Origin: an uncultured SAR86 cluster bacterium
GTDB lineage: Bacteria > Pseudomonadota > Gammaproteobacteria > Magnimaribacterales > Magnimaribacteraceae
Assembly (NCBI GenBank): GCA_902606175.1
Contig: CACLEZ010000002.1
Coordinates: 1-64,000 of the forward strand
DNA length: 64,000 nucleotides
Direction of reading: 5' to 3'
Numbering within the stretch: position 1 is the first letter of the stretch; the number at the start of each line of letters is the position of its first letter. Of the stretch, positions 1 through 64,000 are shown one piece after another. A program made the position numbers and the translations under genes. Below the pieces are notes generated by a model, which saw nothing but the letters and a program-made list of their open reading frames with translations, was not told the DNA's origin and did no database searches.

Positions 1-1562
1 TTGAAGATTCTTCCAATAAGATCATAGGTCAAAATATTAAATTCGATAGGAATGTTTTAGCAAAGTATGGGGTTGATATTGCTTCGATAAAGAATGACAC
101 CATGATGATGAGTTATGTTTTAGATGCTTCAGCGACCAGACACAATCTAGACGCTTTGTCTTCGTACTATTTAAATTATAAAACCTCTACTTTTGAAGAT
201 GTAGCTGGTAAAGGTGTAAAGCAAATTACCTTCGATAAGGTTCCTATTGAGGCAGCTACAAATTATGCTGCTGAAGATGCAGATATAACTCTGCGACTTT
301 ACGAAGAATTAAATCCTAAATTAGAAGGCGAAGACTCTCTCAATAAACTCAATGATGAAATAGAGATTCCCTTAATAGAAGTGTTATCTGAAATGGAACA
401 AAATGGCGCTATATTAAATTCAAAGATTCTTAATTCTCAATCGAAGGACCTAGAGAGTAGAATAAAGAAGTTAGAAGGAAAGGCTTATCAACTAGCAGGT
501 GAGGAATTCAATCTCGGCTCCACTAAACAACTTAGAGAGATATTTTTTGAGAAATTAAAGTACAGAATCATAAAGAAAACGCCGGGAGGTCAACCGTCTA
601 CAGATGAAAAGGTGCTTGCTGAACTTGCCGAGGAGTACGAATTGCCCAAAGTTCTCTTGGAGCACAGAACATTAAGTAAACTAAAATCAACTTATACTGA
701 TAAGTTACCTAATCAGGTATCTCAATCTACCGGTAAAGTTCACACTTCATTTCATCAAGCTGTAACAACGACGGGGAGATTATCTTCATCAGATCCTAAT
801 TTACAAAATATTCCTATAAGAACAGAAGATGGGAGACGAATTAGGCAGGCCTTCGAACCTTCTAAAGGTAATAAGTTTATATCAGCTGACTATTCTCAAA
901 TAGAGCTCCGCGTGATGGCTCATATGTCGAAAGATGCAGGACTCCTCCAAGCCTTCCAAGAAGGAGAAGATGTTCATAGCAAAACCGCAAGCGAAGTTTT
1001 CGATGTCGGCATAAAAGACGTAACATCAGATCTACGTAGAAATGCCAAAGCAATTAATTTTGGTTTGATCTATGGGATATCCGCTTTTGGTCTAGGAAAA
1101 CAGCTGGGTATTTCTAGAAATTTAGCTGCTGAGTACATGGCAATGTACTTTGAAAAATATCCAGATGTTAAGAAATATATGGAATTAACCAAAGAGTTTG
1201 CCAGTCAAAATGGTTATGTGGAAACATTGTTTGGTAGAAGACTATACCTAAGAGATATTAACGCAACCAATGCAATGAGAAGGCAAGCTTCAGAGCGAGC
1301 AGCGATAAATGCACCCGTGCAAGGAACTGCTGCAGACATAATGAAAATAGCTATGATAAATATGCATAAGGCTATAAAAAAGGAAAAAAGTGAGGCAAAA
1401 CTAATTCTTCAAGTTCATGATGAACTAATATTAGACACTCCAAAAGATGAAATAGATAAGATCGTAAGTCTTATAACGGATTCTATGATGGGAGCGGCAA
1501 ATCTGGACGTACCGCTAGAAATAGATATTGGAATTGGAGATAACTGGGATCAGGCACATTGA
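1..1562 (+). CDS. polA: DNA polymerase I, 5'-truncated by the window edge
   Basis: Repair and Okazaki-fragment polymerase. The reading frame is open from base 3, so the gene enters from the left; the first ATG (102) is internal. The encoded part is about 520 residues against about 930 for E. coli PolA. It begins in the 3'-5' exonuclease domain (GQNIKFDRN, encoded near 39-65) and holds the whole polymerase domain: TTTGRLSSSDPNLQNIP, motif A SADYSQIELR with the metal-binding Asp, the O-helix RRNAKAINFGLIYG and motif C QVHDEL. The stop codon overlaps the TTG start of dsbB. Whether the 5'-nuclease domain is present lies outside the window. Confidence 0.97.
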   Translation, partial: EDSSNKIIGQNIKFDRNVLAKYGVDIASIKNDTMMMSYVLDASATRHNLDALSSYYLNYKTSTFEDVAGKGVKQITFDKVPIEAATNYAAEDADITLRLYEELNPKLEGEDSLNKLNDEIEIPLIEVLSEMEQNGAILNSKILNSQSKDLESRIKKLEGKAYQLAGEEFNLGSTKQLREIFFEKLKYRIIKKTPGGQPSTDEKVLAELAEEYELPKVLLEHRTLSKLKSTYTDKLPNQVSQSTGKVHTSFHQAVTTTGRLSSSDPNLQNIPIRTEDGRRIRQAFEPSKGNKFISADYSQIELRVMAHMSKDAGLLQAFQEGEDVHSKTASEVFDVGIKDVTSDLRRNAKAINFGLIYGISAFGLGKQLGISRNLAAEYMAMYFEKYPDVKKYMELTKEFASQNGYVETLFGRRLYLRDINATNAMRRQASERAAINAPVQGTAADIMKIAMINMHKAIKKEKSEAKLILQVHDELILDTPKDEIDKIVSLITDSMMGAANLDVPLEIDIGIGDNWDQAH

Positions 1563-2080
1563 TAGAATTAATTACCAAGAATCCAAGAACGACATTCTTA
1601 GTATTTTTAGTCGCATCTGTGGGAATGATTGTTGTGGCTTTATATATGGAGCATTATCTCGGACTAAAGCCCTGCATACTTTGTTATATGCAAAGAGGTT
1701 CTGTGATTATTATTGGCATCCTTGCCGCCTTGGGGATGATAATTAACCCCAAGAAAATCTTAACCTATAAAATTATCCTTTCTTCAATTTTCCTATCCAT
1801 TATTAGTGGTGCATTACTCTCAATAAGACAGCTTTACTTGCAAAGTCTACCGGCAGATTTAGTCCCGAGCTGCGCCCCTGATATGGATTACCTTTTTTCC
1901 ACATTGCCCTTTTTAGAAATATTAATATTAGCTTTTACTGGTGATGGAAATTGTGCTGAAATTTTATGGACTTTTATGGGTATTAGCATTCCTGGTTGGG
2001 TGTTAATTTCACTCACTTTCTTATTGATTTACTGTCTATTTATCTTTAAAAAGGTAAATGAAATTCATTCTCATAATTAA
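1559..2080 (+). CDS. dsbB: Disulfide bond formation protein DsbB
   Basis: Inner-membrane quinone reductase that reoxidises periplasmic DsbA. The protein is 173 aa, the usual size, with four hydrophobic segments. The first redox pair is in KPCILCYMQR and the second is in the periplasmic loop PSCAPD ... GNCAEI. The start is TTG at 1559, inside the polA stop (ATTGA), so translation is probably coupled to polA. DsbA itself is not in the window. Confidence 0.93.
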   Translation: MIELITKNPRTTFLVFLVASVGMIVVALYMEHYLGLKPCILCYMQRGSVIIIGILAALGMIINPKKILTYKIILSSIFLSIISGALLSIRQLYLQSLPADLVPSCAPDMDYLFSTLPFLEILILAFTGDGNCAEILWTFMGISIPGWVLISLTFLLIYCLFIFKKVNEIHSHN

Positions 2081-2091
2081 AATATAATCTA

Positions 2092-2097
2092 TATAAT
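2092..2097 (+). promoter_or_regulatory. Candidate -10 box ahead of pckA
   Basis: A perfect TATAAT sits 27 bp upstream of the pckA start in the short dsbB-pckA gap. The -35 region (TTCTCA near 2068) is poor, so this may be a regulated promoter or chance in AT-rich DNA. Confidence 0.35.
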
Positions 2098-2123
2098 ACC
2101 TCGCTATTTAAAAAGGATTCTTA

Positions 2124-3653
2124 ATGTCATCAATTCACGAAAATCTAACCGTCGAAGAACTCATTAGTGCCGCTCTTGAGAGAGGTGAAGGCGAAATAGC
2201 TTCTAATGGTGCGCTGCTTGTAAAAACTGGTAAAAGAACCGGAAGAAGCCCGCTTGATAGGTTTATAGTTAAGGATGATGCAACGATCAATTCTGTTGAT
2301 TGGGGACAAGTCAACAAACCATTCGATAGCGAAGCTTTTATAAATATTTGGAATAAAGTTGAAGAATACATGAACCAAAGAGATACATTTGTTAGTTCTT
2401 TGCATGTTGGAGAGCATCCTGATTACTATGTACCAGTAAAAATTAGGACTGAATGGGCTTGGCATAATCTTTTTGGTAAACAAATGTTCATAAGGCCTCA
2501 CGAATTTAACCCTGGAGGTAAAGATAACTGGGAGATTATGAGTGCACCTTTATTCGAATGCGATCCAGAAATAGATGGCACCAACAGTGATGGTGTTGTT
2601 TTATTAGATTTCACTAGAAAGAAAGTCTTATTAGCGGGAATGCCTTATGCAGGAGAGATGAAAAAATCTATGTTTGCTGTTCAAAATTTTTTACTACCTG
2701 AAAAGGACGTTCTTCCAATGCACTGTGCTTCTAATGTTGGATCTAACGGTGAAGTTTGCTTGTTCTTTGGTTTATCGGGCACAGGAAAAACAACTCTTTC
2801 AGCGGATCCGGAGAGAAACTTAATAGGTGACGACGAACACGGATGGGGGCCGGGTACAGTATTCAATTTTGAAGGAGGTTGTTACGCAAAATGCATTGAC
2901 CTCACTCAAAAAAATGAACCTGTCATTTGGGATGCCATAAAAAGAGGTAGCGTAATGGAAAATGTGGTTATTGATTCAGAATCAAAAGATCCAGATTTTT
3001 CTGATTCTTCCCTCACTGAAAATACTCGAGTTGTTTATCCCAGAGAACACATAGAAAAAAGAGCAGATGAAAATTCTGGCGGAGAACCTAATGCAGTTAT
3101 ATTTCTTACCTGTGATTTATCTGGAGTAATCCCTCCCGTTTCAATTTTAAGTAAAGAGGCAGCCGCTTATCACTTTTTAAGCGGATATACAGCTGCAATT
3201 GGATCAACAGAAATAGGTTCTACAGAGGCATTCAAGACCACTTTCTCGACTTGCTATGGAGCTCCTTTTTTTCCAAGAGCTGCAGGTGTTTATGCTGATC
3301 TTTTAATGAAAAGAATAGAAGAATTTGATAGTAAAGTTTATTTGGTAAACACAGGATGGACTGGAGGACCCTATGGAGTAGGAGATCGATTCGATATACC
3401 TGTTACTCGATCAATTATTTCTGCCATTCAATCAGGTGCACTAATTGGTGCTGATACTGAAACTATAGAAGGAATGAATTTAGATGTCCCATTAAGAGTA
3501 GAAGGAGTTGATAGCGCGCTTCTCAATCCTATTAAGAATTGGAAAGATCCATCATCTTATGCCGAATACGAAAATAAACTAGTGAATCAATTTAAGGAAA
3601 ACTTTAAGAAGTTTGACGTATCCAAATCTATAGTTGACGCTGGACCAAGGTAA
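2124..3653 (+). CDS. pckA: Phosphoenolpyruvate carboxykinase (ATP)
   Basis: Converts oxaloacetate and ATP to PEP, CO2 and ADP, the entry step of gluconeogenesis. At 509 aa it is slightly shorter than E. coli PckA (540 aa). It has the ATP-type signatures: the HCASNVG region, the kinase P-loop [14 protein letters not shown] followed by [11 protein letters not shown], and the [10 protein letters not shown] stretch near the C-terminus. The ATG is preceded by AAAGGA. It ends 5 bp before gshA, so the two may be cotranscribed. The presence of this enzyme suggests growth on organic or amino acids. Confidence 0.96.
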
Positions 3654-3658
3654 GATCA

Positions 3659-5215
3659 ATGATCAGATTTTCTTTAGATGAAATAAAGAAATCAAAAGCA
3701 TCCTCAGAACTCAATTTCATCAATAGAGGCATAGAGAGGGAGAGCCTAAGGGTTGACTCATCAGGAAAAATCTCTCAAACCCCTCATCCATCAGGATTAG
3801 GATCAGCTTTAACAAACCCTTACATAACTACTGATTTTTCAGAATCTTTGCTGGAATTAGTGACCCCGACATTCAATAGTGCTTCAGAATGTTTGAAATT
3901 TTTAAGTGATTTACATATTTTTGTTAATCAAAATCTAGAAGGCGAATCCCTTTGGCCTCTAAGTATGCCTTGTTTCATAGATTCTGAAGACGATATACCC
4001 ATAGGAAACTATGGCACTTCTAATCAAGGTATGATGAAAACCATATACAGAAGAGGTTTATCTAATAGATATGGAAGTATGATGCAGTCTATAGCAGGGA
4101 TTCATTATAACTTTTCATTTTCAGATAAATTTCTGCAAATTTTTGCTGATATAAACTCCATTGATTTAAAAAAATTCAAGAATGAGGTCTATTTAGGAAT
4201 TGCAAGAAACTTCCGAAGATATGGCTGGCTATATCTTCTGTTATTTGGATCTTCTCCTATAACGAATAAATCTTTTGCAAAAGATAGAAGTCATAATATG
4301 GATGAACTTAATTCTGAAGATCTTTTCAAACCTTATGCCACTTCATTAAGAATGGGAGACCTAGGGTATATAAGCCATGCGCAGGATAGTCTTAACATTT
4401 CGTACAACTCTATAGATCAATATACTTTAGATTTAAAAAATGCTTTGAAAACTTCCTACAAAGACTACAAAAAACTGGGAGAATTTAAGGACAACCAACG
4501 AATTCAATTGAATGATTCTATTATTCAAATTGAAAATGAATATTACAGTACGATAAGGCCAAAAAGGGTTTGCCCAACTGGGGAAAGACCTATAAATGTT
4601 TTAAATAATGAAGGAATAGATTATCTCGAACTAAGATGCATAGACCTCAACCCAAAAGCCTTTGTAGGTATATCTGAAGAACAAATTTATTTCTTAGATC
4701 TATTAATATTGTTCTGCTTATTTTCTGATAGCCCAGCTATAGCAGAATCTGAGTCAAATGAACTTTTTAAGACCCATAAAATAATTGTAAATGAAGGAAG
4801 AAGTTCTGAGGCATCTATTACAACACTTAAAGGTAAAATAAGCGTCAGAGATGAGGCCGTGAGAATACTCGATGGAATGCAAGAAATCGCTGAATTCATG
4901 AGTGAGGAAGTATCTCAAGGTGATAGTAAGTGGACTGATACTCTTACTCATCAAAAAGAAGTTATAAATAGTCTTGATAAATCATTAAGTGGATCCCTTT
5001 TAGAGGAAATCAAAACTAATAATCTGACTCTGCAAGAATATGGAATGAAGATGTCACTTCTTCATAAAGAACATATGGATAATCTTGCAACAGACGATGA
5101 ATACTTTTTCACGACAACCTCTCAAGATTCTCTTGAAACAGCTAAAAAAATTGAAGAGAGTAATCAGGAAAACTTCGAAGATTACTTAAAAGATTTTTTA
5201 AATAAGATTTCTTGA
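3659..5215 (+). CDS. gshA: Glutamate--cysteine ligase
   Basis: First, ATP-dependent step of glutathione synthesis, joining glutamate and cysteine. The protein is 518 aa, the size of the gammaproteobacterial GshA family. Family features include the N-terminal GIERESLR, TDFSESLLELVTP, the GIHYNFSFS region and the RPKRVCPTGERP / YLELRCIDLNP blocks. It follows pckA after 5 bp. The gene is A-rich, like its neighbours. gshB is not in the window. Confidence 0.95.
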   Translation: MIRFSLDEIKKSKASSELNFINRGIERESLRVDSSGKISQTPHPSGLGSALTNPYITTDFSESLLELVTPTFNSASECLKFLSDLHIFVNQNLEGESLWPLSMPCFIDSEDDIPIGNYGTSNQGMMKTIYRRGLSNRYGSMMQSIAGIHYNFSFSDKFLQIFADINSIDLKKFKNEVYLGIARNFRRYGWLYLLLFGSSPITNKSFAKDRSHNMDELNSEDLFKPYATSLRMGDLGYISHAQDSLNISYNSIDQYTLDLKNALKTSYKDYKKLGEFKDNQRIQLNDSIIQIENEYYSTIRPKRVCPTGERPINVLNNEGIDYLELRCIDLNPKAFVGISEEQIYFLDLLILFCLFSDSPAIAESESNELFKTHKIIVNEGRSSEASITTLKGKISVRDEAVRILDGMQEIAEFMSEEVSQGDSKWTDTLTHQKEVINSLDKSLSGSLLEEIKTNNLTLQEYGMKMSLLHKEHMDNLATDDEYFFTTTSQDSLETAKKIEESNQENFEDYLKDFLNKIS

Positions 5216-5239
5216 CGTTTTTTATTTTGGCGTTAATTT
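5212..5239 (+). promoter_or_regulatory. Candidate sigma70 promoter for the quinone oxidoreductase gene
   Basis: TTGACG (5212-5217) overlaps the gshA stop and is followed after 16 bp by TAATTT (5234-5239), 31 bp before the next ATG. It fits sigma70 spacing, but the -10 box is imperfect. Confidence 0.4.
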
Positions 5240-5270
5240 AACCATCTAAATATTTAATAAGGACCATTTT

Positions 5271-6263
5271 ATGAAAGCATTTCTATGTAAAGAATTCGGA
5301 CCAGTAGACTCACATCAAGTTGAAGAGGTTGATGAGCCAGTTGCCGGGCCTGGACAGGTAGTTGTTGATATCAAAGCAACAGGTATCAGCTTTCCAGATG
5401 TCCTTATAGTCCAAGGTTTATATCAGTTTAAACCGCCCTTTCCATTTAGTCCGGGAAGTGAAATATCAGGCGTGGTGTCTTCTGTTGGCGAGGGTGTAAC
5501 TATGCACAAGGAAGGAGACAGAGTAATGGGCAGCATAGGATCAGGAGGTTTACGGGAAAAAGGAGTTTATCTCGAACAACAATTAATGCCCTTACCAGAA
5601 TCAATGGACTTCAATACTGCAGCCGGATTTCCCTTAAATTATGGAACAACTTACCATGCTTTCAAGCAGAGAGGAGAGCTTAAAGCTGGCCAGTCAGTTC
5701 TAGTTCTGGGAGCTGGAGGTGGTCTCGGTATTACTGCTATTCATATTGCAAAAGCAATGGGTGCTAAAGTTATAGCCGCAGCTTCTTCACAAGAAAAAAT
5801 AGATCTTTGCAAAAAAGAAGGTGCGGATGAAGGAATCATTTATGAAAGGGATATGGATAGAGATCTTCAAAAGAAATTCTCTGATCAAATTAAAGAAGTA
5901 ACAGGTGGCGGAGTTGATATGATTTATGATCTTGTCGGTGGAGATTATGCCGAGCCTGCATTGAGAGCAATTGCAAGACATGGTAAATATCTTGTCATCG
6001 GTTTCACAGCTGGAATTCCAAAAATGCCTTTAAATCTTACTCTATTGAAAGAATGTCAAATAGTTGGTGTTTTTTGGGGGCAATTTGCCGGAGTTGATCA
6101 GGCTGAGAATCAGCAAAACTTCAAGGAACTCTTTGACCTTCATGCAGAAGGTAAAATTAAACCCTTTGTAACAGAGACCTATACTCTTGATGAATCTGCT
6201 GCAGCTATAAAAACCTTAGAAGATAGAAAGGTTCTCGGAAAAGTTGTTGTCTCTATGGAATAA
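5271..6263 (+). CDS. Zinc-independent NADPH:quinone oxidoreductase family protein
   Basis: Medium-chain dehydrogenase/reductase of the quinone-oxidoreductase (QOR) branch, 330 aa. It has an N-terminal GroES-like fold (PGSEISGVVSSVGEGV) and a Rossmann domain with VLGAGGGLGITAIHIAKAMGA, the NAD(P)H-binding glycine motif. The structural and catalytic zinc Cys/His sets of true alcohol dehydrogenases are absent. The natural substrate is unknown; reduction of quinones or 2-enoyl compounds is the family precedent. It is preceded by AAGGA and its own candidate promoter. Confidence 0.85.
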   Translation: MKAFLCKEFGPVDSHQVEEVDEPVAGPGQVVVDIKATGISFPDVLIVQGLYQFKPPFPFSPGSEISGVVSSVGEGVTMHKEGDRVMGSIGSGGLREKGVYLEQQLMPLPESMDFNTAAGFPLNYGTTYHAFKQRGELKAGQSVLVLGAGGGLGITAIHIAKAMGAKVIAAASSQEKIDLCKKEGADEGIIYERDMDRDLQKKFSDQIKEVTGGGVDMIYDLVGGDYAEPALRAIARHGKYLVIGFTAGIPKMPLNLTLLKECQIVGVFWGQFAGVDQAENQQNFKELFDLHAEGKIKPFVTETYTLDESAAAIKTLEDRKVLGKVVVSME

Positions 6264-6269
6264 AGACTT

Positions 6270-6731
6270 TTGATCGAAAAAGGATTCCATTTAAAAATAT
6301 TTTTTTTCCTCTTAACTTCCTGTTGTCTTCAGCTAGGAGCAGTAAACGAGAAAGATGATTTTGTTTACGACCTTTCTCTTGCAACTCAAGGCATTTCTGT
6401 CTCCCAATACAACACGGGTGTGAATTACTCAATCGGAAGAGGAATAGAAAAAGATGTTGAGAAAGCAGTTTATTGGTACCAACGTGCAAGTGAACAGGGT
6501 CATTCTAAGGCTCCTTTTAATATAGCTATATTTTATGTTGATGGAATTAATACCGACACCGATCCTGACCTTGCTTTAGAGTATTTTCTTATAGCAGAAG
6601 AAAGGGGTAATTCGAAAGCAAAAGAATATTTGGATAAGCTAAGAAAAGTTGATAGCCTTGACCTAAAGGAAGCTCTTATAAAATATTGTTGCCCAGAGCC
6701 TTTGAGTCATTCAATGATCTCAAAAAACTAA
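6270..6731 (+). CDS. Secreted Sel1-repeat protein
   Basis: Predicted exported protein of 153 aa starting at TTG 6270, 6 bp after the oxidoreductase gene. The N-terminus is a basic then hydrophobic segment (FHLKIFFFLLTSCCLQLGA) that resembles a signal peptide, possibly a lipoprotein. Residues about 45-120 contain two Sel1-like (TPR-related) helical repeats, including GRGIEKDVEKAVYWYQRASE and DPDLALEYFLIAEERG. Such repeats mediate protein contacts; the partner is unknown. An upstream ATG is lacking, which supports the TTG start. Confidence 0.65.
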   Translation: MIEKGFHLKIFFFLLTSCCLQLGAVNEKDDFVYDLSLATQGISVSQYNTGVNYSIGRGIEKDVEKAVYWYQRASEQGHSKAPFNIAIFYVDGINTDTDPDLALEYFLIAEERGNSKAKEYLDKLRKVDSLDLKEALIKYCCPEPLSHSMISKN

Positions 6732-6753
6732 TAGAAGATTCTTGATAAAAGCT

Positions 6754-6759
6754 TATAAT
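6754..6759 (+). promoter_or_regulatory. Candidate -10 box ahead of typA
   Basis: TATAAT 20 bp before the typA ATG. There is no convincing -35 at 16-18 bp spacing (ATAGAA there), so support is moderate to weak. The gap contains no Shine-Dalgarno of note. Confidence 0.3.
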
Positions 6760-6778
6760 CGCGGCTTTCTTAAAAGCG

Positions 6779-8563
6779 ATGTCGACTAAAAAACTCAGAA
6801 ATGTAGCCATTATTGCCCATGTAGATCATGGGAAAACTACTCTTGTTGATAAGTTACTTCAGCAGTCAGGAACTCTTGATAGGAAAAATATGGATTCTGA
6901 GAGAATTATGGATTCCGACGATCAAGAAAAAGAAAGAGGGATTACTATCCTTGCAAAAAATACGGCTATTGAGTGGAAAGACCACAGAATAAATATAGTA
7001 GATACTCCTGGTCATGCTGATTTTGGAGGTGAAGTTGAAAGGGTACTTTCCATGGTTGATTCTGTCTTGCTGCTTGTCGATGCAGTGGATGGACCTATGC
7101 CTCAAACCCGATTTGTAACTCAGAAAGCTTTTGACCAAGGATTAAATCCTATTTTAGTTATCAATAAAGTGGATAGGCCGGGAGCCAGACCTGACTGGGT
7201 ATTAGATCAAGTATTTGATCTGTTTGATAGGCTTGGCGGTAATGATGAGCAATTAGATTTTCCTGTTATTTATGCCTCCGCACTAAATGGTGTTGCTGGA
7301 TTAGATGAAGATGAGATGTCTGAAGATATGTCTCCATTGATGGATTTGATTCTTGAGAAAGTCAATCCTCCAGAGGTAAATGATGAGGGTCCTCTTCAAA
7401 TGCAGATTAGTGCTCTTGATTACAACAGTTATGTTGGTGTGATAGGAATTGGTAGAATTAAAAGAGGGAAAATCAAACCCAACGAACAGGTTACTGTAAT
7501 AGATTCCAACAATTCTGAGCGAAGAGGAAAAGTGTTACAAGTTATGGGTTATAACGGACTTGAAAGAGTCGAAGTATCTGAAGCCCAAGCTGGCGATATT
7601 ATTTGTATCACAGGAATAGATAAGCTTAATATTTCGGATACCTTATGTAGCCCAGAAAAAATTGAAGCTCTACCTCCTCTAAGTGTTGATGAGCCTACTG
7701 TAAGTATGACCTTTCAAGTAAATAATTCTCCTTTTGCAGGGAAGGAGGGAAAATATATTTCTTCAAGAAACTTGAAAGAGCGACTTGAGCAAGAGTTAAT
7801 TCATAATGTGGCTCTAAGAGTAGAACAGGGTGATTCTCCCGATAAATTTAAAGTCTCTGGACGTGGTGAGCTTCATTTATCGGTCTTAATAGAAAATATG
7901 AGACGTGAGGATTATGAGCTAGGTGTTTCTAAGCCAGAGGTTATTCAAAAAGAGGTGAATGGTGAAGTACACGAACCTTACGAACAAATAGTAATAGATA
8001 TAGAAGATCAACACCAAGGCGCAGTCATGGAAGAAATGGGTCAGAGGAAAGCTGACTTACAGAATATGGAACCAGATGGAAAAGGAAGAATCAAGCTTGA
8101 GTTCTTAGCGCCATCAAGAGGAATGATCGGTTTCAGGTCTAGCTTTTTAACAATGACCAGTGGAACAGGCATTATGACAAGTGTTTTTGATCACTATGGA
8201 AAAGCAAAGGATGGAGAATTGGCCAAAAGACAAAATGGAGTACTTGTTTCTATGGCGGCTGGCAAAACACTCGCTTATTCACTCTTCAATTTACAGGAAA
8301 GAGGCAGGATGTTTCTTGGACATGGAACTGAAGTCTATATAGGTCAGATAGTCGGCCTTCATTCAAGAGACAATGACTTGCCAGTAAATCCAACTAAGGC
8401 TAAACAGCTAACTAACATAAGGGCTGCCGGTACGGATGAAAACCTTATTCTTACACCTCATATTGAACACACCTTAGAGCAAGCCTTAGAGTTTGTAGAA
8501 GATGACGAACTTGTCGAAGTAACACCAAAATCAATTAGATTAAGAAAAAAAGATATTAGATAA
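6779..8563 (+). CDS. typA: Ribosome-associated GTPase TypA/BipA
   Basis: Translational GTPase acting on the 70S/50S ribosome in stress and ribosome assembly. The protein is 594 aa (E. coli 607). The G domain shows G1 AHVDHGKTTLVDKLL, G2 in ERGITI, G3 DTPGHADF and G4 NKVD. EF-G-like domains III and V follow and end in the BipA-specific C-terminal domain (SRGMIGFRS, MAAGKTLAYSLFNLQERG). It is a single-gene unit between the Sel1 gene and an outer-membrane-like protein. Confidence 0.97.
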   Translation: MSTKKLRNVAIIAHVDHGKTTLVDKLLQQSGTLDRKNMDSERIMDSDDQEKERGITILAKNTAIEWKDHRINIVDTPGHADFGGEVERVLSMVDSVLLLVDAVDGPMPQTRFVTQKAFDQGLNPILVINKVDRPGARPDWVLDQVFDLFDRLGGNDEQLDFPVIYASALNGVAGLDEDEMSEDMSPLMDLILEKVNPPEVNDEGPLQMQISALDYNSYVGVIGIGRIKRGKIKPNEQVTVIDSNNSERRGKVLQVMGYNGLERVEVSEAQAGDIICITGIDKLNISDTLCSPEKIEALPPLSVDEPTVSMTFQVNNSPFAGKEGKYISSRNLKERLEQELIHNVALRVEQGDSPDKFKVSGRGELHLSVLIENMRREDYELGVSKPEVIQKEVNGEVHEPYEQIVIDIEDQHQGAVMEEMGQRKADLQNMEPDGKGRIKLEFLAPSRGMIGFRSSFLTMTSGTGIMTSVFDHYGKAKDGELAKRQNGVLVSMAAGKTLAYSLFNLQERGRMFLGHGTEVYIGQIVGLHSRDNDLPVNPTKAKQLTNIRAAGTDENLILTPHIEHTLEQALEFVEDDELVEVTPKSIRLRKKDIR

Positions 8564-8571
8564 TATCTATT

Positions 8572-9621
8572 ATGTTCAAATCCTTTTATTTCTCTCTATT
8601 ACTAATTTTCTCAATAAATATTTCTACTGAACCTATGGATCATATGGATCATATGAAAAATCATAGCGCTAAGATGCATGGACCAATAGGGTTAATGGGG
8701 GATCATTTTCATCGTAAGGGTGAATCAATGGTATCTATTAGGTATATGGAAATGCATATGAACCATAATTATCTTGGTACTAATAAACTATTTGATCAGA
8801 ATATCTTGGAGCTTCCAAACCCCACTGGTATGCCTAAAAATCTAAGCGTAGTACCACAGGATATGTATATGGATATGGTCATGCTTGGTGGGATGTATGC
8901 CCCTTCTGATTACATTACCTTAATGGGCATGATTATGCTCGAACAGAAATCTATGGATCTAAGGTCTTATAAACCGATGATGGCAAGAGATAAAGTTGGA
9001 GACTTCTCAACAAGATCCTCTGGATTGTCTTCTATTAATATGTCACTACTATTCAAAATATTAGATAGAGATGGATCTAAATTTCATGCTCAACTAGGTT
9101 TGCAAAGTAGTATTGGGAAAAATAATTTGAAAGATAATGTGCTTACACCTATGGGAACTATCAATGAGATGATACTGCCTTACGGGATGCAATTGGGAGA
9201 TAAGTCTTACACCCTATTAAGTGCACTTACTTATTCAAAAACTTTCGAGATATGGAAATTTGGCGGTCAAATAAAATCTAGAATTAATGTAAAGAATGAT
9301 CAATGGAATTTTGGAGATTCTTATGAAACTAACCTCTGGGTACAAAGAGATCTAAATCAGATTGCTGCTTGGTCATTAAGATTGAAATTTCAGGATATTG
9401 AGTCAATAAAAGGGAACAATCAAAATATAAATGCCCCTGCTCAAACCGCTAACCCTTTAAACTACGGCGGTAAAATTTTAACATCTGGGATAGGTTTAAA
9501 TATTATGCTGCCGAAAGGTAGTGTGGGATTAGAATTCTATAAACCTATCACTCAAGATTTACATGGTCCTCAAATGGGAATGAACTGGGGATTGCAGGCA
9601 GGATATCATCTTTCCTTTTAG
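8572..9621 (+). CDS. His/Met-rich outer-membrane-type protein
   Basis: Predicted exported protein of 349 aa, 8 bp after typA. A hydrophobic signal-like segment (residues 4-17) precedes a strikingly Met/His-rich stretch (MDHMDHMKNHSAKMHGP, residues 22-38) and further MEMHMNH and MYMDMVMLGGM runs. The remainder alternates polar and aromatic residues and ends in GYHLSF, the terminal-Phe beta-strand signature of outer-membrane barrels. Met/His clusters are typical of copper-binding periplasmic or outer-membrane proteins. I recognise it only as resembling uncharacterised transporter-like beta-barrel proteins found beside metal genes; copper handling is inference. Confidence 0.6.
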   Translation: MFKSFYFSLLLIFSINISTEPMDHMDHMKNHSAKMHGPIGLMGDHFHRKGESMVSIRYMEMHMNHNYLGTNKLFDQNILELPNPTGMPKNLSVVPQDMYMDMVMLGGMYAPSDYITLMGMIMLEQKSMDLRSYKPMMARDKVGDFSTRSSGLSSINMSLLFKILDRDGSKFHAQLGLQSSIGKNNLKDNVLTPMGTINEMILPYGMQLGDKSYTLLSALTYSKTFEIWKFGGQIKSRINVKNDQWNFGDSYETNLWVQRDLNQIAAWSLRLKFQDIESIKGNNQNINAPAQTANPLNYGGKILTSGIGLNIMLPKGSVGLEFYKPITQDLHGPQMGMNWGLQAGYHLSF

Positions 9622-9683
9622 GTTTATGTTAGTCATGGCTAAAGGTCTGATAATATAAGTACCTTAATTATAAGGAGATCAAT

Positions 9684-9977
9684 ATGACAGTTAGTGTCTT
9701 GCTAGAAGGAACCCTAAAAGAAGGCGAAAAGGATAACTTTACAGGTATTTGTACTGAAGCCTTTAAAGTTACTAGGGCTTATGACGGGTGCCAGGGAATT
9801 GACCTAACCTACAACACAGAAAATCCAAATAACTGGGTCTTTACTGAATTATGGGACAGCAAAGAACATTACGAAAAGTATCTTCAATTCAGAACAGAGG
9901 ACGGTACTTTAGAAGCTGTCGCTTCGCTATGCGAAGCAGCACCATCAATAAGAATTTTTGACATAATTCCAACATAA
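9684..9977 (+). CDS. Antibiotic-biosynthesis-monooxygenase (ABM) domain protein
   Basis: A 97-aa single-domain protein of the dimeric alpha/beta-barrel ABM fold, which includes quinol monooxygenases such as YgiN. Features are the start VSVLLEGTLKEGE, the central TRAYDGCQGIDL strand and WVFTELWDSKEHYEKYLQFR. It has a strong AAGGAG 6 bp before the ATG and starts a run with the dehydrogenase-like gene 9 bp downstream. Its substrate cannot be told from sequence. Confidence 0.75.
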   Translation: MTVSVLLEGTLKEGEKDNFTGICTEAFKVTRAYDGCQGIDLTYNTENPNNWVFTELWDSKEHYEKYLQFRTEDGTLEAVASLCEAAPSIRIFDIIPT

Positions 9978-9986
9978 TTTAAAGCA

Positions 9987-11186
9987 ATGAAAGTATTGGC
10001 TTTAGGTGGAAGTGGAGGAATGGGTAGATTTGCCGTAGAAACCTGTATGGATTTTGACAATATTAGCGAGGTAATTGTTGCTGACATAAATGCTGATGCT
10101 GCAATAGCATTTGCAAACTCTATGAATGGAAAAGTCTCAGGTATTGGTTTGGATGTTACAGATACTGATGCACTAAAAGCTCAAATGGAGGAAGTAGATG
10201 TAGTGATAAATACCGTAGGCCCTTTTTATAAATATGGACCTCCGGTCCTCCAAGCTGCTATTGATAAATCCTGCCACTATCTTGATATAAATGATGACTG
10301 GGAACCAACCTTAGAAATGCTTTCCTTACACGAAAAGGCAGAAAATAACTCCATAACAGCAATTCTAGGTATGGGGGCGAGTCCCGGCCTTACAAATATG
10401 CTTGGGGCTGCTGCGATACAAGAATTAGATGAAGTAGAGACACTATATACGGGCTGGACTATGGATGGTGCTGCACCAGAGGAGGAATCATCCCAATCTG
10501 GAGTGAATGCTGCCATGATTCATGCCGTTCAGCAAATGACTGGAAAGGTGAGAATACAAGATAACGGGGAGGCAAAGATGGTTAAGCCCCTTAAAGAGAT
10601 TGAAGTTAATTTACCTGGTTTTACTAAATTTAAACCTCGTATTTTTGGGCATCCAGAGGCGATTACTTTTCCTCATCACTTCGATACCATTAAAAATAGC
10701 ATTAATCTAGCTCATGGAAGTGGTTTTGGTTTACTCAAATGGATTATGAGGCTTGTCGATTGGAAAATTATCTCTGTAGAAAAAGCTGCAAGTATTGTTC
10801 AAAACCTCTCTTCAGATATAAGGAAAGAACTGGAGGAGACAGGAATTGAAAATGGAATTGATCTTAGTAGTACAAATTCTGAAGATCCTCCCCCTCTATA
10901 TGCGGTAGCCTCAGGAAAGAAAGAGGGTCAACAGGCAGCTTGCACCGCAACATTTAAAACTTCCGGCTTGATAAGTATGGGTGAAGCTACTGGTATTCCA
11001 CTTGCTTGTGGCTTAAAACTTCTAATAGACGGAAAAATTCAAAAAAAGGGAGTTTTTGCTCCTGAAGGAGCCATAAATCCATATGATTTTTTTAAAGAGC
11101 TTAATGGAATGAGTGATGCCCTACCTTCTGACAAGGAAATTAATACAAATGGTCCTGAAATGGTTAATTTATTTAGAAGTTGGTAA
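9987..11186 (+). CDS. Saccharopine dehydrogenase-like NAD(P)-binding protein
   Basis: A 399-aa oxidoreductase with an N-terminal Rossmann motif (LALGGSGGMGRFAVE), a second strand ending in VIVADINADAA, and the saccharopine-reductase-like VDVVINTVGPFYKYGPPVLQAAI block (residues about 70-92), followed by CHYLDIND and ILGMGASPGLTNMLG. Related proteins are annotated as saccharopine dehydrogenase or homospermidine synthase. No lysine-pathway partners are adjacent, so the substrate is unknown. It probably forms an operon with the ABM gene before it and DoxX after it. Confidence 0.75.
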   Translation: MKVLALGGSGGMGRFAVETCMDFDNISEVIVADINADAAIAFANSMNGKVSGIGLDVTDTDALKAQMEEVDVVINTVGPFYKYGPPVLQAAIDKSCHYLDINDDWEPTLEMLSLHEKAENNSITAILGMGASPGLTNMLGAAAIQELDEVETLYTGWTMDGAAPEEESSQSGVNAAMIHAVQQMTGKVRIQDNGEAKMVKPLKEIEVNLPGFTKFKPRIFGHPEAITFPHHFDTIKNSINLAHGSGFGLLKWIMRLVDWKIISVEKAASIVQNLSSDIRKELEETGIENGIDLSSTNSEDPPPLYAVASGKKEGQQAACTATFKTSGLISMGEATGIPLACGLKLLIDGKIQKKGVFAPEGAINPYDFFKELNGMSDALPSDKEINTNGPEMVNLFRSW

Positions 11187-11214
11187 TTAAATATAATGAA
11201 TGTAGAGTGAACAA

Positions 11215-11658
11215 ATGGAAAAAATAAATAACTTTTTTGACCGAATCGCAGCACCTTTAAGTGGTATTGCAGATTGGCTATTAAGACTAGGCCTTGGCAT
11301 AGCTTTCTTTTTACATGGATATGGAAAATTACCTATTTCTGATGGTTTTATAGGTTATCTAGACTCTAAGGGAGTTCCTCTGGCAGAGGCAGCTGCTTAC
11401 TTAGTTGCGTGGGGAGAAATATTGGCTGGATTAGGAATAATAGTAGGTGGGATCTTGGCGAAACCAATGGTCCAGCTAGGTCACTTGGTGACTAGAATGT
11501 CAGGTGGTGCAATTGGGGTAATAATGATATTCGCTTTGTTAATTGCACACTCAGATTGGGGAATATTTTTTGGGGAAAGAGGATCTGTTCTCTTTGCGAG
11601 CGAACAATTATTTCTTTTATTATTAGGAACTTATTACGCCATTAAAGGTAATAACTAA
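11215..11658 (+). CDS. DoxX family membrane protein
   Basis: A 147-aa integral membrane protein with four hydrophobic helices. The DoxX signature is visible: LLRLGLGIAFFLHGYGKLP in helix 1, then AYLVAWGEILAGLGIIVGGIL and RMSGGAIGVIMIFALLIAHSDWGIFF. DoxX proteins are subunits or partners of redox enzymes. This gene follows the dehydrogenase-like gene by 28 bp and converges with the cupin gene on the other strand. Confidence 0.8.
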   Translation: MEKINNFFDRIAAPLSGIADWLLRLGLGIAFFLHGYGKLPISDGFIGYLDSKGVPLAEAAAYLVAWGEILAGLGIIVGGILAKPMVQLGHLVTRMSGGAIGVIMIFALLIAHSDWGIFFGERGSVLFASEQLFLLLLGTYYAIKGNN

Positions 11659-11677
11659 ATACCCCGAATAAATAAAA

Positions 11678-12133
11678 CTACTGTGAGTATTCCTCATTTA
11701 GTTCTTGTAAAGCCTCGAAATTCATCATCTGAACAACTTCCATATTTTCATCCAAAAGTTCATATATTGGATCGGTAGTTGTATAAGGACGTAGGCTGAA
11801 ATAAACAATAACATCTTCATCTCCACCACCTTCCGTGTGAGGTTCTCCAGGAGTGCCTGCCTTGAATACTCCTGCTGGACGAACACTTTTCAAGCTTCCA
11901 TCAGGATAGTAAGTTTTTAACTCGCCTTGTACAGTAAAAGTACTATAGTTCGAGCAGTGTCTATGCATTTGTATTTTTTCATTAGCAGAAAATTTAAATA
12001 AGAGGTCAACAATTTTGGCATTCTCATCTACATTCAAAAAAGATAAGGACACATGATCCAAAGGTTCGCCATCTGGTCCAGGTGCAGGTTTCCAGTCTAT
12101 TTCAGACTCATTGAATTGAATTAAATTTTCCAT
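11678..12133 (-). CDS. Cupin-domain protein
   Basis: A 151-aa single-domain beta-barrel protein. The first cupin motif reads KIQMHRHCSNYSTFTVQGELKT in two parts (metal ligands in HRH, then Glu), and the second includes GEPHTEGGGDEDVIVYF. It resembles the ChrR/acetylacetone-dioxygenase branch of cupins; catalytic or sensor roles are both possible. GGAGAAAAC lies before the ATG and the gene has its own strong promoter overlapping the TonB-receptor terminator. It is monocistronic and converges with DoxX. Confidence 0.7.
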   Translation of the reverse strand: MENLIQFNESEIDWKPAPGPDGEPLDHVSLSFLNVDENAKIVDLLFKFSANEKIQMHRHCSNYSTFTVQGELKTYYPDGSLKSVRPAGVFKAGTPGEPHTEGGGDEDVIVYFSLRPYTTTDPIYELLDENMEVVQMMNFEALQELNEEYSQ

Positions 12134-12162
12134 AGTTTTCTCCGTATATATTCCTTTAATTC

Positions 12163-12192
12163 ATTATATTATTTTTTAAAAAAAAGGGTCAA
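12163..12192 (-). promoter_or_regulatory. Sigma70 promoter of the cupin gene
   Basis: On the minus strand TTGACC (12192-12187) is followed by an 18-bp spacer and a perfect TATAAT (12168-12163), about 30 bp before the cupin ATG. The -35 box lies in one arm of the terminator hairpin of the upstream TonB receptor, an economical overlap of terminator and promoter. Confidence 0.65.
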
Positions 12193-12214
12193 GATTAGTA
12201 TCTTGACCCTTTTT
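12181..12214 (-). terminator. Strong hairpin terminator after the TonB receptor gene
   Basis: A perfect 15-bp inverted repeat (12181-12195 with 12200-12214), stem core AGGGTCAAGAT, 4-base loop, flanked by A/T runs on both sides. It lies 50 bp past the TonB receptor stop on the minus strand and would end the long cox/SCO/TonB transcript. The symmetric A/T flanks could make it bidirectional. Confidence 0.8.
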
Positions 12215-12263
12215 ACGGAAATGCCTTTGGTACAAAAGGCTAGCTTTGTAGAAGCTCTTCGAA

Positions 12264-14525
12264 CTAAAACTTATAATTAAATTTAGCTCCGTAATTTCTA
12301 CCAGCTAGAGGCACTTCATTCTTAACAAAAGATGAGTGATTTCTTGCAACCTCATCCTGCAAATTGCTACCAAAGATAGAGACTTTTAATTCAGCTGAGC
12401 CAGGTAAATCATAGGTTTTTGTTAATCTGGCATTTAGCAATTGATAGGATTCAGTAACAGTCTCTCCCTCTCCTATTTCGTCTTGCTCATCAACATCTTT
12501 CAAGCTCATTTTGAAAACCCAATCGTTTTCAACATAAGTCAAAGAATAGATATTTCTTGCGGGATTTATTCTAGGTACATTATGTCCATCAGAAAATTCT
12601 GCAGTGACGTCATCTCTTCCAAAAGAGAATGTTAAATCACCGGATCCTAAGCTCACAGTTGTTCCTATCTCAAATTCATAACCTTTGAATTCTGCATCTT
12701 CTTGAACGTAATTAGCGTGAATCAAATTAGCATGTGCTGCATGATCATCATGATCATCTCCGTGATCATCATCTCCGTGATCGTCGTGATCATCATCACC
12801 ATGATCATCATCTCCGTGATCGTCATGATCATCGAGCTCGTCTTGCAGTGTTATGTAATTATCTAGATCATTTATGTAGTAACTCGCTGATGCGTAAAAA
12901 TTTCCATTATCAAAGTTTAATGTTATGTCAAAATTATCTGATGTTTCGCTTTGAAGATTTGGGTTACCAGTTTCAAGTCTTCCAGTTGCCATATGTGGAC
13001 CATTCATGAAAAGCTCAATTACTGAAGGCAATCTTTCAACGCTAGCAAAACCTACGCTTATATCCAGACTATCACTTATATCTCTGCCGAGAGTGAGAGC
13101 GAAACTATTAGTGTCATCATCTACTTTATAGTAGTCGATATCTCCATGATCTTCATCAGTAACACTGCCAGTCCTCTCTATTTGATCAAGTCTAAAACCT
13201 GCATCAAGATAAAATAGGTCGAAGTCTGTACTAACGAAATAACCAATAGTGAACTCTTCACTATTAGCAGGATTCATAAAAGCTTCTTCACCAACAATTG
13301 ATGAATCTTCATCAACGAAATTTAATGCTACTTTTTGAGTAAATGAGTCTGTAGATAGATCAAAGATAGCGCCGTACTCGGTTGCATCATTTGTAAAGAC
13401 AGTTGGTGCATGTTCTTCATGCTCTTCTTCTTCATGTTCATCATGACCTTCTTCTTCTGCATGAGCTTCTGTTAAAGAGTACTCTGTATCTCTCCAGTTA
13501 TAGCTTATAGAATTAATTAAGCCTCCATTGGTATTGTATAAGCCGGCTAAGTTATAGCTCGTTTGGTCGGTAGTAGAGAAAATTCTCTCCCCTTCGTGCT
13601 CATCTCCGTGTTCATCGTCATCATGATCATCGTCTCCGTGCTCGTCATCATGATCATCGCCGTGCTCGTCTCCGTGCTCGTCTCCGTGCTCATCTCCGTG
13701 AAAAGGTATTCCATATAAGCTTTCTAAATTTTCATAACTCATTCCGAAATATCCCCATTCTCCTGTTCTCGAAACACCGAATTGCTTTGCTTCAGAAGCA
13801 AAATCAGAGTTTTCAACATAAGAAAGGGCTTCTTCTTCATGCTCATCGTGATCATCATCACCATGATCTTCTTCTTCATGAACTACAGCCCCGTCAGGTA
13901 TATCAAAATTACCTAATTCGGTATTTTTATAGCCAAGACTAAAATTAAGCCATCCCCCTAGGAGATTTTTGTAATTGAACTCTTGAATATCACCATCATT
14001 TGCCGATTGAGTTTCCAATCCTGCATTGACTTCTTGACCATCAAAATCTTCCCTAGCAATGGTATTGTTTACAACATTAATGATTCCACCAATGGTTCCA
14101 TTAGCATAAAGCAAAGAAGATGGTCCTTTAATGATTTCAATTTGTTCGATGTCATGTAAATCAACATCATTTAGATGATCAACACCAAGTCCTGAGACAT
14201 CTCTATTAACCATTCCATTTTTTAGAATTTTCACTCGAGGTCCGGACATACCCCTGATGATAGGCTGGCCAACTGCAGCACCATAATCTGCAATTGAGAC
14301 ACCTAAATAACTGTCGACGGCTTCACCCAGTGAAGTTGTTGCATCATCCTTTATTTCGTCTCCATCAATAACATAGAGAGGGTTTAGTATCCTGCTTGTA
14401 TTCAGAATTGAAGATGTAACCACAACCTCATCCACTTCTTCTGTAGCAGTAGGTGTAGGTTCATCAGCATTTATTTGCGTAACAATTAAGCTCATCGCCA
14501 TGAGCATGTAAAAGGAAACTTTCAT
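12264..14525 (-). CDS. TonB-dependent receptor with His/Asp-rich loops (ZnuD/copper-receptor-like)
   Basis: Outer-membrane active-transport receptor, 753 aa. It has a signal peptide (residues 1-20), a TonB-box-like EVDEVVVTSS, a plug domain (about 40-160; RGMSGPRVKILKNGM, IEIIKGPSSLLYANGTIGG) and a beta-barrel ending in GRNYGAKFNYKF. Unusual are the long low-complexity His/Asp/Glu/Gly segments near residues 210-230, 275-313, 365-385 and 563-600, probably extracellular loops that capture divalent metal. Neisseria ZnuD has similar His/Asp-rich loops and binds zinc. Here the gene ends a cytochrome oxidase/SCO1 cluster, so copper is an alternative. The ATG is preceded by AGGAGAAAAC. Confidence 0.9.
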   Translation of the reverse strand: MKVSFYMLMAMSLIVTQINADEPTPTATEEVDEVVVTSSILNTSRILNPLYVIDGDEIKDDATTSLGEAVDSYLGVSIADYGAAVGQPIIRGMSGPRVKILKNGMVNRDVSGLGVDHLNDVDLHDIEQIEIIKGPSSLLYANGTIGGIINVVNNTIAREDFDGQEVNAGLETQSANDGDIQEFNYKNLLGGWLNFSLGYKNTELGNFDIPDGAVVHEEEDHGDDDHDEHEEEALSYVENSDFASEAKQFGVSRTGEWGYFGMSYENLESLYGIPFHGDEHGDEHGDEHGDDHDDEHGDDDHDDDEHGDEHEGERIFSTTDQTSYNLAGLYNTNGGLINSISYNWRDTEYSLTEAHAEEEGHDEHEEEEHEEHAPTVFTNDATEYGAIFDLSTDSFTQKVALNFVDEDSSIVGEEAFMNPANSEEFTIGYFVSTDFDLFYLDAGFRLDQIERTGSVTDEDHGDIDYYKVDDDTNSFALTLGRDISDSLDISVGFASVERLPSVIELFMNGPHMATGRLETGNPNLQSETSDNFDITLNFDNGNFYASASYYINDLDNYITLQDELDDHDDHGDDDHGDDDHDDHGDDDHGDDHDDHAAHANLIHANYVQEDAEFKGYEFEIGTTVSLGSGDLTFSFGRDDVTAEFSDGHNVPRINPARNIYSLTYVENDWVFKMSLKDVDEQDEIGEGETVTESYQLLNARLTKTYDLPGSAELKVSIFGSNLQDEVARNHSSFVKNEVPLAGRNYGAKFNYKF
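12737..12836 (-). repeat. In-frame His/Asp-coding tandem repeat, distal barrel loop
   Basis: Imperfect short repeats built from GATCATCATGATCATC / TCTCCGTGATC units encode a run of His, Asp and Gly (residues about 563-596). The array is coding sequence of the TonB receptor; unit number is likely to vary by slippage. Confidence 0.8.
13589..13700 (-). repeat. In-frame HGDE/HGDD tandem repeat, proximal barrel loop
   Basis: Tandem 12-bp-like units (CTCGTCTCCGTG and variants) encode repeated His-Gly-Asp-Glu and His-Gly-Asp-Asp tetrapeptides in the TonB receptor (residues about 275-313). Near-identical adjacent units suggest recent expansion. Confidence 0.8.
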
Positions 14526-14567
14526 GTTTTCTCCTAAATTTAATTAAAAAATATTTTTTATATAAAT

Positions 14568-14849
14568 TTAAGAGTTTGGTGGTGCCCTCGCACTAAAATC
14601 TGCAGAAAAAGGAATAATTTGATCTTCTTCTGAGTTGATAGAAATGTTTGTAACTAAAGCATATTCTTCATTAACAGTTAGAGCATATGCTTTAAAAGAT
14701 TCTGTCTCGCAAACTTGGCAGTCAGTAGACTCATGAACTTCATGATGATGTTCATCTTCTTCTTCGAAGGAATGAATAATTGGGTCAGCTGATAAGCTGA
14801 TTACAAAAAGAAATCCTAGGATGAGTGCAAGTTTCTGCTTTGAGATCAT
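14568..14849 (-). CDS. Small exported His-rich CxxC protein, DUF2946-like
   Basis: A 93-aa predicted periplasmic protein. A signal peptide (residues 1-21, ending LSADP) is followed by an acidic His-rich stretch EEEDEHHHEVHESTDCQVCE, which could chelate Cu or Zn through His and the CxxC pair. It lies between SCO1 and the TonB receptor on the same strand. Small proteins of the DUF2946 type with a His/CxxC signature often accompany TonB-dependent copper or zinc receptors; family membership is by resemblance only. It may hand metal from the receptor to a periplasmic chaperone. Confidence 0.6.
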   Translation of the reverse strand: MISKQKLALILGFLFVISLSADPIIHSFEEEDEHHHEVHESTDCQVCETESFKAYALTVNEEYALVTNISINSEEDQIIPFSADFSARAPPNS

Positions 14850-14870
14850 AACTGAGAGCGCAATATAAGG

Positions 14871-15497
14871 TTAATTTAGAGCAGAAGCAAGGGCTTTTAT
14901 TATCTTATCTGTATCATGTGGAGCTCTAAAAAAACCAGCATATCGAGCTTCTGGACTAATCAAAACAAGGCTTCCAGAATGATCTACAGTGTAATTAGGA
15001 TCAGGGTTATTTATAACTGGGAAAAATGGCGCGTTAACTTGTGTTGAAAATTTATATATCTGGTCAATTTCTCCCGTAAGACCTATAAATGTCTCATCAA
15101 AATTATCTAAGTAGACTCTGAGATTTTCAGGTTTGTCTCTATCGGGATCAACCGAAACAAGATAAATCCTTATTTTTTCTGCATTGTCTCCTAATGATTC
15201 TTTTACATCGGACATTTGTTTCATAGTTAGTGGGCAAATATCAGGGCAATAAGTAAAACCAAAAAATAAAATATTCCATTTATCCTTGAATTGATTTGGA
15301 AGAAAAGTCTCTCCTTTATCATCAATTAGCTGAAATTCTGCAAGCTGCCTTGGCGGATCGATAAAGTATGCACCTAGCATTTTATATTCATCCTGCGTTA
15401 GTTCTCTTGGCGTATAAAACCTAGATAAGAATAAAGCTAATATTAAAGCGATAAACCCAAGACAACTAGCTATTGTTATATATATTCCTCTACTCAT
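14871..15497 (-). CDS. SCO1/SenC-type copper chaperone
   Basis: Membrane-anchored thioredoxin-fold protein that delivers copper to the CuA site of cytochrome oxidase subunit II. The protein is 208 aa with an N-terminal anchor (residues 5-25), the Cu-binding FTYCPDICPLTMKQM (CxxxCP) and the third ligand His in VDHSGSLVLI. It overlaps ctaB by 4 bp, which fits cotranscription with the cox assembly genes. Confidence 0.93.
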   Translation of the reverse strand: MSRGIYITIASCLGFIALILALFLSRFYTPRELTQDEYKMLGAYFIDPPRQLAEFQLIDDKGETFLPNQFKDKWNILFFGFTYCPDICPLTMKQMSDVKESLGDNAEKIRIYLVSVDPDRDKPENLRVYLDNFDETFIGLTGEIDQIYKFSTQVNAPFFPVINNPDPNYTVDHSGSLVLISPEARYAGFFRAPHDTDKIIKALASALN

Positions 15498-16369
15498 AAA
15501 TAGATGTAATGATCGATTAGCATTGCTGCAAATAAAGCAGCCAAATAAATTATTGAATAGGCAAAAGTAGGCATGGCTACAGCATTCGTATCATCTCTAT
15601 ATAACCTGAAAGAATAAACTAAAAAAATTAGTCCCAGTATAAGTGCCGAAATTAAATATATTTCACCAAACATCTGAACTACGTAAGGAAGCATGGTGGC
15701 AACGATAAGAAGTACGGTATAAAGAAGTATGTGTTGTTTAGTGAAAGGAACTCCTTTTTGCACAGGCAACATAGGAACCTCTGCATCGGCATAATCATCA
15801 ACTCTATATATCGCTAAAGCCCAGAAATGAGGTGGAGTCCAAACCATTATTATGAGTACTAATAACAACGCATTTGGTTCTATAGTATTAGAAATCGCCG
15901 TCCATCCGAGAAGTGGTGGCATCGCCCCCGCAAGGCCTCCTATAACAATGTTTTGGCTTGTCATGAATTTGAGATATTTTGTATAAATAAACCCATAAAA
16001 TATAAAAGTCAAAGTGGTTAAGATCCATGTAAGAAAGTTGGTGAAGTACAAGAGCATTAAAGCACCGACGACGTATAAAAGAATAGAAAAGCTTATGGCA
16101 GCCTTATCTGTAATATCACCCATTACCAAGGGTCTTTCAGAAGTTCGAATCATCTTCGAATCAATTTGCTTATCAAAAAAATGATTTATTACGGCTGAAG
16201 ATGCTGCCAAAAAACTAATGCCAATTAATCCAAAAAAGAATACTTCTAATGGAGGGCTAAAATCAGACCCAATAAGCATTCCACTTGCACAAGATACAAA
16301 TAAAAGCGCCTGTACACCGGGCTTAGTCAGTTCTAAATAGCCTCTCCAATTTGATAAAACTCCCGTCAT
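15494..16369 (-). CDS. ctaB: Protoheme IX farnesyltransferase (heme O synthase)
   Basis: UbiA-superfamily prenyltransferase that converts heme B to heme O for the oxidase. The protein is 291 aa with about nine hydrophobic helices. The first Asp-rich motif is NHFFDKQIDSKM and the second region reads YRVDDYADAEVPMLPV. It lies between ctaA and SCO1 with minimal spacing, the typical order for heme-A oxidase assembly. Also called cyoE or cox10. Confidence 0.95.
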   Translation of the reverse strand: MTGVLSNWRGYLELTKPGVQALLFVSCASGMLIGSDFSPPLEVFFFGLIGISFLAASSAVINHFFDKQIDSKMIRTSERPLVMGDITDKAAISFSILLYVVGALMLLYFTNFLTWILTTLTFIFYGFIYTKYLKFMTSQNIVIGGLAGAMPPLLGWTAISNTIEPNALLLVLIIMVWTPPHFWALAIYRVDDYADAEVPMLPVQKGVPFTKQHILLYTVLLIVATMLPYVVQMFGEIYLISALILGLIFLVYSFRLYRDDTNAVAMPTFAYSIIYLAALFAAMLIDHYIYL

Positions 16370-16372
16370 ATA

Positions 16373-17350
16373 TTATGTTTCTCTAAGTCGTAGAACTCCC
16401 AGATAAGTTATCAATAGTAACCCACCTAAGTTATGACCTACAGCAATTAATAGCGGTAATGCAAAAATAACATTTGAGATTCCAAGTAATACTTGGAGGG
16501 TTAGGAAGCTCATAACGCCAACTGATAGAAGAGCAAACCTCCTTATATATAAGTGATAACTTAGAAATAAGAGGAAAGCTGTAACTATAACTGCTCCAAA
16601 TCTATGAGTGATATGAATTGCCACCCTAGACTCGTGATCTAGTTGTCCTCCGAGATAATTAGGACCGATGCTTTGAAAAAAATCAAAACCTTCTTTGAAA
16701 TTAGACTCTGGGAGAATTTGCCCCTGACACAAAGGAAAGTCTACACATGAATAAGAAGCATAGTTTGTACTAGTCCAAGCTCCTAAAAATATCTGAATTG
16801 CTACAAGTGCAATAGATATATTAAATAACTTCTTTGTTTTTACTCCAAAGTTCCAAGTTGTTCTGTTTTGCAAACGGTCCTTTGTTTTAAAATATAACAA
16901 CCAAAGAAGGCCAGTAGTTAAAAAGCCAGACATTAGATGAGTGGTTACTACTTGTGGCCATAGCTTTAAGCTAACTGTCCAGTAACCAAAAGTTCCCTGC
17001 ATGATTACCCAAGCAATTAAAAAGAAACTTAGCTTTCTTACGTCTGAAGGTAAATCCTTATATCTAAATGCTAAAAAAGCTATACATAAAATCATAAAGC
17101 CAAGCGCTGCTGCAAAATATCTATGCACTACTTCAGGTATAGCCTTAGCTACCTCATAAGGTGTATCAGGGAATTTAGAATTTGCTATATCGATTTCTTC
17201 AGGGCTGACCGGTATTGTTACGAAGCCATAACAACCAGGCCAATCTGGACATCCCAATCCTGCATCGGCAAGCCTGGTCCAGGCGCCAAGTGCTACTACT
17301 ACGAAACCAAGAATACCCGACCATAGTGAGAGTGTTTTAATTCGTTCCAT
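16373..17350 (-). CDS. ctaA: Heme A synthase (COX15/CtaA)
   Basis: Oxidises heme O to heme A in the inner membrane. The protein is 325 aa with eight hydrophobic helices. Conserved His-containing elements include PEVVHRYFAAALG, VVTTHLMSG, HITHRFGAVIV and AVGHNLGG, placed in the four-helix repeats as expected. The GAWTRLADAGLGCPDWPGCYG motif at the N-terminus is diagnostic. Together with ctaB it shows that the oxidase is an aa3-type enzyme. Confidence 0.95.
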   Translation of the reverse strand: MERIKTLSLWSGILGFVVVALGAWTRLADAGLGCPDWPGCYGFVTIPVSPEEIDIANSKFPDTPYEVAKAIPEVVHRYFAAALGFMILCIAFLAFRYKDLPSDVRKLSFFLIAWVIMQGTFGYWTVSLKLWPQVVTTHLMSGFLTTGLLWLLYFKTKDRLQNRTTWNFGVKTKKLFNISIALVAIQIFLGAWTSTNYASYSCVDFPLCQGQILPESNFKEGFDFFQSIGPNYLGGQLDHESRVAIHITHRFGAVIVTAFLLFLSYHLYIRRFALLSVGVMSFLTLQVLLGISNVIFALPLLIAVGHNLGGLLLITYLGVLRLRET

Positions 17351-17352
17351 TG

Positions 17353-17937
17353 TTATCCTATTTTTGAGTTTTGAAGGACCTTCTTAATATCTTCCAATAA
17401 TTCACCACTGGGCAGGGTGGAGTCATAAATTAGTATCCCATTTCCTAATGGGTCGAATAAGATATAAGGAGAGTCTTGTAATTTTTTTGTGACTGATAAG
17501 GGAACTAAATCTGAATCTATTATTCCAGTATTAAGAAGAGGATATTCTTCACTAATCCTTTCAATAGATTTATTCGATAAATTATTTGTCCCAACATTTA
17601 TGAGGTACCTAACTACTCTATCGCTATTTTTAGCAAGCCTTATGTTGATTTGCCTTGAAGAGTATAAAGTTTCCCAACATTTTTCTGTGCAATCCCCTGA
17701 TACGAATTGAACAATCGACCATTTACCAGGAAATTCTTCTTTTAAAGGTCCCGATACAACATCCAGTTTCAGCTCTCCTAGTTCTATGGGTTCATCTAGT
17801 AATGTCCCTTTATTAACCGTCCCTTGCGGAGAATATCCACTATAAAACATTGCCGAACTAGCAAAGAGGACAATGATTGGAGTTAGAAAAATTAGGGATG
17901 CTACTAATCTTCCAGAATTTTGCTTGCTAATTATCAT
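17353..17937 (-). CDS. Membrane-anchored SCO-like protein of the cox cluster
   Basis: A 194-aa protein with one N-terminal membrane anchor (residues 11-33), then a soluble domain with FPGKWSIVQFVSGDCTEKCWETL, whose CTEKC spacing equals the CxxxC of SCO proteins. The Pro after the second Cys and a clear distal His ligand are missing, so copper binding is uncertain. Equivalent uncharacterised genes sit between SURF1 and COX15 in other Gammaproteobacteria. A thiol-redox or copper-insertion role in oxidase assembly is inferred from context. Confidence 0.65.
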   Translation of the reverse strand: MIISKQNSGRLVASLIFLTPIIVLFASSAMFYSGYSPQGTVNKGTLLDEPIELGELKLDVVSGPLKEEFPGKWSIVQFVSGDCTEKCWETLYSSRQINIRLAKNSDRVVRYLINVGTNNLSNKSIERISEEYPLLNTGIIDSDLVPLSVTKKLQDSPYILFDPLGNGILIYDSTLPSGELLEDIKKVLQNSKIG

Positions 17938-17939
17938 AT

Positions 17940-18638
17940 TTAATCCTTTTTAAATCCGTAATAAAAGTATGAGCAGATTAAAACTAATGCCAATCCAAAC
18001 CATTGAAGAGCATATCCATAATGTCTTGAAGGCTTTAAATCAACTGGCTTCCAAATGGGCTCAAGTGCGCCGATAGATGCAGCAGACAATTGAATGACAG
18101 AATTGTTAATAGCGACACCTAAATCACTTTTTGTAGCTTCATAATCTACCTGCTGAACTAGCTTTGGCCATCCATCAAGATATGTTTGATTGATTAAATT
18201 TAATCCAAATCTTTTGAAAGGTGATAAAACCCCTTGAATCGAAACTGTACCTTTATTAGATTTAATATCCTCATCATAATTAAAATTTTCTTTTGCGACC
18301 CATCCTCTATTAATGAGAAAAAGTTTCTTTTCTGAAGTCTCGAAAGCTGTAAACACTTCATAGCCTGCTTCTTGCCTATATAATCTGTTGTCTAATATAT
18401 AAGACTCTGGTCGGTATTCACCTTCAAGGTTTACCGTTCTATATATAAGATTTTCTAAATCTAAAGTGGTCATTTCTTTTTCGCTAATAACTGGTAGAGA
18501 TTTGTTTTCATAATGCTTTCTGACTATGTCTTCTTTTTCTAGTCCTCTAATAACTTGCCATGAGCCCAGGTAGATTAAGATAGGGAAAAAAAACACTACA
18601 AAAGCAGTCATTAATTTTCCTGGACTAAATTTACTCAT
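17940..18638 (-). CDS. SURF1 family cytochrome oxidase biogenesis protein
   Basis: Heme-A binding or insertion factor for subunit I. The protein is 232 aa with the SURF1 topology: an N-terminal helix (FFPILIYLGSWQVIRG), a periplasmic domain with YEVFTAFET and LINRGWVA, and a C-terminal helix ending in RHYGYALQWFGLALVLICSY. It ends 3 bp before the SCO-like gene. The start lies about 40 bp from a divergent small gene. Confidence 0.9.
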   Translation of the reverse strand: MSKFSPGKLMTAFVVFFFPILIYLGSWQVIRGLEKEDIVRKHYENKSLPVISEKEMTTLDLENLIYRTVNLEGEYRPESYILDNRLYRQEAGYEVFTAFETSEKKLFLINRGWVAKENFNYDEDIKSNKGTVSIQGVLSPFKRFGLNLINQTYLDGWPKLVQQVDYEATKSDLGVAINNSVIQLSAASIGALEPIWKPVDLKPSRHYGYALQWFGLALVLICSYFYYGFKKD

Positions 18639-18680
18639 ATTTTTTTTGTCATCCTAAGTGTATAATTTACGTCCTTTCAG

Positions 18681-18878
18681 ATGATCAAATACTTTATATT
18701 ATTTCTAATTGTAGCTATGTTTATTAGTCTATTTAGAGGTGCCTTCTTTCTTATAAAAGATGGAGGCTCTTCCAAGAGGACTGTTCACAGCTTGGGCGTC
18801 AGAGTTTCTATTGCTGTCGTTCTATTTATAACTCTAGTTTATGGTTTTATTACCGGGCAAATTGGCCCAGGTGTTTAG
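18681..18878 (+). CDS. DUF2909-like small membrane protein
   Basis: A 65-aa protein with two hydrophobic helices (residues 3-26 and 43-60) separated by a short basic loop GGSSKRTVHSLGVRVS. It is transcribed against the flanking cox genes, between SURF1 and coxC, the position where twin-helix DUF2909 proteins occur in related bacteria. Function is unknown. It converges tail-to-tail with coxC after 4 bp. Confidence 0.7.
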   Translation: MIKYFILFLIVAMFISLFRGAFFLIKDGGSSKRTVHSLGVRVSIAVVLFITLVYGFITGQIGPGV

Positions 18879-18882
18879 CGTT

Positions 18883-19797
18883 TTACATTACGTATACAAA
18901 AGCGACTAAGCAGACCCAGACAACATCTACAAAATGCCAGTACCATGATCCGGCCTCAAAGCCGAAATGGTCATCCGTTGAAAAATGTCCCTTTAGACTC
19001 CTAAAGAGCATTATCGTCAGAATTATTGCTCCAAGACATACATGAAAACCATGAAAGCCTGTGAGCATAAAGAACGTAGTTCCGTAAATACCCGTATTAA
19101 GTGTTAAACCGTAATGTGTATAGGCCTCATAATATTCAACACCCTGAACTACAACGAAAGCATATCCAAGAACTAGAGTAGCACCCAGCCAAAGATTGAA
19201 TTGTTTCCTATTTCCGTTTTTAAGTCCTAAATGGGCTATGTGTACTGTCAAACTCGAAGTTAATAAAAGGACTGTATTCCATAGTGGTAGCCATCCTAAA
19301 ACGCCTCCTAAGCCACCAGAAGAGTATGCAGTAGCTAAAGACATATCTTTTTCGGGTCCGGCAAATACTGCCTGATCAGGAGTTATCATTAAAGGCCAGG
19401 TTGCTTCAAAGCCTGGCCATAACATATTAGCCAAACCTTTTTCTCCTTCACCCCCCAACCAGGGTACAGCGAAATTTCTTATGTATGCAAGTGCAAAAAA
19501 GAAGGCGAAGAAGAACATAACCTCTGAAAAAATGAACCAAGCCATGCCATAAACATACGAGTCTTTTAGCATTGGATTATTCAAGCCTGCATGATTTTCT
19601 TGGATGGTCTGCTTAAACCAAAAGTACATCGTTGTCCAAATCATTACGAATGAAAGAAGCAATATAAGGTATGAGTTCGATTCGGTACCTGCATCAATGA
19701 CGGTATTTGAAGCGCCTATGATAAATACGAGCAAACTGATCGCCATTGCAAAAGGCAATTTACTAGATTCAGGAACGTAATAAGCTTGTTGTGACAT
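18883..19797 (-). CDS. coxC: Cytochrome c oxidase subunit III
   Basis: Seven-helix core subunit of the aa3-type oxidase, 304 aa. Family features are WFIFSEVMFFFAFFFAL, the LGLTLNTGIYGTTFFMLTGFHGFHV block in two parts, and the C-terminal FEAGSWYWHFVDVVWV. It lies 10 bp after ctaG in the order coxB-coxA-ctaG-coxC, standard for Proteobacteria. Confidence 0.96.
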   Translation of the reverse strand: MSQQAYYVPESSKLPFAMAISLLVFIIGASNTVIDAGTESNSYLILLLSFVMIWTTMYFWFKQTIQENHAGLNNPMLKDSYVYGMAWFIFSEVMFFFAFFFALAYIRNFAVPWLGGEGEKGLANMLWPGFEATWPLMITPDQAVFAGPEKDMSLATAYSSGGLGGVLGWLPLWNTVLLLTSSLTVHIAHLGLKNGNRKQFNLWLGATLVLGYAFVVVQGVEYYEAYTHYGLTLNTGIYGTTFFMLTGFHGFHVCLGAIILTIMLFRSLKGHFSTDDHFGFEAGSWYWHFVDVVWVCLVAFVYVM

Positions 19798-19807
19798 GTT
19801 CTCCCCT

Positions 19808-20356
19808 TTATAGCTTAGCTATTTCTTTTTCAGGTTGCACTCTATCTGTAATATCAAATAATGTGTACCCAAGACTTAAAGATCCTATTTCTTCTGGTAA
19901 AGCTGGATCAATTATAAATCGCACTGGTAACTCGATTCTTTCTCCGGCAGCTAAAACTTGCCTTTCAAAACAGAAGCACTCAGTTTTATGGAAATACTCA
20001 GCACCTCTACCTGGAGACACGCTAGGTATAACTTGTCCTACCATCTCTTTAGCAGTTGTATTGTGAAATACAAAAGTTGCTTCGTATTGATTTCCTGTGA
20101 TGACTCTCATTTGAGATTTTTCTGAATCGAAGAACCATGGCATTGATTCATTATTATGAGTCATAAATTGCACTAACAGTTCTCTTTGCTCTGTTATGGC
20201 CAATGATTCCTCACTAAGAGAGCTAGGACCGGTCACCTTTCCATTTAAACCAGTGATCTCGCAAAAGACATCATACATAGGTACCAACAGCCATCCAAAG
20301 GCAAACATCCCTACCACGATGGCTATTAAATTTCTTAATGTTCTTGTTGCTTCCAA
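19808..20356 (-). CDS. ctaG: Cytochrome c oxidase assembly protein CtaG (Cox11)
   Basis: Periplasmic copper chaperone that supplies CuB in subunit I. The protein is 182 aa with one N-terminal helix (LIAVVVGMFAFGWLLVPMYD region, residues 10-29), the conserved CEITGLNGK, and the Cu-binding CFCFERQVLAAGE. It follows coxA after 1 bp. Confidence 0.94.
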   Translation of the reverse strand: MEATRTLRNLIAIVVGMFAFGWLLVPMYDVFCEITGLNGKVTGPSSLSEESLAITEQRELLVQFMTHNNESMPWFFDSEKSQMRVITGNQYEATFVFHNTTAKEMVGQVIPSVSPGRGAEYFHKTECFCFERQVLAAGERIELPVRFIIDPALPEEIGSLSLGYTLFDITDRVQPEKEIAKL

Positions 20357-20357
20357 A

Positions 20358-21944
20358 CTACTTTACTTGCGGTTGAACTGTGAACGAATGATAGGGTGGA
20401 GGTGAAGTTAACGTCCACTCTAAACCTAAATCTCCTGCACCTTCCCAAACCTCTGGTTTTGCTTGTTTACCAGATCTAATTGTTTTGATGACTATAAAGA
20501 GGAATAAAAGCTGGGTTAAACCAAACATGAAAGCACCGACACTTATCAGAGCATTAAAATCAGCAAACTGAAGTGCATAGTCAGGATATCTTCTAGGCAT
20601 TCCAGCTAATCCAACAAAATGCATTGGGAAGAATGTAACGTTTACAGATATAAATGTTAACCAGAAATGTAATTTTCCTAGAGTTTCGTCATACATGTTA
20701 CCTGTCCATTTAGGCAACCAATAGTAAGCTCCTGCTATTATTCCAAAAAGTGCTCCAGGCACTAGAACATAGTGAAAGTGAGCAACAACAAAGTAAGTAT
20801 CATGATATTGAAAGTCTGCCGGCACTATAGCGAGCATTAATCCTGAAAACCCTCCAATTGTAAATAATGCAACGAAAGCTATTGAGAACAACATTGGAGT
20901 CTCAAATGTAATTGAGCCTCTAAACATTGTTGCTACCCAGTTGAAAACTTTCACTCCAGTTGGGATGGCGATTAGCATTGTTGAGTACATGAAAAATAGC
21001 TCACCTGCGAGCGGCATGCCGACAGTGAACATATGATGAGCCCAAACAACAAAAGATAAGATGGCAATTGATGCCATTGCATAGACCATTGAAGAGTATC
21101 CGAAGATGGGCTTTCTAGAGAAAGTTTCAATAATATGAGAAACAATTCCGAAAGCTGGCAAAATCATAATGTAAACCTCGGGATGCCCAAAGAACCAGAA
21201 TACATGTTGAAATAAAACTGGATCTCCTCCACCTGCCGCATTAAAAAAGCTAGTTCCAAAATTGATATCCATCAGCATCATGGTTACAACTCCTGCCAAA
21301 ACAGGCATTACCGCAATAAGTAAGTATGCAGTTATCAACCAACTCCATACAAAAAGAGGCATCTTCATTAGAGTCATTCCTGGAGCTCTCATATTGAAAA
21401 TTGTTGTAATGATATTGATAGAACCTAGTATTGAAGATACACCCATGATGTGAACAGAAAAAATGAAGAAATTGACTGTAGAAGGGGCATAAGTTGTTGA
21501 CAGAGGTGCATAGAAAGTCCAACCAAAATTAGGCCCACCCTCAGGCATAAATAAGGTAGAAATTAAAATACCAAAAGCCATTGGTAACAGCCAAAAGCTC
21601 AAATTATTTAGTCTTGGCAGGGCCATATCGGGTGCTCCTATCTGCATAGGCAACATCCAGTTAGCAAGACCTACAAAAGCCGGCATGATTACACCAAAAA
21701 CCATTATCAGGCCATGGTTAGTGGTCATCTGATTAAAGAATTCAGGTTGAACGATCTGAAGTCCTGGTTGAAAAAGCTCTGCTCTTATTACCATTGCCAT
21801 CGCGCCGCCAATAAAGAGCATGATGAAACTAAACCATAAATACAAAGTACCTATATCTTTATGATTTGTTGTAAAAAGCCATCTAGAAAGGCCTTTTGCC
21901 GGACCGTGATGTCCGTGGTCGTGTGATTCTACTACTGTACTCAT
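20358..21944 (-). CDS. coxA: Cytochrome c oxidase subunit I
   Basis: Catalytic heme-copper subunit (heme a, heme a3, CuB), 528 aa with twelve helices. Visible motifs include the IGAPDMALPRLNN loop, the FFGHPEVYIMILPAFG segment with the His-Tyr cross-link pair, VWAHHMFTVG with the CuB His pair, and the YHDTYFVVAHFHYVL heme ligands. The N-terminus is His-rich (ESHDHGHHGPAK), not unusual. It lies between coxB and ctaG. Confidence 0.97.
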   Translation of the reverse strand: MSTVVESHDHGHHGPAKGLSRWLFTTNHKDIGTLYLWFSFIMLFIGGAMAMVIRAELFQPGLQIVQPEFFNQMTTNHGLIMVFGVIMPAFVGLANWMLPMQIGAPDMALPRLNNLSFWLLPMAFGILISTLFMPEGGPNFGWTFYAPLSTTYAPSTVNFFIFSVHIMGVSSILGSINIITTIFNMRAPGMTLMKMPLFVWSWLITAYLLIAVMPVLAGVVTMMLMDINFGTSFFNAAGGGDPVLFQHVFWFFGHPEVYIMILPAFGIVSHIIETFSRKPIFGYSSMVYAMASIAILSFVVWAHHMFTVGMPLAGELFFMYSTMLIAIPTGVKVFNWVATMFRGSITFETPMLFSIAFVALFTIGGFSGLMLAIVPADFQYHDTYFVVAHFHYVLVPGALFGIIAGAYYWLPKWTGNMYDETLGKLHFWLTFISVNVTFFPMHFVGLAGMPRRYPDYALQFADFNALISVGAFMFGLTQLLFLFIVIKTIRSGKQAKPEVWEGAGDLGLEWTLTSPPPYHSFTVQPQVK

Positions 21945-21956
21945 AATTTATTTCCT

Positions 21957-23105
21957 TTATAAATCTATTCTGTTCTTGTATGCAACGATATCTTGTGGAG
22001 TAACAATGACACCATCTCCGTTCTCTCCGTTAGACCAAGCCTGTCTTGTGTAAGTTATGACAGAGGCTATATCTACTTCGCTATAGGATTCACCAAAGGC
22101 TGCCATGGCTGACCCTTGAACTCCTTCCATTAATATCTCTATATGTCTTTTGCTATCAAACATTGTAATTTCACTTCCAACTAAAGAAGGGAAAACAGGT
22201 GGTATTCCTTGTCCGCTAGCTTGATGACAGGCAGCGCAGTTAGTAGCATAAAAGCTCTCACCTCTTGCCATGAGCTCCTCTTTAGTCCAAATTTTGGAAG
22301 TAAGCATCCTTTCTTCTTCAGCTAATGCCACTTTCTCTGCAATAAATGCATCAAACTCTTCTCTTTCTACTGCTCTTACTACAACAGGCATGAATGCGTG
22401 CTTGATTCCGCAGAGTTCTGTACATGCACCTCTAAAAATTCCTGGTTCTGGGACATTTGTCCATGCTGTATTAATAAACCCAGGGATTGCATCTTGTTTT
22501 ACTGCAAAGTCAGGTACCCACCATGAGTGGATGACATCATTTCCGGTAATTAAAAATCTTACTCTCGTATTTGTAGGAATGACTAAAGGCTCATCAACTT
22601 CTCTTAAGTAAAACTCGCCTTTGGGCACTTCTCCATCTATCTGCTCTTGGCTAGTAGAAAGATTACTAAAAAAGCCAACTTCATCTTCTAGGTATTCATA
22701 ATGCCATTTCCATTGATGACCGGTTATGAGAATATTTATTTCCCCTTCAGCATCATCATAAGCCTCGACCATTACTTGAGTAGATGGAACAGCCATCCAG
22801 ACTAGAACTAAGGTTGCAGCTACAGTCCAACCTATTTCCAGCCAAAAATTATCATCAAAATCTGCTGCAACAGCGCCTTTAGATTTTCTATACTTCCAAA
22901 GAGACCAAAACATTATTGAAAAAACTATTATTCCAATACCAACACATATCCAAAATATGAGCATGTGGAGATCAAAGATACTTTGGCTAACATCTGTTAC
23001 GCCGACTTTCATGTTGTAGTCAGAATCTTCGGTAAAAGTTAACGAAGAAAAAAGGAAAGGTATTACAAGGCAGAACCTTGTATAAACTTTTTTAATATAA
23101 GCCAT
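21957..23105 (-). CDS. coxB: Cytochrome c oxidase subunit II with fused cytochrome c domain
   Basis: CuA subunit, 382 aa. Order: signal peptide, two membrane helices (residues about 40-115), cupredoxin domain with VIHSWWVPDFAVK and the CuA motif CTELCGIKHAFMPV, then a C-terminal cytochrome c domain (about 285-380) with CAACHQASGQG as heme-binding CxxCH. The fusion makes this a caa3-type oxidase. It is the first gene of the long minus-strand cluster and has its own promoter. Confidence 0.96.
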   Translation of the reverse strand: MAYIKKVYTRFCLVIPFLFSSLTFTEDSDYNMKVGVTDVSQSIFDLHMLIFWICVGIGIIVFSIMFWSLWKYRKSKGAVAADFDDNFWLEIGWTVAATLVLVWMAVPSTQVMVEAYDDAEGEINILITGHQWKWHYEYLEDEVGFFSNLSTSQEQIDGEVPKGEFYLREVDEPLVIPTNTRVRFLITGNDVIHSWWVPDFAVKQDAIPGFINTAWTNVPEPGIFRGACTELCGIKHAFMPVVVRAVEREEFDAFIAEKVALAEEERMLTSKIWTKEELMARGESFYATNCAACHQASGQGIPPVFPSLVGSEITMFDSKRHIEILMEGVQGSAMAAFGESYSEVDIASVITYTRQAWSNGENGDGVIVTPQDIVAYKNRIDL

Positions 23106-23154
23106 TAAATTTTATATATTTATTTTTAAGGTGGGCGTAAGGATCAGCGCGCGT

Positions 23155-23183
23155 ATTTTAAACCAATCAGATACCTCAAACAA
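23155..23183 (-). promoter_or_regulatory. Sigma70 promoter of the cytochrome oxidase cluster
   Basis: On the minus strand TTGTTT (23183-23178), a 17-bp spacer and TAAAAT (23160-23155) lie 50 bp before the coxB ATG. The leader passes through GCGCGC before an AT-rich stretch. There is no other plausible start for the cluster in this 124-bp gap between aroE and coxB. Confidence 0.6.
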
Positions 23184-23229
23184 TAGCAAAAACCAAACTT
23201 ATTTTAAGTTAAATTGATAACAAAAATTG

Positions 23230-24045
23230 CTATAAAAGCTCGACTTTACTTATGCTGGTATCAGGTACTTGATTATTCCAGGTTTTAAAACTCAGAGCTG
23301 CTTGGTGGATCAACATCCCTATACCATCGTGGTAATTTTCTATGCCTCTAGACTTCACTAACTCCAGAAAAGGAGTATCTTCTTGAGAATAAGACAGGTC
23401 ATAAACATATATATCTTTTGATAGCAGATCTCTAGGCAATTCAATATTTTCATTCTTAATACCTGCAGAAGTGCTATTAACAATAATGTCTGGCTTGAAA
23501 TTTAAATTTTCAGACATTTCAAAAAGGTTCATTTTATTTTTCGAGGAAAAGAAGCTTTCTAAGAGTTCCTCTGCTTTTGAAAACGTTCTATTACCAATGC
23601 TTATTCTTTTTGGATCTTCCCTTAACAAGCTCGGAATAATAGCTTTTGCCGATCCACCAGCTCCCAAAATAACTATTTCCTTATTTTTAAGATTTATTTT
23701 CTTTTCCTGTAGATCTCTGATCAGACCTCTTCCGTCTGTACTGTCACCATGAATAATGCCATCTTCTTTCCAGAGCGTATTAACTGATCCAGACAAATTA
23801 GAATCTTCTGTTAATACGTCAGCAAAGTTAAAAGCTAATTCTTTTAGAGGCAAGGTAACATTCAGTCCTGCATACCCTTCATCAAAAAGCCTGTTTACTG
23901 AAGAATCGAAATGCATCGGTTCTACTTCTATTGCTTCGTATGTTATTTCTATACCTAATTTTCTTGCAAAAATTGAATGTATCTTTGGAGAAAGAGAATG
24001 ATCAATAGGACTGCCTATTACTGCAAACTTTTTAAATACTGGCAT
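23230..24045 (-). CDS. aroE: Shikimate dehydrogenase
   Basis: NADPH-dependent reduction of 3-dehydroshikimate in the aromatic amino-acid pathway. The protein is 271 aa. Substrate-binding GSPIDHSLSPKIHSIF and GLNVTLPLKE (catalytic Lys) are at the N-terminus; the cofactor loop is ILGAGGSAKAI and the following GNRTFSKAEEL. The tail includes DGIGMLIHQAALSF. It overlaps nothing but follows tsaC by only 2 bp. Confidence 0.95.
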   Translation of the reverse strand: MPVFKKFAVIGSPIDHSLSPKIHSIFARKLGIEITYEAIEVEPMHFDSSVNRLFDEGYAGLNVTLPLKELAFNFADVLTEDSNLSGSVNTLWKEDGIIHGDSTDGRGLIRDLQEKKINLKNKEIVILGAGGSAKAIIPSLLREDPKRISIGNRTFSKAEELLESFFSSKNKMNLFEMSENLNFKPDIIVNSTSAGIKNENIELPRDLLSKDIYVYDLSYSQEDTPFLELVKSRGIENYHDGIGMLIHQAALSFKTWNNQVPDTSISKVELL

Positions 24046-24047
24046 AA

Positions 24048-24581
24048 CTACCTTAGAATTATATCCGTGACCACATCTTGAATGGTAGAAGGTTTTTCAA
24101 GGCCACCTAATTTGCCATCTAATACTTTAACCTCAGGGAAATATTCTAATATCTCTTTTGGTCCACTTAACGTTGGTTGCCCTTCTTTATTGGCCGAAGT
24201 AGAAACAATTGGTCCTCCAAAAGTATCGCATAGATTGCATACGGTCTGATGATTGCTAAGTCTTAATGCAACTTTATCATTGTTACCCTTAATAAGAGGA
24301 CTCAACTTTTCTTTTGAAGGAACTAACCAGGTGTGAGGTCCTGGCCATTTTGATAATAGTTTATTTTTGTGATCTTCCACATGAGAGAACTCAAGAAAAT
24401 GCTCGAACTTTGAAGCTATTAAAATTAAACCTTTTTCAGGTGAGCGGGCCTTAAGACTTAAAAGGTTTTCAATTGCATTTGGATTTCTAGGATCACATCC
24501 TAGCCCCCACACTCCCTCAGTCGGGTAGGCAATAGTTTTTCCAGACTTTAAGTGTTCTAGAACAGAGCCAAGAGAGCTCAT
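24048..24581 (-). CDS. tsaC: Threonylcarbamoyl-AMP synthase
   Basis: Sua5/YrdC family enzyme that makes threonylcarbamoyl-AMP for the t6A37 modification of ANN-decoding tRNAs. The protein is 177 aa, the short TsaC form. Signatures are AYPTEGVWGLGCDPRN, LKARSPEKGLILI, PGPHTWLVP and PIVSTSANKEGQPT. It lies between purE and aroE. Confidence 0.93.
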   Translation of the reverse strand: MSSLGSVLEHLKSGKTIAYPTEGVWGLGCDPRNPNAIENLLSLKARSPEKGLILIASKFEHFLEFSHVEDHKNKLLSKWPGPHTWLVPSKEKLSPLIKGNNDKVALRLSNHQTVCNLCDTFGGPIVSTSANKEGQPTLSGPKEILEYFPEVKVLDGKLGGLEKPSTIQDVVTDIILR

Positions 24582-24585
24582 CTTT

Positions 24586-25092
24586 CTAAGAGTTTTCTAA
24601 CTTCTTATTTGATTCTATTATTGCTTCTATTCCGTCTTCTCTTACTTTTAATAGTGCTGCCTGAATTTCAGCAGACTCTATACCTAACATTTGTGCCGCT
24701 AAATAAGCTGAGTTAATTGCTCCGGCAGAGCCTATTGCAACCGTTGCAACTGGAATGCCTTTTGGCATTTGTACAGTTGATAAAAGAGCATCCATACCAT
24801 TTAAAGGACCCCCATCCCCAGGTACTCCTATAATAGGAAGAACTGTTTTAGAAGCTACAGCACCTGCTAGGTGCGCCGCCAATCCAGCCATGGCAATAAA
24901 AACTTTCGTGCCACCTGCTTCACATTCTCTTACATGAGTTTCAAGAAGGGTTGGTGTTCTATGAGCCGAAAGAACTTGAATTGAATTTGAAATTGAAAGT
25001 GAATCTAGAGTCTCAGAACACTTATTTGCTAAATCCAAATCTGATTCAGATCCTATTACTATTGATACGGTTTCAGTCACAATTTTCTCCAA
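24586..25092 (-). CDS. purE: N5-carboxyaminoimidazole ribonucleotide mutase
   Basis: Class I PurE, which converts N5-CAIR to CAIR in purine synthesis. The protein is 168 aa. GSESDLDLANKCSETL, SAHRTPTLLETHV and GLAAHLAGAVASKTVLPIIG carry the active-site Ser, His and glycines. purK is not adjacent. It starts 37 bp from the divergent def gene, and that gap must hold both promoters. Confidence 0.95.
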   Translation of the reverse strand: MEKIVTETVSIVIGSESDLDLANKCSETLDSLSISNSIQVLSAHRTPTLLETHVRECEAGGTKVFIAMAGLAAHLAGAVASKTVLPIIGVPGDGGPLNGMDALLSTVQMPKGIPVATVAIGSAGAINSAYLAAQMLGIESAEIQAALLKVREDGIEAIIESNKKLENS

Positions 25093-25129
25093 AACAAAAA
25101 TTGTATACTAATATACTTAAAATTAAATA

Positions 25130-25633
25130 ATGGCATTATTAAAAATTCTAATATTCCCTGATCCTCGTTTACGCACAGTTGCAAAATCTGTAGAAGTAGT
25201 TGACGACTCCATCAAAAAACTAACTCAAGATATGCTAGAAACTATGTATCAAGGATCAGGTATAGGTTTAGCAGCTACTCAGGTAAATGTTCACAAAAGA
25301 GTTATTGTTTTGGATGTAAGTGAGACTAAAGACGAGCCATTGGTATTAATAAATCCCAAAGTAAATAACATTATTGATCCTAATAAAAAAACATTTTCTG
25401 AAGGATGCCTTTCTGTACCCGGATTTTATGAAGAACTAAAAAGGCCTGGTTCAGTTGAAATTTCATATCTCGACATTGATGGAGAGAAAAAATTGCTTCT
25501 AGCAAATGACCTTTTGGCAGTTGTGATTCAACATGAAATGGATCACCTTGATGGAAAAATGATGGTTGATTTTATCTCTAACATCAAAAGGGAAATGATT
25601 AGAAAAAAACTCTTAAAGGTAAAAGGAGGGTAA
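25130..25633 (+). CDS. def: Peptide deformylase
   Basis: Metalloenzyme that removes the N-formyl group from nascent proteins. The protein is 167 aa. All three class I motifs are present: [17 protein letters not shown] (metal Cys) and [10 protein letters not shown] (two metal His plus catalytic Glu). It forms the conserved def-fmt pair with a 3-bp gap. Confidence 0.97.
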
Positions 25634-25636
25634 AAA

Positions 25637-26587
25637 ATGAAAATTATTTTTGCAGGAACTCCTGATTTTGCTGCCAAACATTTAGAGATTATCTTGCAAT
25701 CAAATCATGAGGTCTTGAGTGTACTCACACAACCAGATAGAGAATCTGGTAGAGGGAAGAAGATCAATTTAAGTCCAGTAAAACAAACCGCATTAGACAA
25801 TGACATATATGTGTACCAACCAGAATCTCTTAAAATAGAAGGGGTATTTGATAAATTAAAAAATACAGATCCGGATCTTATACTGGTGGTTGCATATGGA
25901 CTCCTTTTACCAAAGGATATATTGGAGTTACCCAAATTTGGTTGCGTCAATATTCATGCTTCCCTTCTGCCTAGGTGGAGAGGCGCATCACCAATGGAGC
26001 ATGCAATCATGTCAGGAGACAACAAAATTGGGATAAGTTATATGGAAATGTCACAGGGCTTGGATGAAGGACCGGTTTATGAAATGCATGAATGTCCACT
26101 TGAACAAAATGATACTCTTTCTTCAGTTGAAGAGAAGTTTATCCAGCTTAGTGAAAAAAAATTAGTTCCCTTTCTGGATAACCTCGAATCTGGGACTATC
26201 AAACATGAAGCACAAGATGAAAATAAAGCAACATTTTCGCCAAAAATTGATAAAAAATTATTACAGATCGATTGGCAAGGTAATTCTTCCACAGAAATAA
26301 TTAGAAAAATAAATGCTTTGAGTTCAAAATACGGTACGCATACTTTTTTAGGAGGAAAAAGGATTAAGATACATAAAGCCCAAAGCTTTGAATCAGATAT
26401 CAATCTTGATCCTGGTTACATCAGTATTAAAGATGATCAGTTAGTTGTGTTTTGTAAGGATGCTTCCGCAGTATTACTAGATCAAGTTCAAATGGAAGGA
26501 AAAAATAAAGTCTCCGGTAAAGAATTTATTGCTGGCTATATAAGCCTCATTAGAGAAAATGAAAATTTCGAACTTACTATCCAATAA
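25637..26587 (+). CDS. fmt: Methionyl-tRNA formyltransferase
   Basis: Formylates initiator Met-tRNA. The protein is 316 aa with N-terminal GTPDFAAKHLE, the formyl-folate domain signature HASLLPRWRGASPM and a C-terminal OB-like domain. rsmB (sun), often next between fmt and trkA, is absent from this locus. Confidence 0.96.
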   Translation: MKIIFAGTPDFAAKHLEIILQSNHEVLSVLTQPDRESGRGKKINLSPVKQTALDNDIYVYQPESLKIEGVFDKLKNTDPDLILVVAYGLLLPKDILELPKFGCVNIHASLLPRWRGASPMEHAIMSGDNKIGISYMEMSQGLDEGPVYEMHECPLEQNDTLSSVEEKFIQLSEKKLVPFLDNLESGTIKHEAQDENKATFSPKIDKKLLQIDWQGNSSTEIIRKINALSSKYGTHTFLGGKRIKIHKAQSFESDINLDPGYISIKDDQLVVFCKDASAVLLDQVQMEGKNKVSGKEFIAGYISLIRENENFELTIQ

Positions 26588-26645
26588 TTATTCTCTATTA
26601 AAAAAATAGGATTATAATCAAAGAAAAGTTGTCTTAAATAAACTT

Positions 26646-28013
26646 GTGAAAATAGTCATTTTGGGGGCCGGAGCTGTAGGTAGCACGCTAGCTGACCTAT
26701 TGTCTGAGGAAAATGATCTAACCATTGTAGACAATGATCCTGTCAAACTGCATAAGTTAGAAGAGGAAGCTGATATAAGAACAGTTATTGGCAGTGCGTC
26801 TTATCCAAATATCCAGGTTACCGCTGGCATTAAAGATGCCGACATGGTTGTAGCTGTAACAGGAAGTGATGAAATTAATTTAGTGTCTTGCATGATATCT
26901 AAAGTATTAAATAATTCTGTTAAAACCATTGCCAGGGTTAGGGAAATTTCTTACCTAAAAGGCAAAACAAAAGAAGCAATGGAATCAGGACAAATTCCAG
27001 TGGATATTCACATAAGCCCAGAGCAACTCATTACAGATCATATTGAAGGACTGATTGAAGTTCCAGGATCCTTGCAGGTTATGGAGTTTGGTCAAGGTCA
27101 ACTAAATCTAGTAGCCGTAAAGGCCGTAGATGGAGGTCCCATGATAGGACATGAAATAGGAGATCTAAAAAAACATATGCCCAAAGTTGATTCTCGAGTG
27201 GCGGCTATTTTTAGAGACGGTCAATCAATTGTTCCCACGGGGCAAACAACTATAAGTGCTGGCGATGAGGTGTTTTTCATATCAAAAAAAGGTGAAGCTT
27301 CCAAGGTTGTAAATGAAATGCGTAAAAAAGAAGAACCATATAAAAACGTAATAATAGCCGGCGGAGGCAAGATAGGAAGTAGATTGGCGAAAAGAATTGA
27401 AAAAAATCACAGAGTAAAGATCATTGATTCTGATCACAACAGAGCAAAAAGATTATCGGAAAAGTTGGAACAATCTATAGTGCTGGAGGGCAATGTTTGC
27501 GACAAGCATTTACTTCATGAAGAGAATATTGAAGGGACTGACGTATTTGCTGCTGTAACAAATGACGATGAAGCAAATGTCATGTCATGCCTGTTAGCAA
27601 AAGATATGGGAGCCCATAAAGTTGTAGCGCTTATTAATAATCCTGCTTATGTCGATCTTGTTCAAGATAAAGGCATAGATATAGCTATTGCACCCTCCCA
27701 GATAACAATTGGAACTTTCATAGCAGAAATAGAGGGGAAGGATGTGGTAAAAGTGCATTCCTTACGAAGAGGTGCGGCAGAGGCAATCGAAGCTATTGCA
27801 AAAGAATCACCCTCTGGAAGGAAAAGTAGTATTGGTAAGGAGTTAGGTGAGATATCTTTACCAGAAGGAGCTACCATTGGTGCTCTAATAAGAGATAATA
27901 AAGGGAAGATAGCGCATGATCACGTTCATTTAAGGGAAAACGACCATGTTATAGTATTTTTAACAGACAAAGGTGTTATAAAGCAAGTTAAAGAAACCTT
28001 CTCTCCCCAATAG
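26646..28013 (+). CDS. trkA: Trk potassium uptake regulatory subunit TrkA
   Basis: Cytoplasmic gating subunit of the Trk K+ system, 455 aa. It is a duplicated RCK protein: nucleotide-binding motifs VILGAGAVGSTLA (residue 3 on) and IIAGGGKIGSRLA (about 235 on), each followed by a TrkA-C domain. The start is GTG 26646, chosen because the first beta strand begins immediately after it. A TATAAT at 26613-26618 may be its -10 box. It ends 2 bp before trkH. Confidence 0.95.
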   Translation: MKIVILGAGAVGSTLADLLSEENDLTIVDNDPVKLHKLEEEADIRTVIGSASYPNIQVTAGIKDADMVVAVTGSDEINLVSCMISKVLNNSVKTIARVREISYLKGKTKEAMESGQIPVDIHISPEQLITDHIEGLIEVPGSLQVMEFGQGQLNLVAVKAVDGGPMIGHEIGDLKKHMPKVDSRVAAIFRDGQSIVPTGQTTISAGDEVFFISKKGEASKVVNEMRKKEEPYKNVIIAGGGKIGSRLAKRIEKNHRVKIIDSDHNRAKRLSEKLEQSIVLEGNVCDKHLLHEENIEGTDVFAAVTNDDEANVMSCLLAKDMGAHKVVALINNPAYVDLVQDKGIDIAIAPSQITIGTFIAEIEGKDVVKVHSLRRGAAEAIEAIAKESPSGRKSSIGKELGEISLPEGATIGALIRDNKGKIAHDHVHLRENDHVIVFLTDKGVIKQVKETFSPQ

Positions 28014-28015
28014 AA

Positions 28016-29467
28016 ATGAAGTTTCCCTATACAACCAGCATTCTAGGCGCACTTTTGATGTTATTCAGTGGAGTAGCACTTTTTGTACCAGCGTTTCTGG
28101 CTTACTTCATGCAAGAGACTGGGTTTATTTATAACTTTGGTTTAACTGGCTTTATAACTTTCATTATTGGTTGTTTTCTTTTCTTCTTATCTTCAGAAAA
28201 GGATGGAGATCTAAGGACTAAAGATGGTTTCATAATAACTATTTATTTTTGGACTGTTCTTGGTTTTTTTGGATCTATTCCATTCTTTTTAGCGGATTTA
28301 GAAGGAGTTTCATACATAGACTCACTATTTGAGTCGATCTCAGGTTTAACCACTACCGGTGCCACAGTTTTGGTAGGTTTAGATGAAATGCCAAGATCTT
28401 TGCTTTTCTACCGCCATTTACTTCAGTGGCTGGGAGGTATGGGCATTATTGTTCTGGCTGTGGCAGTTCTTCCTCTACTGGGTGTTGGAGGCATGCAGCT
28501 GTACAAGGCAGAAACTCCTGGACCTCTTAAAGACTCGAAGCTAACACCAAGAATAACTCAGACTGCAAAGGCTTTGTGGTTTGTTTATGTATTAATGACA
28601 ATATCTTGCTCATTTTTATACAAGTATTTCGGAATGAGTTGGTTTGACGCCATATGTCATGCATTTTCAACCATATCTATCGGAGGCTTCTCAACTCATG
28701 ATGAGAACTTTGCTTATTTTGCGAATAGCAGTTTGAGATGGACAGCAATTGTATTTATGGTCATTTCAGGAGTAAATTTTGCCCTCCATTACTTGGCATG
28801 GACAAAAAAAAGGTTGTTTCACTATTTTTATGACTCTGAAGTAAAGCTTTACCTGTCTCTATTAACTAGCACGGCATTGATAACTTACCTTACTCTCTAC
28901 TTTAGCAATAATATATATGATGAAATGATAGTTGATAGTGTGTTTCAAGCAGTCTCTATTGGAACAACTTCTGGTTTTCTGACTTCTAACTATTCAAGTT
29001 GGCCCTTATTTGTTCCAATTATGCTTCTCATAGCGGCTTTTATAGGAGCTTGTGCTGGTTCTACTGGTGGCGGAATAAAGGTAATAAGAGCGCTTATTCT
29101 CATAAGGCAGGGATCAAGTGAAATAACAAAGCTTATACACCCTAATGCAGTTGTGACAATAAAGTTTGGCAAAAGATCATTAGATCCCAGAGTTTCAGAA
29201 TCTGTATGGGGATTTTTTGCAGTCTATGTTGCTACTTTTCTAATTATATTAATGTTTCTTTTATCTCAAAACATAGATTTTCTAAGCGCATTTTCGGCAG
29301 TAGGTGCTACTTTGAATAATTTAGGTCCTGGACTAGGCGTTGTTGCCGAGAATTATAAAGATATCTCCGATGGATCAAAACTTGCACTTTGTATGGCAAT
29401 GTTATTAGGGAGATTAGAAATATTCACATTGCTTTTAATATTTACTCCAGCCTTTTGGAGAAATTAA
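28016..29467 (+). CDS. trkH: Trk potassium transporter membrane subunit TrkH
   Basis: K+-translocating subunit, 483 aa, with four M1-P-M2 repeats. Selectivity-filter-like loops are visible as SGLTTTGATV, FSTISIGGFSTH, SIGTTSGFLT and VGATLNNLGPGL. It is paired with trkA in one operon. Confidence 0.95.
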   Translation: MKFPYTTSILGALLMLFSGVALFVPAFLAYFMQETGFIYNFGLTGFITFIIGCFLFFLSSEKDGDLRTKDGFIITIYFWTVLGFFGSIPFFLADLEGVSYIDSLFESISGLTTTGATVLVGLDEMPRSLLFYRHLLQWLGGMGIIVLAVAVLPLLGVGGMQLYKAETPGPLKDSKLTPRITQTAKALWFVYVLMTISCSFLYKYFGMSWFDAICHAFSTISIGGFSTHDENFAYFANSSLRWTAIVFMVISGVNFALHYLAWTKKRLFHYFYDSEVKLYLSLLTSTALITYLTLYFSNNIYDEMIVDSVFQAVSIGTTSGFLTSNYSSWPLFVPIMLLIAAFIGACAGSTGGGIKVIRALILIRQGSSEITKLIHPNAVVTIKFGKRSLDPRVSESVWGFFAVYVATFLIILMFLLSQNIDFLSAFSAVGATLNNLGPGLGVVAENYKDISDGSKLALCMAMLLGRLEIFTLLLIFTPAFWRN

Positions 29468-29474
29468 GTGATAT

Positions 29475-30350
29475 ATGTCACGTTCTGATGTGTTATATAT
29501 ATTAATCATCAAAAGCTTAGAGGCAATCCCTTATAAAGGGCTATTCTATATAGGTAAAGTTTTGGCTCTTTTGCTAAATACACTGCCAAATAAGCATAAA
29601 AGAATTTCTAAGGCTAATCTTGAATTGGTCTTTCCTCACAAAACTTCCTTGCAAATTAATTCCATATTAAGAAATAGCTTGTTTCACAGCATAATGAATA
29701 TCCTTGAAGCAGGACTTGTTTGGGGTAAACAAGGTTATAAAAAAAAACCTGGCTTTATAAATATAAAAAATTTTTCAGAGATAGAAGCTGCTTTGTCATC
29801 TGATAAAGGTGTTCTTCTTTTTACTCCCCACATCGGTAATATAGAAATTATCATTAATTTTCTTGGCCAGCATACAAATTGTACGGTTCCATATACAAAA
29901 CCAAAAAATAAAGCGTTGGATAAAGCCATCACTAATTCAAGAAATAAATCTGGTGTAAAGATGGTCGATACAAATATAACTGGAATTAAAGAAATGCTTT
30001 CGGCTTTAAAGAATAAAAAATTGGTAGCTGTAGCATCAGACCAAGTCCCAAAGAAAGGGGCTGGCATAATCTCAAAGTTTTTCAATAATGAAATCTATTC
30101 CATGACTCTTTTGCCGAAATTACAACAAAGAACTGGGTGCGTTGCTTACTTGATGTACTGTGAAAGAAAAGAAAAAGGTGAAGGTTTTGTTATTCATTTC
30201 GATAGGAAAATTGACCTATCTTCAAATATTCAAGAAGGTGTAGATAAAATGAATAACGAGTTTGAAAAATGTATAATGAAGTTACCTGGACAATATTCTT
30301 GGGAATATAAGAAATTCAAGAGGACAAAGCTTGATTCTATATATAAATAA
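29475..30350 (+). CDS. LpxL/HtrB-family lipid A acyltransferase
   Basis: Inner-membrane acyl-ACP-dependent acyltransferase of the late lipid A pathway. The protein is 291 aa, slightly short for the family (about 300-310). It has an N-terminal hydrophobic helix and the catalytic HX4E pair in FTPHIGNIEIIINFL, then SDQVPKKGAGI. The final MKLPGQYSWEYKKFK matches the usual family end. The acyl chain it transfers cannot be told. It lies 7 bp after trkH. Confidence 0.85.
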   Translation: MSRSDVLYILIIKSLEAIPYKGLFYIGKVLALLLNTLPNKHKRISKANLELVFPHKTSLQINSILRNSLFHSIMNILEAGLVWGKQGYKKKPGFINIKNFSEIEAALSSDKGVLLFTPHIGNIEIIINFLGQHTNCTVPYTKPKNKALDKAITNSRNKSGVKMVDTNITGIKEMLSALKNKKLVAVASDQVPKKGAGIISKFFNNEIYSMTLLPKLQQRTGCVAYLMYCERKEKGEGFVIHFDRKIDLSSNIQEGVDKMNNEFEKCIMKLPGQYSWEYKKFKRTKLDSIYK

Positions 30351-30382
30351 CAGTTAAACCATAGTAAGTACTCACTAACATT

Positions 30383-31732
30383 ATGAAAAATACCTCAATG
30401 GAAGACTTAGTATCTTTATGTAAAAGACGAGGTTTCATATTTCAATCTAATGAAATTTACGGGGGTCTACAGGGACTTTACGATTACGGTCCTTTGGGAG
30501 TTGAGCTAAAAAATAATCTCAAAAAATCTTGGTGGAAATCCATGATATACGAAAGAGATGATATAGAAGGAATAGACTCATCCATCTTAACTAATCCTCT
30601 AGTTCTAAAATATTCTGGACATGAAAATACGTTTACTGATCCCTTAGTAGACTGTAAGTCTTGTGGTGAAAGATTTAGAGCAGATCAAGTACCAGATTAT
30701 TGTAAGAAAGAAGATTTAACTGAACCAAGACAGTTTAACTTAATGTTCAAAACTAATGTTGGGCCAATTGAGGATGGTAATTCATTTGCTTATTTAAGGC
30801 CTGAGACAGCACAAAATATCTTTACCAATTTTAAAAATGTTTTAGATTCTAACCCTCACCCTCTTCCGTTTGGTATCGCTCAGATGGGTAAAGCATTTAG
30901 AAATGAAATAACGCCTAGAAACTTTATATTTAGGGTGCGCGAATTTGAACAAATGGAATTGGAATTTTTTGTAAAACCAGGTGAAGATGAGGAATGGCAT
31001 AAAAAGTGGACTGAATTAAGATTACAATGGTGGGAAGATCAAGGAGTAAGAAGGGAAAGCTTAGAGTTATATCATGTACCTGGTGATGAGTTAGCACATT
31101 ACTCTAAAGCTACTGTGGACATTATGTATAATTTTCCGCATGGCCTAGAGGAACTGGAAGGAATAGCAAATAGAACTGATTTTGATCTAGGATCTCATAC
31201 AAAAGGCCAAAAGGAGCTTGATATAGATGCAAAGGTTGCAGAAAATACACAATCTAACGCAAAACTAGCTATCCAGGACCTTGAAACCAAGAAATGGGTC
31301 GTACCATACGTAATTGAGCCCTCTGCAGGGGTTGACAGAGGTTTTTTAGCCATTCTCAACGAAGCATATAAGGTTGAAAGCCTTGAAAACAATAAGGAAA
31401 GGACGGTTTTATCTCTAAAACCACATCTTGCCCCTATAAAAATAGCCGTTATTCCTCTTAAAAGGAATGAGAGTTCTATAGTAAAGACATCAGTAGATCT
31501 AAAAAATGAATTACAGAGATCAGTTGAAGGTAGGGTTCTTTTAGAAAATACGGGTAACATCGGTAAAAATTACAGAAAACATGACGAAATTGGTACACCT
31601 GCTTGTATCACCGTCGATTTTCAAACTCTTGATGATGATACTGTAACTATAAGGGATAGAGACACAATGGATCAAAAAAGATTGAAAATAGAGGAAGTTA
31701 GACAATTTTTAATACAAAATTATAAACTTTAG
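30383..31732 (+). CDS. glyS: Glycyl-tRNA synthetase, dimeric alpha2 (class IIa) type
   Basis: Charges tRNA-Gly. The protein is 449 aa and collinear with the single-chain alpha2 enzyme of Gram-positives, archaea and eukaryotes: [52 protein letters not shown], and a C-terminal anticodon-binding domain ([10 protein letters not shown]). Most Gammaproteobacteria use the unrelated alpha2beta2 enzyme encoded by glyQ-glyS, usually located right here beside gmhB and plsC. In situ replacement is therefore likely. The 449-aa length is compact but retains all class II motifs. Confidence 0.95.
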
Positions 31733-31738
31733 AGAAAA

Positions 31739-32296
31739 ATGAATGATGTTTTGGTCTTAGATAGGGACGGGGTTATTAATGTTGACCTAATGACATATGT
31801 AACTACACCAGAAGATTTCAAGCCAATAAAAGGTAGTTTAGAGGCTATTGCACTTCTGAACAAAAATGGTTACAAGATTGCAATAGCTACAAATCAGGCT
31901 TGTATAGAGAAAAAAATTATCACAGATATTGATTTATTAAAGATTCATGACTATATGAAAGATCTGCTAAAAGAAGTTGGAGGAGAAATTGAATACATAG
32001 CCTATTGCCCTCATAGACCAGAAAGCCTCTGTAAATGTAGAAAACCTGAAACTGGCCTTTTAGAAGAGATTGAAGAATCTATGAAGGTTGATTTGAAGGG
32101 AAAGTATTTTATAGGTGATAAAGATACAGATATTTTAGCGGGTAGACGACATGGCTGTGTTCCTATTCTTCTCAAAAAAAATACTTATGGTAAAAAAGTT
32201 TATGGCACAGATATAAGCCCTCCTGATGAACACTGTTTTAATAACTTACTTGAAGCTGCAAAATTTATTTTAAGTTCTAAAAGTGATTATCCTTAG
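31739..32296 (+). CDS. gmhB: D-glycero-beta-D-manno-heptose-1,7-bisphosphate 7-phosphatase
   Basis: HAD-superfamily phosphatase of ADP-heptose (LPS inner core) synthesis, 185 aa. HAD motif I is LDRDGVINVD, motif II includes IATNQACIEKK, zinc-site residues are in CPHRPESLCKCRKP, and motif III/IV is FIGDKDTDILAG. It overlaps plsC by 14 bp. Confidence 0.92.
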   Translation: MNDVLVLDRDGVINVDLMTYVTTPEDFKPIKGSLEAIALLNKNGYKIAIATNQACIEKKIITDIDLLKIHDYMKDLLKEVGGEIEYIAYCPHRPESLCKCRKPETGLLEEIEESMKVDLKGKYFIGDKDTDILAGRRHGCVPILLKKNTYGKKVYGTDISPPDEHCFNNLLEAAKFILSSKSDYP

Positions 32297-32978
32297 ATCA
32301 ACTGTTTTTTACTTAGGCTATTTAAGCTCAGGAATATTAGCTAGCTTGATAGCATGTATTGTTGGTCCATTTTTAGGACTGGAAAATAGATTAAGACTTT
32401 TTTCACAATGGCCTAAGTTCGCAAACTGGTTATTACATTTATCTTGCGGGATAAAAGTAGAGATAATTGGAAAAGAGAACTTACCCAACGAACCATGTGT
32501 CATTGTTTCTAACCATCAGGGTCAGTGGGAAACCTATTCGATGCAATACCTTTTTCATCCTATGTGTACCTTATTGAAAAAAGAATTGCTGTACATTCCT
32601 CTTTGGGGTTGGGCAATGAAAATGTTAAATCCAATTGCAATTAATAGAAATAAACCAAAAGAAGCTATTTTGCAAACACTTGAGGAAGGTTCGGATAGAT
32701 TAAAAAAGGGTATGTATGTTTTGTTATTCCCAGAAGGAACAAGAGTCAAAGCTGGAAGGGTCGGGCAATATGCTAGGAGTAGTTTTGAATTGGCCAAAAG
32801 AAATGGCGTAAAGGTATTGCCACTATGTCACAACTCAGGAGATTGCTGGCCGGCTCATAAATTTATTAAAAAACCTGGAAAAATTATATTAAATATTGGA
32901 AAGCCTTTTTATGTTGAAGACTCAAGAAAATCAGCGATCGATGTAAGAGAGTGGGTAGAAAAGAAGCTAAATTCTTAG
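32283..32978 (+). CDS. plsC: 1-acyl-sn-glycerol-3-phosphate acyltransferase
   Basis: PlsC-family enzyme that makes phosphatidic acid from lysophosphatidic acid. The protein is 231 aa from a GTG start inside gmhB. The HX4D-like catalytic motif reads SNHQGQWET (His then Glu in place of the canonical Asp, as in some paralogues), followed by FPEGTR and NSGDCWPAH. It converges with gyrB after 6 bp. The HX4E variant leaves some doubt about the exact acceptor. Confidence 0.87.
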   Translation: MIILRSTVFYLGYLSSGILASLIACIVGPFLGLENRLRLFSQWPKFANWLLHLSCGIKVEIIGKENLPNEPCVIVSNHQGQWETYSMQYLFHPMCTLLKKELLYIPLWGWAMKMLNPIAINRNKPKEAILQTLEEGSDRLKKGMYVLLFPEGTRVKAGRVGQYARSSFELAKRNGVKVLPLCHNSGDCWPAHKFIKKPGKIILNIGKPFYVEDSRKSAIDVREWVEKKLNS

Positions 32979-32984
32979 ACAAAA

Positions 32985-35474
<2,490 letters not shown>

Positions 35475-35485
35475 TTAATACATAA

Positions 35486-36556
35486 TTAGATATTAATCTG
35501 TGTAAAGTTTGTCATTTTTTTTAAGGATTTATGCATCTCTTCGCCCTCAATCCCTGTTAAAATTACTTGATTCTCTGATTCAAGTATCTTCATTACTATA
35601 GATGTGAGATTGTTCAAATCTAGTTCAGATCCTAGATCATCTATCATAAGAAGAATTTCAGTATCTACTAAGTCTTCCAAAAGACTTTTAGTTGATAAAA
35701 AAACTAACAAAATCAATATCTTAATTTGCCCTCGAGAAAGATTCGAGGAAGCTTTTTTATTTTCTACAGTAAATGTAAAGTCCATTCTGTGAGGACCTTT
35801 TGACGTGTAACCCAAAGCCATATCTCTATCGAGACTTTCCAATAAAGACTCCTCTAATTTTTTTGAACGCTCCCATCCTTTAGAGAAAGTTAGACTTAAT
35901 TTATCAAGGTAATCAAAAGAGCCATTAGCAATATTTTTTTCCATTGACTCTAAGGTATGTTCTTTAAAAACCTTAAAAAAATTGTATTGCTCCAGGCTGA
36001 GTTTTAAACCTAATACTGCCAACTCCTCACTCCATAAGGCGACTTCAGAACTTGAAAGCTTTTTCTTTAAGGATCTATTCCTTTGTTTAAGTACTTTTTG
36101 ATAGGCATTATTCAATTGTTTAATCTCAGGTTTCACGTGGAACATAAGATCATTAAAAAATTCCCTTCTGATATCTGGTTCACCGTCTATCATTTTAAGA
36201 TTTTTAGCGAGGACAACTTGCAAAAAATATAGCTCTTCTTTTTTTACAGGCAGTTCGTCAAGCATTCGTTTTGAAAAAAGCCTTTTATTATGACTATTTT
36301 CAATAAACAGGCTAAGGGTTTTACCCTTAATAATGCCTTTTGCGGATACATTATAAAATTCTTTATCAGAATGAATGCATTCTTTGGTTTCCTTTGCTCT
36401 GAAAGAATTGCCAGTTAACAGTACATTTAATGACTCTAAAACCGTTGTTTTGCCTGAACCATTTTCACCTAATATGAGATTTATGCCATCGGAGAACGTG
36501 AAGATTTTATCTTGAAAAAGCCTAAAGTTCTTTAGGTGAAGCCTCTGAAGAGGCAT
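35486..36556 (-). CDS. recF: DNA replication and repair protein RecF
   Basis: SMC-like ATPase that loads RecA at gaps via RecOR, 356 aa. Walker A is LGENGSGKTTVLESLN, the signature-like motif is LSRGQIKILILL and Walker B is LLMIDDLGSELD. It overlaps dnaN by one base (start and stop share A). The coding sequence contains a parS-like palindrome at 36129-36144, encoding Phe-His-Val-Lys. Confidence 0.95.
   Translation of the reverse strand: MPLQRLHLKNFRLFQDKIFTFSDGINLILGENGSGKTTVLESLNVLLTGNSFRAKETKECIHSDKEFYNVSAKGIIKGKTLSLFIENSHNKRLFSKRMLDELPVKKEELYFLQVVLAKNLKMIDGEPDIRREFFNDLMFHVKPEIKQLNNAYQKVLKQRNRSLKKKLSSSEVALWSEELAVLGLKLSLEQYNFFKVFKEHTLESMEKNIANGSFDYLDKLSLTFSKGWERSKKLEESLLESLDRDMALGYTSKGPHRMDFTFTVENKKASSNLSRGQIKILILLVFLSTKSLLEDLVDTEILLMIDDLGSELDLNNLTSIVMKILESENQVILTGIEGEEMHKSLKKMTNFTQINI
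36129..36144. promoter_or_regulatory. parS-like ParB-binding site inside recF
   Basis: The 16-mer GGTTTCACGTGGAACA contains the CACGTG core with GTTT and GAAC arms. Against the Bacillus-type consensus TGTTTCACGTGAAACA its reverse complement matches at 14 of 16 positions, and the GTTCCACGTG arm is the Pseudomonas form. It lies about 10 kb from parAB and about 3 kb from dnaA, the usual origin-proximal position. No second copy was found by eye. Confidence 0.65.
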
Positions 36557-37656
36557 TACAGCCTCATTGGCATAATGACATAAACGTCATCTTCAGAATT
36601 TTTTTCCTTGATAATACAACTAGAATCTTCGCCGTAGAATTCAAAGGAAACGGTTTCACTTTCAATAGAGTTAAGAACATCTAAGAGATATCCTATATTA
36701 AATCCAACTTCAAGCTCAGAACCTTTATAAATGACATCCACTTCTTCTTCAGCTGATTCTTGTTCCGGATTGTTAGCTGTAAGTTTAAGCTTATTCTCAG
36801 ATAACTGAAATCTAACACCTCTATACTTTTCATTTGACAAAACAGAAGCTCTAGAAAGTGCTGATTGAAGAATCTCTTTGCTAATTTCTAAGGGTAAAGG
36901 CTCCCCTGTTGGAAAAACTTTATTATAGTCTGGATACTTTCCATCTATTAATTTACTCGAAAAACTAAGGTTTTCAGACCGAACATCAACATAAGAAGCA
37001 CCAATAAGAAGCTCTACAGTCCCCTCATTTGGAGAAAGAAGTTTTGAAAGTTCAAGAACTGCTTTTCTAGGGAGAATATTTCTCACATCTAAATCTGCCG
37101 CGTTAGTTGTTGCTGAAGAAAAGGCCAATCTGTGGCCATCGGTTGCAACTCCATTTATCTTATTGCCTTCTATCTCTAAAAGCATCCCATTTAAATAATA
37201 TCTTACGTCCTGTGAAGCCATAGAAAATGATGTTTTAGATAATAGTCTCTTTAAAACACCGGACTCGACAGTAATTGGGGTTTGCTCCTCATTAATTTCT
37301 ATTTCAGGAAAATCATCAGGAGATATTGTTGCAAAATCGGCATGGAAATTACTAGAGCTTACAGTCAATTTACCATTTGATAGAGAAAAGTTAACATTTT
37401 CTCCCTCTGGCAATGACCTGCATAATTCAGACATCTTCCTGGCAGAAACTGTAGTTTCGCCCTCCTCTTGAATTTCAATTAAGTCTGAATACGTTTTTAT
37501 TTGTATTTCTAGATCAGTTGCAGTTACTTCTAATTTTCCATTAACTGTTTTTAGCCTTAAATTTGCTAAAATAGGTATTGTCTGGCGCCTTTCAGCTACT
37601 GCTGCTGCGTTTTGAAGAGAGTCAACTATTTGTGCCTTTTCTGTGATGAATTTCAT
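36556..37656 (-). CDS. dnaN: DNA polymerase III sliding clamp (beta subunit)
   Basis: Ring clamp giving processivity to DNA polymerase III, 366 aa, three repeated domains. Typical features: the start MKFITEKAQIVDSLQNAA, the RRQTIPILANL strand, GVATDGHRLA and the C-terminal MPMRL hydrophobic end. It follows dnaA after 7 bp and overlaps recF by 1 bp. Confidence 0.96.
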   Translation of the reverse strand: MKFITEKAQIVDSLQNAAAVAERRQTIPILANLRLKTVNGKLEVTATDLEIQIKTYSDLIEIQEEGETTVSARKMSELCRSLPEGENVNFSLSNGKLTVSSSNFHADFATISPDDFPEIEINEEQTPITVESGVLKRLLSKTSFSMASQDVRYYLNGMLLEIEGNKINGVATDGHRLAFSSATTNAADLDVRNILPRKAVLELSKLLSPNEGTVELLIGASYVDVRSENLSFSSKLIDGKYPDYNKVFPTGEPLPLEISKEILQSALSRASVLSNEKYRGVRFQLSENKLKLTANNPEQESAEEEVDVIYKGSELEVGFNIGYLLDVLNSIESETVSFEFYGEDSSCIIKEKNSEDDVYVIMPMRL

Positions 37657-37663
37657 TCTTATA

Positions 37664-39034
37664 TTATATGGTTAATACCCTTAAAAGCTTTCTATAATCT
37701 TCTTCTATATCGAGGTTAAAAGATCTAAGTTCATTTATTTTTTTACAGGCATGTATGACTGTTGTATGGTCTCTTCCGCCAAAAGACTCCCCTATTTCTG
37801 GCAAGCTGTAGTTTGTCAGCTCTTTAGCCAAAAACATCGCCATCTGTCTTGGTCTGGCAACGGACCTACTGCGTCTTTTAGAGAGAATATCACTCATTTT
37901 TATGTTGTAATACTCAGCTGTAGTTTTTTGTATATTTTCTACACTTACTTGTCTTGCTTGAATAGCCAAAAGATCTTTTAAAGAATCTTTGATTAAGTCA
38001 ATGGTTATTGCTCTTCCTGTAAAATTCGAGTTCGCGATTACCCTTTTTAAAGCTCCTTCAAGCTCTCTTACATTCGATCTTACTTTTTGTGCTATAAAAA
38101 ATGCAGATTCTTCACTAAGCTCATGATCCATAGTCATGGCCTTGCTTAAGAGTATTGCAACTCTTGTTTCTAATTCAGGTGGCTCTATTACAACTGGCAA
38201 CCCCCAACCTAGTCTTGACTTCAATCTATCCTCTAATCCATCAATTTCTTTAGGATACTTATCGCAAGTTAGAATCATCTGACTTCCTTTTTCCAGTAAG
38301 GAATTGAAAGTATGAAATAGTTCTTCTTGTGATTGCTCCTTTTTAGCAAAAAACTGAATATCATCAATTAATAGCGCATCCAAAGATCTATAGTGTTGTT
38401 TAAATTCATTAATTGCTCCTAATTGTAATGATTTTACCATATCACTCACAAACTTCTCTGAATGAACATAGGCTATTTTCTTGTTAGGATCTTGCTTCAG
38501 AATCTCATTTCCAACAGCGTGCATCAAATGGGTTTTGCCTAGCCCAACCCCGCCGTATATAAAAAGAGGATTATAAGAATTTTTGAGACCATCACCTATT
38601 TGTCTAGAAGCAGCCAATGCAATGTGGTTAGACTTGCCCTCTACGAATGTTTCAAAGGTGAAGTTTTCTATTAGATTGTTTTTTTTTGGCACCTCTGCGG
38701 ACTGAGCTATTCGGGTTGTTATTGCAGGTGCGCTGGTGTCGCGTTTTGAGTCTTCATTTGGAAGCTTATCATGGTAGTCAACAAATATTTCAAAGTTGAG
38801 ATTAAGGTCTCTCTTACTTGTAATAGCGCTTAATCTCTCTTTAATAGTTATGCCGTAATTGTCTTCGACCCAATCAGATATAAACTTGTTTGGAGCTAAA
38901 ACACTGTAGGAAAGGGGGTTTGAGCCATTATTTTTTTCTAGAGTTAGTGGCGCGATCCATGTAGAATACTCTTCAATAGGTAGGTCTCTTTCTAAAGTTT
39001 TTTTACATTCTCCCCAAAAGTGCAATTCGGTCAT
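37664..39034 (-). CDS. dnaA: Chromosomal replication initiator DnaA
   Basis: Origin-binding AAA+ initiator, 456 aa from ATG 39034; the longer open frame to 39070 would start inside a DnaA box and add 12 non-conserved residues, so I prefer [18 protein letters not shown] as the N-terminus. Domains: I (1-90, helicase interaction), II short linker, III AAA+ with [16 protein letters not shown] and [14 protein letters not shown]-binding with [18 protein letters not shown] and [15 protein letters not shown]. Its promoter region holds two DnaA boxes, suggesting autoregulation. Confidence 0.96.
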
Positions 39035-39062
39035 GAGATTGATTATATATAGATTAACAAAG

Positions 39063-39100
39063 TTATCCACAGAATAAACACAGATATTTATTGTGGATAA
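39063..39100. promoter_or_regulatory. Two perfect DnaA boxes between dnaA and rpmH (candidate oriC or dnaA autoregulation)
   Basis: Consensus TTATCCACA at 39063-39071 and its inverse TGTGGATAA at 39092-39100, facing each other over 20 bp, followed by an AT-rich run (39101-39135). The dnaA-rpmH interval is the origin in Pseudomonas. Only two boxes in about 150 bp is sparse for a full oriC, so this may be one part of a bipartite origin or only the dnaA operator. Confidence 0.75.
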
Positions 39101-39130
39101 CTTGTTGATATATTGTTTTAATTATTTTGC

Positions 39131-39159
39131 TTGTCTTAGATCAACAAAGACTCTATCAT
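39131..39159 (+). promoter_or_regulatory. Sigma70 promoter of rpmH-rnpA
   Basis: TTGTCT (39131-39136), 17-bp spacer, TATCAT (39154-39159), 28 bp before the rpmH ATG. Good spacing, and no competing signal in the interval. Confidence 0.65.
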
Positions 39160-39187
39160 TCGCAACCCAAATTACCTTTTAAGCACA

Positions 39188-39322
39188 ATGAAAAGAACAT
39201 ATCAACCGAGTAAAATCAAACGAGCTAGGACGCATGGTTTCCGTTCGAGAAACTCTACACTCGGAGGTAAAAAGGTGCTGAGTAACAGAAGGAAAAAGGG
39301 GAGGCTTTCCCTTACTGTCTAA
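39188..39322 (+). CDS. rpmH: Large ribosomal subunit protein bL34
   Basis: The 44-aa protein begins [18 protein letters not shown] and contains the [20 protein letters not shown] core, ending LSLTV, the complete and highly conserved bL34 sequence with usual length. It is too short for many ORF searches. Its stop abuts the rnpA ATG (TAAATG), the conserved rpmH-rnpA arrangement. Confidence 0.97.
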
Positions 39323-39661
39323 ATGAGCCCTAAGCGCTCGATATCATCTAAAGAAGGTTTTAGTGATATTTTCGATAGTCCTGATCAAAAACATTCCACC
39401 AACAACATATTGATTCTTTCAAAGGATAAGGGCTTGGGTTTTTCAAGAATAGGGGTGGCTATTAGGAAGAAAGATAATAAGCTTGCTGTAGATAGAAATA
39501 ATATAAAGAGAAAAATAAAAGGAAGTTTTCTCGCAAAGGTTTTAGAATTACCCCACAAAGATTTTGTTGTGTATGTAAAAAAAAATTTAAAGGGAAAAGA
39601 AGTGGAGCTAAAAAAAGATTTAGATAAAATCTGGGCAAAGTTTAAAAGCAATAATGATTAA
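39323..39661 (+). CDS. rnpA: Ribonuclease P protein component
   Basis: Protein subunit that helps the RNase P RNA bind pre-tRNA. The protein is 112 aa. The signature basic motif is [14 protein letters not shown], preceded by [17 protein letters not shown]. It overlaps yidD by 8 bp. Sequence is more divergent than average at the N-terminus. Confidence 0.92.
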
Positions 39662-39890
39662 CAAAACGCTTATAAAGATTATTAAATTTTACCAAAGGTT
39701 TTTGAGCCCCGTGTTGGGACAAAACTGTAGGTTTCATCCAACTTGCTCTCAGTATGCGCTTGAGGCTTTGAGGGTTCATGGGACTTATAAAGGATCAATT
39801 CTAGCCATAAAAAGAATCATTAGATGTAACCCTTGGGGCGGTAGTGGAATAGACAATGTACCTGGAGAATCAACACATGGACGTGATTAA
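39654..39890 (+). CDS. yidD: Membrane protein insertion efficiency factor YidD
   Basis: A 78-aa small amphipathic protein with the family signature [28 protein letters not shown] and [16 protein letters not shown]. It assists YidC-dependent insertion. It overlaps rnpA at its start and yidC at its end (14 bp with the preferred yidC start). Confidence 0.95.
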
Positions 39891-41535
39891 AACATCCTTA
39901 ATAATAGGAATCGGTCTTACTCTTTATTACCTTCTTTTACAGTGGCCGGTAGATAATGAGGTCGATGACAGGTATTCTCAAGAACAAATAGAAATAGATA
40001 GTTTTAAAGATAGTGAGCGCTCACTTTCAGATACCCTCGCTCCTCTGTCTCAAGCAAGTCAAGGGCAGGTTGAAGTTGCCAGCGACGAGCTTGATTATTT
40101 TGAAATACAAAACAGTGATTTATCTTTAATGATTGAATCGAGAACAGGGAGGTTTGAGGTTTCAAGTCTAAAAAACATAACAGAAGAAAAGGGTTCTGAG
40201 GAGAGATTCAGCATATTTGGAAGAACTTATGATGCCAGCTCTGGAAGAGAAAATGTGTATTTTGCAAACAGCGGTTTTTACACTCGAACTCAGGGTTATT
40301 TAAATCCAGAATTTGAAAAAATAACAGAGCAATCAGATCAAGGAAATTCTCGGGTTTATGTTCTTGAAGGTGCTTCTGGTGGGTTAAGTTTTTCTAGAAA
40401 AATAGAAATCGAAGATAAGGGCTATTCGATAAAAATTGAAGACACAGTGAAGTCTGTTTTGGGTGAAGATATTGCAATAACCCCCTACGTGGTTATTGAA
40501 AGAGATGACTCGGCGGTAGAAGAGGGCGGGTTGATGTACACCTATCTTGGTCCAGTATTTTCATCAACAAAAGATACCTATGAAAAGTATGATTTTGATG
40601 ACATAAAAGAATCTTCATATCAAAATAAGTCTGTAGGGGGTTGGGTAGCTTTAATACAACATTACTTCTTGTCCGCATGGATTCCAGATCAAAATGAAGA
40701 GTATCTCTACCAGGGGAGGTATGGAGATAATTCTGGAAGATATTCTTTGGGATACACCTCCAGGGACTCGGTTCTTTCTTATGGTGAGACGGCCTCTACA
40801 AAAAATACTCTTTATGTGGGTCCTAAACTACCCAAACAACTTGTTGAAATAGAAGAAAACCTTGATTTAACTGTAGATTATGGGTTTTTGTGGTGGTTAG
40901 GCAAGCCCATGTATTGGTTTTTGGACCTAGGACACAGTATTTTTAACAACTGGGGTCTTGCAATCATCTTTCTAACTGTTGCGTTGAAGGTTTTAACTTG
41001 GCCTCTTTCAGCAAAAGCCTATGTATCAATGGGTAAGATGAGGGAATTGGCACCCAAAATGCAGCTTTTGCAGGAGAAACACGGAGATAATAGACAGGCA
41101 ATGAGCCAAGAATTGATGGAAGTGTATAAAAAAGAAGGTGTGAACCCCCTGGGGGGCTGCTTGCCGATGTTAGCTCAAATGCCCTTTTTCCTGGCCTTTT
41201 ATTGGGTTTTACTAGAAACCGTAGAACTAAGACATTCTCCTTTCTTTTTATGGATAGATGACTTATCGGCCATGGATCCTTACTTTATTCTTCCTATTCT
41301 AAATGGGGCCGGCATGTACCTTTCTCAAAAACTGACACCTACTCCACCTAATGCAGACCCAATGCAAGCTCAAATGATGAAATTCTTCCCTCTTATTTTT
41401 GCCGTTATTTTTGCCTGGTTTCCTTCGGGATTGGTTTTATATTGGCTTGTGAATATGATTATTCAAATTTTTCAACAGTGGTGGTACTCGAGGGGCACTA
41501 AGTTTGGAACTGGGTCGGTGGGTACTGGCGGTTAA
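39877..41535 (+). CDS. yidC: Membrane protein insertase YidC
   Basis: Inner-membrane insertase of 552 aa (E. coli 548). I chose ATG 39877 ([13 protein letters not shown]), with GGAG nine bases upstream, over the in-frame 39856 start inside yidD. N-terminal helix (residues 4-22), large periplasmic domain (about 50-320), then five helices including [39 protein letters not shown] and [20 protein letters not shown]. The gene is strikingly G-rich on the coding strand. Confidence 0.96.
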
Positions 41536-41547
41536 ATTTTATCGGTT

Positions 41548-42864
41548 TTGAGCACAAATAGGACAATTATTGCTCCTGCGACGGTTCCGGGGAGGGGGGG
41601 TGTTTCAATAATTAGAATGTCTGGAGATCTTTCTAAGAGCATAGCTGAAGATATGTGCGGGGAACTAGCAGAGGCCTGGCGCTTTAAGCGTTGTTCTATA
41701 AAGTCACGTAACGGATCTAAAATAGATGATGGTATGGTTGTTTTCTTTAAATCTCCAAACTCTTATACCGGAGACGATGTGGTTGAGTTCCATTGTCATG
41801 GAAATCCTACTATTGTGAATTTAGTATTAGAAGAGGCTGTTAATCGCGGGGCAGTAGTCGCAGAACCTGGAGAGTTTACAAAAACAGCATTTTTAAACGA
41901 AAAAATTGATCTGGTTCAGGCTGAGTCTGTGGCTGATTTAATCAACGCTCAAAGTGAAATGGCAGTTGTGGCAGCTAACTCTTCATTATCAGGGCAGTTT
42001 TCTGAGCAAATAAACCGGTTGCTTGATGGTATTGTTAAGGCAAGAGTTGTTGTTGAGGCAAGTATTGATTTTCCTGAAGACGAGATAGATAGTTCAATTC
42101 TTGAGTCTATAAAAGAAGAGCTACAGGGCTTTCTGGCTGAGACAAATGAATTGCTGTCTTGTGTAAAAGAAGGGGTGAAGCTAAGAGATGGTTTTTCAGT
42201 TGCCATTGTGGGGCCACCGAATGCTGGAAAGTCTTCTTTGTTAAATCTCTTGGCTCGCGAAGATCTGGCAATTACTTCTGAAGTTCCTGGAACCACCCGA
42301 GATTTAGTAAAAACATCTGTGAATATTGGTGGCGCACTCATAGAGTTTGTAGATACAGCGGGGTTAAGGTCTGATCCTGATGGACCCATTGAAGAAGAGG
42401 GTATACAGAGATCAAAGGAAGTTATTAAAAAGTCCAACTTAAGTCTTTTGGTACAAGACGCAACAGACATTAAAGAGTTTGATTTGGGGCTGGGTGATTC
42501 TTTTACTGTGTTGAATAAGTCTGACCTGCTTGAAGGTGGGTTTTCTAATTCAGATAACACTTTCTACTTGTCATGCTCTACCGGTCAAGGGGTTGACGAA
42601 TTACTAGGAGCGTTGATTGTAAGATTGGGGATGGGTGGGGGAGAAGAAACTGTGTTTCTGTCCAGACAAAGACATGAGATTTCTTTAAAAAGTGGAGGTC
42701 GTTTTTTGGAAGAAGCCTTAATGTCTTTGGGTGAAGGGCAAGTACTGGAGTTGGTCGCGGAAAGCTTAAGATCCGCCCATGCCGCTCTTGGTGACATCCT
42801 TAGACCCATGAGTGCGGACGACCTTCTGGGTGAAATTTTTTCAGAGTTTTGTATAGGTAAATAA
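41548..42864 (+). CDS. mnmE: tRNA modification GTPase MnmE
   Basis: With MnmG installs cmnm5 at U34 of certain tRNAs. The protein is 438 aa from a TTG start (41548). N-terminal formyl-THF binding domain (TIIAPATVPGRGGVSIIRMSG), helical domain, inserted G domain with GPPNAGKSSLLN (G1), DTAGLR (G3) and NKSD (G4), ending in the catalytic FCIGK. Coding strand is G-rich (see finding on skew). Confidence 0.95.
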   Translation: MSTNRTIIAPATVPGRGGVSIIRMSGDLSKSIAEDMCGELAEAWRFKRCSIKSRNGSKIDDGMVVFFKSPNSYTGDDVVEFHCHGNPTIVNLVLEEAVNRGAVVAEPGEFTKTAFLNEKIDLVQAESVADLINAQSEMAVVAANSSLSGQFSEQINRLLDGIVKARVVVEASIDFPEDEIDSSILESIKEELQGFLAETNELLSCVKEGVKLRDGFSVAIVGPPNAGKSSLLNLLAREDLAITSEVPGTTRDLVKTSVNIGGALIEFVDTAGLRSDPDGPIEEEGIQRSKEVIKKSNLSLLVQDATDIKEFDLGLGDSFTVLNKSDLLEGGFSNSDNTFYLSCSTGQGVDELLGALIVRLGMGGGEETVFLSRQRHEISLKSGGRFLEEALMSLGEGQVLELVAESLRSAHAALGDILRPMSADDLLGEIFSEFCIGK

Positions 42865-43104
42865 CTGTTGAAACGTTGTTGAAAAATATTTCTAATCAAG
42901 GTCTGTCTTTTTTTATTAACCGAACATACAACTTAATAGAGAGGATATATGTTGGATTTCTACAGCTTTCTTTTCCTGTGTGTCTCAATGAAATTAAGGG
43001 GTTATGGTAGTTTTCCACAGGCATCAAGGTCCCTAATAATAAACAAATAAGTTAAAATATATTAATTAAATAAAATAAACTTAATTTTTTTAGACTGTGG
43101 ATAA
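42865..43104. other. Candidate oriC segment between mnmE and mnmG
   Basis: The 232-bp gap holds TTTTCCACA (43011-43019, one mismatch to a DnaA box), a perfect inverted TGTGGATAA (43096-43104) and between them an A/T-only-like stretch (about 43032-43091) that could unwind. In E. coli the origin also lies beside mnmG. The perfect box covers the mnmG GTG start. No gene or stable RNA is seen. Confidence 0.5.
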
Positions 43105-44959
43105 GTATGATGTGATAGTGATTGGTGGGGGCCACGCAGGTGTTGAGGCAGCTGAAGCATCTTCCAGGTTTGGTGTAAAAACCTTGCTTATTACGCACGA
43201 TAAATCAAAGATAGGTGAAATGTCATGCAACCCTGCAATTGGAGGTATAGGCAAAAGTCACCTTGCTAAGGAAGTTGACGCTCTTGGGGGTTTGATGGCT
43301 CGTGCGACTGACAAGGCAGGCATTCACTACCGCGTTCTTAACTCTACAAAAGGGCAAGCCGTAAGGGCCACTAGGGTGCAAACCGACAGGGAGCTTTACA
43401 AATCTGCCATACAAAACTTTCTATCATCTTCTGTCAATCTCACAATTACAGAAGACTCAGTCGTCGACTTGGATATTGAAAATTCAACCATTAAGTCTGT
43501 AACAACCGAAAAGGGGGAGAAAATATTCTCCAATTCAGTAATTTTAACAACAGGCACCTTTCTTGGAGGAGTAATGCACACCGGTCTAAAGCAATCTTCG
43601 GGTGGCCGAATAGGAGACCCCTCCAGTGACAAACTAGCTCAAAAACTTAGAGGCCTAAACTTAAAAGTTGGCAGATTAAAAACAGGAACACCTCCCAGAC
43701 TGAATAAACACACCATAGACTGGTCTCTTCTTTCGCCACAACCAGGCGACACTCCAACACCCTTACTTTCTTATACTTCCCAGGCCAGTGAAAGACCCGA
43801 GCAGTTAAACTGCTATATGACACGCACCAACAAAACAACACACCAAGTAATATTAAATCATCTTGATGAATCGCCCATGTATTCGGGCGTGATCGAGGGT
43901 GTAGGACCAAGGTATTGCCCCTCTATTGAAGACAAAGTTATGAGGTTTTCAGAAAGAGACTCTCATCAAATATTCGCTGAACCGGAAGGACTCAATTCAG
44001 ACTTAATTTATCCAAACGGTATTTCAACAAGCCTACCTTTAAGGGCCCAAAAAGAGCTTATTAAATCTATCAAAGGCTTCGAAAACGCAAAAATAGTAAG
44101 ACCAGGATATGCAATAGAATATGATTTCTTTGACCCCACTGGCTTAAAGCACTCCCTGGAAACAAAAACAATTTCAGGACTATTTTTTGCGGGCCAAATC
44201 AACGGAACAACAGGATACGAAGAAGCTGCAGCTCAGGGCATAATGGCAGGAATTAACGCGTCGCTTAAGGCAACCAATCAAGAGACATTTGAACTGCAAA
44301 GAGACGAGGCTTATATAGGGGTATTGATAGATGATTTGGTCAGCCTTGGCACAAAAGAACCTTACAGAATGTTTACCAGCAGAGCGGAATATAGGTTGAT
44401 ACTTAGAGAAGACAATGCAGACATGCGCTTAACAGAAAAGGGCAGAAAGCTTGGAATAGTATCCGATTTATTGTGGCAAAAATATAAGGAAAAAAAAGAC
44501 ACCACAACCCATGAAATCCTAAGACTAAAGAAAGACAAACTTAAACCAAACACACCCGAAGCCAAGAAAATAAAAGAACAAACAGGTGAGGACATTTCAA
44601 ACAACACAAGCCTCTTCGAAATGTTAAAACGCCCCAAGGTACTTCATTCACATCTGCCCCAGGGAAAAACAACACTTGCTTCAAATGCCGTTGACGAAAT
44701 AGAAGCTTCTGTTAAATATGAGGGTTACATCAAAAGACAACAAATTGACATAGAGAGACTACAAAGAAACGAAAACACACCAATCCCAGAACACATTGAT
44801 TACAAGAAAGTGGTTGGTCTATCCAATGAAGTAAAGCAAAAATTATCAGAAGCAAGACCGGTGAGTTTAGCCCGAGCCTCAAGACTGCCAGGCGTTACAC
44901 CCGCAGCAATCTCCTTACTAATGATCTACCTAAAAAAGGAAAGACAGGCCGTTGGGTAA
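43097..44959 (+). CDS. mnmG: tRNA uridine 5-carboxymethylaminomethyl modification enzyme MnmG
   Basis: FAD-dependent partner of MnmE, 620 aa. The start is GTG 43097, giving MDKYDVIVIGGGHAGVEAA with the FAD dinucleotide loop; further motifs are CNPAIGGIGKSHLAKEVDALGG in two parts, GQAVRATRVQTDR, GRLKTGTPPRL and the TSRAEYRLILRED region. The start codon lies within a DnaA box. The coding strand is C-rich and G-poor, opposite to mnmE. Confidence 0.97.
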   Translation: MDKYDVIVIGGGHAGVEAAEASSRFGVKTLLITHDKSKIGEMSCNPAIGGIGKSHLAKEVDALGGLMARATDKAGIHYRVLNSTKGQAVRATRVQTDRELYKSAIQNFLSSSVNLTITEDSVVDLDIENSTIKSVTTEKGEKIFSNSVILTTGTFLGGVMHTGLKQSSGGRIGDPSSDKLAQKLRGLNLKVGRLKTGTPPRLNKHTIDWSLLSPQPGDTPTPLLSYTSQASERPEQLNCYMTRTNKTTHQVILNHLDESPMYSGVIEGVGPRYCPSIEDKVMRFSERDSHQIFAEPEGLNSDLIYPNGISTSLPLRAQKELIKSIKGFENAKIVRPGYAIEYDFFDPTGLKHSLETKTISGLFFAGQINGTTGYEEAAAQGIMAGINASLKATNQETFELQRDEAYIGVLIDDLVSLGTKEPYRMFTSRAEYRLILREDNADMRLTEKGRKLGIVSDLLWQKYKEKKDTTTHEILRLKKDKLKPNTPEAKKIKEQTGEDISNNTSLFEMLKRPKVLHSHLPQGKTTLASNAVDEIEASVKYEGYIKRQQIDIERLQRNENTPIPEHIDYKKVVGLSNEVKQKLSEARPVSLARASRLPGVTPAAISLLMIYLKKERQAVG

Positions 44960-45536
44960 AGACCAAACAAACCTACTGGCAGAATATAAAGCCTATCTGG
45001 TTACCTGGAACAAAACCCACAATCTAATATCCAAAAAGCAAGCCCAAAAAATCGACGATCACATAGCAGATTCTTTGATCATTTCCCCTTTCTTAAATAA
45101 AAACATAATTGATCTTGGAAGTGGAGGTGGGCTTCCTGGCATACCACTTGCCATTATCAATCCTGATAAAGAATTTTATTTGATAGAAAGCAACACCAAG
45201 AAGTCATCATTTTTATTACACACCACTTCTCGCTTGAGCCTAGAAAACACAAACGTCATAAACAAAAGGATTGAAAAAGTAGAAACAAAAACCTTTCCCG
45301 AATCATTCGACATAGTCTGCAGGGCAGTTGGATCTACAGAATTTATCATTAGACTAACAGCGCCCTTACTCCAAAAAACAGGAGTAGAGCTCAAGCTCAT
45401 GAAGACCCTAGAGCAGTTTGATCAGGAAAGAATACCGCCCGGTTACCTTTTAAAAAAAATTGATAAATTTCCTTCAAAAGCGAAAGACAAGACGCGTATC
45501 TTGGTTACAATAGAAGCAGAACAAAATAATGGTTAA
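44952..45536 (+). CDS. rsmG: 16S rRNA (guanine527-N7)-methyltransferase RsmG
   Basis: SAM-dependent methyltransferase, 194 aa from TTG 44952 within the end of mnmG. The Rossmann motif is IDLGSGGGLPGIPLAI; WNKTHNLISKK and the DHIADSLIISPF segment are typical. It shares mnmG's C-rich coding strand and overlaps parA by 8 bp. Confidence 0.94.
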   Translation: MGKDQTNLLAEYKAYLVTWNKTHNLISKKQAQKIDDHIADSLIISPFLNKNIIDLGSGGGLPGIPLAIINPDKEFYLIESNTKKSSFLLHTTSRLSLENTNVINKRIEKVETKTFPESFDIVCRAVGSTEFIIRLTAPLLQKTGVELKLMKTLEQFDQERIPPGYLLKKIDKFPSKAKDKTRILVTIEAEQNNG

Positions 45537-46323
45537 TACATTAGTTATAGCAAATCAGAAAGGCGGCGTTGGAAAAACAACTACTGCTGTAAATCTGGCA
45601 GCTTCTCTGAGCGCAATGAAAAGAGCCGTCCTGTTGGTAGACCTTGATCCACAGGCAAATGCTACCACCGGATCTGGTATTAAAAAGTGTGACCAAACCA
45701 AAGGGTCAGCGGCAGCTTTAATGGGAACGCAAGGGGAGGTGGTTTTTGGAACAGAGCTGGGTTATGACATTATGCCATCTGGTCCGGAGCTGATAGCCGC
45801 AGAATCTTTTTTAAGAGGAGGCGGGGACCAGGAAAGAGCCCTTTTAAATTATTTAACCGATATTAATGAAAAGTACGACTATATAATAATCGACTGCCCA
45901 CCTTCTCTGAACTTGTTAACTCTCAACGGATTAAGGGCTGCCAAAGATTTGCTGGTTCCGATGCAGTGTGAATATTTTGCCCTTGAGGGTCTAGCTGGGC
46001 TTTTAGAGACTGTAGGACAATTGAATGACAGCACCGGTCATAATCTACAACTGAAAGCAGTTGTTAGGACCATGTTCGACCCTCGTAACAAACTCGGCCA
46101 ACAAGTAACAGGAGAGTTGCAGAAACATTTTTCTAGTGAACTTTACTCAACAGTCATTCCTAGAAATATAAAATTAGCAGAAGCCCCTAGTTTTGGTAAG
46201 TCTGTTCTGTCTTATGAGCCCAATGCCAAAGGTTCCTTGGCTTATCTTGCCCTGGCCGGTGAATTGATTGGCAAGATGGAAGAGCAGTATAGCGATAACG
46301 TCCATGAACAAAGACAAACCTAG
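45529..46323 (+). CDS. parA: Chromosome partitioning ATPase ParA (Soj)
   Basis: Deviant Walker ATPase that positions the ParB-parS complex, 264 aa. ANQKGGVGKTTTAVNLAASL carries the signature Lys, followed by LVDLDPQANATTGSG and YDYIIIDCPPSLNLLTL. It overlaps rsmG by 8 bp and parB by 20 bp. The coding strand is G-rich again. Confidence 0.96.
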   Translation: MVNTLVIANQKGGVGKTTTAVNLAASLSAMKRAVLLVDLDPQANATTGSGIKKCDQTKGSAAALMGTQGEVVFGTELGYDIMPSGPELIAAESFLRGGGDQERALLNYLTDINEKYDYIIIDCPPSLNLLTLNGLRAAKDLLVPMQCEYFALEGLAGLLETVGQLNDSTGHNLQLKAVVRTMFDPRNKLGQQVTGELQKHFSSELYSTVIPRNIKLAEAPSFGKSVLSYEPNAKGSLAYLALAGELIGKMEEQYSDNVHEQRQT

Positions 46324-47155
46324 CCTAGGCACCGGACTTGACTCTCTTTTGGGAGACAGACCCAAGTCCGAAGGAGTTTCGGTTACCCAGATTCCCTTAG
46401 ATGACCTGGCTCCGGGTCAGTATCAACCCAGAACAAAAATGCACAAGTCTACTCTTGAGGAGCTGTCGCAAAGCATAAAAGAACAAGGAATTCTTCAACC
46501 TTTGGTTGTAAGAAGGCTGGCTTCAGGAAGGTTTGAGATAGTGGTTGGTGAAAGAAGGTGGAGAGCGGCGCAACTCGCAGGTATTAGAACCGTTCCGGCT
46601 ATTATAAGAGACCTAAATAATGACGAAACAGCTAAAATAGCATTAATAGAAAACCTTCAAAGAGAGGACCTCAACGCGCTTGATCAAGCAAAGGGTCTGT
46701 TCAGGCTTCAAAGAGAGTTTAATCTTACACAAGAAGAGCTTGGCGCGGCAGTAGGAAAATCTAGATCAACTGTTACCAATCTCTTGAGGCTTTTGTCGCT
46801 CTGTTCCGAGGTTCAATCCTTACTGGAAGAAGGGAAAATCGAAATGGGTCACGCGAGATCCCTTTTAACCTTAAATGAAGAAGTCCAGCTTCAGTGTGCA
46901 CAGAGAGTTATTTCAGAATCGCTTTCAGTAAGAGAGTGTGAAACCATGGTGAGTGGCTTGTCGGGAGTTGAAAAGAAGGATACCAAGCCGCAAACCCAAA
47001 GAGATCCAAACACAGTTTCCCTTGAAAAAGAGCTATCAGAAATTCTCGGTTCACCCGTTGAAATAAAACACAACAAAAAGGGTACGGGCAAGCTAATAGT
47101 AAGCTACAAGAACCTTGATACTCTAGAGGGTGTATTAAATAAACTAAAATCTTAA
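46304..47155 (+). CDS. parB: Chromosome partitioning protein ParB (Spo0J)
   Basis: parS-binding CTPase clamp. I prefer ATG 46304 (MNKDKPSLGTGLDSLLGD), giving 283 aa. CTP-binding motifs are GRFEIVVGERRWRAAQLAG and KIALIENLQREDLN; the HTH is in LTQEELGAAVGKSRSTVTNLL. One parS-like site is visible in recF. Confidence 0.95.
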   Translation: MNKDKPSLGTGLDSLLGDRPKSEGVSVTQIPLDDLAPGQYQPRTKMHKSTLEELSQSIKEQGILQPLVVRRLASGRFEIVVGERRWRAAQLAGIRTVPAIIRDLNNDETAKIALIENLQREDLNALDQAKGLFRLQREFNLTQEELGAAVGKSRSTVTNLLRLLSLCSEVQSLLEEGKIEMGHARSLLTLNEEVQLQCAQRVISESLSVRECETMVSGLSGVEKKDTKPQTQRDPNTVSLEKELSEILGSPVEIKHNKKGTGKLIVSYKNLDTLEGVLNKLKS

Positions 47156-47182
47156 AAAAGTAACAAATTCTTCTTTCACTAA

Positions 47183-48142
<960 letters not shown>

Positions 48143-48163
48143 TTTTTATCTAAGGAGAATAAA

Positions 48164-48394
48164 ATGGAAGAAGCAGAAGCTATAAGAAGGGTCGCAGGAG
48201 CCCTACTAACAGGAGGAGGCGCTATAGGCGTTGGAATCGGTGTTGGTCTAATTACTGCAAAATATCTTGAAGGAATTGCCAGACAGCCTGAACTTCAACC
48301 GTACCTATTTACTCAATTATTAATTGGTATGGGATTAGTAGATGCGATACCCATCGTTTCATTAGCTATCGGTCTTTTATTCCTATTTACATAA
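48164..48394 (+). CDS. atpE: F1Fo ATP synthase subunit c
   Basis: Ring-forming two-helix subunit, 76 aa. Helix 1 is a Gly-rich AIGVGIGVGLITAKYLEG, the polar loop is ARQPELQPY and helix 2 has the proton-carrying Asp in GMGLVDAIPIVSLAIG. No Na+-type Glu/Gln signature is seen, so protons are the likely ion. Preceded by AAGGAG. Confidence 0.95.
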   Translation: MEEAEAIRRVAGALLTGGGAIGVGIGVGLITAKYLEGIARQPELQPYLFTQLLIGMGLVDAIPIVSLAIGLLFLFT

Positions 48395-48417
48395 ATAATT
48401 AAGTTCGGAGTTTTTGA

Positions 48418-48888
48418 ATGAATTTTAACGCCACATTATTCGGCCAGCTTTTGGCCTTCGTGTTTTTTGTGTGGTTTACCATGCAGTATGTATGGCCATA
48501 TATCCTAGAGGCTCTTGAGGAGAGAGAGAAAGAAATTTCTGATGGGTTAGAGGCGGCAAGCAGAGGTAAGCGAGAGCTAGATGAGGCCCACCTACAAAAA
48601 GCAGAGATTTTAGAGGAAGCAAAAAAAGAAGCTGCCGACCTAGTAAATCAGGCTAATGCTAGAGCAAATCAACTCGTTGAGGATGCTAAATCAACTGCGC
48701 ATGAGGAAGCTGAAAGAATAAAGGTTTCCGCTCAAAGTGATCTCGATCAGGCGGCCAAGAGAACCAAAGAAGAACTCAGATCGGAAGTTGCGGCTTTGGC
48801 TGTAGCCGGAGCAGAGAAAATACTTGGTTCAGAGATAGACAAAGACAAGAACTCACAGATTATTGATCAAATAGCTCAGGAGTTATAA
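48418..48888 (+). CDS. atpF: F1Fo ATP synthase subunit b
   Basis: Peripheral-stalk subunit, 156 aa. One N-terminal helix (residues 5-25, [20 protein letters not shown]) is followed by a long charged coiled coil with many Glu/Lys/Ala. Standard length and position between atpE and atpH. Confidence 0.95.
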
Positions 48889-48890
48889 TT

Positions 48891-49403
48891 TTGAACTTTG
48901 AAACCATAGCAAGACCCTACGCACAAGCAATATACGATCACTCAGAGGGTTGGGAAGTTGATCTTGAGCAATTAGAGCTTGCGCTGAAGACTCCTGAAGT
49001 ACAGATGCTTATCGATTCTCCTAAGCTGGCCTATAAAGAAAAAACAGAAGTATTTTTATCTTTGTTTGAAGGTCAAATCGAGAGTAAAACAAGCAATTTA
49101 GTAAAGGTTTTGGGGGAATCAAAAAGAATATCCTTGATTCCTCATATAAGCAAAGAATACAGAAAGCTACTTTCTGGTACGAAAAGTTCAAGCGAAGTTG
49201 TAATAACTTCCGCTTTTGAACTATCAGCAGAACAGGTAGAAAAGGTTACTGATTCGCTCAAGGGTCGATATGGAGACTCTTTAAGGGTAGAACAGGTTAT
49301 CGACAACAGTCTAATAGGTGGTTTTTCGATCAAATGCGGTGATGAGGTTACTGATTACAGCATTAAAGGAAAACTTGAAAAATTAAGAAATCAAATCAAA
49401 TAA
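48891..49403 (+). CDS. atpH: F1Fo ATP synthase subunit delta
   Basis: Stalk subunit linking F1 to subunit b, 170 aa from TTG 48891, 2 bp after atpF. The start [18 protein letters not shown] and the C-terminal [21 protein letters not shown] are family features. Confidence 0.93.
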
Positions 49404-49407
49404 TACA

Positions 49408-50952
49408 ATGGAAGAATTAAACCCATCAGAAATTAGTCAGGTCATCAAACAGAAGATTGATGCACTTGATACTGCCTCCACTCCGAGCAATGAAGGCACA
49501 ATCGTTTTCTTGGCTGACGGTATTGCAAGAATACATGGCCTAGGTGAAGTTATGAATGGAGAGCTCATAGAATTTGAGCACGGAGTTATGGGAATGGCCC
49601 TTAACCTTGAAGTTGATTCTGTAGGTGCTGTTATTTTGGGAGACTACAAACTTCTTGCAGAAGGCGGGTCAGCTAAATGTACCGGTAGAATTTTAGAGGT
49701 ACCAGTAGGTGAAGCCCTTATGGGAAGGGTTGTAGACTCTTTAGGAGAACCAATAGATGGTAAGGGCGAAGTCCAAACTGACATGACTGCCCCCGTCGAA
49801 AAGGTTGCTCCGGGTGTGATCTCTAGAAAATCAGTTGACCAGCCTGTTCAGCTTGGAATAAAGGCTGTTGATAGCATGGTCCCCATTGGTAGAGGCCAGC
49901 GTGAGTTGATTATTGGTGATAGACAAACTGGTAAGACGGCAATTGCTATCGATGCAATCATTAATCAAAAAGATACTGGCGTAAAATGTATCTATGTAGC
50001 TATTGGCCAAAAACAATCCTCAATTGCACAAGTTGTCAGAACGCTTGAGCAGTACGGAGCAATGGAAAACACCATTGTTGTTGTGGCCGGTGCAGCAGAC
50101 CCAGCTCCTATGCAGTACATTGCACCTTTTGCTGCTTGCTCTATGGGTGAGTATTTCAGAGACAAAGGTGAAGATGCCTTAATAATTTATGATGATCTGT
50201 CTAAACAAGCTGTTGCTTATAGACAAATGTCATTACTGCTTAGAAGACCTCCAGGAAGGGAAGCTTATCCGGGTGATGTTTTCTATTTACACTCAAGACT
50301 TCTAGAAAGAGCAGCACGAGTAAACGAAGAATACGTAGAAAAACATACTAACGGTGAAGTTAAAGGTAAAACAGGATCTTTAACAGCTCTTCCAATAATT
50401 GAAACACAAGCCGGTGACGTATCTGCATTTGTGCCGACTAATGTAATTTCTATTACTGATGGTCAAATTTTCTTAGAGTCTTCTTTGTTTAGTTCGGGAT
50501 TAAAACCGGCTATGGATCCAGGTATTTCTGTCTCTAGGGTTGGCGGTGCGGCTCAGGTACCCATCATTAAAAAACTTGGTGGTGGTATAAAAACTGCACT
50601 AGCTCAGTACAGAGAGCTAGAAGCGTTTGCTCAGTTTGCCTCAGATCTAGACGAGGCTTCAAAAGAGCAGCTCGAGCACGGAGTGAGGGTCACTGAACTC
50701 ACAAAACAAGACCAATTTTCACCCATGTCTGTAGCCGAAATGGGCTTGATGCTATTCACGGCAAATGAAGGCTACCTGATGAAGGTAGAGGTTGAAAAAA
50801 TTAGAGACTTTGAAAAAAGTTTACTGGCGTACATGAACTCTGAACATAAAGAGCTTATGGACAAAGTGTCCGAGACCGGAGAGTACGGTGATGACATCCA
50901 AAGTGCCTTTAAAGAAGCTTTAGATAAATTTATGGAGACTCAAACCTGGTAA
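49408..50952 (+). CDS. atpA: F1Fo ATP synthase subunit alpha
   Basis: Non-catalytic nucleotide-binding subunit, 514 aa. Walker [30 protein letters not shown] and the family signature [17 protein letters not shown] are present. Standard operon position and length. Confidence 0.97.
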
Positions 50953-50958
50953 TTTTTT

Positions 50959-53237
<2,279 letters not shown>

Positions 53238-53240
53238 TCT

Positions 53241-53654
53241 ATGTCAACTATCCAGTGCAATATAGTTAGTCCAGAAGGAGAGCTTTTCTCTGGACCCGTC
53301 GAGCTATTGAGTGCTGAAGGTGGTGCTGGTGAAATTGCTATTACACCGAGACATGCTCCGCTTCTAACAAACTTAAAGCCTGGTCCGGTTAAGCTAGTAT
53401 TGGAGGGAGGAGAAGAAGAGATATTTTTTGCTTCAGGTGGATTCTTAGAAGTGCAGCCCGGAGAGGTAACTCTCTTAACAGATGTTGCCGAAAGGGCTGA
53501 TGACATAGACTCAGCCGCCGCTGAAAGAGCAAAAGAATTAGCGGAAAGAGAACTAGAAGATCAAAAATCAGAAATGGATTATTCTCTAGCATCAGCACAA
53601 CTAGCTGAGGCTGCTGCCAGGTTAAAAGCCTTGCAGAAACTGCGTAAGAAGTAG
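53241..53654 (+). CDS. atpC: F1Fo ATP synthase subunit epsilon
   Basis: Rotor and regulatory subunit, 137 aa. N-terminal beta-sandwich (CNIVSPEGELFSGPVELLSA, GEIAITPRHAPLLTNLKPG) and a C-terminal two-helix arm (ERELEDQK ... RLKALQKLRK). Last gene of the atp operon, 43 bp before glmU. Confidence 0.95.
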   Translation: MSTIQCNIVSPEGELFSGPVELLSAEGGAGEIAITPRHAPLLTNLKPGPVKLVLEGGEEEIFFASGGFLEVQPGEVTLLTDVAERADDIDSAAAERAKELAERELEDQKSEMDYSLASAQLAEAAARLKALQKLRKK

Positions 53655-53697
53655 TTAAATAAGAAAAACCACTTGGGGCGAATGCGCCATTGTTCCA

Positions 53698-55044
53698 ATG
53701 AATATAGATTTTATAATTTTAGCTGCCGGTAAAGGCACAAGGATGGGAGGAGATTCCCCTAAAGTGCTTGCGAGTTTAGCAGGTAAACCCTTGGTACAAC
53801 ACCTTATCAATACGGTCGATTCATTTCAGAGTTCTAAAACTTCAATTGTGGTTGGTTATAAAGCCAACGAGGTTGAAACAGATCTCGTTTCTCAAAAAAA
53901 GCTTCGTTTTGTAAAACAAAAAAATCAGCTAGGAACAGCCCATGCAGTTAAGCAAGCGCTGCCTAATATCAGAAAGAATTCTGTAGCTGTAATCCTTTAC
54001 GGTGATGTTCCTTTGGTAGGAAAGAATACATTACAAAGACTTATAAAATCAGCATCAAAAGGAAAACTTTCGCTATTGACCTTCATAAAAGATGACCCCA
54101 CAGGTTATGGCAGAATTATCCGTGGTTCTAGGAAAAATGTTCAAAAAATCACAGAACACAAAGATGCATCATCAGCGGAAAAAGAAATTAGAGAAGTTAA
54201 TTCTGGCATCTTAGCGATCAAAGCAAGCCTGCTTCAACAATTGATTCCTAAAATCAAAAACAACAATGCAGCCAAAGAATATTACCTGACTGATCTGGTT
54301 GAAATTGCCAATAACCATTCAGTAGATGTTGTGGCCACTCTGTGCGACCCTTATGAAGTTGGTGGCGCTAATGACAAAAAGGAGTTGCATGAGCTTGAAA
54401 GAGCTTATCAGAAGAAATTAGCTGAAGATTTGCTTAAAAGCGGGGTGACTATTGCCGACACTTCAAGGATAGACATCAGGGGAGATATCAAGATAGGACA
54501 AAACTCTTTTGTAGATATCAATAATGTTTTTGAGGGCAACAATGTCTTGGGAAAGAATGTTCACATAGGACCTAATTGCTACATTTCTAACTGCAGTATC
54601 AAAGACAACACTATTGTTTATGCAAATACTGTATTGGAAGACAGTGTAATTGGAAAAAACTGCAAGATTGGGCCTTTTGCAAGAATAAGAGGAGGTAGCG
54701 AGCTAACAGAAGGAGCCGAACTTGGTAATTTTGTTGAGTCTAATAGAAGTAATATTGGCAAAAACTCTAAGGCCAAACACCTTACTTATTTAGGTGATGC
54801 AAGACTAGGCGCTAAAGTAAATGTAGGTGCTGGGACTATAACCTGTAACTACGATGGAAAAAATAAACATAAAACCATAATTGCAGATGGGACATTTATA
54901 GGCTCTAATAGCTCACTTGTTGCGCCCTTGGTTCTTGGAGAAAACTCTTACACTGGAGCCGGATCAGTTATAACTAAGGACGTTCCAAAGGGTAAACTTG
55001 CTGTTGCAAGAGGCAAACAAGTTAATCTGAATAAGAAGAAATAA
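53698..55044 (+). CDS. glmU: Bifunctional UDP-GlcNAc pyrophosphorylase / GlcN-1-P acetyltransferase
   Basis: Makes UDP-GlcNAc for peptidoglycan and LPS. The protein is 448 aa: N-terminal uridyltransferase (ILAAGKGTRMGGDSPKVL, GTAHAVKQAL) and a C-terminal left-handed beta-helix acetyltransferase (hexapeptide repeats; AKHLTYLGDARLGAKVNVGAG). It lies between the atp operon and glmS, 3 bp before glmS. Confidence 0.96.
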   Translation: MNIDFIILAAGKGTRMGGDSPKVLASLAGKPLVQHLINTVDSFQSSKTSIVVGYKANEVETDLVSQKKLRFVKQKNQLGTAHAVKQALPNIRKNSVAVILYGDVPLVGKNTLQRLIKSASKGKLSLLTFIKDDPTGYGRIIRGSRKNVQKITEHKDASSAEKEIREVNSGILAIKASLLQQLIPKIKNNNAAKEYYLTDLVEIANNHSVDVVATLCDPYEVGGANDKKELHELERAYQKKLAEDLLKSGVTIADTSRIDIRGDIKIGQNSFVDINNVFEGNNVLGKNVHIGPNCYISNCSIKDNTIVYANTVLEDSVIGKNCKIGPFARIRGGSELTEGAELGNFVESNRSNIGKNSKAKHLTYLGDARLGAKVNVGAGTITCNYDGKNKHKTIIADGTFIGSNSSLVAPLVLGENSYTGAGSVITKDVPKGKLAVARGKQVNLNKKK

Positions 55045-55047
55045 ATT

Positions 55048-56883
55048 ATGTGTGGAATAATCGGAGTAGCTTCTAGCAAACCCTCAGTAGATAAACTACT
55101 GATAGGGCTTTTGCGTCAGGAATATAGAGGATATGACTCAGCTGGCCTTGCTATTTTTGATGAAACAGAACAAATAAAGGTATTTAAAAGCACTGGTAAG
55201 GTGGCAGAGCTCCAAAACTCCATTGATCAAAATCCTGTGAATGGTAATACGGGTATTGCCCACACCAGATGGGCAACCCATGGCCTGCCAACAGAGACAA
55301 ATGCTCACCCGCACCATTCAAATAATAATATTTTTGTTATTCATAACGGCATTATTGAAAATCATCAAGAAATTAGAACTACACTTAAAGCTTTAGGTTA
55401 TGTTTTTGAGTCAGAAACAGACACAGAAGTTATTGCTCATCTGATTCATGCAAAAATGAGCGAGAATAAAGTGACTTTAATCGATGCCTTGAAGGCGGCA
55501 GTGAAGGATCTCAGAGGAGCTTATGCAATAGGTGCAGTTTGTGAGAACGAACCTGGAATTTTGGCTTCAGCCAGAAAAGGGAGTCCTTTGGTTATCGGTA
55601 TGGGGCACGGTGAAAATTTTATAGCTTCCGATCAACTTGCTTTAGCGGACTTTGCAGAGAATTTTGTATTTCTTGAAGATGGCGATCTTGCTGAAATCAC
55701 TTCTAAAGGAATTCGCTACTGGGATCTGGATGATACTGAAGTTGAAAGACCTGTTGTAGTTGCCAAGTCTTTAGGAGAGACGGTTGATAAAGGTGAATAC
55801 AGGCATTTCATGCTAAAAGAAATTAATGAGCAGCCATCAAAAATTAAAGGGCTGTTAGAAGGACAACTGACTGATTCGGGTGTTCAGGAAGAAATCTTCG
55901 GTCCAAGTGCTCCAGATATTTTCAAAAAAGTAGAGGCTGTTCAGATTGTGGCTTGTGGAACTAGCTTCCATGCTGGAACCGTAGCTAAATATTGGCTAGA
56001 AGGACTCGCTGGCTTGCCATGCAGCGTAGAAGTGGCAAGTGAATTTAGATATAGAAATAAAGTTGTGGCGCCAAATACTTTGTTTATAACGATTTCTCAG
56101 TCTGGTGAAACAGCAGACACACTAGCATGTTTAAGTGCTGCCAAAGATTCAGGCTACTTAGCCCGCCTTGGTATATGCAATGTTCCTTCAAGCTCTTTAG
56201 CGAGAGAATCTGATTTAGTATTTTTAACGAAAGCAGGTCCTGAAATAGGTGTTGCTTCAACAAAAGCTTTTACTACTCAGCTCGTTGGTTTATTGATGTT
56301 AACTTTAATTCTCGGAAGGCACCATGGTCTATCCGCAGCTGCTGAAAATACCATAAATAATTCACTTAGAGCACTACCTGATTCTTTAGATTCGGTGATG
56401 TTACTTGAAAATCAAATTATTGAAATGGCAGAGGATTTTGATCAAAAGGAACATGCACTCTTTTTAGGTAGAGGCATTCATTATCCAGTAGCTATGGAAG
56501 GCGCATTAAAACTTAAAGAAATTTCCTACATACACGCAGAGGCATATCCAGCCGGAGAACTGAAACATGGACCATTGGCGCTTGTCGATTCAGAAATGCC
56601 TGTTGTTGCGGTTGCTCCTAATGATGATCTGCTAGCAAAACTTCAATCAAACCTAGAAGAAGTAAGAGCGCGAGGAGGAAAGCTATATGTATTTGGACAC
56701 TCTGCAGCTCATCAGGAAGATGAATCAATAACTAAGTTCATTGAACTGCCTGAAGTCCCTGAGCTGATTGCTCCTCTAATTTACTCCATCCCATTACAGC
56801 TACTTGCCTATCATGTTGCCATCCTTAAAGGCACCGACATTGATCAGCCACGAAACCTCGCAAAGTCTGTGACTGTGGAGTAG
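55048..56883 (+). CDS. glmS: Glutamine--fructose-6-phosphate aminotransferase
   Basis: First hexosamine-pathway enzyme, 611 aa. N-terminal glutaminase with Cys2 (MCGIIGVASS) and THGLPTETNAHPH; two SIS isomerase domains (ISQSGETADTLA, ACGTSFHAG); C-terminal DQPRNLAKSVTVE. The DNA for these last residues and about 15 bp beyond the stop is repeated downstream and separates small cassette genes (see repeats). The Tn7 target site also lies at this end of glmS. Confidence 0.97.
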   Translation: MCGIIGVASSKPSVDKLLIGLLRQEYRGYDSAGLAIFDETEQIKVFKSTGKVAELQNSIDQNPVNGNTGIAHTRWATHGLPTETNAHPHHSNNNIFVIHNGIIENHQEIRTTLKALGYVFESETDTEVIAHLIHAKMSENKVTLIDALKAAVKDLRGAYAIGAVCENEPGILASARKGSPLVIGMGHGENFIASDQLALADFAENFVFLEDGDLAEITSKGIRYWDLDDTEVERPVVVAKSLGETVDKGEYRHFMLKEINEQPSKIKGLLEGQLTDSGVQEEIFGPSAPDIFKKVEAVQIVACGTSFHAGTVAKYWLEGLAGLPCSVEVASEFRYRNKVVAPNTLFITISQSGETADTLACLSAAKDSGYLARLGICNVPSSSLARESDLVFLTKAGPEIGVASTKAFTTQLVGLLMLTLILGRHHGLSAAAENTINNSLRALPDSLDSVMLLENQIIEMAEDFDQKEHALFLGRGIHYPVAMEGALKLKEISYIHAEAYPAGELKHGPLALVDSEMPVVAVAPNDDLLAKLQSNLEEVRARGGKLYVFGHSAAHQEDESITKFIELPEVPELIAPLIYSIPLQLLAYHVAILKGTDIDQPRNLAKSVTVE

Positions 56884-56898
56884 AACAAAACAGTGAAT
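56866..56898 (+). repeat. glmS 3'-end repeat R0 (original copy)
   Basis: Codons TCT GTG ACT GTG GAG TAG (Ser-Val-Thr-Val-Glu-stop) of glmS followed by AACAAAACAGTGAAT. The GTG of the next gene lies in the tail of the repeat. It matches R1 at 25/33 and R2 at 25/33 positions by hand alignment without gaps. Confidence 0.85.
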
Positions 56899-57258
56899 AA
56901 TGTCACAGAGGGAGGGTGTTTTTGTGGTTCAGTTCGCTACAGCTTTGAATCCGATAATTACCCCTCTTCGAATTGTCACTGCTCTATGTGCAGACGTACT
57001 TCAGGGGCTCCTTTTCTTTCTTGGATGGCTATTCCATTAACCGTCTTTGAATACAGCAAAGGTAATCCCAAAAAACTAATTTCCTCTAATCAAGGTACCA
57101 GGTACTTTTGTCAAGATTGTGGAACTCCTTTAACCTGTCTTCTTGACGAGTATCCTAAATATATTTATGTCACAATTTGTAGCTTAGACAATCCTCAAGA
57201 CTTTGAACCAAGTGGCGATATGTATGTTGAAGACATGCTTAACTGGATAAAAACATAA
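56893..57258 (+). CDS. GFA-family (CENP-V/GFA) zinc-binding protein
   Basis: A 121-aa protein of the Mss4-like GFA fold, in which cysteines bind zinc: GGCFCGSVRYSF, NCHCSMCRRTSGAPF and RYFCQDCGTPL. Relatives are loosely named glutathione-dependent formaldehyde-activating enzymes, but the true activity of most is unknown. It starts at GTG 56893, nine bases after the glmS stop and inside repeat R0; there is no room for a separate promoter, so it is probably read from the glmS transcript. It is the first cassette gene of the array. Confidence 0.85.
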   Translation: MNNVTEGGCFCGSVRYSFESDNYPSSNCHCSMCRRTSGAPFLSWMAIPLTVFEYSKGNPKKLISSNQGTRYFCQDCGTPLTCLLDEYPKYIYVTICSLDNPQDFEPSGDMYVEDMLNWIKT

Positions 57259-57286
57259 TGAAAGTTTATTCACTGTTTAAATACAT

Positions 57287-57319
57287 TCCGTTACAGTGGA
57301 GTAATTCACAACAGTAAAT
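57287..57319 (+). repeat. glmS 3'-end repeat R1
   Basis: TCC GTT ACA GTG GAG TAA encodes Ser-Val-Thr-Val-Glu-stop with wobble differences from glmS; the tail TTCACAACAGTAAAT aligns to R0 and R2. It is 421 bp from R0. No longer glmS homology is seen upstream of it. Confidence 0.8.
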
Positions 57320-57334
57320 TAACAGGAGATAATT

Positions 57335-57454
57335 ATGGAAATAAATTTTTACATTTGGTTAATTCTGACGATTGCGGTGACAGCATATTCTTGGATTTTG
57401 ATCGCAAAATGGGCAAAGAAAAAAGATACGAAACAACAATCCCTCGAAAACTAA
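57335..57454 (+). CDS. Cassette gene: 39-aa single-helix membrane protein
   Basis: Encodes MEINFYIWLILTIAVTAYS followed by WILIAKWAKKKDTKQQSLEN. One hydrophobic helix (residues 5-25) is followed by a basic then polar tail, the topology of a small N-out membrane protein. AGGAG lies six bases before the ATG. It is the only gene between repeats R1 and R2 (186 bp apart). No family recognised. Confidence 0.6.
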   Translation: MEINFYIWLILTIAVTAYSWILIAKWAKKKDTKQQSLEN

Positions 57455-57472
57455 TTGACTGTTGTAAAACAC

Positions 57473-57505
57473 TCAGAGACCGTGGAGTAATTCAGAACAT
57501 TGAAT
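57473..57505 (+). repeat. glmS 3'-end repeat R2
   Basis: TCA GAG ACC GTG GAG TAA (Ser-Glu-Thr-Val-Glu-stop) with tail TTCAGAACATTGAAT, 26/33 identical to R1 and 25/33 to R0. The ATG of the next cassette gene (57504) begins at its end. Confidence 0.8.
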
Positions 57506-57683
57506 GAAAAAATTAACCGTTAAAAGGTTTTTGCTGTACCTTAATTTATTTTTTTTGTTTCTCTTAATTGGATACGGTATTAATGATCGCCTATCCGGCA
57601 AATCATTAGGCGGTGATTATTGGGGAACATTAATAATACTCATAGCAATTTTGCCCAGTACCTTTCATATTCAAAATAAATAA
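57504..57683 (+). CDS. Cassette gene: 59-aa two-helix membrane protein
   Basis: Starts MKKLTVKRFLLYLNLFFLFL and has helix 1 (residues 9-25), a polar loop NDRLSGKSLGGDYWG and helix 2 (41-54), ending HIQNK. It begins 13 bases after the R2 stop with no clear Shine-Dalgarno, so translation may depend on coupling. Sole gene between R2 and R3. No family recognised. Confidence 0.6.
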   Translation: MKKLTVKRFLLYLNLFFLFLLIGYGINDRLSGKSLGGDYWGTLIILIAILPSTFHIQNK

Positions 57684-57706
57684 ATCAAATCACTTTTTAA
57701 GAATAG

Positions 57707-57739
57707 TCAGTTACGGTGCAGTTGATTAGAAAGGTAAAT
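57707..57739 (+). repeat. glmS 3'-end repeat R3 (degenerate)
   Basis: TCA GTT ACG GTG CAG TTG, i.e. the Glu codon and the stop have mutated, with tail ATTAGAAAGGTAAAT; 23/33 identical to R1 without gaps. Loss of the stop suggests an older copy. Confidence 0.65.
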
Positions 57740-57758
57740 CGAGTACAGAGTTAAATAG

Positions 57759-58163
57759 ATGAGCAAATATATAACTACCCTATGCTTAATTGTTGGAGGA
57801 ATAGTGCCAATAATAGTTGATATAAGTTCCAGCCACTTATTTAACCCTGACTGGGATGCACACGCGCGAGTTCATGAAGTATGGAGACTTTCAACTAACT
57901 TCCTTATCTTTGGTTTAGGCGTATATTTGTTATGGGTGAAAAAAATTGAGGTATTGCCTGGATTGCTTAGTCTTTGTATACACTTAGGCTTTGTTTTTTC
58001 TGCTGCAACTATGTCACTTTATGGAGGAGCTGCAACCGGTGAGGGCATACCTGAACCTTCCATAATTGGGATTCCACTAAATGTATTTATGTTTTCTACA
58101 ATGTTTTTAATTCAAAGTACTGTTTTAATATTTACCCTAAATCAATCGGTTTCTGTAAAGTAA
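57759..58163 (+). CDS. Cassette gene: four-helix membrane protein
   Basis: A 134-aa protein with four hydrophobic segments (about residues 5-22, 45-60, 66-90, 103-127). The loop after helix 1 contains SSHLFNPDWDAHARVHEVWRL in two parts, His/Asp-rich and conserved-looking. I do not recognise a named family. Its last codons (TCG GTT TCT GTA AAG TAA) themselves resemble the repeat core. It pairs with the DUF805 gene in the cassette between R3 and R4. Confidence 0.65.
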   Translation: MSKYITTLCLIVGGIVPIIVDISSSHLFNPDWDAHARVHEVWRLSTNFLIFGLGVYLLWVKKIEVLPGLLSLCIHLGFVFSAATMSLYGGAATGEGIPEPSIIGIPLNVFMFSTMFLIQSTVLIFTLNQSVSVK

Positions 58164-58193
58164 GCTTAGATTTTGATTTAAAAGGTGAGAACT

Positions 58194-58568
58194 ATGAATA
58201 TAAAAGATTCGTTTATTTCAGTTTTTTCAAATTGGTTAAATTTTAGCGGAAGAGCGTGCAGAAGTGAGTATTGGTACTTTTTTCTTTCTATATTCATCAT
58301 AACAATAGTTTTAACAATTTTAGAAATGTCCATAGGCATTTACAGTTATGAACTAGAGACAGGTCCTCTCACTTTATTACTTCAGCTGATAATTATTATT
58401 CCTTCGATATCAGTAGCGTCAAGAAGACTTCAAGATAGGGGCATTTCAGGGTGGTGGCAATTATCTTATATCACTATTATTGGCATATTCGTGATATTTG
58501 TTTTACTCATGCTCCCGGCAAAAGAAGCTGAAAATAAATGGGGAAGAAATCCACTGCTAGACCTTTAA
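58194..58568 (+). CDS. Cassette gene: DUF805 membrane protein
   Basis: A 124-aa membrane protein from ATG 58194 (an in-frame GTG at 58185 would add three residues). It has the DUF805 hallmarks NWLNFSGRACRSEYWYFFL at the N-terminus, VASRRLQDRGISGWWQL in the middle and the terminal NKWGRNPL. Function of the family is unknown; members are common in accessory regions. Confidence 0.85.
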   Translation: MNIKDSFISVFSNWLNFSGRACRSEYWYFFLSIFIITIVLTILEMSIGIYSYELETGPLTLLLQLIIIIPSISVASRRLQDRGISGWWQLSYITIIGIFVIFVLLMLPAKEAENKWGRNPLLDL

Positions 58569-58585
58569 ATCATGGTTTCAAAAAC

Positions 58586-58618
58586 TCAGTCACTGTGGAA
58601 TAGCTCAAATTGAGGAGA
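58586..58618 (+). repeat. glmS 3'-end repeat R4
   Basis: TCA GTC ACT GTG GAA TAG encodes Ser-Val-Thr-Val-Glu-stop, 15/18 identical to glmS with wobble changes only; the tail has diverged. The TTG start of the Nmad3-like gene lies six bases after this stop. Confidence 0.75.
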
Positions 58619-59407
58619 TTAATATTAAGCAGAAAGGGTTTTGACTCGAAGGCGGGTGGAAGCGCTTCACCTATATTTAATGACGGAAGTCTTTTTTCTA
58701 TACCTATCCCTCAACACCATCCCTCACCAAAAAAATACAAAGACCTAGATTTTAATGGCATTTCAGGTTCTAAATTATTGAAAGAAGTTTCAGCCAAGGT
58801 CAGAGAAACGGATTATTGCCATAATGACCCAATGTTAAACGAAAAAATTGGCATTTTTGGCCAAGCAAGTGCATCTCAGACTGAATTAAAGAATAATAAT
58901 GTAAGCTCTGGAGATTTGTTTTTATTTTTTGGATGGTTTAAAAATTTTTCAGCAAATGGCAGAGATTTGCATCATTTATTTGGTTGGTTGCAAATAGAGA
59001 AAATAATAGAAGGTTCAAAAGAGATTAAAAGATATCTTCGTGAGAATAATATTCAACACCCTCACGGATATGGAGATGTCTCAAGATTTTCAAATAACAC
59101 AATTTACATAGCCAAAAATAAATTAAAACTTAACAAAAGAAAAATTTTTGACAGAGGCTATGGTTTATTTAAATGGACTCATGATGATTTAATTTTGACT
59201 GAAAAAAGTAAAACAAGATCAAGATGGAAGTTACCCTCCAAATACTTTAAAGATTCAAAAGACCTTTTTTTAAATAGAATGAAGTGGGAGAATGAAGAAG
59301 AGTCCACAGTTTTTTATAGAGGATTTGGCCAAGAATTTATCATGGATATTGAAAAAAATCCAAATGTTAAGAAGTGGGCAATTAACTTAATAAAAAAACA
59401 TGGATGA
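58610..59407 (+). CDS. Nmad3-like nucleotide-modification-associated protein
   Basis: A 265-aa protein resembling the Nmad3 family (nucleotide modification associated domain 3), by the N-terminus LILSRKGFDSKAGGSASPIF, DGSLFSIPIP and the region GDLFLFFGWFKN ... HHLFGWLQIEKII. Family members were predicted by others to act with DNA base hypermodification; their chemistry is not established. The start is TTG 58610 inside repeat R4. It is AT-rich and A-rich relative to neighbours, which suggests transfer. It ends against the oxygenase gene. Confidence 0.7.
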   Translation: MRRLILSRKGFDSKAGGSASPIFNDGSLFSIPIPQHHPSPKKYKDLDFNGISGSKLLKEVSAKVRETDYCHNDPMLNEKIGIFGQASASQTELKNNNVSSGDLFLFFGWFKNFSANGRDLHHLFGWLQIEKIIEGSKEIKRYLRENNIQHPHGYGDVSRFSNNTIYIAKNKLKLNKRKIFDRGYGLFKWTHDDLILTEKSKTRSRWKLPSKYFKDSKDLFLNRMKWENEEESTVFYRGFGQEFIMDIEKNPNVKKWAINLIKKHG

Positions 59408-59439
59408 AATCGATCATATTTGAATCTGGGGGAGATAAG

Positions 59440-60648
59440 ATGAAAGAAAACATAGACAGTAAAGCCGCAAGCCTAGAGCTACCTGAAGTTGATTGGCTTG
59501 ATCGCGAGTCAAATCCGGAAAAGTTTTTTAAGGACTTATCTTACGCATTATCTGAATTTGGATTTATGGTCCTTACTAATGCGCCTGGATTGTCAGACGA
59601 ATTTCAAAAACGTGCGTTTCGAGAAGTACGTGGCTTTTTTGATTCACCAATGGAGTTAAAGAAAACTGCTCATATATCCAATACTCCTTATTTTCGGGGT
59701 TATAGCTTGCCTACTCCTGCTGATCGAGGCTTTGGTCAAGTCATAGAAGCTTTCCAGTATGGATTCGAACAAGAATCATTATGTGACTACGATGATAAAT
59801 CTCAACCAATTCACCGCAGACTCTTTCGTGGACCCAACACCTGGCCTGAAGATGAATCATTGCCGGGCTTTCGACCTTTAATAGATGAACTCAATGATTG
59901 TTATCACCACCTCACTCATGAACTAGGGGAGGCTATTGTCGAATCTTTGGGGGAGGACGTTGAATCATTTCGCGAATATTTTGATTTTGATAATCCAGAT
60001 CTGGCAGCAAGTCTTAATCATAATTATAGTATCAATGCCTTTGCCGAAAAGGATCAAGAAAATGTCAGAAAAGAGTACAAAAAATTCACAAGTGATAAAG
60101 TAGGTGCCCACATAGATGGCCCACCATTTATAGCTCTGCTGATAAACGATCGTCCTGGATTACAAGTTGTTGCAGGAGAAGGACAATGGATCGATGCCCC
60201 CGTTACCTGCCAAACATCACCCGGTGACTACCATGTGCCAGTTATTCCGGGGTCAGTCATCGTTAATACTGGTGGAACCTTAATGCACCTAAGCGAAGGG
60301 AGATATTCAGCCACACTGCATCGTGTAAATACAACCTTGATACCCGAAGGAGAAACTAGAGTTTCTATGCCTTATTTTTTATTGCCCAAAATGGAAGGAG
60401 ATCTGGTTCCTTTCGGTAAATCTGAAGCTGACTCTCTAGGCGCGGCAGGCTACGAGTCTGGAAGAGACAGAGGTGCAAATGCTAGCGTAAATCGTATGGG
60501 AACCTTTCCGCAAGTAACTAGGCGTTGGTGGGCTGATGAATATGCTGAGTTACGTCAAAAGCAAAATGATGAGGTTAAGGCTGAAACACAAGCTGCTTTC
60601 AAACTAGCAAAAGAGCGCGGTGAACGCTTCAAGAAACAATCAGACTAG
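59440..60648 (+). CDS. 2-oxoglutarate/Fe(II)-dependent oxygenase, isopenicillin-N-synthase-like
   Basis: A 402-aa non-heme iron oxygenase. The facial triad is seen as AHIDGPPF (His, Asp) and SATLHRVN (distal His), with Arg of RVSMPYF as the 2OG-anchoring residue. An N-terminal DIOX_N-like domain has LSEFGFMVLTN. ATG 59440 with GGGGGAGA upstream is preferred to 59404, which overlaps the previous gene. It overlaps the downstream hydrolase by 3 bp (TAGTG). Substrate unknown. Confidence 0.85.
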   Translation: MKENIDSKAASLELPEVDWLDRESNPEKFFKDLSYALSEFGFMVLTNAPGLSDEFQKRAFREVRGFFDSPMELKKTAHISNTPYFRGYSLPTPADRGFGQVIEAFQYGFEQESLCDYDDKSQPIHRRLFRGPNTWPEDESLPGFRPLIDELNDCYHHLTHELGEAIVESLGEDVESFREYFDFDNPDLAASLNHNYSINAFAEKDQENVRKEYKKFTSDKVGAHIDGPPFIALLINDRPGLQVVAGEGQWIDAPVTCQTSPGDYHVPVIPGSVIVNTGGTLMHLSEGRYSATLHRVNTTLIPEGETRVSMPYFLLPKMEGDLVPFGKSEADSLGAAGYESGRDRGANASVNRMGTFPQVTRRWWADEYAELRQKQNDEVKAETQAAFKLAKERGERFKKQSD

Positions 60649-61580
60649 TGACGACGCACAGATTTCAATCAGGTGATGAGGGTGTAATTACTTACAAGTC
60701 ATCAAATCCATTTGAGTTCTTTCATATTTTGAATTCTAAGCCATCTGAAGAACAACAGATGTTTGGCTCTCTTATCTTTCCTGAGCAAAAGAAGAAGAAA
60801 TATCCTCTTGTTATTTGCATGCATGGCAGTATGGGCTGGAGAGGACACCACCATGAACACTCAGTGAACTTTCTCAATAATGGCTTTGCCGTATTTCGGG
60901 TAAATAGCTTTGATGCTAGAGGTGTCGTCTCTATTGTGGAAGACCAAATACAAGTAACTTTAGCTACAGTTCTGGCTGATTGCTTTAATGCGCTGAAACT
61001 TTTATCGGATCATCCTGATATAGATTCTAATCAAATCTACATAGCAGGATGGAGTCTTGGAGGAAGTACGGCTATTTATTCAGCCTGGGAGCCTTTAGCT
61101 GAAAAATTAGCCCCGACAGGTGAAAGATTTGCAGGACACTTAGCTTTCTATCCTGGTGCCTTTATGTGGCCTGAAGAAATGCGTTGGAGTAATGCACCCA
61201 TTTTAACTTTGATTGGAAGAGACGATGATTACACGCCATCTATTCTGATAGAAGAATTATCTCCGGCCATTAATGATAACGGAGGGAATAGTAAGATAAT
61301 TACTTATGAAGATAGCCATCATTCTTTTGATTCTGTAGACCCAGTAGTATTCGTACCTAATGCAATAGCAGTTGGGAGAAGACACACAATTGTCGGAAAA
61401 GATGGCACTCACTATCATCTAGATATTGAAGGAAAAAAAACTATGATGAATGAGCCAGAAGAGAGAACAAAATTATTTAAAGATAGGGCAAAAATAGGGG
61501 CCCACTTGGGTTGTAACTGGCAAGCAAGGAGATCATCAATGCAAGACTCCATTCAGTTTCTTTTGGAACATAGTCAATAA
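60648..61580 (+). CDS. Alpha/beta hydrolase, dienelactone-hydrolase-like
   Basis: A 310-aa protein from GTG 60648. Nucleophile elbow GWSLGGS, oxyanion-type CMHGSMGWRGHHHEH, acid LIGRDDDYTP and His in DSHHSFDS make an intact Ser-Asp-His set. Long tail after residue 240 with HYHLDIEGKKTMM. Translationally coupled to the oxygenase, so it probably acts on the same pathway's intermediate. Confidence 0.82.
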   Translation: MTTHRFQSGDEGVITYKSSNPFEFFHILNSKPSEEQQMFGSLIFPEQKKKKYPLVICMHGSMGWRGHHHEHSVNFLNNGFAVFRVNSFDARGVVSIVEDQIQVTLATVLADCFNALKLLSDHPDIDSNQIYIAGWSLGGSTAIYSAWEPLAEKLAPTGERFAGHLAFYPGAFMWPEEMRWSNAPILTLIGRDDDYTPSILIEELSPAINDNGGNSKIITYEDSHHSFDSVDPVVFVPNAIAVGRRHTIVGKDGTHYHLDIEGKKTMMNEPEERTKLFKDRAKIGAHLGCNWQARRSSMQDSIQFLLEHSQ

Positions 61581-61599
61581 ACATAAAAGGGAGAATACA

Positions 61600-62121
61600 A
61601 TGAGACGAATAATTACTGGCCACAATGAAAATGGAAAATCCATCATTTCAATAGACGGACCTCCTGCCCGATCGATGGGGGAGGATGCTGGAGGATTATT
61701 TGAAATCTGGAATACTGACGGATCTGGGTTCGAAACTAAGTCAGATGATGACAGAGCAGATATAGATATTATGTTGTCACCCGTGAAAGATGGAACAAAA
61801 TTTAGATATTTTCAGATCAATCCAATTCCAGAAGGAGTTCCACAGGAAATTATAGAGGCGGCTACTGCAGAGGCTTTTGAAAAAATGGGAGCAGCTCATC
61901 ATAGGGTTGATACCTCACGAAATGCAGCAATGCATGAGACCCATACCATTGATTATATTATCCTCCTCAAAGGGGATGTCACTCTGATTTTGGATGAAGA
62001 GGAGGTCGCACTTCAACCGCATGATGTTGTTGTACAAAGAGGGACAAATCACGCTTGGGTAAATAATGGTACTGAACCAGCATTACTAATCGCTGTTCTT
62101 ATTGATAGCAACCTTGTTTAG
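61600..62121 (+). CDS. Cupin-domain protein
   Basis: A 173-aa protein with a C-terminal cupin: MHETHTIDYIILLKGDVTLIL (metal ligand region) and QRGTNHAWVNNG. N-terminal about 75 residues are a separate small domain (DGPPARSMGEDAGGLFEIW). GGGAGAATACA precedes the ATG. It completes the oxygenase-hydrolase-cupin operon; similar cupins occur with aromatic or acetylacetone-type dioxygenases. Confidence 0.8.
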   Translation: MRRIITGHNENGKSIISIDGPPARSMGEDAGGLFEIWNTDGSGFETKSDDDRADIDIMLSPVKDGTKFRYFQINPIPEGVPQEIIEAATAEAFEKMGAAHHRVDTSRNAAMHETHTIDYIILLKGDVTLILDEEEVALQPHDVVVQRGTNHAWVNNGTEPALLIAVLIDSNLV

Positions 62122-62183
62122 TAAACAAATTAAATTTGTATTATCAGAGCCAATAATCTAAAGTGCATTGCCTCTAATTTAGA

Positions 62184-62582
62184 ATGAAAGTAATGCAAGA
62201 ATTTTCGGACAAAACTGCAATCAGTTTATCAATGATATGTTTGATACATTGTCTAGTGTTTCCTTCATTTTTAGTTATCCTTTCAGGATATTTCACACTT
62301 TCTTATGAAAACGAACTCGTTCATTATTTGCTGTTACTAATCGCGATACCTGTAAGTACTTATGCCCTAATTACTGGGGCCAAGAATCATTCAAATTTCA
62401 CTTACTTAGTCATGGGTCTAGTTGGGATCATTAGTTTAATCTTTGCGGTTACTATGGGAGTCGAGCTTTGGGATGAGAGTGGAGAAATAGTTTTTACTAC
62501 TATTGGCGCGTCGCTTGTTGCTTTTTCGCATTATAAAAACTACAAACTTTGCCGAGAAGTAGATTGTGATTCATGTCATTAA
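62184..62582 (+). CDS. MerC-domain membrane protein
   Basis: A 132-aa protein with four helices. LSMICLIHCLVFPSFLVIL resembles the MerC metal-binding pair region, and the tail REVDCDSCH offers another Cys pair and His. MerC relatives transport or bind Hg or other thiophilic metals. No mer operon is present, so the metal is unknown. A second in-frame ATG lies at 62193. Confidence 0.7.
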   Translation: MKVMQEFSDKTAISLSMICLIHCLVFPSFLVILSGYFTLSYENELVHYLLLLIAIPVSTYALITGAKNHSNFTYLVMGLVGIISLIFAVTMGVELWDESGEIVFTTIGASLVAFSHYKNYKLCREVDCDSCH

Positions 62583-62655
62583 ACTTCCTCAAATAATTAT
62601 CTTTATATTTGTTTCAGGGCTTAGGAGACTGGCCCATAATTAGGAGATAGATACT

Positions 62656-63021
62656 ATGGAATTTTTGTACTTAATGGTTGCCGCATTTATATCTTTAGCA
62701 GGAATGCTATTTCACGGAATTGTCGGACAAAAAATATATATGGGTAACATATATAAAAGTGAACTTGAGGCATTAACACAGTCTCTCAGCTTAGTGAGTT
62801 GGCATATTTTTACGATATTTCTTTTGGTAAGTTTTGCTACCTGCATTCTAGTCGCATTTAACTCAAGCCTGTCCTTAATGCTATATCCAGTAATAGGTAC
62901 AAATTTGCTAGGCTCTATTATGTTTTTAGTACTTGGTATTTCCGGTCATCGCGCATTATTGAAGCTTCCGGGGGCTTATCTAATGGGCTTTACAGCTTTC
63001 TTTGCCTACCTATCAGTCTGA
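62656..63021 (+). CDS. Four-helix membrane protein of unknown function
   Basis: A 121-aa protein with hydrophobic segments near residues 3-22, 45-66, 72-95 and 100-120. The loop GIVGQKIYMGNIYKSELEAL lies after helix 1. No family recognised. AGGAGATAGATACT precedes the ATG. Confidence 0.6.
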   Translation: MEFLYLMVAAFISLAGMLFHGIVGQKIYMGNIYKSELEALTQSLSLVSWHIFTIFLLVSFATCILVAFNSSLSLMLYPVIGTNLLGSIMFLVLGISGHRALLKLPGAYLMGFTAFFAYLSV

Positions 63022-63063
63022 ATAATAGATATTATTACCTCTTTAAATTTAAGGAGAAAAGAC

Positions 63064-63459
63064 TTGAAAAAACTACTTATTATTTGTTTTTTAATTTCGT
63101 TTGGTCTGAAGGCAGAAATTTACGAAATCAGGGATTACACCATAGAACCAGAATGGTTTGATGAATATGTTTATTGGGCTGAAAATCATTTCATGCCCTA
63201 TGGAAATGACAGAATAGAAATTATTGATTTTTGGGTAAGCACAGGACAAGAAGCAATAGTAGAAGGAACTAATCCTATTGTTTCTCCAAATGGACAGCCA
63301 AATATCACTTGGGTCGCAAAATATAAAAACAGAGAAGAAAGAGACTCCTTTTTCGCTAATTTAGATGTAGATCCGGAATGGGAAAAAGTTTGGGCAAAAC
63401 ACCCCAATCCCGATGCCTACATTCATTCTAATGCTAGATTTTTTGGTTCAGTCAAATAA
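63064..63459 (+). CDS. Exported NIPSNAP-family protein
   Basis: A 131-aa protein from TTG 63064 with AAGGAGAAAA upstream. Signal peptide (residues 1-17, FGLKA cleavage) followed by a ferredoxin-like NIPSNAP domain: EIYEIRDYTIEPEWFDEYVYW and WVAKYKNREERDSFFANL. Family function is uncertain. Confidence 0.75.
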   Translation: MKKLLIICFLISFGLKAEIYEIRDYTIEPEWFDEYVYWAENHFMPYGNDRIEIIDFWVSTGQEAIVEGTNPIVSPNGQPNITWVAKYKNREERDSFFANLDVDPEWEKVWAKHPNPDAYIHSNARFFGSVK

Positions 63460-63473
63460 TAAGAGATACGGAA

Positions 63474-64000
63474 ATGCTTTACGTATATTTAATAACTCTA
63501 TTTTTGAAGCTTCCTAGTAAGATTCTAATCTGGCTGTCTGGTAAAGAGCAGATTATCACCAAAGGAGACAGGAAACTTGATCCAGGTTTTCAATTTCTAT
63601 TAAATCGTTTGGGAGGTATTTTTTCTGAAAAAGTTGATTTTTCATCATCAGCCTCAGAAATTAGAAGAAAGCTTGCAGAAGCCCAGGAGCCCGCAAAGGC
63701 CTTAAATCCGTCTCTTCCAAAGGGAGTGAGTTATGTAGATCATGAAGTGGCTAGTGGAGACGATTTTATTAGAGTTAGAGAATATTCAACAAATGAGATT
63801 AATAAAAATGCCCCTGCATTGATTTATCTCCATGGAGGAGGATGGGTTTTATTTAGTATTGAGGATCATCATATATTCACAGGATTTTTATCAAAGACAT
63901 TAGAGGCAAAAGTTTTCTCTGTTGACTATAGGCTGGCACCAGAAAATCCTTACCCTGCTGCACTTAATGACTACGATTCTGTTTTCGAGTGGATAGAGCA
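63474..64000 (+). CDS. HSL-family alpha/beta hydrolase (esterase), cut by the window end
   Basis: The reading frame begins ATG 63474 and is open to the last base; about 175 residues are present of a family of about 300-350. It has the hormone-sensitive-lipase oxyanion motif YLHGGGWVLF and the following VDYRLAPENPYPAAL. The GDSAGG nucleophile lies beyond the window. N-terminal helix may anchor it to the membrane. Confidence 0.85.
   Translation, partial: MLYVYLITLFLKLPSKILIWLSGKEQIITKGDRKLDPGFQFLLNRLGGIFSEKVDFSSSASEIRRKLAEAQEPAKALNPSLPKGVSYVDHEVASGDDFIRVREYSTNEINKNAPALIYLHGGGWVLFSIEDHHIFTGFLSKTLEAKVFSVDYRLAPENPYPAALNDYDSVFEWIE

What the first reader, a model, noticed from the sequence alone, without database searches (positions are those of the whole stretch)
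56866..58618. Tandem glmS 3'-end repeats delimiting promoterless small-gene cassettes
Seen: the last six codons of glmS (Ser-Val-Thr-Val-Glu-stop) plus about 15 bp recur at 57287, 57473, 57707 and 58586. Copies R1 and R4 still encode the same peptide and stop; R2 has one amino-acid change, R3 has lost the stop. Hand alignments give R0/R1 25/33, R1/R2 26/33, R3/R1 23/33 without gaps. Differences in the core fall largely on third codon positions. Between copies lie single small genes or a pair, with no recombinase. Known: the 3' end of glmS is the target of Tn7-family TnsD, and integrating elements can leave copies of the gene end. Inference: successive cassettes, each bringing a glmS end from a different lineage, were inserted by a system acting in trans, giving an integron-like stack in an otherwise compact genome. 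I know of no named system of this exact form.
Basis: partly seen in the sequence, partly recalled or inferred. Interest (0 to 1): 0.88.

Follow-up and report, generated by a model that had tools for sequence, protein, structure and literature searches.

The report
Serine-recombinase gene cassettes beside glmS
In ocean bacteria of the SAR86 group the end of the glmS gene is a docking site where small gene cassettes are stacked one after another, apparently by a serine recombinase whose own gene is cut in two by docking, so it works like an integron but with different machinery.

Summary
The repeats are real (five copies as stated, plus a decayed sixth at 58146). They are attachment-site cores of a large serine recombinase (LSR) system.

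In 100 SAR86-order genomes the core recurs 230 times downstream of glmS on its strand, never on the other. The two ends of a cassette are inverted repeats centred exactly on A|C of the core, and linkage of wobble bases to the flanking arms switches at that AC: a 2-bp exchange, as serine recombinases make.

Two circular viral contigs carry the symmetric site inside an LSR gene. Integrated elements with LSR and C-terminal piece at opposite ends lie at glmS in one SAR86 genome of 203 and in one of the Flavobacteriales order. C-terminal pieces alone lie at glmS in SAR116, Gammaproteobacteria and Flavobacteriales.

Most SAR86 cassettes lack a recombinase, carry small genes in glmS direction, and recur between families at 97% median identity where glmS is 64% identical.

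Ten literature searches found no description. Trans-mobilisation of LSR-less cassettes is inferred, not shown.

The parts
55048..56883 (+). glmS; its last codons are the attachment target
   Evidence: Pfam SIS and GATase; ends NLAKSVTVE-stop
56866..56882 (+). core 1 at glmS; exchange point between 56872 (A) and 56873 (C)
56873..57293 (+). cassette 1 (421 bp), GFA-family gene at 56893-57258; own ends 15/21 dyad
   Evidence: Pfam PF04828 E 4.8e-25; dyad
57287..57303 (+). core 2
57294..57479 (+). cassette 2 (186 bp), 39-aa membrane-like ORF at 57335-57454; dyad 16/21; 95.8-100 % identical in four other SAR86 genomes of three families, at array positions 0, 1 and 4
57473..57489 (+). core 3 (one mismatch)
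57480..57713 (+). cassette 3 (234 bp), 59-aa ORF at 57504-57683; weak dyad 11/21
57707..57723 (+). core 4, decayed (two mismatches, stop lost)
57714..58152 (+). cassette 4 (439 bp), 134-aa ORF at 57759-58163; relatives are array genes in G013, G017 and G009; dyad 8/21 (no better than random partners)
58153..58592 (+). cassette 5 (440 bp), DUF805 gene at 58194-58568; relatives 70-72 % identical lie in arrays of family f2; dyad 7/21 (no better than random partners)
58586..58602 (+). core 6
58593..59407 (+). last unit, Nmad3 gene (58610-59407); no right-hand core recognised; its relative in G058 lies between two cores
   Evidence: Pfam PF18754 E 7.4e-55
59440..60645 (+). 2OG-oxygenase gene: right flank of the array here and in 14 other genomes; starts 54 bp after glmS in G048

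Best explanation
The glmS 3' end is the attB site of a family of large serine recombinases (LSRs) carried by small mobile elements. A cassette or element exists as a circle whose attP is a symmetric site: arm (about 16-18 bp), NNN, TCNGTNA|CNGTNGARTA, arm. The LSR cuts at the central AC and joins circle to glmS, so glmS keeps its codons up to the A and receives ACN GTN GAR TAR, which restores Thr-Val-Glu-stop, from the incoming circle; the displaced right half moves to the far end of the insert. Repeated insertion at glmS or at later cores builds the array. In the complete elements the attP lies inside the LSR gene (shown in two circular contigs; consistent in one integrated element), so integration separates a C-terminal helix-turn-helix piece from the catalytic part and should switch the enzyme off. 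Most SAR86 cassettes, the window's included, contain neither part; I infer that they are moved in trans by LSRs arriving on elements with matching arms, and are read from glmS transcription. Shown by sequence: site anatomy, exchange point, cassette mobility between families, LSR elements at glmS. Inferred: enzymatic activity, trans-mobilisation, circle intermediates of small cassettes, expression.
For: Site: 230 forward cores, 0 reverse, 7 for the reversed pattern on both strands, in 838 kb downstream of glmS of 100 genomes; 83 of 100 have at least one. Dyad: own ends of 229 cassettes match 12.63 of 21 positions against 8.34 for random partners and 8.75 at chromosomal junctions; 95 of 229 reach 16 against 1.68 % of controls; centres shifted by 1-8 bp give 4.7-6.8. 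Exchange point: at cluster level right arms are linked to wobble positions 9, 12, 15 (0 of 1000 shuffles each) but not 3, 6 (194, 239 of 1000); left arms to 3, 6 (0 of 1000) but not 9, 12, 15 (73, 550, 206) (pair level). Single events: empty G072 against occupied G099, G009 against G017. Enzyme: of 205 exact cores in 202 viral loci only two stand out in symmetry (18 and 14 of 24; next 11), L163 and L191, both with terminal direct repeats and both with the site inside an LSR gene. G152 (SAR86): 6,047-bp element at glmS with a 551-aa LSR at one end and the helix-turn-helix piece at the other, dyad 18/21. G691: 4,834-bp element at glmS, LSR frame and helix-turn-helix frame both open through their cores in the same phase, dyad 17/21. 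LSR catalytic parts at the glmS end in 6 of 8 further loci. Mobility: 44 cassette pairs between SAR86 families, median 96.8 % identity against 63.5 % for glmS, cassette higher in 44 of 44. Cognate arms: the arms of the G152 element recur on LSR-less cassettes of G041, G118, G134 and G102.
Against: No enzyme activity was tested. The LSR-bearing element at glmS was found in only 1 of 203 SAR86 genomes, so mobilisation in trans rests on inference. In G152 the LSR and the helix-turn-helix piece are in different phases at the site and the frames are not open across it. 112 of 229 cassettes fall below 14/21 dyad matches, partly because decayed or false cores were counted (beta-repeat ORFs in G009, G013, G018); three of the five delimited window cassettes score 11, 8 and 7. 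Arms are very diverse (140 right-arm clusters in 330 junctions), which would need many recombinase specificities. L163 and L191 are called viral only by the collection.
Confidence: 0.86

Rival explanations
1. A true integron: tyrosine integrase IntI moving attC cassettes, with glmS as attI.
For: Single small genes in one direction, hybrid repeats, variable palindromic arms, hypervariable content.
Against: Of 19 genomes at least 90 % complete, 14 have exactly two tyrosine recombinases, all about 300 aa (taken as XerC/XerD by number and size, not by tree), one has 1, three have 3 and one has 4. Exchange is confined to positions 7-8, and neighbours 6 and 9 differ freely between partners, against the 6-8 bp identical overlap of tyrosine recombinases (recalled). 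The dyad centre is the exchange point, not the outer box of an attC.
Confidence: 0.03
2. Tn7-like transposition guided by a TnsD/TniQ protein that reads the glmS end.
For: The glmS end is the known target of TnsD (recalled); conserved positions ignore wobble bases.
Against: TniQ in 0 of 61 genomes (but its control rang nowhere, so inconclusive); arms differ between cassettes; exchange is inside the last codons, with no sign of a 5-bp target duplication.
Confidence: 0.02
3. The arrays are only graveyards: each cassette is the deleted remnant of a separately integrated LSR element, and LSR-less cassettes are not mobile.
For: C-terminal LSR pieces without the catalytic part: 18 of 18 matches in 12 genomes start at residue 557 or later of 733; decayed cores in the window.
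Against: Identical LSR-less cassettes with intact arms and cores recur at other array positions in other families (different position in 32 of 44 cross-family pairs; window cassette 2 in four other genomes).
Confidence: 0.1
4. Single-strand systems (HUH/IS200-like, or hairpin recognition of the arms).
For: Arms vary in sequence but stay complementary.
Against: Y1_Tnp in 0 of 61 genomes with a control that rang in 5 of 14; an LSR accounts for a pseudo-palindromic duplex site.
Confidence: 0.02

Closest known systems
Large serine recombinase (serine integrase) attP x attB systems, e.g. Listeria A118/LI integrase (PMC3783163, passages read)
   Same: Resolvase, Recombinase and zinc-ribbon domains; pseudo-palindromic attP with half-sites of about 25 bp; central dinucleotide
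   Different: attP inside the recombinase gene; extra C-terminal helix-turn-helix after the site; target glmS; stacked cassettes mostly without recombinase
Staphylococcal cassette chromosome (SCC, Ccr serine recombinases at the 3' end of rlmH; recalled)
   Same: Serine recombinase inserting at the 3' end of a conserved gene, tandem inserts separated by direct repeats, remnants without recombinase
   Different: SCC are large and carry ccr genes; here the target is glmS, units have a median of 663 bp, and each has its own arms
Integrons and their gene cassettes
   Same: One-directional small-gene cassettes stacked at a fixed site, hybrid sites, variable arms, very diverse content
   Different: No dedicated IntI, no attC geometry, exchange at the dyad centre over 2 bp, enzyme not encoded next to the array
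PLE phage satellite of Vibrio cholerae with LSR Int (PMC6002521, passages read)
   Same: Small island moved by an LSR; helper phage supplies the directionality factor
   Different: Target is a V. cholerae repeat, LSR gene intact, no cassette stacks
SSV-type partitioned integrases of archaea (recalled)
   Same: Integration splits the integrase gene at the attachment site
   Different: Those are tyrosine integrases at tRNA genes; this is a serine recombinase at a protein gene
Tn7 / attTn7 (recalled)
   Same: Reads the conserved glmS end
   Different: Transposition downstream of the gene by TnsABC+D, no site hybrids

Membership tests
Large serine recombinase integration system | Resolvase N-terminal, Recombinase and zinc-ribbon domains in one protein | tested here: met
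   L191 protein all three above cut-off; G152 protein Resolvase 6.1e-24, Recombinase 1e-11, zinc ribbon 2.8e-4 but below the cut-off; L163 read as two pieces: Resolvase and Recombinase
Large serine recombinase integration system | exchange confined to a central dinucleotide | tested here: met
   Linkage switches between core positions 6 and 9, i.e. AC at 7-8
Large serine recombinase integration system | pseudo-palindromic attP, half-site about 25 bp | tested here: met
   Dyad to offset about 26 centred on A|C; half-site size from passages of PMC3783163
Large serine recombinase integration system | catalysis of attP x attB joining by the enzyme | not testable with these tools
   Only sequence evidence: LSR genes at the glmS end
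Large serine recombinase integration system | directionality factor for excision | not tested
   A 78-aa DNA-binding-like ORF in the G691 element (L432:8447-8683) is a candidate by eye only
Integron | IntI tyrosine integrase | tested here: not met
   14 of 19 genomes at least 90 % complete hold exactly two tyrosine recombinases of about 300 aa
Integron | attC sites with exchange in the outer R' box | tested here: not met
   Exchange at the dyad centre; no attC model was run, Rfam scan of the array empty
Integron | array of mostly one-directional small-gene cassettes | tested here: met
   155 of 172 cassettes up to 1.5 kb with an ORF of 40 aa or more have the longest ORF on the glmS strand
Tn7-like transposon | TniQ/TnsD protein | tested here: inconclusive
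   0 of 61, control silent
SCC | ccr genes and rlmH target | tested here: not met
   Target is glmS; ccr itself was not searched
SSV-type partitioned integrase | tyrosine integrase split at tRNA | tested here: not met
   Split gene is a serine recombinase, target glmS

The most novel reading that the evidence does not exclude
A serine-recombinase counterpart of the integron: across marine Gammaproteobacteria, Alphaproteobacteria and Bacteroidota the glmS 3' end is a shared capture site, where single-gene cassettes without any recombinase are inserted, shuffled and traded between lineages by LSRs that arrive on small extrachromosomal (perhaps phage-satellite) elements and inactivate themselves by splitting their own gene when they dock.
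Probability: 0.6. Interest if true: 0.92.

Novelty: new variant of a known kind. Interest (0 to 1): 0.86.

Why it matters
SAR86 are abundant, streamlined, mostly uncultured ocean bacteria (recalled). How such compact genomes acquire accessory genes is an open question; here is a defined site, carried in occupied form by 83 of 100 genomes examined, with a mechanism that can be tested in the laboratory. It shows that integron-like gene capture can rest on serine rather than tyrosine recombinases, gives a second known example of an integrase gene partitioned by its own integration, and offers glmS-directed serine recombinases whose target is a conserved coding sequence. Cargo includes DNA methylases and restriction genes, so the site may also carry phage defence.

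Tried and rejected
Tyrosine integrase: complete or near-complete relatives mostly have only two. Small serine resolvases/LSRs by Pfam in 61 genomes: matches in 3 genomes, 2 over the cut-off, both away from glmS and with another C-terminus. HUH Y1 transposase: 0 of 61. TniQ: 0 of 61 with a silent control. Annotated phages and plasmids: L163 LSR fragment matched 4 phage records and 1 plasmid record only weakly; L191 LSR matched 160 phage records at below 60 % identity; the helix-turn-helix piece matched none. Viral contigs with the LSR of L163 or L191 as query returned only themselves. Rfam scan of 55000-60000: no match. Class-wide strict core search: 201 of 274 gammaproteobacterial genomes have it, 7 of 274 more than once, so arrays are not general; the pattern was exact and longer than the core and so undercounts. 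First IR scan included false cores in beta-repeat genes; a first glmS identity figure was misregistered and was replaced by aligned values.

Literature: ten searches of the open PMC library showed no description of this system in the listings; subscription papers and preprint servers are mostly not held. Passages were read in PMC10187409, PMC3783163 and PMC6002521; other papers were seen as listings only.
Full report
Observation. A sixth, decayed copy lies at 58146. In the own genome all 4 matches with up to one mismatch lie in this array.

Relatives. The C-terminal part of GlmS was found in 44 of 61 related genomes and 151 of 199 of the order. I read the DNA downstream in 40 of the 43 relatives of the first set, 60 more of the second and the window; one (G104) ends at glmS and was dropped, leaving 100. 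In 838 kb there are 230 forward cores with up to one mismatch, 0 on the other strand, and 7 for the reversed pattern on both strands; 83 of 100 genomes have at least one. A few of the 230 are false hits in beta-repeat genes of G009, G013 and G018. Several of the 17 genomes without a core had only short stretches to read. By family: 17 of 20, 48 of 51, 12 of 22 and 6 of 7. Fixed flanks with variable filling: the oxygenase gene at 59440 follows the array in 15 of 100 genomes including the window, starts 54 bp after glmS in G048, 2.6 kb after it in the window and 7.3 kb after it in G001.

Site anatomy. For each cassette the sequence after its left core and before its right core are inverted repeats of each other. 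Scored as a dyad about the A|C of the core (offsets 8-28), own ends match 12.63 of 21 positions on average against 8.34 for ends taken from other genomes and 8.75 for neighbouring cassettes at the chromosomal junction; moving the centre by 1-8 bp either way drops the score to 4.7-6.8; 95 of 229 reach 16 or more against 1.68 % of controls. 112 of 229 fall below 14. So the ring form of a cassette would have one symmetric site, arm-NNN-TCNGTNA|CNGTNGARTA-arm. Passages of PMC3783163 describe LSR attP sites as pseudo-palindromic with 25-bp half-sites around a central dinucleotide and a zinc-domain motif at positions 16-24, which is where the arms lie.

Exchange point. Junctions from different genera that share only the right arm agree at core wobble positions 9, 12 and 15 (0.53, 0.61, 0.82 against background 0.32, 0.33, 0.47) but not at 3 and 6; junctions that share only the left arm agree at 3 and 6 (0.78, 0.54 against 0.34, 0.25) but not at 9, 12, 15 (745 and 651 pairs, background a sample of 5000 of 32,897). 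A cluster-level shuffle test gives 0 of 1000 for each linked position and 73-550 of 1000 for the unlinked ones. Single events agree: empty G072 reads TCTGTCA|CGGTAGAGTAatttttgat; G099 of the same genus reads TCTGTCA|CTGTTGAATAg at glmS and, 1,407 bp on, TCCGTAA|CGGTAGAGTAatttttgat; G017 against G009 shows insertion of the 186-bp cassette. The exchange is therefore within positions 7-8. Serine recombinases exchange at 2 bp; tyrosine recombinases need 6-8 identical bases (recalled).

The enzyme. Five pattern scans of viral contigs gave 202 loci with 205 exact cores. Only two sites are strongly symmetric, in L163 (18 of 24) and L191 (14 of 24); the next best have 11. Both contigs have direct terminal repeats of 123 and 77 bp and so are probably circles. 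In both the site lies inside a large serine recombinase gene (domains), with about 120-130 codons after it. Those last codons encode a helix-turn-helix that is also found as a stand-alone piece beside glmS in SAR86: 7 of 61 genomes, 6 of them by coordinates in the glmS array, the seventh (G028) not placed. A genome-wide scan returned 20 loci, 2 of them false; of the 18, 15 have the glmS end on the same stretch: SAR116 and another alphaproteobacterium, SAR86, Porticoccaceae, Cellvibrionales, UBA1119, Flavobacteriales. The whole L191 protein against 15 of these genomes matched in 12, 18 places, none starting before residue 557 of 733 and 13 of 18 starting at 587 or later; the site is at about residue 597-604. 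The catalytic part is missing there.

Complete elements exist. G152 (SAR86) has a 6,047-bp insert at glmS with the helix-turn-helix piece (84 aa) at the glmS end, a Rep-like protein (PF23343, 1.6e-6) and a 551-aa LSR at the far end, dyad 18/21. It is the only such LSR at glmS in 203 SAR86 genomes; two others, in G041 and G044, lie elsewhere. Against a simple split, in G152 the two pieces are in different phases at the site and the frames are closed. Its arms recur on LSR-less cassettes of G041, G118, G134 and G102, all in its genus. In 395 genomes of the Flavobacteriales order 8 have relatives of the L191 catalytic part; in 6 it abuts the glmS end, running through the site in three examined (L419, L427, L428: open, same phase as L191), and in a seventh (G691) a complete 4,834-bp element lies at glmS with helix-turn-helix piece and LSR at opposite ends, both frames open through their cores in the same phase, dyad 17/21. 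The eighth (G501) showed no glmS end. Among 14 helix-turn-helix pieces with a core nearby, 13 frames are open to the core. In several of these genomes the contig ends soon after the LSR, so most elements could not be read in full.

Mobility and cargo. 229 core-to-core units (median 663 bp) fall into 178 families, 152 seen once. The same cassette recurs between families of SAR86 in 44 pairs, median 96.8 % identical (76.7-100) where the 3' part of glmS is 63.5 %, at different array positions in 32. Window cassette 2 is 100, 98.8, 97.0 and 95.8 % identical in G001, G017, G042 and G067. Of 172 cassettes up to 1.5 kb with an ORF of 40 aa or more, 155 have the longest ORF on the glmS strand. In 71 cassette proteins Pfam finds, among 33 families, MORN_2 (4), C-5 DNA methylases (2), HNH nucleases (2) and single restriction and modification domains; PADLOC hits are methyltransferases in the 25 shown.

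Mechanism, with status. Shown by sequence: target, site, 2-bp exchange, hybrid cores, transfer between lineages, LSR elements at this site. Inferred from known LSR biochemistry: the LSR of such elements joins attP to the glmS end; the incoming right half restores Thr-Val-Glu-stop, which explains why the right half obeys the genetic code; splitting the gene limits the enzyme to the circular state; LSR-less cassettes are moved in trans. Not known: directionality factor, role of the free helix-turn-helix piece, how circles travel. L163 carries a protein matching a phage clamp-loader family (phrog_225), a hint of a phage-satellite life, no more.

Relation to known systems. It works like an integron but does not meet two of its defining features. 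It uses the chemistry of LSR systems and is filed there as a new variant; SCC and SSV-type integrases share single features. I found no account of it in ten searches of an open-licence library, which does not cover subscription papers.

Noticed in passing
L312, L329, L347 (viral contigs), just after the glmS end: Different glmS 3' ends are followed by nearly the same sequence AATTTCGTAATATAAAATGTGA, perhaps another element that uses glmS.
   Followed up: no
L163:9473-9868: 131-aa protein matching the phage clamp-loader family phrog_225, E 3.3e-20, on a 10-kb circular element with an LSR, a small resolvase and a GIY-YIG protein.
   Followed up: partly
L113, L114 (G041, G044): Two other large serine recombinases (525 and 519 aa) away from glmS with a similar C-terminus ..LVEL.GIEP.T, suggesting a different, shared target.
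   Followed up: no
G009 and G013 glmS downstream, about 1-8 kb: Long ORF of VTVDYAVTGTATG-type repeats directly after the array; its repeats mimic the core.
   Followed up: no
L432:8447-8683 (minus strand): 78-aa ORF in the complete G691 element that looks, by eye, like an excisionase-type DNA-binding protein; candidate directionality factor.
   Followed up: no
window 12264-14525: Outer-membrane-receptor-like protein with long His/Asp-rich stretches.
   Followed up: no
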